From positions 1 through 37,593 of the forward strand of contig JARIGV010000015.1 of assembly GCA_029288615.1 (NCBI GenBank): DNA of 37,593 nt, given 5' to 3'. The notes under the pieces were generated by a model, which saw only the letters and a program-made list of their open reading frames with translations, was not told the DNA's origin and did no database searches. Within the stretch, counting starts at the first letter, position 1. Every line of letters begins with the position of its first letter. This document shows, in pieces, positions 1-37,593 of the stretch. The stretch is from Candidatus Tayloriibacteriota bacterium (lineage in GTDB: Bacteria; Patescibacteriota; Minisyncoccia; Phycocordibacterales; CAIRYW01). The position numbers and the translations under genes are program-made.

Positions 1-4
1 GCCT

Positions 5-568
5 ATGGCGACGCGGCTTTTTTCGTATTACAATATTTATATGTTCTTAAATCCTAATCGAAATATTGAGCAAGCAGGTCTTTCAGAATCAATGACTGTT
101 GCCGATTTTGGCGCTGGTGCTGGATATTATGCGTTTGCAGCCGCGGCAAAAGTTGGAAACACGGGAAAAGTTTTTTGTATTGATATCAATGACGAGCTAC
201 TAGAGAAAGTTGCGCATGACGCAAGTGATCGAGGACTCAAAAATATTTCTATTATTCGCGCCGATCTTGAAAAAGAGAAGGCAAGTGGACTCGCTGATTC
301 ATCAATCGATCTCGTACTCATTGCAAACACCCTTTTTTCTGTCGGTAGAAAAGATCGCATCGCAGATGAGGCAAAAAGAATTCTTAAACCAAAAGGAAGA
401 GTGTTTCTTGTCGAATGGTCAGATAGTTTTGCAGGCATGGGCCCGCATCAAAAACATATTGTAAAAAAAGATCATGCACTTTCACTTTTTGAAAGAGCAG
501 GTTTTGTTCTCGATAAAGAAATCGATGCAGGGGACCACCACTACGGATTGATATTTAGAAAAAAATAA
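5..568 (+). CDS. class I SAM-dependent methyltransferase (N-terminus may extend beyond window)
   Basis: Motif I VADFGAGAGYYAFAAA, IDINDELL, and late RILKPKGRVFLVEW are typical of Rossmann methyltransferases. Confidence 0.85.
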   Translation: MATRLFSYYNIYMFLNPNRNIEQAGLSESMTVADFGAGAGYYAFAAAAKVGNTGKVFCIDINDELLEKVAHDASDRGLKNISIIRADLEKEKASGLADSSIDLVLIANTLFSVGRKDRIADEAKRILKPKGRVFLVEWSDSFAGMGPHQKHIVKKDHALSLFERAGFVLDKEIDAGDHHYGLIFRKK

Positions 569-707
569 AAAAGAATACTTTTTTCTTACCGTCGCTTGCT
601 TAGATATATATGAAAGAGTCACATATGCATCTTTCGCTGCGCTAGGTAATAGAGCAATCCACATCTTTTCGTTGGTGTTTCAAACAATCAGCCTTACAAT
701 ATAGATA

Positions 708-2006
708 ATGTCAGCAACCCAATATGTCGTTCTCGGCTTTTTCATACTCTGCGCAATCGCAGGTGTGATTGTTTTTGCGACAATGGGAGGCTCTTCTGGT
801 GGTGGTTCACAGACTCTAGCTGTAACAATGTGGGGAACAATCCCTTCTACATATATTGAAAAAGCCGAAGAGGTTCTCAACTCTACAAAGCCCGGCACTA
901 TTGCTGTTACATATACACAGAAAGATCCTTCAACTTTTGATACAGACCTTACAGAGGCGCTTGCAGAAGGAAAAGGTCCAGATATTGTACTTCTTCCAAG
1001 CCCATTTCTTCTTCATGATCAAAATAAATTAGCTCTCATTCCTTGGAGCTATGTGTCTGAAAGCACATTTAAAAATACTTTTGCAGAGGCAGGAGAAGTC
1101 TTTCTTACAGACAAAGGTTCATATGCAATACCTTTTATCATTGATCCACTGGTGATGTATTGGAATCGCGATACATTTAATGCCGCATCGATCTCACTTC
1201 CTCCAGCAACATGGGATCAAGTGACAGCAGAAGCTCCAAAGTTTTCAGTTCTTGCGCCCGATAAGACTGTACTTAAAAGTGCTGTGCCATTTGGTGAATA
1301 TGCAAACGTTTCAAACGCAAAAAATATTCTTGCGGCACTTACTCTTGAAGCGGGTGGCAGAATGGTTGCGCGAAATGGAGCTGATGCGACAAATTATCTT
1401 CTTGAAATTCCTCAAAATAGTACAGTGCCTGCATTTGAATCTGCTGTGTCTTTTTATACTCAATTTGCCGATCCGTCGCAGACAACGTATTCATGGAATA
1501 GGTCACTTCCAAACTCCCAGGATGATTTCCTTTCAGGAAATTTGGCAATGTACTTTGGAATGGCGAGCGAGATTGGAAGTATTCGCGACAAAAATCCAAA
1601 TCTTAATTTTGATGTAACATCATTGCCACAAGTAAAGGGAGTCCCAACAAAAACAACATATGCAGATGTGTATGGTTTTGCAGTACTCGCAAATTCTAAG
1701 AATCAGCAGAATGCTGCAAATGCAATAATTCTTCTTGCCTCACAGCCTGTTATCAAAGCCGTGTCTGATCTTAGCGGTCTTCCTCCTGTGCGTCGTGATC
1801 TCCTTGCGACACTTCCAGGCACAGATTCAGGCGATGTTTTCTATAATTCTGCTCTCTGGTCAAAAGCATGGCTTGATCCAAGTCCGACTTTCTCTGCCGG
1901 AGTTTTCAAGACAATGATAGAATCTATTACATCAGGCCAGGCAAGAGTACAGGAAGCGACACGTATAGCAGGACAACAATTCGATGAATCACTTCGCTCA
2001 CAATAA
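708..2006 (+). CDS. extracellular solute-binding protein (ABC transporter family 1-like), N-terminal membrane anchor
   Basis: N-terminal TM/signal segment; TMWGTIPSTYIEKAEEVLN, GKGPDIVLLP, YAIPFIIDPLVMYWNRDTF typical of family 1 solute-binding proteins; -10 TACAAT 7 nt before ATG. Confidence 0.85.
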   Translation: MSATQYVVLGFFILCAIAGVIVFATMGGSSGGGSQTLAVTMWGTIPSTYIEKAEEVLNSTKPGTIAVTYTQKDPSTFDTDLTEALAEGKGPDIVLLPSPFLLHDQNKLALIPWSYVSESTFKNTFAEAGEVFLTDKGSYAIPFIIDPLVMYWNRDTFNAASISLPPATWDQVTAEAPKFSVLAPDKTVLKSAVPFGEYANVSNAKNILAALTLEAGGRMVARNGADATNYLLEIPQNSTVPAFESAVSFYTQFADPSQTTYSWNRSLPNSQDDFLSGNLAMYFGMASEIGSIRDKNPNLNFDVTSLPQVKGVPTKTTYADVYGFAVLANSKNQQNAANAIILLASQPVIKAVSDLSGLPPVRRDLLATLPGTDSGDVFYNSALWSKAWLDPSPTFSAGVFKTMIESITSGQARVQEATRIAGQQFDESLRSQ

Positions 2007-2469
2007 AACACGACGAATACAGAAAATCTTTGCTTTTGTTATTTCTTTTGTTTTTATTTTTTTGATTGCTGTACCGGCATTTGCACAAAGCGGTAGTTAT
2101 AAAGATGCAAGTAATCCTGGCTTTCATCTTGTTCCAGATTGCCCGACAGTAAGCAGGGGAAATGCTTCTGTAAAGGAATGTGGATGGGATCAGATACTTG
2201 AGCTCGTTCGTAATCTTATGGCATTTATGCTTTTCTTTTCAGCCGCTTTTGCTACTCTCGCATTTGCATATGCAGGTTTTCTTTACCTTACAGCCTTTGG
2301 ACAAGCAGGGGAGATTGAAAAGGCACATGGAATTTTCACAAAAGTTCTCATTGGTTTTATTTTTGTATTTTTAGGCTGGCTCATTATCGCGACAATCTTG
2401 AAGACACTCGGTGTAAATGATGCATTCAGTCTTGTTAACTTCGGCAGTGTATCGACATTTTCTAATTAA
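1984..2469 (+). CDS. T4SS pilin-like (TrbC/VirB2-like) small membrane protein, paralog 1
   Basis: Signal peptide (AVPAFAQ) plus two TM segments; start overlaps the end of the upstream CDS. Confidence 0.7.
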   Translation: MNHFAHNKTRRIQKIFAFVISFVFIFLIAVPAFAQSGSYKDASNPGFHLVPDCPTVSRGNASVKECGWDQILELVRNLMAFMLFFSAAFATLAFAYAGFLYLTAFGQAGEIEKAHGIFTKVLIGFIFVFLGWLIIATILKTLGVNDAFSLVNFGSVSTFSN

Positions 2470-2492
2470 TATTGATGAGGTATAATTTTTTT

Positions 2493-2843
2493 ATGAATAC
2501 TTTCAAGAAAATTACAGTAACAGTCGTTTCCTGGTGTGCCATTACCTCTATTGCTCTTGCTCAATATAGTAATGGAAAACTTGATAATCCAATTCCTGGA
2601 ACAACAAATCTTAATGCCTTTTTCTCAAGCATTACCACAATTGCAATTGAGCTTGGAACGATCGTTGCGGGACTCGCTATCATGTACGGCGGTTTCCTTT
2701 ATGTAACAGCACAAGGTGACGAGGAGAAACTTCACAAAGCGCAAAACACTATTACATGGGCACTTGTTGGTACTGCTATTCTCCTTGGTGCACGAGTAAT
2801 CTTTCTTGCGATACAAGGAACCGTCCAATCTTTAGGTCAATAA
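2493..2843 (+). CDS. T4SS pilin-like small membrane protein, paralog 2
   Basis: ORF opens at 2472, but TATAAT (2481-2486) followed 6 nt later by ATG at 2493 and a signal peptide (ITSIALAQ) favour MNTFKK start; YGGFLYVTAQGDEEKLHKAQ. Confidence 0.7.
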   Translation: MNTFKKITVTVVSWCAITSIALAQYSNGKLDNPIPGTTNLNAFFSSITTIAIELGTIVAGLAIMYGGFLYVTAQGDEEKLHKAQNTITWALVGTAILLGARVIFLAIQGTVQSLGQ

Positions 2844-2853
2844 TTAATAATTT

Positions 2854-3294
2854 ATGTTCAAAAAATATTTTGTCTCCCTCGCGCTTCTTGCTCTCCTCGT
2901 GCTTCCTATAGTAACTTTTGCTAGCACTGCTGATAACACGCTTCAAGGGCCAACACAAAGTGGCGCAACATTAGACTCAACGACATCAGGTGGTTGCCAG
3001 CAGCCTCATACAATAAACGATATTTTTACATATGCTATTTGTATTATTAACGGCTCAATCATTCCATTCCTCATCGGTCTTGCGGTAGTGCTCTTTATGG
3101 CCGGAGTTGTGCGTTACGTAGCAGCTGGAGATAATGAAGAAAAAAGACAAGGAGGCCGTGATCTTATGATCTTCGGTATTATCGCGCTCTTTGTGATGGT
3201 GTCTGTCTGGGGATTTGTAAAAATCCTTCATACAACATTTTTTGCAGATTCACCATTCCAGGTAAACAATAACTCACCAATCCAATCACACTAA
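2854..3294 (+). CDS. T4SS pilin-like small membrane protein, paralog 3
   Basis: Signal peptide; VVRYVAAGDNEEKRQGGRDLMIFGIIALFVMVSVWGFVKIL motif shared across cluster. Confidence 0.75.
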   Translation: MFKKYFVSLALLALLVLPIVTFASTADNTLQGPTQSGATLDSTTSGGCQQPHTINDIFTYAICIINGSIIPFLIGLAVVLFMAGVVRYVAAGDNEEKRQGGRDLMIFGIIALFVMVSVWGFVKILHTTFFADSPFQVNNNSPIQSH

Positions 3295-3296
3295 AA

Positions 3297-3689
3297 ATGG
3301 TTAGAAAAATATCTATCGTATCTTCACTATTTTTATTGTCAGCATTTATTGCAAATGCTGCGGTATCAGTTCCGGCGGAAGTTAATCCAAACGGCAATGG
3401 TACACCAAATACCATTAATGAAATTTTCCAGTCATTTGCACTTGGTAACCAGTCTGGTTTCTTTCCAGTCATTATTCTCGTTGGACTCGTAACGTTTTTG
3501 GTAGGGGTTATTGGTTTCATTAGTGCTGGGGACAATGAAGAAAAAAGAGCACAGGGACGATCTGTAATGATATTTGGAATTATTGTACTTTTTGTGATGG
3601 TTTCATTTTGGGGGTTTGTAAAAATTCTGACGCAAACTTTCTTCGGAAAAAACCCAGCAATGCAAGATTATCTTCCTCCACTTAAATAA
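3297..3689 (+). CDS. T4SS pilin-like small membrane protein, paralog 4
   Basis: Signal peptide; GFISAGDNEEKRAQGRSVMIFGIIVLFVMVSFWGFVKIL motif. Confidence 0.75.
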   Translation: MVRKISIVSSLFLLSAFIANAAVSVPAEVNPNGNGTPNTINEIFQSFALGNQSGFFPVIILVGLVTFLVGVIGFISAGDNEEKRAQGRSVMIFGIIVLFVMVSFWGFVKILTQTFFGKNPAMQDYLPPLK

Positions 3690-4108
3690 TGAAAAATTTT
3701 TTCAAAAATAAAAGAATAATTTCAACTCTACTTTTTCTTTTTCCTGTATTGGTTAATGCTGATACGACACTTGGTGCTGGTGGTGTAGCTCAGCCACATA
3801 ATTTTAAGGATATTATTTGTACGATCGCAAAATTTGCGCTCTCATTTATTCCTTATCTTATTATTATTGCAGCGGGATCATTTCTTATGGGTCTCGTTGG
3901 GTATATTTCAAGTGGTGACAATGAAGAAAAAAGAGTGGAAGGAACAAAACTGATGACCTATGGTGTGATTGGATTTTTCTTTATGGTGTCAGTGTGGGGA
4001 ATTCTTAATATTTTTACATCAAGTTTTGGAATTTCAGTTGGTGTGCCGCAGTTTAAAGAGACCAATGGTGGAGGATGTGGGGCAGACGTCAATAAACCAC
4101 TTCAATAA
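3689..4108 (+). CDS. T4SS pilin-like small membrane protein, paralog 5
   Basis: Signal peptide; GYISSGDNEEKRVEGTKLMTYGVIGFFFMVSVWGILNIF motif. Confidence 0.75.
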   Translation: MKNFFKNKRIISTLLFLFPVLVNADTTLGAGGVAQPHNFKDIICTIAKFALSFIPYLIIIAAGSFLMGLVGYISSGDNEEKRVEGTKLMTYGVIGFFFMVSVWGILNIFTSSFGISVGVPQFKETNGGGCGADVNKPLQ

Positions 4109-4212
4109 TCTATCCACATATTATTGTAGCGCTTGTTGCTTTTCATTGTATAATTAATGAAAAGCAAAAGGTCGCTTTTTAAAGCCTTAGTTTATAAATT
4201 ATTAAATTAGAG

Positions 4213-4575
4213 ATGAAAAAAATTATTACAGCAGGTGCTGCGTTCCTACTTCCGGCCCTTGCATTCGCTCAGACAAACTTTACGAGCTTCGCAGCATCAA
4301 TTGATAGCATCAACCGCATCATCAATGCGCTCATTCCGCTCGTTATCGGTATCGCAGTTCTTCTTTTCCTTATCGGTATCCTTCAGTATGTGACTGCAGG
4401 TGGTGATGAAGAGAAGCGAGCGGCAGCCCGAGGAATGATTATCTTCGGAATCATCGCGCTTTTCGTGATGGTAACTGTATGGGGATTTGTTCGAATTCTT
4501 GCAAACACTTTCTTTGCAGGACAGGACTACACGCTTCCACCAGGTGCTCCACAGGCTCCAGCTACTCGTCTCTAA
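4213..4575 (+). CDS. T4SS pilin-like small membrane protein, paralog 6
   Basis: Signal peptide; YVTAGGDEEKRAAARGMIIFGIIALFVMVTVWGFVRIL motif. Confidence 0.75.
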   Translation: MKKIITAGAAFLLPALAFAQTNFTSFAASIDSINRIINALIPLVIGIAVLLFLIGILQYVTAGGDEEKRAAARGMIIFGIIALFVMVTVWGFVRILANTFFAGQDYTLPPGAPQAPATRL

Positions 4576-4599
4576 TTTCGTTTAATTTACCTTTGACAT

Positions 4600-4893
4600 A
4601 TGAATAATGCAGCAACAAGTCTTATCCTTAAGATAAACGGTGCCATTGTGAACCCGCTCATTATTCTTATGTTTGCATTTGCCTTGGTCGCATTCCTTTG
4701 GGGAGTGCGAGGATATATTACAAACGCTGATGATCATGAAGCAAGACAGAAAGGATCTGAGCACATGATGTGGGGAATTATCGGAATGTCACTCATGGTA
4801 ATGGCTTTCTCGATAGAAAAGATTGTCATCAATACATTTGGTTTCGGAAATGACTCAGTAACAAATCAAGCAATACAACAGGTACTCAAATAA
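4600..4893 (+). CDS. T4SS pilin-like small membrane protein, paralog 7 (divergent, no signal peptide)
   Basis: RGYITNADDHEARQKGSEHMMWGIIGMSLMVMAFSIEKIV aligns with the cluster motif. Confidence 0.7.
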   Translation: MNNAATSLILKINGAIVNPLIILMFAFALVAFLWGVRGYITNADDHEARQKGSEHMMWGIIGMSLMVMAFSIEKIVINTFGFGNDSVTNQAIQQVLK

Positions 4894-4897
4894 AAAA

Positions 4898-4937
4898 CAA
4901 AAAGCCCGGCTGCCTAAGGCAGCCGGGCTTTTTGTTT
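4898..4937 (+). terminator. Rho-independent terminator ending the pilin-like cluster
   Basis: GCCCGGCTGCC-TAA-GGCAGCCGGGC followed by TTTTTGTTTT. Confidence 0.9.
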
Positions 4938-4954
4938 TCCAATTTCATATATAA

Positions 4955-4987
4955 AAAATTCGGGCGCGCATTTTATTGCGTCGCCCG
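4955..4987 (-). terminator. Rho-independent terminator of the minus-strand SPFH/His-rich operon
   Basis: On minus strand CGGGCGACGCA..TGCGCGCCCG followed by AATTTTTT. Confidence 0.75.
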
Positions 4988-5019
4988 ATGTTTATGTTTC
5001 AGCTCACAACTCTCTTGGC

Positions 5020-5733
5020 CTAGTCGACTCGATTAAGCTCGAACTCCTTGACCTTCCAGGTCTTGGTGCTCGGGTCTTCACCCTCTAGCTTGCCTACGAT
5101 GATGGTATCGGTTACGGTCTGCGGTATAAAATCACCGTAGATCTTTTTACCAACACCATTGATGCACACCCAGCCGCTTTGGTTTGTCGACGGGTCCCAT
5201 GTTGCGATAATGTCACCACCGAGCTCGCTGCTGTACCACCGAAGTGTGACAGCGTGACTCAGTGGATTCGTCTCGCGATGGATCCCTCTTGCGACACCTT
5301 TTTGCCAGTTGCCATACGGTTCACGGATCGATAATACCCACTCATGACTATCTGGGTTTTTCTTGGCTTCATCAGCCAAGATATTGCCTTTCATGAAGAT
5401 CCCGCCGAGTCCCGTAAAAAACAGGACGAACGGAAGGATAAACAGTAAGACTAGTGCCCAGATGAGAACGAACCGCCACCACACTTTTGGTTTCGGCTCG
5501 TCGTGTCCATGTCCATGATCACCGCCGTGTGCGCCTTCTTCGTGGTTGTCACCGTGGTCGTTGTCCTCGTCGCCATGTGCGGCCTCTGCTGTTGTGGCAG
5601 GTTCCGGCGTATGGTGCGGGTGGTGATGATGCTCTGCTTGCACTTCTCTCCGTCGCGTTCTCTTAGCGACAAGGAAGATTGTGGCAAGCAGTGCCAACGC
5701 AATGTAAGTAATAGAAAGGTAATGTTCGTTCAT
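5020..5733 (-). CDS. membrane protein with His/Asp/Glu-rich linker between two TM segments; hypothetical
   Basis: HHHHPHH...HGDEDNDHGDNHEEGAHGGDHGHGHDE flanked by hydrophobic helices; adjacent to SPFH gene on same strand. Confidence 0.75.
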   Translation of the reverse strand: MNEHYLSITYIALALLATIFLVAKRTRRREVQAEHHHHPHHTPEPATTAEAAHGDEDNDHGDNHEEGAHGGDHGHGHDEPKPKVWWRFVLIWALVLLFILPFVLFFTGLGGIFMKGNILADEAKKNPDSHEWVLSIREPYGNWQKGVARGIHRETNPLSHAVTLRWYSSELGGDIIATWDPSTNQSGWVCINGVGKKIYGDFIPQTVTDTIIVGKLEGEDPSTKTWKVKEFELNRVD

Positions 5734-5750
5734 AGCATTTCACCTTTCCA

Positions 5751-7265
5751 TCACCGACTTGATTGGCTGCTACCACTCCCAGAACTCGACTGAGTTGGTT
5801 TGTCTTTCTCGACGTAAGCCAGCAGTCCCCTTGGAAGGGCGGCTATTGGACTGTCAGAAAGACTTACCACAGCAACTCCTTCCGGCTTTCCTTCGACTAG
5901 CGCGAGCCGATCCTTGAGCACTTTGTTTTTGGCACCGCCTTCTTTGGCGATCTTGTCAGCGGACGCTTCGTTCTCGAGTCTCTTCTTTTCCAGGTCGGCT
6001 TGAGCATTGGTGATCGTCTCAGTCTTCCTGGCTTCGGCGAGCTTGTTTTTGGCTTCCTGTTCCGCTCGTTGGAGCTCTACTTCGCCGATCGGAGTGTTCT
6101 CGAGGATGATGTCGATGATCGAGAGCATCGTGCCCGGCACAAGGCCGAACTCGATGAGCTCTTCAGCAGCAGCTTCTTCCTGACGCTCCGTAAAGCGCTT
6201 AAGGCGAAGTTGTTCCACCGTCCGGTCCGAGCACACTGTCCTCGTCGCTGTTTCAAGGCGGCCGAGAATCTGTTCATCGGTAGATTGCTCCGTGAAGAAG
6301 ATGCGGAAGAAATCAACCCAGACAACGTTTTGAGCTTCTGCTTTGACATTGATCTGAGCTGTGCCGTCATCATCTTCGCCAGAGATGTCTACTCCTTCGA
6401 CCGTGATGATCGGGGAGCGAACAATCTGGACGTAGTACGAGCCCTTGCCGAGATCCGACTTGAGGATTTTCACGAACGGGTTCCACGAGAGCCATTGCCA
6501 GCCGGTGAGAGAGTAGAGTATACCCTCGCATCGGCGGATGTTTTTCGTGTCCTTGATCACTTTTTCCCATTTATCGAGATACTTGAGGGCCTTTTTCTTC
6601 ACATCCTCACGGAGACGTTTCTCTTCGTTTCCGCTGTCGTCGGTTGGTGTCCAGTCGTTGAAGTCTTGGACTCGAGCTCGCTCGTTGCTGATGAACTCGA
6701 TAATCTTCTGACGATCCTCTTCGTGGAGGAGGTAGTGGAGGAGTTTTTTTCCTTTCACCACCGCTGATACGTAGCCCGTTTCAAGGGAGACCGCGAAGCG
6801 AGGCTTCACGAGGTCGAAGTACCAGAAGATCACACAGATCAAGAGGATCGTCACAGCCACTACGCCACGTTCATAACTGTTGCCAGTCAGGAACATTTCG
6901 GTAAAGACCGCGAAGATCAGCAGTCCGACGAAAATCTGCACAATCGATCGGAAGATCGAGCTGACAGATTGACTGACAGAAGCCGCTGTTTCCTTTGCTG
7001 AGGAGAAGCTCCGTACGGACCACCCTGAGATTGTGCCCCAGGAGGCAATGATGCCACGGCTGATCCAGTATAGGATCAAGCCGATGACAACAATGCCAAT
7101 AACGTGTGGCCAGTAGGTGTTGAGATGCAGCGCGTACCACGCGCTGGAGATGCCGCCCCAGATAGGGGTGTGAAACTTGATGACTATCGCAATGATTGCG
7201 AGGCCAAGCACAGTGTTCACGATCCAAAGCCAGTTGGCTCGGATCCAGTTGAGGAATTTATCCAT
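5751..7265 (-). CDS. SPFH/Band 7 domain protein with N-terminal multi-TM region
   Basis: N-terminal hydrophobic helices, central region, then EVELQRAEQEAKNKLAEARKTETITNAQADLEKKRLENEASADKIAKE coiled coil typical of SPFH proteins. Confidence 0.7.
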   Translation of the reverse strand: MDKFLNWIRANWLWIVNTVLGLAIIAIVIKFHTPIWGGISSAWYALHLNTYWPHVIGIVVIGLILYWISRGIIASWGTISGWSVRSFSSAKETAASVSQSVSSIFRSIVQIFVGLLIFAVFTEMFLTGNSYERGVVAVTILLICVIFWYFDLVKPRFAVSLETGYVSAVVKGKKLLHYLLHEEDRQKIIEFISNERARVQDFNDWTPTDDSGNEEKRLREDVKKKALKYLDKWEKVIKDTKNIRRCEGILYSLTGWQWLSWNPFVKILKSDLGKGSYYVQIVRSPIITVEGVDISGEDDDGTAQINVKAEAQNVVWVDFFRIFFTEQSTDEQILGRLETATRTVCSDRTVEQLRLKRFTERQEEAAAEELIEFGLVPGTMLSIIDIILENTPIGEVELQRAEQEAKNKLAEARKTETITNAQADLEKKRLENEASADKIAKEGGAKNKVLKDRLALVEGKPEGVAVVSLSDSPIAALPRGLLAYVEKDKPTQSSSGSGSSQSSR

Positions 7266-7276
7266 CAGTGTTTTTT

Positions 7277-7350
7277 TTGTTGTGAGCTGTCAATGTGCTC
7301 GAATTTCCCACGGAACTTCCGTGGGTATTTCGAACCCACGAACAGCTCTA
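7277..7350 (-). promoter_or_regulatory. structured 5' leader of SPFH operon (nested/alternative stems)
   Basis: On mRNA strand GAGCTGT...ACAGCTC outer stem enclosing CGTGGGTTCGAAATACCCACG and the mutually exclusive CCCACGGAAGTTCCGTGGG. Confidence 0.5.
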
Positions 7351-7365
7351 GGTTTAACTAGTACT

Positions 7366-7393
7366 ATTATATCATATTTATAAGAAAAGTCAA
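7366..7393 (-). promoter_or_regulatory. sigma70-type promoter for SPFH operon
   Basis: Minus strand TTGACT, 16-nt spacer, TATAAT. Confidence 0.7.
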
Positions 7394-7452
7394 ATATAAA
7401 AACGCAAGAAAAAGGCCTAGCTAAGCCATAATATAGTAGTTTGACAGTAAGG

Positions 7453-7534
7453 TGGGCGAGAAGGGACTCGAACCCTTAACCCTTACGGGACCAGTTCCTA
7501 AGACTGGCGCGTATACCAATTCCGCCACTCGCCC
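7453..7534 (-). tRNA. tRNA-Leu(UAG)
   Basis: Acceptor GGGCGAG/CTCGCCC, anticodon stem-loop CCAGT-CTTAGGA-ACTGG, variable arm, T-loop GGGTTCGAGTCCC. Confidence 0.93.
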
Positions 7535-7567
7535 GAAATTTTTATAAAATTTACAGTGTAAATTTTG

Positions 7568-7640
7568 TGCACCCAGTAGGATTCGAACCTACGACCTTCT
7601 CCTTAAGAGGGAGCAGCTCTACCAACTGAGCTATGGGTGC
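7568..7640 (-). tRNA. tRNA-Lys(CUU)
   Basis: GCACCCATAGCTCAGTTGGTAGAGC...CTCTTAA...GTAGGTTCGAATCCTACTGGGTGCA. Confidence 0.93.
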
Positions 7641-7662
7641 ATAATTTGCTTTCCTTCACTGT

Positions 7663-7689
7663 GGGCCTACCAAGACAGTTATGGGTGCA
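7663..7689 (-). pseudogene. tRNA-Lys 5' fragment (partial duplicate)
   Basis: Minus strand TGCACCCATAACTGTCTTGGTAGGCCCAC resembles intact tRNA-Lys 5' TGCACCCATAGCTCAGTTGGTAGAGCTGC. Confidence 0.55.
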
Positions 7690-7771
7690 TATTTTTTATG
7701 TAAGTAAAAATATATCAAAAAATGGCAAAATGTCTAATGTAGCGCTATGTTATACTTTATAAATATTCGCT

Positions 7772-8800
7772 ATGACCGAGCAATTTACTCTACAACAGAT
7801 CACGGACGAAAAAGACTGGCAGCCACTTCTCGTAAATGAAACCACTCCATTTACCCAAAGTTTTGAATACGGCATGTGGCAAGATGCACTCCACCGCACC
7901 GTAAAGAGATTTGTTGTTTTTGAAGGAAATTCTCCTAAAGCTTTTTTTCAAATAATTTTCTATCCTCTCATAGCAGAAAAAAAATATGGTTATGTTCCTT
8001 ATGGTCCCGTTGCGTCTGGTTGGACTCAAGAACTTCTTATTTTCATAAAAGAAAAAATAAAAGAAATTTCTAAAAAAGAAAACGCTGTTTTTGTACGACT
8101 CGATTTTACACCAATACTTACTGATACATTCCAAACACTTTTTACAAAACCAAAACTTTTTTCATACATCGGCTCGTACTTTCAGCCACGCTACGAATGG
8201 CTTTTGTCACTTGAAAAAGGAGAAGAGGAGATTATGGCAAACATGCATCAGAAAGGAAGATACTCAGTACGACTTGCAGAGAAAAAAGGAGTACAGGTTG
8301 AAATAGTAGAAAAAGATTTTCAAGCGCATCTCTCAGTTTTTTATAAACTCATGTCTGACACAGCAAAGCGAAATGGATTTTCACTTCACGAAAGAAAATA
8401 TTACGAAGCAATTTTTGAAAGCGTTGAAGGAAAGGGAAATGCATATCTAGTCATCGCGAAATATGAAGAAGAAATCTTAGCGATGGATTTTGTTTTTATG
8501 TATGGCAAAACCGCAATGTATGTTTTTGGCGGATCAAGCGGCACTCATCGCGAACTTTCAGCGCCACATCTCGCGCAGTGGAGATCGCTTTGTCATGCAA
8601 AAAAACTAGGCATGCGATTTTATAATTTCGGCGGTATCGAAGATCCTGAAAGAATTCTTCATAAAGATTGGGAAGGAATTACATCTTTCAAACAGAAGTT
8701 TGGTGGCTTTGTTTTGAAACATAGCGATTTCTATGATGTTGTTTCAAATCGGCTATTATATTTCTTGTATACTGTAAGAAAACAAATAAAGAGTAGGTAA
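7772..8800 (+). CDS. FemAB/FemX-like peptidoglycan bridge aminoacyltransferase (GNAT fold)
   Basis: EWLLSLEKGEEEIMANMHQKGRYSVRLAEKKGV, FYKLMSDTAKRNGFSLHERKYY, FGGSSGTHRELSAPHLAQW, NFGGIEDP...FKQKFGG typical of FemAB. Confidence 0.9.
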   Translation: MTEQFTLQQITDEKDWQPLLVNETTPFTQSFEYGMWQDALHRTVKRFVVFEGNSPKAFFQIIFYPLIAEKKYGYVPYGPVASGWTQELLIFIKEKIKEISKKENAVFVRLDFTPILTDTFQTLFTKPKLFSYIGSYFQPRYEWLLSLEKGEEEIMANMHQKGRYSVRLAEKKGVQVEIVEKDFQAHLSVFYKLMSDTAKRNGFSLHERKYYEAIFESVEGKGNAYLVIAKYEEEILAMDFVFMYGKTAMYVFGGSSGTHRELSAPHLAQWRSLCHAKKLGMRFYNFGGIEDPERILHKDWEGITSFKQKFGGFVLKHSDFYDVVSNRLLYFLYTVRKQIKSR

Positions 8801-8801
8801 T

Positions 8802-10106
8802 ATGAAAAAAATACTCCGAAAAATAACACCGCACTGGATTATCTCCCTCTATCACTATTTTTTGGCCGTGATCGCAACCCTTTTGTATGGTTTTCCATCA
8901 CGCCGGATGATTATTATTGGTATCACAGGAACAAAAGGGAAAACATCGACAGCAAACTTTGTCTGGTCGGCACTTGAGTCTTCTGGAATGAAGACAGGTA
9001 TTTTAAGTACTGCCAATGTGCGTATTGGGGAGAAAGAAATTCTTAATCCTTTTCATATGACAATGCCTGGACGCTTTGTGGTGCAGAAATTTCTTAAAAG
9101 AATGGCAGATGAGGGCTGCAAAGCTGCGATCGTAGAAACAACATCACAAGGTATTGTTCAGCACCGACATATTGGTATATGGTATGACATTGCTATTTTT
9201 ACAAATCTCACACCGGAGCATATTGATTCGCATGGAAGTTTTGAAAATTATAAAAATGCAAAAAAAGTTCTTTTTTCATATCTTTCTGCTTTTGGGAAAA
9301 AGAAAATAGATGGCAAAATAATTCCAAAGACAATCATTGCAAATGGTGACAGCGAGCATGCGCCAGATTTTTTGAATTTTCCTGCTGACATTAAAAAGAC
9401 ATTTAGTATCCACAAAGCGTCGGACTATCAAGCCAAAAATATTATTGAAAATACAGAAGGTGTATCTTTCGACTTTGATGGTAATCCGTACGCGCTTTCA
9501 ATTCCAGGACGATTCAATATTTTAAATGCTCTTCCAGCACTTGCTATTGGAGATGTGCTCGGGATTCCAAAAATAAATATTTCTGAAGGTCTTCGAAATA
9601 TTGGGGTTATTCCTGGAAGAATGGAGGAGATAAAAGAAGGGCAAAAATTTAAAGTCATTGTTGACTATGCACATGAAAAACAAAGTATGACCAATGTTTT
9701 GGAAACTGCTTTCAATCTTAAAAAACCAGGAGGAAAAATTATCATTCTTCTTGGTGCTGAAGGTGGGGGAAGAGATAAATCAAAACGAGGGATTATGGGA
9801 GAGCTCACAGGACGCCTCGCAGACTTTGTAATTTGCTCTAATACGGATCCTTATGATGATGATCCGCTTCCTATTGCTGAAGACATTGCCATTGCCGCAG
9901 AAAGCGCTGGAAAGGTCCGAGATGTAAATCTTTTTGTGATTTTGGATCGAAGAGAGGGAATAGCAAAAGCACTTTCTCTTGCAGATGAAAACGACGTTGT
10001 ACTCATCACAACAAAAGGAGCCGAACAATCGATGATCATTGGTGACAAAACAATTCCTTGGGATGATCGAATGGTAGTAAGAGAGGAGCTGCGAAAGATT
10101 CTCTAG
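8802..10106 (+). CDS. murE: Mur ligase, UDP-N-acetylmuramyl-tripeptide synthetase type
   Basis: GITGTKGKTSTANFVWSAL, NLTPEHIDSHGSFENYKNAK, VDYAHEKQSM, ILLGAEGGGRDKSKRGIMGE. Confidence 0.88.
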   Translation: MKKILRKITPHWIISLYHYFLAVIATLLYGFPSRRMIIIGITGTKGKTSTANFVWSALESSGMKTGILSTANVRIGEKEILNPFHMTMPGRFVVQKFLKRMADEGCKAAIVETTSQGIVQHRHIGIWYDIAIFTNLTPEHIDSHGSFENYKNAKKVLFSYLSAFGKKKIDGKIIPKTIIANGDSEHAPDFLNFPADIKKTFSIHKASDYQAKNIIENTEGVSFDFDGNPYALSIPGRFNILNALPALAIGDVLGIPKINISEGLRNIGVIPGRMEEIKEGQKFKVIVDYAHEKQSMTNVLETAFNLKKPGGKIIILLGAEGGGRDKSKRGIMGELTGRLADFVICSNTDPYDDDPLPIAEDIAIAAESAGKVRDVNLFVILDRREGIAKALSLADENDVVLITTKGAEQSMIIGDKTIPWDDRMVVREELRKIL

Positions 10107-10567
10107 TCAAAATAAATAACTTTTTTGCAATTTTTTGAGCCGCAATTGCATGTAAATTTTTCACCAGTTTTTTTGTGATTTGAAAAATCGGATGTGAGCT
10201 CTTCGTTTTTTGCAATATCTCTTTTTGCGGTCATTACAAATTTGTTTATATTTTTACAATTGGAATTGCAGGAATGATTGATGAAATCTGCAGAATCGAG
10301 TTCTTTTTCATTTCTTTCGGCAAGATAAAATCCTGGATAGAGTTCGAGGGCATAGTGAAATCCAATATCTTTTGAGAGTCTTTTGATTTCGGATTTTGTT
10401 GTCACACATCCACCCCATGCAGCAACAATCTCACCTTTCTGTATATTTTGTTTTGCAAAGAGTCCTAAACCTTGAATGGGACTTATTCGAGTTTCTGTTT
10501 TAGGAGAAATATATCCATGTACCCGAGGTGTTTTCTTTAATTGTGCAAGCATTCGTGAATAGTTCAT
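10103..10567 (-). CDS. SET-domain protein (putative lysine methyltransferase)
   Basis: ISPIQGLGLFAKQNIQKGEIVAAWGG, FINHSCNSNC, DFSNHKKTGEKFTCNCGSKNCKK (post-SET-like). Start at MNYSRMLAQ because the upstream part of the ORF runs into repeat and tRNA. Confidence 0.85.
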   Translation of the reverse strand: MNYSRMLAQLKKTPRVHGYISPKTETRISPIQGLGLFAKQNIQKGEIVAAWGGCVTTKSEIKRLSKDIGFHYALELYPGFYLAERNEKELDSADFINHSCNSNCKNINKFVMTAKRDIAKNEELTSDFSNHKKTGEKFTCNCGSKNCKKVIYFD

Positions 10568-10581
10568 TTTGTGTGCCCAGG

Positions 10582-10665
10582 GTGGGACTCGGTCACAAGT
10601 ATTTTTCTGCTGAAAAATCTTGCGACCCCGCCTCGCGCCGACGCGCTCCGGCTTTCTCGTCCCAC
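10582..10665 (-). repeat. 84-nt structured tRNA-associated element, copy A (3' of tRNA-Leu(UAA))
   Basis: Minus strand GTGGGACGAG-AAA-GCCGGAGCGCGTCGGCGCGAGGC-GGG-GTCGCAAGATTTTTCAGCAGAAAAATACTTGTGAC-CGAGTCCCAC; same segment lengths as the copy at 19311-19394. Confidence 0.85.
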
Positions 10666-10684
10666 GACCTAAACTATGTTTATG

Positions 10685-10770
10685 TGCCCAGGGTGGGACT
10701 CGAACCCACACGCCTTTTTTGAAAGCTGGGGATTTTAAGTCCCCTATGTCTACCATTCCATCACCCGGGC
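10685..10770 (-). tRNA. tRNA-Leu(UAA)
   Basis: GCCCGGGTGATGGAATGGTAGAC...GGGGA-CTTAAAA-TCCCC...GTGGGTTCGAGTCCCACCCTGGGCA. Confidence 0.93.
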
Positions 10771-10781
10771 GAAAAGATGAA

Positions 10782-10936
10782 GCGTAGGCGGATCCTCGCC
10801 TTACAGGCGCAGTACACCTTTTGGATATTTTGTTTCGCAGTACTCACAAAATATGCTCAAAAGGTTTTCGATTCCCTAAATGAGTGATTTCGATCACTCA
10901 TTTCCTACGCCAATAAAAAGCGGAGCTTTTTATTGG
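10782..10936 (-). repeat. structured tRNA-associated element, variant 3' of tRNA-Cys
   Basis: Hairpin 10910-10936; inverted copy of tRNA-Cys 3' end split by hairpin 10878-10903 (TTCGATTCCC..CCTACGCC on + strand); long hairpin 10817-10864; direct partial copy GCGTAGGCGG at 10782. Confidence 0.7.
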
Positions 10937-11008
10937 AGGCGTAGGCGGGAATCGAACCCGCGCATGACGGTTTTGCAGACCGGAGCGTTACCACTTCGCC
11001 ACTACGCC
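10937..11008 (-). tRNA. tRNA-Cys(GCA)
   Basis: GGCGTAGTGGCGAAGTGGTAAC...CGGTCTGCAAAACCG...GCGGGTTCGATTCCCGCCTACGCC. Confidence 0.93.
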
Positions 11009-11032
11009 AAGTCACATAAATCTAGCAAAAAT

Positions 11033-11359
11033 TTAGGGTTTTTGCGAGATTGTATCTATAGTCTGTCTATTCTTTTCACCAAGATCAATTTCGAAATCAA
11101 TGAAAGGGATGCGAGCGATGCCCGAGTTATGTTTGAGGTAGTCTCTAAACTCAGCTCGTTTTCTTTTTGCAAAATTGAGTGCACTTTCTTCTGCGGATTC
11201 TGGATAGGTCGTGAAATAAATTGTCACAAACTTTCCGTCACTCGATGAATGCACATTTGTTACCGTAAGAAGGGCGGTACCATTGCCTTCTTCAAGGAGA
11301 AATTTGCTCGCAAATTCGCGTACAACCTCTTCTATTTTTCTATCGCGATACTGTGCCAT
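11033..11359 (-). CDS. rbfA: ribosome-binding factor A
   Basis: RDRKIEEVVREFASKFL...VTNVHSSSDGKFVTIYFTTYP...IPFIDFEID; downstream of infB. Confidence 0.85.
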   Translation of the reverse strand: MAQYRDRKIEEVVREFASKFLLEEGNGTALLTVTNVHSSSDGKFVTIYFTTYPESAEESALNFAKRKRAEFRDYLKHNSGIARIPFIDFEIDLGEKNRQTIDTISQKP

Positions 11360-12864
11360 TAGTTTTCAATAATTGAAAAAGCCTCAATAAAATCACCTGG
11401 CATTATTTCGATCTTTGATTCGATCATTGCTCCAAATTCAATTCCTTCCGTTACTTCTTTTGTTTCTACTTTGGACTGCTGGAGTGCTTTTACTTTACCT
11501 CGGCCAACTTCAGCATCTCGACGCATGATCTTTACATCGTTGTTAAGAGAAATTGTTCCTTCGTTAACTCGCCCTCCGACGATCTGTTTATCCTTTGTTC
11601 GAGAAAAAGTCTTGAGTATCTTTGCGATACCACTTTTTTCCTCTGCTTTCATTTTTGGTCGTCTTTCCGCCATAAGATTTTCAAGCCACTCAGCAAGTTT
11701 GTAGATAATGTTGAATGTTTCAATGGTGACACCAGCGCGCTCTGCGAGGTTTTTTGCCGCAGCGTCTGTCTTTGTATCAAATCCTAAGATGACACTTCCT
11801 TCTTTCGTCATCGCGAGTTTTACATCTCCTTCAGAAATGAAGCCAACACCTCGAGAAATAATTTTTACCGCAACGCGATCGTTTTTGATCTTTCGAATTT
11901 CGTGAACAATAGCCTCGATAACATCTGTTGTTGATGCTTTGATAATGACTGGAATAGAAACTGGTGCATCGGTTGGGCCGATGTCGAGAATCCCATCAAG
12001 TTTTGGTGCAGCAGCTTTGTTTTTCTCTACAAGCGCCTCAGCTTCTTTTTTATTTGAAACAACTTGTACGATTTCTCCAACAGGTGGCATCTTATCAAAA
12101 CCAAGAATACGTACAGGATCAGATGGAAAAGCCTCTTTGATTGGCTTTCCTTCAAAATTTTCCATGATACGGACAGGGGAGAGCGTTGTATCGCACACAA
12201 CGAACATTCCACTTTTTATATGACCATCTTTAAGAATAAGTGACGCACCAATACCTTTTGTAACACTTCTTTCAGCACCGATGACAATTCCTTCACCAGG
12301 TTTTTTAGGATCTGCTTTGAGATCAGAAATTTCAGAAAGAAGAATGATCATGTCGAGAAGGTCATTTACTCCTTCTCCAGAGACGGCAGAGAGTGCTACA
12401 GCAGGGACATCTCCTCCGTATCCTTCAATATAAATTTCGTTTTCAGCGAGAACTTGTTTTGTGCGATCGACGCTAGCATTCGGTTTATCTATCTTTGTCA
12501 TCGCCACAATAAAAGGAATGTGAGCTTGTTTTATAGAATTGAGAGCTTCAAGTGTTTGAGGTTTTACGCCTTCGTCTGCTGCAACAACAAGAATTGCAAT
12601 GTCAGCGACGCTTGCGCCTCGGCTTCGAAGTGCGCCAAAAGCTTCGTGTCCTGGTGTATCAAGAAAAGTGATTGAAGATGTTTTTCCTTCGGAATTTTTA
12701 TGTGTGACTTTATATGCGCTCATGCGCTGAGTGATGCCGCCAGCTTCTTTTGCTGTCGTGTTTGTTTTGCGGATATAGTCAAGAAGCGTCGACTTTCCGT
12801 GGTCGATGTGTCCGAATACCCCCACAACCGGGGGCCGTATGCTGCTTTGTGTTTTTGTATCCAT
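11359..12864 (-). CDS. infB: translation initiation factor IF-2 (short, minimal N-terminus)
   Basis: [70 protein letters not shown]. Confidence 0.95.
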
Positions 12865-12876
12865 GAATTCTTTGCA

Positions 12877-13365
12877 CTAACGTTGTTTGCCTTGCAGTGA
12901 CGCTTTTGAGCGCTCCAAAGCCTCCTTTTCCTCATCTGTAAGTGAGTGTTCTGACGAAAAAGCCTTTACAGGCTTCGTAAAAATGCTCACGCGGTCCCTG
13001 GAGTAGTAGAGGCCTGACACCACAATACCATCTCCGCTCTCATTTACAAATGACGTTGAAAAGCTTTGATTTCCGACAGAGTTTACTCCCGTAAAAGGGG
13101 TAAAGCGCACAGTCTCAATAGACTGAACACTTCGAGAAACTCTTTTCTCAATATCATTCAAATATTCATTGATTTTCTTTTCAAAATCACGAAGATCTTC
13201 GATATGGTTTTTTGTTGAGATGAGATGATCGCTGAGATTTTCTGTGCCTGACATAAGCATTCTTTTCATCTTTCTTTGAAGAACAAAAATCCAGAGTGCG
13301 AGGACAATAATGAGTACAAATGAAACAATTAAAAGATAAAATGTTGTCTGGAGTGAAATATTCAT
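12877..13365 (-). CDS. DUF4446-like membrane-anchored protein
   Basis: N-terminal TM; VRFTPFTGVNSVGNQSFSTSFVNESGDGIVVSGLYYSRDRVSIFTKPV matches the DUF4446 pattern. Confidence 0.75.
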   Translation of the reverse strand: MNISLQTTFYLLIVSFVLIIVLALWIFVLQRKMKRMLMSGTENLSDHLISTKNHIEDLRDFEKKINEYLNDIEKRVSRSVQSIETVRFTPFTGVNSVGNQSFSTSFVNESGDGIVVSGLYYSRDRVSIFTKPVKAFSSEHSLTDEEKEALERSKASLQGKQR

Positions 13366-13427
13366 AGTGAAATTAGAAAAGATTATACCGCAGAGCTTTT
13401 CAATTTAAAAATATTTAATCTGAACAT

Positions 13428-13454
13428 AAAAAAATTCCACACATGATGTGTGGG
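13428..13454 (-). terminator. Rho-independent terminator for the 13461-13673 gene
   Basis: Minus strand CCACACATCATGTGTGG followed by AATTTTTTT. Confidence 0.7.
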
Positions 13455-13460
13455 TTAGTG

Positions 13461-13673
13461 TCAAAACGGCGAAATGAGCGTAATCGGCGCAGGCTTCGGT
13501 GCTTCGAGTTTTTTAAGCTTCTCACGGAGCTCGATGGGCGTATTGACGCCGGAGGCCTCTCGCCATTGAGAAACTGTAAGCCGCCACGTTATTATTGCCG
13601 AGATCAGTGCAATTGTTGTGGTGGCAAGGAGTATAGCCAGATTTGTCGATCCCGCATCGGTCTTTCTTTTCAT
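13461..13673 (-). CDS. small single-TM hypothetical protein
   Basis: 70-aa ORF with TM helix LAILLATTTIALISAIITW and own terminator. Confidence 0.5.
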   Translation of the reverse strand: MKRKTDAGSTNLAILLATTTIALISAIITWRLTVSQWREASGVNTPIELREKLKKLEAPKPAPITLISPF

Positions 13674-13724
13674 ACAAATGAGCTTGCTAAAGGTTATTTT
13701 TTACCATAATATCCATCTCACGAA

Positions 13725-14939
13725 ATGTCAATAAAACCAAAAAATAAAAGCAATAAAAAAAGAGTGTATTTGGACTATGCAGCCGGAGCACCAATCGATA
13801 AAGATGTACTTAAGGAATATGTAAAAGTTCTAGGGAATTTTGCGAACCCGACATCTTTCTACCGAGAGGCTCTTGATGCAAAGAAAATCTATGAAAATGC
13901 AAGAAAGAGAATTTCAGAAATTCTCCGTGCAAGACCTCAGGAAATAGTTTTCACATCTGGTGCAACAGAATCAAATAACATGGCACTTCTTGGTGTCATT
14001 GAAGAAGCAAAGAAGAGAGGAATTAAAAATCCACATATCATTTCTTCATCAATCGAGCACAAATCAATTCTCGAGCCGCTTCTCGCGCTTTCGAAGTGGG
14101 GAGTTTCTGTAACACTTCTTGACCCTGATGAAAAAGGCTTTATTGACCCAAAAAAAGTTCGTGAAGCATTGCGGGAAAATACTGTTTTGGTTTCGATTAT
14201 GTACGTCAACAATGAAATTGGCAGCATTTTGCCGATTCGCGATATGGCAAAAGAAATTCGTCGCTATAAAAAAGAACAGAAGAGTGAAAAACAGAGCTTC
14301 GTGTACCCATTACTTCACACAGATGCGTGCCAAGCAGCGAATTTTCTTTCTCTTGATGTTCTGACTCTTGGAATCGACCTCATGACACTCCATAGTCCGA
14401 AAGTATATGGTCCAGCAGGTATTGGTGCGCTTTATATAAAGACTGGTACACCGATTTCACCAATTGTATTTGGCGGCGGTCAGGAAGAAAATCTCCGAAG
14501 TGGCCGAGAAAATACAGCGCTTGCTCATGCTTTTTCCTTTGCTCTCGAATCCGCGCAAAAAATAAAAGACAAAGAATTAAAAAGAGTAGAAAAACTTCGC
14601 GAAATTTTTATTAAAGAAGTTTCTAAGAGAATTCCAAATGCAGTCATAAATGGTGATGCACAAAGTCACATTCCACATATCGCAAGTGTTACAATTCCAG
14701 ATCTAGATGCAGAATTTGCGGTCATTGCGCTCGACAGTAAAGGTTTTGCTGTCTCAAGTGCGAGTTCGTGTATGAGCACCCAAAAAGATTCATATTCGTA
14801 TGTAATAGAACGTGTCACAGGAAGCCGCGAAAAGGCGCTTTCAACACTTCGTGTGAGCTTTGGTCGCGACACGACTGCAGAGAATATTCGTAATTGTGTA
14901 AAGGCAATTTCTGAGGTACAATTCCACCAAAAGTTTTAG
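13725..14939 (+). CDS. cysteine desulfurase (NifS/IscS family)
   Basis: YLDYAAGAPID, FTSGATESNNMAL, SIEHKSILEP, HTDACQAANFL, HSPKVYGPAGIGALYI, SSASSCMS, LRVSFGRDTT. Confidence 0.95.
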   Translation: MSIKPKNKSNKKRVYLDYAAGAPIDKDVLKEYVKVLGNFANPTSFYREALDAKKIYENARKRISEILRARPQEIVFTSGATESNNMALLGVIEEAKKRGIKNPHIISSSIEHKSILEPLLALSKWGVSVTLLDPDEKGFIDPKKVREALRENTVLVSIMYVNNEIGSILPIRDMAKEIRRYKKEQKSEKQSFVYPLLHTDACQAANFLSLDVLTLGIDLMTLHSPKVYGPAGIGALYIKTGTPISPIVFGGGQEENLRSGRENTALAHAFSFALESAQKIKDKELKRVEKLREIFIKEVSKRIPNAVINGDAQSHIPHIASVTIPDLDAEFAVIALDSKGFAVSSASSCMSTQKDSYSYVIERVTGSREKALSTLRVSFGRDTTAENIRNCVKAISEVQFHQKF

Positions 14940-15014
14940 TTTTTTGGTTCTTTTCTCAGTTATCCCAGTCTTTCCTTGGTTTTGCCTGGAAATTCAATAA
15001 TTTCTTTAAATACA

Positions 15015-15842
15015 ATGAACAATTTAAATGCACAACAAGTCATTCTCGTAGCCCTTCTTGTGGCCATTGTCACATCAATAACAACAGGTATTGTGATTTT
15101 TTCTTTGTCTGACCAGTCAGGTGGAAATGTATCGCAAACGATTTATCGTGTTGTTGAAAAAACAATTGCTGCGGCGACAACTCCTGATTCGCCTGTACGT
15201 AATATTGTGCCAGCAAAACCAGATACATCGGTGACACCCACACAGCTTCCACTCTCAACAATCGCATCAAATGCTGGAAAAAGTCTCATTCGTATTTATT
15301 CAGTTGAGCAAGGTAGTGGGCAGAAAACTTTTGTTACAGACGCTGTGTCGCTTGGATCAAAAGGACTTCTCGTTGGGGTAGACCTTGGAACAAATGGAAC
15401 AGTCATTGCTGAGGGTTCAAATCTCCATGCGGTGACAGCGGATGGACAAGAATTCCAAGTGAGCGTGAAAAAACAAGCATTCATTGGTTCTATGTCACTT
15501 TTTGCACTTGTTGATAGTAAAGATCAGGCAAAAATTACCTCGGCTCCGCTCACAAACTTTGGGTCACTAAAACTTGGGTCTAACGTCATTGCATTCGGAG
15601 GAAAAGAGACCGACAATGTCATTTCAACAGGAATAGTGAGCGAATTTAAAGGAAGCGGAAATGTCACAAATGATAATTCTGACATTGCTGTAACAGATAT
15701 GATGCTCACATCACGTATTTCTGGTTTTGAGCTTCTCGATACTTCAGGAAATCTTGTTGGGCTCATCTACTTATTCGAACCAGGACAGGGAGCAAAATAC
15801 TTAAGCATTGATGAAATAAAGAAACTGTCCGAGACACTTTAG
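15015..15842 (+). CDS. membrane-anchored trypsin-like (HtrA-type) fold protein lacking catalytic residues
   Basis: N-terminal TM; VSLGSKGLLVGVDLGTNGTVIAEGSNLHAVTADGQEF...RISGFELLDTSGNLVGLIYLF follows HtrA strand order but has no HxxxNNHV or GNSGGP motif; ORF opens at 14976. Confidence 0.55.
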   Translation: MNNLNAQQVILVALLVAIVTSITTGIVIFSLSDQSGGNVSQTIYRVVEKTIAAATTPDSPVRNIVPAKPDTSVTPTQLPLSTIASNAGKSLIRIYSVEQGSGQKTFVTDAVSLGSKGLLVGVDLGTNGTVIAEGSNLHAVTADGQEFQVSVKKQAFIGSMSLFALVDSKDQAKITSAPLTNFGSLKLGSNVIAFGGKETDNVISTGIVSEFKGSGNVTNDNSDIAVTDMMLTSRISGFELLDTSGNLVGLIYLFEPGQGAKYLSIDEIKKLSETL

Positions 15843-15859
15843 AAATCTAAACAAAACAT

Positions 15860-18553
15860 ATGCCACCATTTGGAAATTTCACAACAAAAGCAAAAGAAAC
15901 CATACGGAAAGCGCATGAACTTGCGATAGAGAGGGGACAAAACCATGTGAACCCGCTCCATCTTTTGGCTGCGCTTCTTCTTCAGGATGAGAGTATGGTT
16001 GCATCAATTCTCGATAAGCTCGAGGTAGATTCTGTGCTTCTTACAGATTCACTCTTCGATGCGCTTGAAGGGCCAGAGACAGCTCAGGTTCTTTCTTCTT
16101 CATATCAGATTTATCTTACGCCAGAGCTTGCTTCAATTATTGAAACTTCAGGAAAAATTGCAGCAAACCTCAAGGACGAATTTATTTCAACAGAACATCT
16201 TTTTATCGCCCTTTGTGATGTGCAAAGCACAGCGAAAGAAATGTTGTCGCGATTTAAGATTCAGAAAGATGCTGTGGTGCGTGTTGTCCAAGAACTTAAG
16301 AGTGGAAATGTCATCGATACACCATCACCAAAGAAATTCAAAGCACTCAATAAATACACAAGAAATCTGACAAAGCTCGCAAAGGAAAATAAACTTGATC
16401 CTGTCATTGGGCGAGACACTGAAATTGCACGAGTTGTGCAGATTCTTTCAAGACGAACAAAAAATAATCCAATACTTATCGGTGAAGCTGGAGTCGGTAA
16501 GACTGCGATTATTGAAGGTCTCGCTGGGCGAATTGCAGTAGGAGATGTGCCAGAATCTCTTCGCGATAAAGAACTTGTCTCACTTGATCTCGGGTCGCTT
16601 GTTGCTGGTACAAAATATCGAGGAGAATTTGAAGAGCGTCTCAAAAATATTTTGAAGGATATTGAGAAATCAGAAGGACGAGTCATTCTTTTTATTGATG
16701 AAATTCACACTATTGTTGGAGCTGGAGCTGCTGAAGGATCTCTTGATGCTTCAAATATGCTCAAACCCGCTCTTGCTCGTGGAGAGCTTCGAGCTGTGGG
16801 AGCGACAACTCTTCGCGAATATCAGAAACATATTGAGAAAGACCCAGCTCTTACACGACGTTTCCAGCCTGTATATGTCTCAGAGCCTTCTACAGAAGAT
16901 GCTATAGCAATTCTTCGAGGTCTTAAAGACAAATATGAGCTTTACCATGGTGTTCGTATCACAGATGATGCGATCGTTGCCGCGGTAAATCTCTCGTCTC
17001 GCTACATAACAGAGCGATTTCTTCCTGACAAAGCCGTGGATCTTATCGATGAATCTGCGTCATCTCTTAAAATTTCACTTGAGAACAAGCCACCAATGCT
17101 TGAGGAGGCTCACAGAAAAATAATGCGTCTTGAAATTGAGAAAGAAGCACTTCGTAAAGAAAGTGAGAGCAGTAAGACTGCAAAAGAGCGAGTAAAAGAA
17201 ATCGAACAACAGATCGCAGATCTTCATGAAGAAACCTCGGAGCTTGAACTTAAATGGAAAAACGAAAAAGAAATTCTCTCAGATATCAAAGCGATTAAAA
17301 AGCAGCTCGAACATCTTCGTATTGAAGCTGATAATGCTGAGATGCAAGTAGATCTCGCAAAGGCTGCAGAGATTCGTTATGGAAGGATTCCAAATCTTAC
17401 AAAAGATCTTGATAATAAAAACAAGAAACTCAAAAAACTCCAGAGCTCACGAAGAATCCTTAAAGAGGAGATTACAGAAAGCGATATTGCTGATGTTGTC
17501 TCACGTTGGACAGGAATTCCGGTGTCACGAATGCTCGAACACGAGGCTCAAAAACTTGCTCGCATGGAAGAAGTCCTAGAGAAACGTGTTGTTGGTCAAA
17601 ATAATGCTGTAAAAACGATTTCAGACACGATAAAGAGAAGTCGTGCAGGTATTGGAGATCCAAACAGACCAATCGGCTCATTCCTTTTTCTAGGACCTAC
17701 AGGAGTAGGAAAGACTGAACTTACAAAAGCACTCGCAGAATTTCTTTTCGATGACGACAAAGCACTTGTTCGCGTCGACATGTCGGAATTTATGGAGAAA
17801 CATGCAGTGTCGAAGATCATTGGTGCTCCACCTGGATATGTTGGATATGAAGAAGGTGGAAATCTTACAGAACTCATTCGACATCGACCATATTCAGTCG
17901 TGCTTTTCGACGAGATCGAAAAGGCGCATCCAGAAGTTTTCAACATTCTACTTCAGGTTCTCGACAACGGACGTCTTACAGATGCAAAAGGCCGCACAGT
18001 AAACTTCAAAAACACCGTCATCATTCTTACGTCAAACATTGGTGCACAGTATATTGACCGCATGCAGAAGGTTGGATTCTCACATAATGAAACTGAAAGA
18101 GAGAATTATGAGGATGCGAAGAAAAAAGTTTCTGAGTCTCTTAAGGAATATTTCCGACCAGAATTCTTGAACCGTCTTGATGACATCATCATCTTCGATA
18201 TTCTTTCACCAGAAAATATTCGAAATATCGTTAACATTCAGGTAGAGATGGTTCGTGAGCGTCTCGCAGGAAAAGAAATTTCTCTCGACCTTTCTTCTGA
18301 GGTCTACGATTATCTTGCGAAGGAAGGATATAATCCGCAGTATGGTGCACGACCTTTGAAGAGATTGATTCAGAATAAGATTCTCAATCCCGTTGCACAT
18401 CTCATTATCACAAAGGGTGTGGTAAAGGGAGGAGTGGTAACGGTTGGACTTAAAAACAATGAACTTACTTTCGATGTAAAAAAGGGAAGAAAGGGAAGCA
18501 TTATTGTGGATAAGGGAATTGTGTCGGAAAGTCAGACACATTCAGCTAAGTAA
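15860..18553 (+). CDS. ClpB/ClpC-type AAA+ ATPase (two NBDs, long coiled-coil M domain)
   Basis: Two Walker A motifs ([16 protein letters not shown]), ClpB-like M domain, [13 protein letters not shown] loop after sensor region. Confidence 0.95.
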
Positions 18554-18562
18554 ATTAAATAC

Positions 18563-18591
18563 AAAAGCCGCAGCCATTGGCTGCGGCTTTT
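18563..18591 (+). terminator. Rho-independent terminator after Clp gene
   Basis: AAAAGCCGCAGCC-ATT-GGCTGCGGCTTTT. Confidence 0.85.
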
Positions 18592-18623
18592 GTTTATGTT
18601 ATCCTGTCTTCTACAACAAATAT

Positions 18624-18710
18624 GCGTCGGTGGCGGAGTGGTCAATCGCAACAGACTGTAAATCTGTCGCCCTCTGGGCTACGAAGGTTCGAATCCTTCC
18701 CGGCGCACCA
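18624..18710 (+). tRNA. tRNA-Tyr(GUA), CCA encoded
   Basis: GCGTCGGTGGCGGAGTGG...CAGACTGTAAATCTG...long variable arm...GGTTCGAATCCTTCCCGGCGCACCA. Confidence 0.93.
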
Positions 18711-18750
18711 CATTTGATTTATTTAAAAACTGTAGTAATATACTGCCACT

Positions 18751-18903
18751 ATGTCACAGGACAATCTTATACAGCTTAAAAACAAGGAAACAGGCGAGGT
18801 GTATTGGTCTCGTCGCAATCGAAAGGCGCCTAAGAAGGTGGAAGTAAAGAAATACAGCGCAAAACTTCGAAAGCACGTAGTTTTCAAGGAATCTAAGAAA
18901 TAA
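18751..18903 (+). CDS. rpmG: 50S ribosomal protein L33 (absent from the ORF track)
   Basis: MSQDNLIQLKNKETGEVYWSRRNRKAPKKVEVKKYSAKLRKHVVFKESKK*; TATACT 6 nt before ATG. Confidence 0.88.
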   Translation: MSQDNLIQLKNKETGEVYWSRRNRKAPKKVEVKKYSAKLRKHVVFKESKK

Positions 18904-18910
18904 ACAATAT

Positions 18911-18936
18911 AAAAGACCGGCGAAAGCCGGTCTTTT
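18911..18936 (+). terminator. Rho-independent terminator after rpmG
   Basis: AAAAGACCGGC-GAAA-GCCGGTCTTTT. Confidence 0.88.
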
Positions 18937-18952
18937 GCTATACTTTATGTGA

Positions 18953-19132
18953 ATGAAATACTTGTTCCTCCCCATGCTTTTTCTTCCATTTTTAGGATGC
19001 GAAAATGTTGGTGAATTTCAGAGACATCTTCCTGAAACTCTGCAAACTATGGATAAGTTAAACGCTGGACTTCAAAAGATGGCAGATAATATGAAAGAAA
19101 AAGAAACAGCTTCCGTTAAAGCCCAAGAGTGA
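18953..19132 (+). CDS. small putative lipoprotein (59 aa)
   Basis: MKYLFLPMLFLPFLGCENVGEFQRHLPETLQTMDKLNAGLQKMADNMKEKETASVKAQE*; lipobox LPFLGC; TATACT 8 nt before ATG. Confidence 0.6.
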   Translation: MKYLFLPMLFLPFLGCENVGEFQRHLPETLQTMDKLNAGLQKMADNMKEKETASVKAQE

Positions 19133-19182
19133 TAATAATTTACTCATGGGCTAATTTTTGATATTGTGTCCACACAACAAAC

Positions 19183-19253
19183 GGGCGATTAGTTAAATGG
19201 CATAACTACGGTCTCCAAAACCGTCGTCGTAGGTTCGATTCCTACATCGCCCG
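19183..19253 (+). tRNA. tRNA-Trp(CCA)
   Basis: GGGCGATTAGTTAAATGGCATAAC...ACGGT-CTCCAAA-ACCGT...GTAGGTTCGATTCCTACATCGCCCG. Confidence 0.94.
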
Positions 19254-19254
19254 C

Positions 19255-19300
19255 AATGATTTGCAAGAAAGCCTAAACGGTTTTCGCGCAAATAATCATT
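19255..19300 (+). repeat. hairpin immediately 3' of tRNA-Trp (part of tRNA-associated element)
   Basis: AATGATTTGC..GCAAATAATCATT outer stem with inner GAAAGCC-TAAAC-GGTTTTC. Confidence 0.7.
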
Positions 19301-19310
19301 TCGTAGTGAT

Positions 19311-19394
19311 GTGGGAATCGAAAGGCGCAGGCCGACGGGCCGAGCCGGAGTCGCACAAAATTTCAGCAGAAATTTATGTGTGACCGATTCCTAC
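19311..19394 (+). repeat. 84-nt structured tRNA-associated element, copy B (3' of tRNA-Trp)
   Basis: GTGGGAATCG-AAA-GGCGCAGGCCGACGGGCCGAGCC-GGA-GTCGCACAAAATTTCAGCAGAAATTTATGTGTGAC-CGATTCCTAC. Confidence 0.87.
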
Positions 19395-19444
19395 ATTTGA
19401 GTCGAAGGAGATTCCTACACTGCCAACCACTACCCCATCCATAT

Positions 19445-19472
19445 TTGACATATACATATATTATGCTATAAT
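19445..19472 (+). promoter_or_regulatory. consensus sigma70 promoter
   Basis: TTGACA - 16 nt - TATAAT; predicted TSS coincides with ATG at 19480. Confidence 0.85.
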
Positions 19473-19479
19473 ATACTCA

Positions 19480-19644
19480 ATGAATACTCGTTCTACCCAA
19501 CGCCGTCAATCGCAGCCGACTCAATCGTGGATGTCCGTACCAACTACGGCTTTCCGCAATGATCCGGCTCTCCAGCCACAAGCTCGCCGCGAGGTTCGCC
19601 TCACGAGCTTCCAGCTTGGCAAGAGCCAGCACCGGACAAACTAA
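19480..19644 (+). CDS. small Gln/Arg/Ser-rich hypothetical protein (54 aa)
   Basis: MNTRSTQRRQSQPTQSWMSVPTTAFRNDPALQPQARREVRLTSFQLGKSQHRTN*; consensus promoter directly upstream and strong terminator downstream. Confidence 0.65.
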   Translation: MNTRSTQRRQSQPTQSWMSVPTTAFRNDPALQPQARREVRLTSFQLGKSQHRTN

Positions 19645-19665
19645 ACGGCGACATCCATATTCAAA

Positions 19666-19699
19666 ACGACCTTCCGAAACTCTGGTTTCGGAAGGTCGT
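19666..19699 (+). terminator. Rho-independent terminator of 54-aa gene
   Basis: Perfect 15-bp stem ACGACCTTCCGAAAC-TCTG-GTTTCGGAAGGTCGT. Confidence 0.75.
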
Positions 19700-19705
19700 T
19701 CGCTT

Positions 19706-20593
19706 TTATTGAAGAAATTTTTTTACCTCACTAAAAATTTTCTTATTTGTCGGTTTGAACCATTTTATATTTTTGTCTCGTTTAAACCATGTCATCTGTC
19801 TTTTTGCATAGTGCCAGATCTTCGTATTTAATTTTGTGATCATTTCTTCTTTTGTGATTTTCTTTTGAAGATAGAGGGCAAGATATCTATACTCAAGACC
19901 TAACTCGTCCATTCTTTTCCATGAAACGCTATTTGCATGAAGCTTTTCTGCTTCGCGAAGCATTCCCATTTTAATTCGCTTCACAAGGCGATCATGAATT
20001 CTTTTTTGAATAATTTCTTTTCGGAAGCAAACTCCAATTTTAAGCACTTCATATTTTGACTCCGTTTTTATTTCTGGAACCTTGCCGAGAGCTTTGACAA
20101 TTTCGATTGCGCGAATGAGTCGTACTTTATTATTCTGATCGATCGTTTGGGCTCGTTTTGAATCAAATTTTAAAAGCTCTTTAAAAAGGGAAGCTGCAGA
20201 TTTTTTCTCAAGTGATTTCCTAAGTTTTGAATTTGGCGGAACTTCAGGAAAAACATTCCCACTGACAAGTGCGTCTATATAAAAACCTGTTCCACCACAA
20301 ATGATTGGAGTTTTATTTTTGTTTAAAATCTTTTGAATTGCTTTTTCTCCATGCTTTTGAAAATCGGAAACACTGAATTTTTTCTTTGGACCCACAACAT
20401 CAAGAAGATAGTGAGGAATACCTTTCATTTCTTTTTTTGTGATCTTTCCTGTGCCAATATCGAGTCTTTTATACACTTGTCGTGAATCAGCCGAAATAAC
20501 CTCACCTCCAATTTTTTTGGCGATGTCTACCGCAAGATCGCTCTTTCCGGAGGCGGTTGGGCCGCAGATAACAATAATTTTCGGCTTGTTCAT
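19706..20593 (-). CDS. miaA: tRNA dimethylallyltransferase
   Basis: IIVICGPTASGKSDLAVDIAKKIGGEVISADSRQVYKRLDIGTGK, GGTGFYIDAL, KRQMTWFKRD. Confidence 0.95.
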   Translation of the reverse strand: MNKPKIIVICGPTASGKSDLAVDIAKKIGGEVISADSRQVYKRLDIGTGKITKKEMKGIPHYLLDVVGPKKKFSVSDFQKHGEKAIQKILNKNKTPIICGGTGFYIDALVSGNVFPEVPPNSKLRKSLEKKSAASLFKELLKFDSKRAQTIDQNNKVRLIRAIEIVKALGKVPEIKTESKYEVLKIGVCFRKEIIQKRIHDRLVKRIKMGMLREAEKLHANSVSWKRMDELGLEYRYLALYLQKKITKEEMITKLNTKIWHYAKRQMTWFKRDKNIKWFKPTNKKIFSEVKKFLQ

Positions 20594-20657
20594 GGCCGCT
20601 TTATAGCACTTCTTTATAATAAAGTTAAGTAAATAAAATTGCGCCTTTACGGGGCGC

Positions 20658-21506
20658 TTATTCTCCAGTTGGGTTTTTTGCTACCCATGTGTACTCATTT
20701 GCAATGTCCATTCCTCTTCTTCTTTCGATTTCATCCATCACCACATCAACCACTTCCTCTGATGGATGCCAGACTTTTATAAGCCCGAAGCTCTTAATAA
20801 TGGCGAAAGCTTTTCCGAAAGTTTTGTAGGACTGATCAATGCAAAGCTTGTAGAGCTCGTACGCTACCCATGAATGCGTTGCCAGAAGACTCTGTACCTT
20901 ATCACGAATTGAGGCATGTGGATCGTTCCGCGAATCATAATGCGCGGTTTTTGCCGCATGCTGAGGCAACTCGAAGGTCACACTCATATCGCTTTTCGGG
21001 ATGCTTATCTCGCGGATGCTTTCACTGAAGAAAGTGGGAATGTTCTCCCATCTTTTTACTTTAAGACTTTGCGGCACCGGGCGCGTCTCATCTTGTGAAA
21101 TGAAACAACGATTAATGTCGCTAAGTGAAGAAAGTTCCTCAGTGATGCTTCCTGCGAAATGAGTCAGTCTCATATCTTGGCATTTTTTAGCAAAAAGTTT
21201 TCGAGGTGCAAATGTGATGCTATCTTCAGGTAGACCACATCGCTCAAAAAACTCTTGTCGCTTCAGCCATTGGCGCACCCTCACGAAGGTTGTGTGGCTC
21301 GATTCCATGCAAATGACGACTTGAGCATGAAGATCGCTAGTGATATGGTGTAGCGCTCTAACAGCTGCTTCAACTACCATGCCATCTGGCATATCAAACC
21401 ATGCACATGCGTAAGGGGATATTCTGGCTCTTGGAGGGATTATATTTCTGCGTGGATCGAATCCAAAAATGATTGGACTCGAATCAGCGGATCCTTTGAG
21501 GTTCAT
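20658..21506 (-). CDS. hypothetical protein, possible RNase H-like N-terminus
   Basis: 282-aa uninterrupted ORF; IIFGFDPRR...ACAWFDMPDGMVVEAAVRAL..QVVICMESS loosely resembles RuvC/RNase H-like strands. Confidence 0.55.
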   Translation of the reverse strand: MNLKGSADSSPIIFGFDPRRNIIPPRARISPYACAWFDMPDGMVVEAAVRALHHITSDLHAQVVICMESSHTTFVRVRQWLKRQEFFERCGLPEDSITFAPRKLFAKKCQDMRLTHFAGSITEELSSLSDINRCFISQDETRPVPQSLKVKRWENIPTFFSESIREISIPKSDMSVTFELPQHAAKTAHYDSRNDPHASIRDKVQSLLATHSWVAYELYKLCIDQSYKTFGKAFAIIKSFGLIKVWHPSEEVVDVVMDEIERRRGMDIANEYTWVAKNPTGE

Positions 21507-21570
21507 ACTGCATTAGGTGTACTCCTCGGAGTCACTAAAGTCAATTTAGAAAAAGTGTAAAAGTTTTGTG

Positions 21571-21651
21571 TGCCGGAGGTGGGACTCGAACCCACACATC
21601 TTTCGATACACGATTTTGAGTCGTGCGCGGCTACCATTACGCCACTCCGGC
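21571..21651 (-). tRNA. tRNA-Leu(CAA)
   Basis: GCCGGAGTGGCGTAATGGTAGCC...CACGA-CTCAAAA-TCGTG...GTGGGTTCGAGTCCCACCTCCGGCA. Confidence 0.93.
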
Positions 21652-21714
21652 AATGCGCACACTATAACAGAGCAAATAATTTTTTTCCATAAAAAGTTCT
21701 GATACAATAGGCAC

Positions 21715-22695
21715 ATGGAATTTTACAATAACTCGATATTCTGGATTGAAACAGAAAAAATTAAACCAAACCCTTTTCAACCACGAAAAGAATTTGATGA
21801 AGACAGACTTAAAGATTTGGCGATGTCGATTCGACAGTATGGAATTTTGCAGCCCTTGGTAGTAACACGAAAAGAAGTACAAAGAGAAGATGGAACTTTT
21901 TATTCCGTCTATGAACTCATCTCAGGTGAACGTCGACTTCGTGCATCAAAGATTGCAGGATTGTCACAAGTTCCAGCGATCATCAAAACAGGTGATGAGA
22001 CAGATAAGATGAAACTTGAGCTCGCGATCATTGAAAACCTTCAGCGAGAAGATCTTAATCCTGTTGACCGCGCAAAAGCGTTCAAACAGCTTGTTGAAGA
22101 TTTTAAACTCACACACGCAGAAGTTGCAAAGAAAGTAGGGAAGAGTCGTGAATATGTTTCAAACAGTATTCGAATGCTTTTGCTTCCGGAAGAAATCATT
22201 AATGCACTTTCTGAAGGAAAGATTACAGAAGGTCATACACGACCGATCCTCATGCTTATCGATCGCCCTGAAGAGCAGCGTGTTCTTTTCCGCGACATCA
22301 TGAATAAAAAGATGACGGTGCGAGAGGCTGAAGGTGTGGCTCGACGTATTGCATACGAAAAAGTTCGCAAACATAATATTTTTGTTGATCCTGAAACTGT
22401 AGAAATCGAGGAGAAACTCACTGAGGCTCTTGGTACTAGAGTTGTCATCGAAAAGAAGCCAGATGGAGCCGGAAAAATTCACATTGAATATTTCTCAAAC
22501 AACGATCTACACTCGATCTTCGATCTTATAAAGAAAAATTTTGAAGCAAAAGCAGGAATGCTGGCTCCTGTATCAGCGCTTGACTCAAATCTTCCGAAAG
22601 ATGAAACTCATGCGCTCATGGATGATAAACCTGCAGAAGAAGTAAAGCAGGAAGAAGAGGAAGACCTATACAATCTCGATAACTTTTCTGTCTAA
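21715..22695 (+). CDS. parB: ParB/Noc family chromosome partitioning protein
   Basis: IKPNPFQPRKEFDEDRLKDLAMSIRQYGILQPLVV, ELISGERRLRASKIAGL, IIENLQREDLNPVDRAKAF, HAEVAKKVGKSREYVSNSIRMLLLP. Confidence 0.95.
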   Translation: MEFYNNSIFWIETEKIKPNPFQPRKEFDEDRLKDLAMSIRQYGILQPLVVTRKEVQREDGTFYSVYELISGERRLRASKIAGLSQVPAIIKTGDETDKMKLELAIIENLQREDLNPVDRAKAFKQLVEDFKLTHAEVAKKVGKSREYVSNSIRMLLLPEEIINALSEGKITEGHTRPILMLIDRPEEQRVLFRDIMNKKMTVREAEGVARRIAYEKVRKHNIFVDPETVEIEEKLTEALGTRVVIEKKPDGAGKIHIEYFSNNDLHSIFDLIKKNFEAKAGMLAPVSALDSNLPKDETHALMDDKPAEEVKQEEEEDLYNLDNFSV

Positions 22696-22718
22696 TAAAA
22701 AAATGATAGGGTGAGGAC

Positions 22719-22991
22719 ATGAGTTCCTTGAAAAAGAAAAGGAAGAAGAAAACCCTTCTAAGTTATATTATCTATACGGTATACCCTTCATCGACTGAAG
22801 CAGAGCTCCGGAAGGTTTCGGAAAAGATGATCTACAGCGGTGCAACCATGGATTTTTTTTCTGAGCCAGGTTCGCAGGTCTTTCTATCCGAGCAAACCTG
22901 GAAGGAGTATGTAAATGATCAGATTGCTGAGTTACGAACAAAACTTAAGGGGAGGGCATGGCTTCGAATTTGCTTACGACGCTTCAGATAA
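22719..22991 (+). CDS. small basic hypothetical protein
   Basis: 90-aa ORF; stop codon lies within a downstream terminator hairpin. Confidence 0.5.
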   Translation: MSSLKKKRKKKTLLSYIIYTVYPSSTEAELRKVSEKMIYSGATMDFFSEPGSQVFLSEQTWKEYVNDQIAELRTKLKGRAWLRICLRRFR

Positions 22992-23010
22992 TATCTGAAG
23001 CAATTTTATT
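22981..23010 (+). terminator. Rho-independent terminator
   Basis: GCTTCAGATAATATCTGAAGC followed by AATTTTATTT. Confidence 0.7.
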
Positions 23011-23064
23011 TATAAGTGACAGAAAAGCTCTACCTTTACGTCTACGTAGGAAACAGTTCTTACT

Positions 23065-23424
23065 ATGAAAAGACAACTTATTTCTGGCGTAGTTCTTATC
23101 GTTGTGCTCCTGTTGGGTACGATAACTCTCTGGGAAATGAACGGTAATCGTCTCGTGGTGCTTGATGCGCTGCGCATTTATCCAAAGCCTGGACTCTACA
23201 AGGTGTCACAGGCCGTCGGACCGCAAGGCAACATCGTACGCACTGAGCTCATGCGGCTCGATGCCGACAATCAAAGCCAAGAAACTCTCGCGGTCAAAAG
23301 ATACCTCGAGATTACAACGAACGAAAAGTTCGATGGCTTTGTCACAGTCGATAAATTTGGCGCTACGCGCTGGTCACTCGACAAGAACACGGCATTAGCT
23401 GATTACGCAGACGGAAGCAAATAA
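23065..23424 (+). CDS. hypothetical secreted/membrane-anchored protein
   Basis: 119 aa, N-terminal TM VVLIVVLLLGTITLW; followed by a terminator. Confidence 0.6.
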   Translation: MKRQLISGVVLIVVLLLGTITLWEMNGNRLVVLDALRIYPKPGLYKVSQAVGPQGNIVRTELMRLDADNQSQETLAVKRYLEITTNEKFDGFVTVDKFGATRWSLDKNTALADYADGSK

Positions 23425-23425
23425 C

Positions 23426-23450
23426 TCCACCTTCGGGTGGAATTTTTTTT
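23426..23450 (+). terminator. Rho-independent terminator
   Basis: TCCACC-TTCG-GGTGGA followed by ATTTTTTTT. Confidence 0.8.
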
Positions 23451-23482
23451 GCATAAAATAATTTTGTATGTAGAATTCTTAT

Positions 23483-23764
23483 ATGCTTTGTTCTGTCCAC
23501 TACGAAGTACGCCTTCTGGGTGTTGTGCCTGAATTTTGGGAATTACGTCCGCTTCAGTCGCCGCCAAGCAAGGATAGCCCCCAAATTTGCTTTTCCTCGA
23601 TGACCTTTTCTAAAAACAAGAATGTAGAGTCGGACGGAAAAGTTGTTATCGACCATATGCGCATTTATGGCAAACCGACTCTTGAAAAATGCAGGAGCAT
23701 TATTGCAGAAATTACAGGTCTGCCGCATAAAGATGTAATTTTATATGCGTATTGTGATGACTAG
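23483..23764 (+). CDS. small hypothetical protein
   Basis: 93-aa ORF; TAGAAT 6 nt before ATG. Confidence 0.5.
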   Translation: MLCSVHYEVRLLGVVPEFWELRPLQSPPSKDSPQICFSSMTFSKNKNVESDGKVVIDHMRIYGKPTLEKCRSIIAEITGLPHKDVILYAYCDD

Positions 23765-23801
23765 TACAGCGCCCTCAAGGAGGGTATTTTTATTTCTCAA
23801 T

Positions 23802-26021
23802 TTATTCCTCTTTCGCTTTTTTCTTAAAGCGGCCGCGACCTACTTTTTTAGGTTCTTTAAATATTTCGAGAGCTCTTTCGTATGTAATATCATATGGACT
23901 TTCTTTTTTGATCGAACGGAAATCACCGTCATGTACAACATATGGGCCAAAGCGACCGACGTTTGCAGAAATCATTTTTCCTGTTTCTGGATGCTCTCCG
24001 AGTTCGCGTGGGAGTGAAAGGAATTTGAGAGCGTTTTCTACTGTAATCGTTTCAGGATTAAATTCTTTTGGAATTGAAGCCATGCGAGGTTTTGCTACTT
24101 TCTCACCTTTTACTTTTTTTGCTTTTTTCTCTGGCATTTCACCGAGTTGTACGTAAGGACCATAGCGGCCGATTTTTACGAAAATAGGAAGACCTGATGC
24201 AGGATCAATACCGAGCGGTTTGTCTTTCTGGATTTCTTTTCCGTCGATAGTGAGAGCTCCATCACAGTCCGGATAGCGTGAGCATGAAAGGAATTTTCCA
24301 CCACGTGAAAGTTTTACAAGCATAGAACTTCCGCATTTTGGACACTTGAATTTTGGATCTGCTTCACCGAAAGTTGTCGCTTTTTCGAGCTTGTCTTTTT
24401 CAAGAACTTCTTTGTGAAGTGGCTTGTAATAGGATTCCAAAGTTTTTACATATTCAGCTTTTCCGTCGGCAATATCATCGAGCTTGTCTTCCATTTCTGC
24501 CGTGAAGTTGTCACTTATATATGGTGCAAAGTTTGTCTCTAGGAATGTTGAAACAACATCACCTGTATCTGTTGGTTTGAGCGCTTTATTTTCTTTTGTG
24601 ACATATTCACGCTCTTCAAGTGTGCGAATAATCGACGCATATGTAGAAGGTCGTCCGATGCCTCGTTTTTCAAGCTCCTTGATAAGCCCAGCTTCACTGT
24701 AGCGACCTGGCGGCTGTGTCTGCTTTGCTTCTAGATGTGTCTCAATAAGATCGATTGCTTCATTTTCGGAAAGTTCTGGCAAAATATTTTCTTCACCCTG
24801 ACTTTCAAAATCAACTTTAAGCCAGCCGTCGAAAATGACGGAAGAACCAGTTGTGGCGAAGTCTGGAATCTTTGCTTCCTTGATATTTGCTGAAATTTTT
24901 GTTCGAAGAAGTTTTGCATCTGCCATTTGGCTTGCAATTGTTCGTCTCCAGATGAGTCCGTAGAGTTTTTTCTCGTCCTCATTGGCACCTGCTGACATTT
25001 TTTCGATATGTGTCGGTCGAATAGCTTCGTGAGCTTCTTGTGCATTTTTACTTTTTGCTGCGAATGTTCGGAACTGATGATATTCCTTCCCATATTCTTT
25101 CTCGACAAGGTGTGTGATCGCGCTCAAAGCTTGCCCTGCAAGAGTGGGGCTGTCTGTTCTCATATATGTAATGTGTCCGGCCTCATAAAGCTTCTGAGCG
25201 ATACGCATTGTATTTGAAGGAGAAAAACCGAGACGTGTAGAAGCTGTTTGTTGAAGAGTTGATGTAATGAAAGGTGCTTTTGGAGATCGTTTTACTTCGG
25301 TCTTATCAATTGATGTAACAGACCAGCTGCCGCTGTTTGCTTCTTTAACAATTCTTTCTGCTTCTTTTTTATCGCGGGGTTCTTCGACGCAAACAAGAGT
25401 AAATGTCTGTTTTTTCTTTGCGCTTTTATCTGTTTGGAAGTCTGCTGAGATCACAAAATAATCTTCAGGTACGAATGCTCTGATTTCTCGTTCTCGTTCC
25501 ATGATGATACGAAGCGCAGGTGATTGTACTCGTCCGGCAGAAAGACCATAGCGCACTTTTTTCCAAATAAGACCTGAGAGATCGTAACCTACGAGTCTGT
25601 CGAGCACACGGCGAGCTTCCTGTGCTTTTACAAGATTTCCATCAATAGCACGAGGGTGTTTAAGTGCCTCTTCAATCGCTTCTTTCGTAATCTCTGTATA
25701 CGTCGCACGTTTTGCTCCACTTTTCTTTCCAAGAAGGTCTGCAATATGCCATGCAATAGCTTCACCTTCACGGTCGGGGTCGGTTGCAAGAATTATTTCA
25801 TCTGCTTTTTTAGCGAGCTTTTTGATTTCGTCGATGACGTTCTCTTTTCCTTTTGAGATTTCGTAATGTGGAATAAAACCACCTTCGATATCGATGGCTT
25901 TTTTGTTTGATTTTGGAAGATCACGGACATGCCCGACAGAAGCTTTCACTTCGTAGTCGCCTCCGAGATATTTTCCGATAGTTTTTGCTTTCGCCGGTGA
26001 CTCGACAATAAGTAATTTCAT
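23802..26021 (-). CDS. topA: DNA topoisomerase I
   Basis: Start at MKLLIVESPAKAKTIGKYLGGDYEVKASVGHVRDLPKS; TYMRTDSPTLAGQAL active site; CPKCGSSMLVKLSRGGKFLSCSRYPDC zinc motif. Confidence 0.95.
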   Translation of the reverse strand: MKLLIVESPAKAKTIGKYLGGDYEVKASVGHVRDLPKSNKKAIDIEGGFIPHYEISKGKENVIDEIKKLAKKADEIILATDPDREGEAIAWHIADLLGKKSGAKRATYTEITKEAIEEALKHPRAIDGNLVKAQEARRVLDRLVGYDLSGLIWKKVRYGLSAGRVQSPALRIIMEREREIRAFVPEDYFVISADFQTDKSAKKKQTFTLVCVEEPRDKKEAERIVKEANSGSWSVTSIDKTEVKRSPKAPFITSTLQQTASTRLGFSPSNTMRIAQKLYEAGHITYMRTDSPTLAGQALSAITHLVEKEYGKEYHQFRTFAAKSKNAQEAHEAIRPTHIEKMSAGANEDEKKLYGLIWRRTIASQMADAKLLRTKISANIKEAKIPDFATTGSSVIFDGWLKVDFESQGEENILPELSENEAIDLIETHLEAKQTQPPGRYSEAGLIKELEKRGIGRPSTYASIIRTLEEREYVTKENKALKPTDTGDVVSTFLETNFAPYISDNFTAEMEDKLDDIADGKAEYVKTLESYYKPLHKEVLEKDKLEKATTFGEADPKFKCPKCGSSMLVKLSRGGKFLSCSRYPDCDGALTIDGKEIQKDKPLGIDPASGLPIFVKIGRYGPYVQLGEMPEKKAKKVKGEKVAKPRMASIPKEFNPETITVENALKFLSLPRELGEHPETGKMISANVGRFGPYVVHDGDFRSIKKESPYDITYERALEIFKEPKKVGRGRFKKKAKEE

Positions 26022-26105
26022 ATGTACACGGGAAGTATTACATGCTTTCCAAATTTTTTGCAAATTTCTGTGGTAGGTGTAGCATGTGCGGCAAGGAGTT
26101 TTTTC

Positions 26106-26417
26106 ATGAATAATCTGAAACATCCCATCTGGCTTCTCGTTCAAGAAGAGAGTGAAGACAACATGCTCATTATCGTGGCAAGCATCACGGAATTTCTCCG
26201 GATTCGTGAAGATCAAATCGCTTGGGCGCGATCTGATGAGGAGTTTGAGCGAATTCTTGCCAAGCACCATAAAACGCTGCGCGCGATCTGCTTGTATGAA
26301 GGTGCTCCGGAGAAGATCGGTCCCCACGTCAATGTGCGGTTTGTAAAATTTAGAGGAACGGCTATTGGGGCGCTTCTTCAAGAATATTGCCCAGATATTG
26401 CTAAGGATCATCACTAG
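26106..26417 (+). CDS. small hypothetical protein (possible degenerate receiver-like fold)
   Basis: MNNLKHPIWLLVQEESEDNMLIIVASITEFLRI...; AAGGAG upstream of ATG at 26106; ORF opens at 26022. Confidence 0.5.
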   Translation: MNNLKHPIWLLVQEESEDNMLIIVASITEFLRIREDQIAWARSDEEFERILAKHHKTLRAICLYEGAPEKIGPHVNVRFVKFRGTAIGALLQEYCPDIAKDHH

Positions 26418-26442
26418 GAACATCATGTTCCTAATTTTTTTT
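26414..26442 (+). terminator. Rho-independent terminator
   Basis: TAGGAACATCATGTTCCTA followed by ATTTTTTTT. Confidence 0.8.
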
Positions 26443-26488
26443 GCATAAATTTGTGAGAGGTATATAGTTTTAAATAAGCTCTTTTTAT

Positions 26489-26764
26489 ATGGGAACAAAA
26501 ACTGCGTGTCCACCGACGGTAAGTAGTGTGGTCCGGGATGTTGCGGAAAAATACGGACTAACATTTGAGCAGGTAATTAAGTTGGCTGCCGATTCTATGG
26601 AAATTCGGAGTTTGCAACATGAATGCTCCATTTGCATTGCGGCAGTGTACGCAAAGTATATAGGTATTGTCACTGAGCCAATTGGGCTTTGGTGCGTAGG
26701 GGTTCTTCAAGGGAAGATTAGGCTTCCTGATGAACTTCCGCCGGCAAAAGTTACAATTTTATGA
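26489..26764 (+). CDS. small hypothetical protein
   Basis: 91-aa ORF followed by a terminator. Confidence 0.5.
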   Translation: MGTKTACPPTVSSVVRDVAEKYGLTFEQVIKLAADSMEIRSLQHECSICIAAVYAKYIGIVTEPIGLWCVGVLQGKIRLPDELPPAKVTIL

Positions 26765-26765
26765 T

Positions 26766-26791
26766 CGCGGATAATTTATCCGCAATTTTTT
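26766..26791 (+). terminator. Rho-independent terminator
   Basis: GCGGATAATTTATCCGC followed by AATTTTTT. Confidence 0.75.
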
Positions 26792-26801
26792 ATCGAAATT
26801 T

Positions 26802-27662
26802 TTATAATAAATAGATTTTCCCTCCGCTTTCTTTCACGATTTCTTTGATTTCAAGCATTGTGATGATCTGCGAAAGCTCTGATATTTCAATCTCTATCTC
26901 GTTACAAATCTCATCCCGAGATTTTGGCGAGCTTAGAAGCTCAATAATCTGAACTTCTTCATCTGAACAATCTGAATAAGTTTTTTGAGTAGATTTTGTT
27001 TGATCTTCAATTCCCAACGCTTCCACAATATCTTCACTGGAAGAAATGGGAGTAGCGCCAAGTTTAAGTAATAGATTTGTACCTTCGGAGTTTGTGGAAA
27101 ATATAGAACCAGGCACGGTAAGAACGTCTCTGTTGTAATCTGTCGCAAGCCTTGCGGTGATCATGGTGCCGCTTTTCTTTTCAGCTTCAATAACAAGTAC
27201 TGCTTTTGAAATGCCTGCCATGATGCGATTCCGAGCTGGAAAAGTCCACGGCGCTGCGTTTTGATTTTCTTCAAGCTCGGAAAGCAGACATCCGCCTTTA
27301 TCTAAAATTTCTTTTGCGAGCGAAAGATGTGAATGTGGATAGATTGTTTTTTGAGACAAGCCTGAGCCTGGGATGGCGATCGTCGGTAGCCCCGCATCAA
27401 GTGCGGCTTTGTGAGCGATAGAATCAATGCCAAGTGCAAGTCCTGAGACAATTGCCACAGGAAAACCACGTAATCCTTTAATAAGTTTCTCGCATACCTC
27501 TTTTCCGTAAGGGGTAAATTTTCTAGAGCCTACAACGGCGAGTAAAATAAAATCTTCGGAAGGTAAATTTCCTCGTATAAAAAGTTTTTTTGGAATGTGC
27601 GGTGTCTCGCGTAAGGCTTCAGGAATTTCATGAAGTTCGCGGACGGGATATTTCTCAAGCAT
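26802..27662 (-). CDS. dprA: DNA processing protein DprA
   Basis: LLAVVGSRKFTPYGKEVCEKLI, VSGLALGIDSIAHKAAL, PGSGLSQKTIYPHSHLSLAKEI, FPARNRIMAGIS. Confidence 0.94.
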   Translation of the reverse strand: MLEKYPVRELHEIPEALRETPHIPKKLFIRGNLPSEDFILLAVVGSRKFTPYGKEVCEKLIKGLRGFPVAIVSGLALGIDSIAHKAALDAGLPTIAIPGSGLSQKTIYPHSHLSLAKEILDKGGCLLSELEENQNAAPWTFPARNRIMAGISKAVLVIEAEKKSGTMITARLATDYNRDVLTVPGSIFSTNSEGTNLLLKLGATPISSSEDIVEALGIEDQTKSTQKTYSDCSDEEVQIIELLSSPKSRDEICNEIEIEISELSQIITMLEIKEIVKESGGKIYLL

Positions 27663-27718
27663 TCAATTAAATGATACCATTAACTTTACAAAAAACTTTA
27701 TATAATGAGAAAACAGAA

Positions 27719-29005
27719 ATGCTCGACATCAAATTCATAAAGGAAAATAAAGACATAGTGGCAGTCGCTCTCAAAAACAAGAATCGTGAAGATGTAAATC
27801 TCGACGAGCTTCTTTCGCTTTACGAGGAGAAAAAGTCACTACGACAAAAGCTCGACGAGCTCAATCAGAAGAAAAATGAGGCAGCGAAAGATCGAAATAT
27901 CGAAGAAGGAAAGCGGCTTAAAGAAGAAGGAGAAACACTTGAGAAAAATTTTGCTGAAGTAGATAAAAAGTATCTTAAAGCAATGCTTTCTGTGCCAAAC
28001 ATCCCATCTCTCGATACACCAATTGGAAAAGATGAGAATGAAAACAAAGTGCTTCGCACATGGGGAGAGCCAAAGGCATTTTCTTTTAAGCCAAAAGAGC
28101 ATTTCGAAATTGGTGCTGATTTGGGCATCATCGACAATGAAACAGCAACAGAAGTAACAGGTCCTCGCTTTGCATATCTTAAGGGAGACCTTGTACAGCT
28201 TCATTTTGCTGTGCTTAATTTTGTGTACGGCATTCTTGGCAACAAAGAAATTCTCAAAAAGATTGCAGATGATGCAAAAATTGAGATTGACCCAAAACCA
28301 TTTCTTCCAGTGATGCCGCCAGTCATGATAAAGCCCGCGACAATGAACAGAATGGCACGCCTTGAGCCTCGCGATGAGAGATATCACATTGATTCTGATG
28401 ATCTTTATCTTATTGGCAGTGCAGAACATACTCTAGGCCCAATGCACATGGATGAAGTTTTTGAAGAAAAAGAACTTCCGATCCGTTACGCAGGATATTC
28501 AAACGCCTTTCGCCGCGAAGCGGGAACATATGGAAAGGATATGAAAGGAATTCTTCGTATTCACGAATTCTACAAACTAGAAATGGAATCATTTTGTCTT
28601 CCTGAAAATTCATATAAGGAGCAGGATTTTCTTGTTGCTATTCAAGAACACATTAATAAGGTGCTTAATCTTCCGTACCAGATCATTATTTGCTGCACAG
28701 GAGATATGGGAGATCCGGATCATCGACATATCGATGTTGAAACATGGATGCCAGGGCAGAATAAATATCGGGAGACACATAGTGCAGACCATATGGCAGG
28801 TTTTCAGTCACGTCGACTCAATACACGTGTAAAAAGAGCGGACGGACGAATTGAACATGTGCATATGAACGATGCAACAGCATTTGCAGGGCGTACACTT
28901 ATTGCAATTCTTGAAAACTACCAGACTGAGGATGGAAAAGTTGCAGTACCAGAAGCGTTGGTGCCATTTATGGGAGGAAAGACACACATCGAGAAAGCAT
29001 TTTAA
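27719..29005 (+). CDS. serS: seryl-tRNA synthetase
   Basis: MLDIKFIKENKDIV (ORF opens at 27671); LIGSAEHTLGPMH, FRREAGTYGKDMKGILRIHEFYKLE motifs. Confidence 0.95.
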   Translation: MLDIKFIKENKDIVAVALKNKNREDVNLDELLSLYEEKKSLRQKLDELNQKKNEAAKDRNIEEGKRLKEEGETLEKNFAEVDKKYLKAMLSVPNIPSLDTPIGKDENENKVLRTWGEPKAFSFKPKEHFEIGADLGIIDNETATEVTGPRFAYLKGDLVQLHFAVLNFVYGILGNKEILKKIADDAKIEIDPKPFLPVMPPVMIKPATMNRMARLEPRDERYHIDSDDLYLIGSAEHTLGPMHMDEVFEEKELPIRYAGYSNAFRREAGTYGKDMKGILRIHEFYKLEMESFCLPENSYKEQDFLVAIQEHINKVLNLPYQIIICCTGDMGDPDHRHIDVETWMPGQNKYRETHSADHMAGFQSRRLNTRVKRADGRIEHVHMNDATAFAGRTLIAILENYQTEDGKVAVPEALVPFMGGKTHIEKAF

Positions 29006-29042
29006 TAGTATTTGTTTTTGTTCTTACAATTAATAAGGCTTC

Positions 29043-29909
29043 ATGCAAAGAAGAAGGGTTGTTTTACAATCTCCTCGCCTTCGCGAAGAGAAAAAGAGAC
29101 GACGACGCATTCGCTTGGCGATCTTTTTTGGCATCCTTATTCTTATTTCCGTCGGCTACTATTTCCTTGTAAGGCTCTCTTTTCTTAATGTGCAGTCTGT
29201 TACTGTCTCTGGCGCCGAAGTGACTCACGAAGACGATATTTCAAAAATTGCATTCAATACAATGCAGGGCTATTACGCTGGCATCATGCCAAAGACAAAT
29301 ATTTTCTTTTATCCAAAAAAGGAGATTGCGTCACAGATCGAAACTACATTCCCACGTATTGGCTCACTTTCCATGTCACTTAATGGCTCCGCTCTTCAAA
29401 TTTCTATAAAAGAGAAGGATCCGTTTGCATTATGGTGTTCTGACACACCGGGAGATTGTTATTTCCTTGATAGTGCGGGAGATATTTTTGCAAAGGCACC
29501 AGATTTTAGCGATGGTGTATATAAAATCTTTACAGGGGCGATTACGGGAGATCCAATTGGACAAATGTTTCTTTCTGAAACAGATATTTCACATATAAGA
29601 GTAGTATGGACAGCAATTCAGTCTTTTGGCGTGCCTGTGTCAAAAATAAAAGTTGTGTCTGATAAAGAGACAAGAATAAGTACACCGTCGGGAACAGATT
29701 TCATTATCGATCTTGGACAAGATGCGACTTCGACAGCAGAAAATGCAGGGTCAGTGCTGGAATCAGATCAGTTTAAAAATCTTTTGCCAGATCTTGATGG
29801 AGTTGATTACATTGACCTTCGTTTTGGCAGCAAGGTTTATTTCAAAAGAAAAAGTGGAGCAGGGGACGCGACATCGACAGCAAGCATTCTTTCAGGAAGT
29901 CTCGGTTAA
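29043..29909 (+). CDS. ftsQ: FtsQ/DivIB-like cell division protein (POTRA)
   Basis: Basic N-terminus, single TM, VRLSFLNVQSVTVSGAEVTHEDDISKIAF POTRA signature. Confidence 0.8.
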   Translation: MQRRRVVLQSPRLREEKKRRRRIRLAIFFGILILISVGYYFLVRLSFLNVQSVTVSGAEVTHEDDISKIAFNTMQGYYAGIMPKTNIFFYPKKEIASQIETTFPRIGSLSMSLNGSALQISIKEKDPFALWCSDTPGDCYFLDSAGDIFAKAPDFSDGVYKIFTGAITGDPIGQMFLSETDISHIRVVWTAIQSFGVPVSKIKVVSDKETRISTPSGTDFIIDLGQDATSTAENAGSVLESDQFKNLLPDLDGVDYIDLRFGSKVYFKRKSGAGDATSTASILSGSLG

Positions 29910-29949
29910 AATTTCTTTCAAAAAATAATTCACGTTATACTTAATTCAC

Positions 29950-30339
29950 ATGATCAGGCTTTTGGTCTCATATATTGTGTGGCATTACACGAGAGCACTC
30001 GCTGAGCTTTTTCTAAATTGCCGTAACTTTATTTCTTTTCTCTATCATTTCTTTTCAATTGGAGAATTGTCGCACACTCTTTTTGCTCCATGGCAGATGC
30101 TTGGTGAGCGATATAAAAAAGGTTTTGATCCGGAGAACTTTTTCGAAGTGTTCGTTGTAAATTCTCTGATGCGTCTTGTCGGGTTTCTTGTTCGAGGCGC
30201 TGTAATTCTTCTTGGTGTTGTTGTAATAATTTTTACAATTCTTTGTAGTGTTGTTGCATTTGGTTTTTGGCTCGTGCTTCCGCTCGCAACCATTCTTTTT
30301 CTTATATCGGGTCTTAAAATAGTACTTACATTCTTTTAA
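29950..30339 (+). CDS. hypothetical integral membrane protein
   Basis: 129 aa, C-terminal TM helices; TATACT 8 nt upstream of ATG. Confidence 0.65.
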   Translation: MIRLLVSYIVWHYTRALAELFLNCRNFISFLYHFFSIGELSHTLFAPWQMLGERYKKGFDPENFFEVFVVNSLMRLVGFLVRGAVILLGVVVIIFTILCSVVAFGFWLVLPLATILFLISGLKIVLTFF

Positions 30340-30348
30340 TCCACAGCA

Positions 30349-32754
30349 ATGATCTCAAAAGATATTAAAAAACTTATAGGACCGCTCGCCGCACCACTTT
30401 ATCTCGAGGATATTGTTCTACATAAACATCGCCGCTCTGCACAAAAGTTTTTTGCTTTTGTTGCTATTCTTTCGCTTGCTGCACTCGCGACATTTCCAGG
30501 TGAATATGTACTTCCACTAAAAGCAGCTCTTTTCATCTCTCTCGGTCTCTACTTCACATCTCTCATGCTCGAAGGCTATTTCTATTCATTCTACGAAAGA
30601 TCACATGAGAATCCTGACATTTTGCCTTTTGAGATAGCGGAAATGCTTTATTACTGCGACGGAAGGGATCTCGTTGAAGGATTTCTCTTTTCTGATATTG
30701 GCGACAGAACAATGAAAAAACTTGGTCTTAGTGAAAAAGATATCAAGGAATTTTTGCATGTGAAAACAAAAGTTAATTTTTCATGGCAAAGTGTCACTGA
30801 ACGGCCTGGTACTGTTGCATTATATGCGGATCTCATGCAAAAAACTGATAAAGACTGGGCTGATTTTCTTTTCAAAAAAGGAATTACAAATGATGTATTT
30901 ATTGGTGCATTCGAATGGACGATAGAGGAAGAGAGAAAAATTATTGAGGAAGAACGTGTCTGGTCTAAAGAACATCTACTTCGCATTCCAGCACTTGGAA
31001 AAAATTGGTCATATGGGCAGACTTTTATTCTTGAAAAATATGGAGCAGATGCAACAGAAGAAGTCGGCTCATTTTTGCCAAGTTACGAGAGTGCGCATGA
31101 TGAAAATGTAAGAGAGCTTGAATCTATTCTTTCAAAATCAAGCGGAGCAAATTGCATTATTACATCTGATGATGAGTCATCACGACTTGATGTGGTTTTG
31201 ATGCTTGCAACGCGCATTCGAAGACAAGAAGTACTCTCGCCGCTGACACACGGGAGAATTTTTATCTTGAATCCTAATCTCATTATCGAGAATTCAAACG
31301 ACAAGATCACATTTGAGCGAGCTTTTTCTGATGTGCTTTCACAAGCGATAGCTGCAAGCAATATTATTCTTGTTATTCCTTATTTATCTTCATTTATAAA
31401 GAGTGCTTCGGCTCTTGGTTCGGATGTCGTGGCGCTTCTTCTCCCATATCTTGAATCACCACTCCTTCATATTGTTGGACTCGATGGAAAAGATGCCTTT
31501 CACAGTGAGCTCGAATCAAATGCGACACTTCTCGAGCATTTCCAGATTTTAAAAATTGATATTGGAAGTGGCGAAGGAGTGATGGCAATGCTTGAAAAAC
31601 AGGCGGAAGAAATCGAGAAAGAATCAAAACTTTTTATTACATACACAGCACTTGTTTCAATTCTTGAAAGCTCAAGACGATATTTTGATGGAAGCTCATA
31701 TGCAGAAAAAGCAAAAGATCTTTTGCTTGAGGCTGTGCCATATTGCTTCTCACACGGTTCAAAAGTACTTTTGCCTGAACATATTTCTGCAATCGTATCT
31801 GAGCGAACAGGAGTACCAACAGGGACTCCCAAAGGAGAAGAGAAAGATAAGCTTCTCAATCTCGAAAAAATTCTTCATGCTCGTGTTATTGGCCAGGAGG
31901 AAGCAATAAAAGCAATCAGTGAAGCAATGAGACGCTCTCGTGCTGGGGTAGGAAGTCCAAACAAGCCGATCGGCTCATTCCTTTTCCTTGGGCCTACGGG
32001 AGTTGGAAAAACAGAAACTACAAAAGCACTTGCAGAAGTTTTCTTTGGATCAGAAGGCGCAATGTCTCGTCTTGATATGTCTGAATATAAAGGTCCTGAT
32101 GCGCTTGGGCGTCTCTTGGGATCATTTGATGCAAATAAAGCGGGAATTCTCGCGACAACTGTGCGTGAAAAACCATACGCAGTCCTTCTTCTTGATGAAT
32201 TTGAGAAATCAAATCCGGATGCACTTAACCTTTTCCTTCAAGTTCTCGATGAAGGAGTGTTTTCTGATGCGAATGGAAAGAAAGTAAATGTTCGAAACAA
32301 TATCATCATTGCAACCTCAAACGCTGGGAGCGATATGATTTGGAAATTTGTGAAAGACGGAGCTGATATGGCATCTAAGAAAGAAGAAATTATTGATGCA
32401 CTCATCAGTGAAGGAATTTTTAAGCCCGAGCTTTTGAACCGCTTTGACGCTGTCATTCTTTTCCATCCACTTGGCGATACAGAGCTCGCACAGATCGCAC
32501 GCCTAATGATGCAGAAATTTGCAAAACGAATGACTGAAAAGGGAATTGATATTCTGATCGATGACAAAATCATTAATTTCCTTGTATCGAAAGGTACAGA
32601 TCCGAAATTTGGTGCAAGACCTATGAATCGAGCAATAGATGATGAGGTTGAAGGACTTGTGGCGTCAAAGATAATTTCTGGCGATATCACAAAAGGATCA
32701 CATGTTTCGTTTGATATCGAGGGTGATTCTGTGCTAAAAATTACAGTGAAATAA
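30349..32754 (+). CDS. membrane-anchored ClpB/ClpC-like AAA+ protein with degenerate NBD1
   Basis: N-terminal TM pair (FFAFVAILSLAALATF, ALFISLGLYFTSLML); intact NBD2 [24 protein letters not shown]. Confidence 0.9.
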   Translation: MISKDIKKLIGPLAAPLYLEDIVLHKHRRSAQKFFAFVAILSLAALATFPGEYVLPLKAALFISLGLYFTSLMLEGYFYSFYERSHENPDILPFEIAEMLYYCDGRDLVEGFLFSDIGDRTMKKLGLSEKDIKEFLHVKTKVNFSWQSVTERPGTVALYADLMQKTDKDWADFLFKKGITNDVFIGAFEWTIEEERKIIEEERVWSKEHLLRIPALGKNWSYGQTFILEKYGADATEEVGSFLPSYESAHDENVRELESILSKSSGANCIITSDDESSRLDVVLMLATRIRRQEVLSPLTHGRIFILNPNLIIENSNDKITFERAFSDVLSQAIAASNIILVIPYLSSFIKSASALGSDVVALLLPYLESPLLHIVGLDGKDAFHSELESNATLLEHFQILKIDIGSGEGVMAMLEKQAEEIEKESKLFITYTALVSILESSRRYFDGSSYAEKAKDLLLEAVPYCFSHGSKVLLPEHISAIVSERTGVPTGTPKGEEKDKLLNLEKILHARVIGQEEAIKAISEAMRRSRAGVGSPNKPIGSFLFLGPTGVGKTETTKALAEVFFGSEGAMSRLDMSEYKGPDALGRLLGSFDANKAGILATTVREKPYAVLLLDEFEKSNPDALNLFLQVLDEGVFSDANGKKVNVRNNIIIATSNAGSDMIWKFVKDGADMASKKEEIIDALISEGIFKPELLNRFDAVILFHPLGDTELAQIARLMMQKFAKRMTEKGIDILIDDKIINFLVSKGTDPKFGARPMNRAIDDEVEGLVASKIISGDITKGSHVSFDIEGDSVLKITVK

Positions 32755-32759
32755 GAGAC

Positions 32760-33965
32760 ATGAAAGACGAAAATATTCTAGATCCAGAAGATAAAAGAGT
32801 ACCAATCCACGTTGAAACATACGGCTTGGGGCCACATGGGGCGCCGGTCATTACACTTTCTAAAGATGGAGACAAAAAATATAGCACATGGGTATGGGCT
32901 GTTGCTGCCATCATTGTTGGTATTTCGGTAGCGTCTTTTTTTTATAACACCGGCAAAACCGTCGTGGCATATTTCAAAGGTGTGACTGACCATCCGGTCT
33001 TAGCGTTCGCAAATGCAAATGTAAACGCTACACCAATCCCTCCTGTTTCGCCTACATCTGCTGAGCCGGTCGCGACAAATGATCAAAATGTGGGAGAAGC
33101 GACATCGTCACTTCCTAGTAGCGCTGCATTTAAAAATATGGGATCAGATGATGGGGATACTGTCGCTGCGACAAATACCGACCCACAAGCTGGTCAATAT
33201 TATTTTCTTTCTGAAGATTACAAACTTCCACGAACAAGTGCACTTGCGTATTTGGTAGGTGATATCGATACAGGAGAGGTAATCATTTCAAAAAATTCCG
33301 ACATGGTTTTTCCAATCGCTTCAGTTTCGAAACTCACGGCCTCACTCGTTTCAGAAGATGTTTTGGATCAGCACAAACTCATCACTGTTACACGTTCGTC
33401 AGTAGAAACATACGGAACTCTTGGCGGTCTTGTTGCTGGCGAGAAAATTTTGCCGAGTGATCTTTTATACCCACTTCTCATGGAGTCTTCAAACGATGCG
33501 GCTGAAGTTCTTGCACAAGGATATGGCCGAGATGCTTTCATTAAACTTATGAATGACAAAGTAAAATCACTTGGCATGTCTTCTACCTCATACGATGATC
33601 CAAGCGGTCTCTCGGCAAACAATGTTTCTACAGTGACTGATCTCTTTACATTGGCAAAGTACATCACAAAAAAACATCCAGAACTCTGGGATGTTACTCG
33701 CGTGCGTGGATATACGATCCTCTCACATTCATGGCTCAATAATAATGATCTTTCTCGCCGCTCGTCATTTATTGGTGGCAAAAATGGATATACTGATGAA
33801 GCTGATCGCACAACTGTGACTGTTTTCAATACAACAATCGGTAAAACAAATCATCGTATTGCAGTCATTATTCTCAAATCAGACAATAGAGACGGCGACG
33901 TTGATACACTTCTTCGTTTTGTACAAGGAAATGTTGGATTCCTTAAAGCAGGAGATACATTCTAA
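32760..33965 (+). CDS. D-alanyl-D-alanine carboxypeptidase (S11/PBP5 family), membrane-anchored
   Basis: PIASVSKLTASLV (SxxK), LMESSNDAAEVLAQ (SxN), GGKNGYTDEADRT (KTG-like). Confidence 0.9.
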   Translation: MKDENILDPEDKRVPIHVETYGLGPHGAPVITLSKDGDKKYSTWVWAVAAIIVGISVASFFYNTGKTVVAYFKGVTDHPVLAFANANVNATPIPPVSPTSAEPVATNDQNVGEATSSLPSSAAFKNMGSDDGDTVAATNTDPQAGQYYFLSEDYKLPRTSALAYLVGDIDTGEVIISKNSDMVFPIASVSKLTASLVSEDVLDQHKLITVTRSSVETYGTLGGLVAGEKILPSDLLYPLLMESSNDAAEVLAQGYGRDAFIKLMNDKVKSLGMSSTSYDDPSGLSANNVSTVTDLFTLAKYITKKHPELWDVTRVRGYTILSHSWLNNNDLSRRSSFIGGKNGYTDEADRTTVTVFNTTIGKTNHRIAVIILKSDNRDGDVDTLLRFVQGNVGFLKAGDTF

Positions 33966-34007
33966 TTTCTTGACTCTGAAGGCAAGTTTTTGCACAATGC
34001 GCGGACA

Positions 34008-35024
34008 ATGAACGATAATATTAATTTTGGATTTTGGGAAAAACTACAACAACAGTCTGATCCCCAACGAGGGGGAGTGAAGCCAATTTTTGTTTTGGCG
34101 CCGATGGCAGATGTCACCGATGCGCCTTTTCGATCTATAATCGCAAAATATGGAAAGCCTGATGTTTTTTGGACAGAGTTTGTGTCTGCGGATGGTCTTG
34201 TGCGTGCTACTCCGGAAGGAAAAAAGAAATTACTTAAAGATTTAGAGTATTCAGAAGCGGAGCGTCCTATAGTAGCGCAGCTTTTTGGATCAAAACCAGA
34301 ATACATGGAGCAGGCGGCAAAGCTCGTACAGGATCTCGGCTTTGATGGAATCGATATCAATATGGGCTGCCCTGATAAAACTATTGAAAAACAAGGATGC
34401 GGCGCGGCAATGATAAAAAATCCGGCGCTCGCGAGAGAAATTATTCGTGCAGCAAAACGCGGTGCACCGAATCTTCCTGTATCAGTAAAAACGCGTGTTG
34501 GTTTTAATACTGTGGAACTTGATACATGGCTTCCTGAATTGCTTGCTGAAGATGTTGCGCTTGTCACCATTCATGCGCGCACTCGAAAAGAAATGTCGAA
34601 AGTGCCAGCAAGATGGGAACATATTAAAAGGGCAGTGGAGATCCGTGAGAAAATGAAAAAAGATACACTTATTTTTGGAAACGGTGATGTAAAAGATCTC
34701 GACGACGCTCGAAAGAAAGTAGATGAAACAGGGTGTGATGGTGTGATGCTCGGTCGCGCAATATTTGGAAACCCTTGGCTTTTTTCAGAAAGAAAAGATG
34801 TACCAATCGAAGAAAGACTCAAGGTTTTGGTAGAACACACAGAGAAATTTGAAGAAATACTTGGCGGAATTAAAAATTTTGCCATCATGAAAAAACATTT
34901 TAAATCATACGTAGGGGAATTCCCTGGAGCGAAAGAACTTCGTGAAAAACTCATGGAAACGACCACTGCAAAAGAGGTAAAAGAGGTTGTGGATACTTTT
35001 TTACACAATCTATTGACAAAATAG
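34008..35024 (+). CDS. dus: tRNA-dihydrouridine synthase
   Basis: LAPMADVTDAPFRSII, QLFGSKPEYM, GIDINMGCPDKTIEKQGCGAAMIKNP, TIHARTRKEMSKVPARWEHI, GVMLGRAIFGNPWLF; ORF opens at 33990 with TTG. Confidence 0.95.
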   Translation: MNDNINFGFWEKLQQQSDPQRGGVKPIFVLAPMADVTDAPFRSIIAKYGKPDVFWTEFVSADGLVRATPEGKKKLLKDLEYSEAERPIVAQLFGSKPEYMEQAAKLVQDLGFDGIDINMGCPDKTIEKQGCGAAMIKNPALAREIIRAAKRGAPNLPVSVKTRVGFNTVELDTWLPELLAEDVALVTIHARTRKEMSKVPARWEHIKRAVEIREKMKKDTLIFGNGDVKDLDDARKKVDETGCDGVMLGRAIFGNPWLFSERKDVPIEERLKVLVEHTEKFEEILGGIKNFAIMKKHFKSYVGEFPGAKELREKLMETTTAKEVKEVVDTFLHNLLTK

Positions 35025-35041
35025 TCAAGCAGAGCTATTGT
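35013..35041 (+). promoter_or_regulatory. sigma70 promoter upstream of GC-rich ORFan
   Basis: TTGACA - 17 nt - TATTGT. Confidence 0.55.
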
Positions 35042-35153
35042 TGGAACCGTCAATCACGACCGCTCTTTCAAAAGTCATACCTGCAAACCAGCAGACTGTG
35101 CCTCCGAAGGAGTGTTCGTGCGTCTAAAACCAAAAAACGGAAAATAAAACCGC

Positions 35154-35666
35154 ATGAAAAAGCAAACGACCCGCGCACGTGGCCGACCCTGGACTCCCGT
35201 CCTGTGTGTCGCTCTCTTGTGCTTCTCCGGCCTGATCGCCAGCAATGTGCATGCCACCGGCGCCGCGCCGCCGCTCGATACCGGTCCGCAGTGGACCCAC
35301 GAGCCGGCCGTCACCGACACCAGCCCGCCCGCGGCCTTCGCGAGCGACTGGAAGATGTATAAGCTGACGAAGATCGATTCGGCGTTCGCTACCGCGAGCT
35401 GCCTCATCGCCGCACACCAATACATGCTCGCGAGCGCGAGCAATGGCGTCTGCATCTTCGCAACCTCGCCCGATAACTACTACGGCGGCGAGTACGCGAA
35501 ATGCGGCGTTACGATCGGCAAGAATGACGGCGGGGGCATGACCTCCGGCGGCATCATCAGCCTCGATAAGCCCTGCATCGGCGGAATCACCTCTGGCGGA
35601 TTCGCGAGTGGTATCCACGGCAGCGGCCTGCGGCAAGACACCGGCGCCATTACGCGCGCCGGTTAG
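35154..35666 (+). CDS. GC-rich hypothetical secreted protein
   Basis: 170 aa, signal peptide PVLCVALLCFSGLIASNVHA; Gly/Ser-rich C-terminal half; own promoter and terminator. Confidence 0.6.
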   Translation: MKKQTTRARGRPWTPVLCVALLCFSGLIASNVHATGAAPPLDTGPQWTHEPAVTDTSPPAAFASDWKMYKLTKIDSAFATASCLIAAHQYMLASASNGVCIFATSPDNYYGGEYAKCGVTIGKNDGGGMTSGGIISLDKPCIGGITSGGFASGIHGSGLRQDTGAITRAG

Positions 35667-35781
35667 GCGACATTTCGTCGCCGCGACGAGTGCCTTGGCA
35701 GCGAGCTGAGGTATCAGGTATGACTTAATTCAATGCTAACCGGCCATGTGGCTTGGAAACGCAATGAAAACCAAACCTGAC

Positions 35782-35816
35782 AGCCGCGACGTTCACGTTG
35801 CGGCTGCTCTTTTTTA
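35782..35816 (+). terminator. Rho-independent terminator
   Basis: AGCCGCGACG-TTCA-CGTTGCGGCT followed by TTTTTT. Confidence 0.75.
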
Positions 35817-35848
35817 TACAAAGCAATTCTTTCTGCTATAATTTGCCC

Positions 35849-36874
35849 ATGTCACAAACTTTATACAGAAAATATCGTCCGAAAAAATTTGATGAAGTCG
35901 TAGGTCAGGATCATGTTATCTCCATTTTAAAAAACGCTCTCAAAGACGATAAGATCTCGCATGCATATATTTTTGCCGGATCGAGAGGTATCGGTAAGAC
36001 ATCCATCGCTCGTATTTTTGCAGAAGCACTTGGTACGTCTTCAAATGACACATATGAAATAGATGCAGCATCAAATCGTGGTATCGATGATATTCGCGCT
36101 GTGCGTGAAGCTGTAAATACACTTCCTTTTGAATCTCGTTTTAAAGTTTACATCATCGATGAAGCACACATGCTTACAAAAGAAGCATGGAATGCACTTC
36201 TTAAAACTCTTGAGGAGCCGCCAGCTCACGTTATTTTCATTCTTGCGACAACAGAAGCATCAAAAATTCCTGAGACCATTCTTTCTCGCTGCGAAGTTCA
36301 TTCATTCAAGAGACCAACAAATGAAATTCTTCGCGATGTTATTTCAAAGACTGCAAAGAAAGAAGGGGTAATTCTTGAACCAGATGCAGCAGATCTCATT
36401 GCAACGCTCGCCGACGGATCCTTCCGTGATGCACATGGAATACTTCAGAAAATAATAAACACAGGCGTTGGAAAAACGATTGGCAGGGAAGAAGCCGAGG
36501 AATATACAGGCGCACCGAAGATGTCTCTCGCAGAAAATTTCATTGAAAGCATCGCAGAGAAAAATATCGAGAAAGGGCTTGAAGTTTTGCGAACCGTTTC
36601 GAAACAAAACCTTGATGTCACTATGTTTTCAAAAATAATCATTGAAACACTGCGCGGAGCCCTTCTTCTTAAAGCTTCACCTATGTCAGAAAAAGAGCTT
36701 AAGGAAAAACTTTCTCCTGAGCGATTCACTTTTGTAAAGAAAATATCTGAGATAAAAGATTCTGCTGTAAAAGCTGAAACCCTTCGTGAGCTACTTACTG
36801 CGCACGAAGAAATCTCTCGATCATTCATTCCGACTCTTCCTCTTGAGATCGCGCTCATAAAAGTGCTTTCATAG
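35849..36874 (+). CDS. dnaX: DNA polymerase III subunit gamma/tau, short form
   Basis: MSQTLYRKYRPKKFDEVVGQDHVISILKNAL...GSRGIGKTSIARIFAEAL...YIIDEAHMLTKEAWNALLKTLEEPP; TATAAT 6 nt before ATG. Confidence 0.94.
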   Translation: MSQTLYRKYRPKKFDEVVGQDHVISILKNALKDDKISHAYIFAGSRGIGKTSIARIFAEALGTSSNDTYEIDAASNRGIDDIRAVREAVNTLPFESRFKVYIIDEAHMLTKEAWNALLKTLEEPPAHVIFILATTEASKIPETILSRCEVHSFKRPTNEILRDVISKTAKKEGVILEPDAADLIATLADGSFRDAHGILQKIINTGVGKTIGREEAEEYTGAPKMSLAENFIESIAEKNIEKGLEVLRTVSKQNLDVTMFSKIIIETLRGALLLKASPMSEKELKEKLSPERFTFVKKISEIKDSAVKAETLRELLTAHEEISRSFIPTLPLEIALIKVLS

Positions 36875-36881
36875 TGCTCTA

Positions 36882-36910
36882 AAATAAAAAATACCGCTCC
36901 TTGAGCGGTG
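36882..36910 (-). terminator. terminator-like hairpin between dnaX and convergent gene
   Basis: ACCGCTC-CTT-GAGCGGT; on minus strand followed by ATTTTTTATTTT. Confidence 0.65.
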
Positions 36911-36931
36911 GGGTTTAAGTGTCAGTCGACG

Positions 36932-37321
36932 TTATCTGTGAAAGATGAGTCTTCGGATGAGCATCTGCACGATCACAAGAGAGAGGTTCCACCAGATGCA
37001 GTCTTTCGAAAAGCATGCTGTTTCTCTCGTTCCGCCGCGCGTAGCAATGAATGCAATGAATGCCACCAAGCCAAAGACCAAGTCGCCGAAGAGCAGCACT
37101 ATAGGCGACTTAATCATGACGCTCCCGATGATGTTGGTCATTACAATAATGACCGACAAACAAAAGTATGCGTAGTGCGAGCCGTTACGGAAGGTGATTC
37201 CGAAACGAACCAGGTCCACTGGAGTGTTCGCCTCGGCTTTCACTTTCTTTGGCTTCTCAGGGCGATACTGACGATTAAAACGACTGACCGTCTGACGTTT
37301 AGTCTTTTTCATAAGGTTCAA
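36932..37321 (-). CDS. hypothetical membrane protein
   Basis: 129 aa; TM segments YAYFCLSVIIVMTNIIGSVMI and IVLLFGDLVFGLVAFIAFIA; TTGACA-16-TATTTT upstream on minus strand. Confidence 0.65.
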   Translation of the reverse strand: MNLMKKTKRQTVSRFNRQYRPEKPKKVKAEANTPVDLVRFGITFRNGSHYAYFCLSVIIVMTNIIGSVMIKSPIVLLFGDLVFGLVAFIAFIATRGGTRETACFSKDCIWWNLSLVIVQMLIRRLIFHR

Positions 37322-37446
37322 AAGTTAAACGCAAAATACCATTTTTCTATGGTTTGTCAATTTACTGCAAGATGTCCAAGGTTGCCTTTGGATATTTTTG
37401 ATTTTTTAGCCAAAAAACGTTAGTCTATCTAGGCTAAATAAGAAAT

Positions 37447-37517
37447 TGCGGGATCGTCTAATGGTAGGACATCAGGTTTTGGTCCTGAGTATCTAGGTTC
37501 GAGTCCTAGTCCCGCAG
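37447..37517 (+). tRNA. tRNA-Gln(UUG)
   Basis: TGCGGGATCGTCTAATGGTAGGAC...TCAGG-TTTTGGT-CCTGA...TAGGTTCGAGTCCTAGTCCCGCAG. Confidence 0.94.
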
Positions 37518-37518
37518 C

Positions 37519-37593
37519 AAAACGAAGTTTTGATGCGGGAAGTAGGCGCTAAACGCGCTTACGCCTAGGACTCGAACGGCGGAGTATAATTTT
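37519..37593 (+). repeat. structured tRNA-associated element 3' of tRNA-Gln (truncated by window end)
   Basis: Hairpin CAAAAC-GAA-GTTTTG; TGCGGGA and CTAGGACTCGAA are the inverted copy of the tRNA-Gln 3' end, split by hairpin GTAGGCG-CTAAACG-CGCTTAC. Confidence 0.72.

Follow-up and report, generated by a model that had tools for sequence, protein, structure and literature searches.

A miniature, structured and apparently undescribed element at tRNA gene 3′ ends in Patescibacteria

The ssrA islands of Dehalococcoides insert in the T-loop of the tmRNA gene and regenerate the end of that gene (PMC3146451). These islands are kilobases long, carry an integrase gene and use one fixed target. Other described systems are short and gene-less. 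The repetitive and double hairpin elements (RHE and DHE) of organelle genomes are scattered and potentially mobile hairpin or double-hairpin elements without genes (PMC2800124). REP and REPIN sequences are GTAG-tagged palindromes of 20-40 bp; they are extragenic, non-autonomous and present in high copy number, and they are moved by RAYT (PMC3733652). Prokaryotic MITEs and the terminator-like SPRITEs are miniature, non-autonomous elements with terminal inverted arms and direct repeats, some of them resembling terminators. The terminal repeats of MITEs belong to the element, and their direct repeats are short (7-9 bp for QMITE2) (PMC10969869).

The window, by which we mean the whole stretch of 37,593 nt that was analysed, contains a pair of 84-nt elements at 19311-19394 (+), beside tRNA-Trp, and at 10582-10665 (-), beside tRNA-Leu. 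As predicted originally from the letters alone, the two align without gaps, and the segments of the hairpins H1 and H2 read in both copies as they had been spelled out. The 10-bp closing stem proposed at the same time is complete in the Trp element, whereas the alignment of the Leu element gives 8/10 pairs with two purine mismatches and its computed fold contains 7 outer pairs and a shift. The folds were compared with those of shuffled sequences, which gave z values of -7.1 and -6.7 for the two elements, with 0/200 shuffles being as stable. The closing stem consists of target sequence, because its 5′ arm (X′) is an inverted copy of the tRNA 3′ end and its 3′ arm is a copy of the adjoining tRNA 3′ end (X) that follows right after the core. 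Neither copy had been noticed before. The direct repeat of the tRNA end measures 24 bp at Leu and 12 bp at Trp, and an additional partial copy of X is present at the Trp locus (19410-19424). Covariation between the two elements had been taken to reflect selection on the fold. This holds for the core, but not for the closing stem, which covaries because X and X′ are target sequence. A third element, overlooked in the original prediction, lies beside tRNA-Cys; it shares the architecture but has a different core, core C (Table 1).

Table 1. Positions of the host genes and element parts within the window
Feature	Positions	Strand	Evidence
tRNA-Trp(CCA), host gene	19183..19254	+	ARAGORN and Rfam RF00005
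Repeat X, tRNA-Trp 3′ part from C56	19236-19254	+	inverted and direct repeats
Spacer hairpin A (AATGATTTGC..GCAAATAATCATT)	19255..19301	+	read from sequence; hairpin type recurs beside many tRNAs
X′, inverted tRNA-Trp 3′ end	19308..19322	+	15-nt arms 19234-19248 / 19308-19322, 93% complementary
Core B, Trp copy; H1 19324-19346, H2 19350-19384	19321..19384	+	folds, covariation, model match 106 bits
Second X copy, Trp, 12 nt (CGATTCCTACAT), from the base after the core	19385..19396	+	direct repeat
tRNA-Leu(UAA), host gene	10684..10770	-	ARAGORN
Repeat X in and just past tRNA-Leu	10679..10702	-	24-nt direct repeat, 96% identical to 10568-10591
X′ (GTGGGACGAG), imperfect inverted X, Leu	10656..10665	-	sequence, alignment
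Core B, Leu copy	10592..10655	-	fold, model match
Second X copy, Leu	10568..10591	-	direct repeat
tRNA-Cys(GCA), host of related element	10934..11008	-	
Core C element 3′ of tRNA-Cys, X-A-X′-core-X plan, conserved TGTAA-loop hairpin	10790..10876	-	model R2 match 100 bits (R2 built from five copies, this one among them)

Other sequences of interest were seen in the window. At 37519-37593, 3′ of tRNA-Gln(TTG), an inverted tRNA-Gln 3′ end and a small hairpin are followed by the start of a core that is cut by the contig end. A 25-nt imperfect repeat of the 3′ part of tRNA-Leu(CAA) (21475-21499 and 21582-21606) is perhaps the remnant of an older element. Right after the Trp element (19445-19700) there is a perfect TTGACA-16-TATAAT promoter-like site, and a short ORF starts at 19480 and a strong terminator occupies 19665-19700.

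Integron attC sites are folded single-strand sites at gene 3′ ends, in which structure is conserved over sequence and which carry R and L boxes for recombination by IntI. The elements described here resemble attC in the single-strand fold, in the conservation of structure over sequence and in their position at gene 3′ ends. Unlike attC, they have no R or L core boxes that could be recognized by eye, and no integron or cassette array was seen. With tRNA- and tmRNA-site integrative elements they share insertion in the T-loop, a direct repeat that runs from a fixed point within the gene to its 3′ end, and a regenerated gene end that leaves the gene intact (PMC3146451). They differ from ssrA-type islands in being gene-less and only ~75-200 bp long, too small for a gene encoding their own integrase, in using many targets, and in combining a structured core with an inverted copy of the target. 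The covarying pair H1 and H2 corresponds to a double hairpin element in the sense of two adjacent hairpins that are repeated and gene-less; RHE and DHE are found in organelle genomes, however, and neither a duplicated tRNA end nor a target-complementary arm is described for them in the available part of that source (PMC2800124). Similar to REP and REPIN, the elements are short, extragenic, hairpin-forming, non-autonomous and present in high copy number, but they are not linked to RAYT genes, as the element in a REP/RAYT unit (REPtron) is, and they duplicate gene ends precisely (PMC3733652). They are also short, non-autonomous and, judged by empty sites in a sister genome, mobile, as are MITEs. 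In contrast to the element-owned terminal inverted repeats that a MITE shares with its autonomous parent, their arms copy the target and change along with it, and no parent was found (PMC10969869).

The size of the family was assessed with a covariance model built from the two sequences, the Trp and Leu copies, as search query. A first look at the source genome gave 8 matches and the scan of the whole genome 13, in line with the expectation of more than two copies. Relatives carry them as well: copies occur in 100 of 148 genomes of the same order, 503 in total, with up to 30 scored copies per genome. Over the phylum the distribution is patchy across Patescibacteria, with matches in 32 of 287 genomes, single-contig genomes included. 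The genomes are, it appears, metagenome-derived and the model E-values are rough; the types of hairpin A, the small hairpins and the other cores were partly described by eye. Scanning 85,462 species for the pattern gave records whose titles include Paceibacteria groups and Berkelbacteria, and additionally one Ignavibacteria and one Nanoarchaeia MAG contig, both of which we take to be mis-binned. The fold had not been recognized as a named family, and indeed only the tRNAs in the window match Rfam at the gathering score; a relaxed Rfam search with six loci gave only sub-threshold matches to unrelated families. An origin from phages, plasmids or viruses was rejected, as INPHARED, PLSDB and three pattern scans of IMG/VR gave no match. 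A description of these elements was not found in the open-access literature searched, which does not prove that none exists. The gene-less tRNA-end elements apparently represent a large and so far undescribed family, and a very common structured, tRNA-directed mobile element, in Patescibacteria. The reduced genomes of these bacteria are thought to be streamlined.

At tRNA genes, the order of parts is an intact tRNA ending in X, the spacer hairpin A, the inverted X′, a 64-nt core of two hairpins and the second X, where X extends from C56 of the T-loop to the 3′ end. In 45 of the 52 cases with a direct repeat of 12 nt or more, the second X follows the core directly, without an intervening base, and the commonest repeat length is 19-21 nt; many right-hand copies are only ~9 nt long, which counts against the reading proposed below. 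Consistent with the predicted location next to tRNA 3′ ends, a tRNA on the same strand ends no more than 130 nt upstream of 80 of the 147 unique hits, and 1 hit shows the opposite arrangement. On the other hand, about 67 of the 147 have no nearby upstream tRNA, which also counts against the reading proposed below. The targeted tRNAs comprise 17 amino-acid identities. In the source genome, the X-A-X′-core-X plan was recognized by eye at roughly a dozen of 35 tRNAs with various cores in the slot; core C sits at tRNA-Cys (in the window), tRNA-Val(gac) and tRNA-Gln(ctg). The tRNA plan is unchanged outside the class, and the repeats there often end at the encoded CCA and sometimes extend beyond it. 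Since repeats of at least 30 nt occur outside the class, only the 5′ boundary is fixed, and a 19-bp target duplication was rejected as a general rule. Several copies from tRNAs of the source genome have, by eye, a small hairpin in X′ at the boundary of acceptor and T-stem, which makes the right-hand unit look like a mini-tRNA in which the core takes the position of the T-loop. A conserved CGAAAGCGTACTCGCG-type hairpin was seen between the core and the second X at loci L040, L021, L110 and L122, and also at L123, right of tRNA-Glu.

Insertion is not confined to tRNA 3′ ends. The 3′ ends of rplL and rplK are targeted, with 20-nt repeats, and further sites are 5S rRNA and uvrA. In insertions at the 5′ parts of tRNA-Glu and tRNA-Ser copies, an extra hairpin precedes the core. 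Copies located 5′ of genes have different repeat lengths, which again counts against the proposed reading. In one genus, near-identical short cores are present in intrinsic terminator loops, among them those of the terminators that follow 5S and rplL. The elements insert into each other's hairpins: at locus L268 of genome G033 (near 1400-1580), the H1 loop of a core B holds a core C, within a partial copy of tRNA-Val.

Two alignments were used to examine compensatory changes in the core. With 49 matches, 30 of 32 pairs showed two-sided compensatory change and 95.3% of cells were paired, compared to 37-49% with slid partners. A second set of 107 matches gave 29 of 32 pairs and 95.1% against 34-45%; fitting to the model biases both alignments towards the structure, yet the margin is very large. 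One G.U pair is retained by 100 of 104 sequences. Because this pair would become an A.C mismatch on the complementary strand, it is probably the tRNA-sense strand that folds, either as RNA or as single-strand DNA.

Mobility was assessed by comparing same-genus genome pairs that had been picked by identity; the sister genomes share 87-89% identity over the clpB region and do not represent strains. G110 has an empty site at tRNA-Val(gac), where GAGGTT, CGAATCCTCTATCGCCCAC and CGTATAATT follow one another uninterrupted. In G033 the same gene is followed by a core-C element flanked by two perfect 19-bp copies; beyond the right copy, the native downstream sequence resumes. A core B is also present upstream at this G033 locus, with a core C nested in its H1 loop. 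The clean 19-bp empty site is one of core C and not of core B, which counts against the reading given below. A core-B insertion of ~165 nt splits an OmdA-domain ORF in G033, while the ORF of G110 is uninterrupted. No 19-bp repeat was found at the OmdA insertion or at the terminator-loop insertions, which likewise speaks against it. G033 also has a core B at uvrA and at tRNA-Leu(caa) where G110 has none, although the surroundings are less clean. Orthologous terminators of G015 and G097 contain different elements, some of them apparently reversed, or none. Because of these presence/absence patterns in G033/G110 and G015/G097, the differences between sister loci are insertions and not a fixed RNA. 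Of the roles considered at the outset, that of a non-autonomous, tRNA-targeting mobile element is well supported by the family, the repeats and the empty sites. While mobility is well supported, the mechanism and the enzyme presented in the following are ones that we infer. In three terminator loops of G097/G015 (L304, L306 and L307), core-B-like structures are reversed relative to those at the same sites of the sister genome, which are in the usual orientation.

We consider it the best reading, and on balance probable, that the element is miniature, gene-less and non-autonomous, uses hairpin loops as insertion sites and restores gene ends through an integrase-like crossover provided in trans. 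A typical unit would consist of X-A-X′-core, about 75-200 bp without a gene. Its tRNA-sense single strand would fold so that X pairs with X′ in a stem, with A and the core as the caps. A trans-acting enzyme would join the folded element at the loop of the target hairpin, between positions 55 and 56 in the case of the T-loop. The new 3′ end of the gene would then come from the element and the old end would be displaced to the right, leaving a 19-21-nt repeat and an intact tRNA. Such a process would be analogous to integration at tRNA or tmRNA sites, in a tiny gene-less unit, and the single Xer-like recombinase of the host may be one candidate for the enzyme. The behaviour of X′ bears on this scheme. 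X′ pairs with its own X at 8.5/12 positions, compared to 7.0/12 for shuffled partners (500 shuffles, maximum 7.4). Among cases with a difference between X and the right copy, X′ agrees with the intact tRNA 18 times and with the right copy 3 times (p 0.0015); X-A-X′ thus behaves as a single unit, and the closing stem is secondary. The closing stem as the primary pairing was rejected, as X′ pairs better with the intact tRNA. These data fit an element that carries X and renews the gene end; they also fit a copying of X into X′ at insertion. We favour the former because it accounts for both the fixed 5′ boundary and the presence of native sequence beyond the right copy.

Enzymes that could act in trans were searched for. 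The elements carry no gene, and the loci examined contained neither a copy made autonomous by an ORF in its H1 loop nor one with a long insert. The source genome encodes one tyrosine recombinase, which is Xer-like, and none was detected in the copy-bearing genomes G020 (15 copies) and G067. The lack of an autonomous relative and the scarcity of recombinases count against the proposed reading. A dedicated tyrosine integrase was rejected on this basis.

A more specific version, which we put forward tentatively, is that a single-strand dumbbell, with an X:X′ stem and with A and the core as caps, is recognized by structure and not by sequence. One enzyme could then insert it at any hairpin loop, the element would renew the gene end, and its target-matched arms would track the target. 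If true, this would be a new way of moving DNA. The elements offer a case in which structure-directed integration can be studied where the element has no enzyme of its own. They may account for variability of tRNA 3′ regions and for gene disruptions in Patescibacteria, and they can confuse the annotation of tRNAs and terminators.

It seems unlikely that the arms arise by fold-back copying, in which a polymerase or reverse transcriptase would self-prime at A, copy the tRNA 3′ end into X′ and switch to the core, so that X and X′ would come from the target at each insertion. Long X-A-X′ inverted repeats are present at tRNAs, and X′ frequently complements the 3′ end of the intact tRNA perfectly even where the right copy has diverged, both as copying would have it. 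However, a right-hand repeat that starts exactly past the core is left unexplained by fold-back copying alone. A reverse transcriptase partner was rejected, as such genes show no association (odds ratio 1.3, p 0.48) and the source genome has no match to one.

A functional cis RNA, with the core serving as 3′-trailer, terminator cap or tRNA-like processing signal in tRNA maturation or RNA stability, appears quite improbable. Only a minority of tRNAs per genome carry the element, although unpaired bases and the G.U wobble are conserved and the position is frequently 3′ of tRNAs, 5S and ribosomal protein genes. In G015 and G097 the core lies within near-perfect terminator hairpins that covary between species, which would agree with such a role. 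On the other hand, the element is missing or replaced at orthologous genes of sister species. Many A hairpins upstream of the core look like terminators, so the core may often go untranscribed. The tRNA-trailer RNA considered in the original prediction is unlikely as the main explanation because the element is absent at orthologous tRNAs, is found in terminator loops and at 5S, and splits a protein-coding gene.

Movement of REP by Y1 is not known to duplicate 19-21 bp, which counts against RAYT or IS200-type Y1 single-strand transposases mobilizing the element as they do REP. This option, also among those first suggested, is very doubtful even though hairpin elements are typical Y1 substrates (PMC3733652) and Y1 genes are commoner in core-B genomes (odds ratio 3.1, p 0.002, uncorrected for relatedness), since Y1 has no match in the source genome or in G002, G003, G015, G020 and G033 despite 6-15 copies each, the 28 loci with RAYT/Y1 genes contain only one core B, and simple palindromes of their own flank several RAYT genes. 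Such short palindromes flank the RAYT-like genes of Paceibacteria at L344, L350, L351, L353, L355, L358 and other loci, for example CAATTAAGCAGGTTGAACCTGCTTAATTG at L353, and look like a separate set of REP-type elements.
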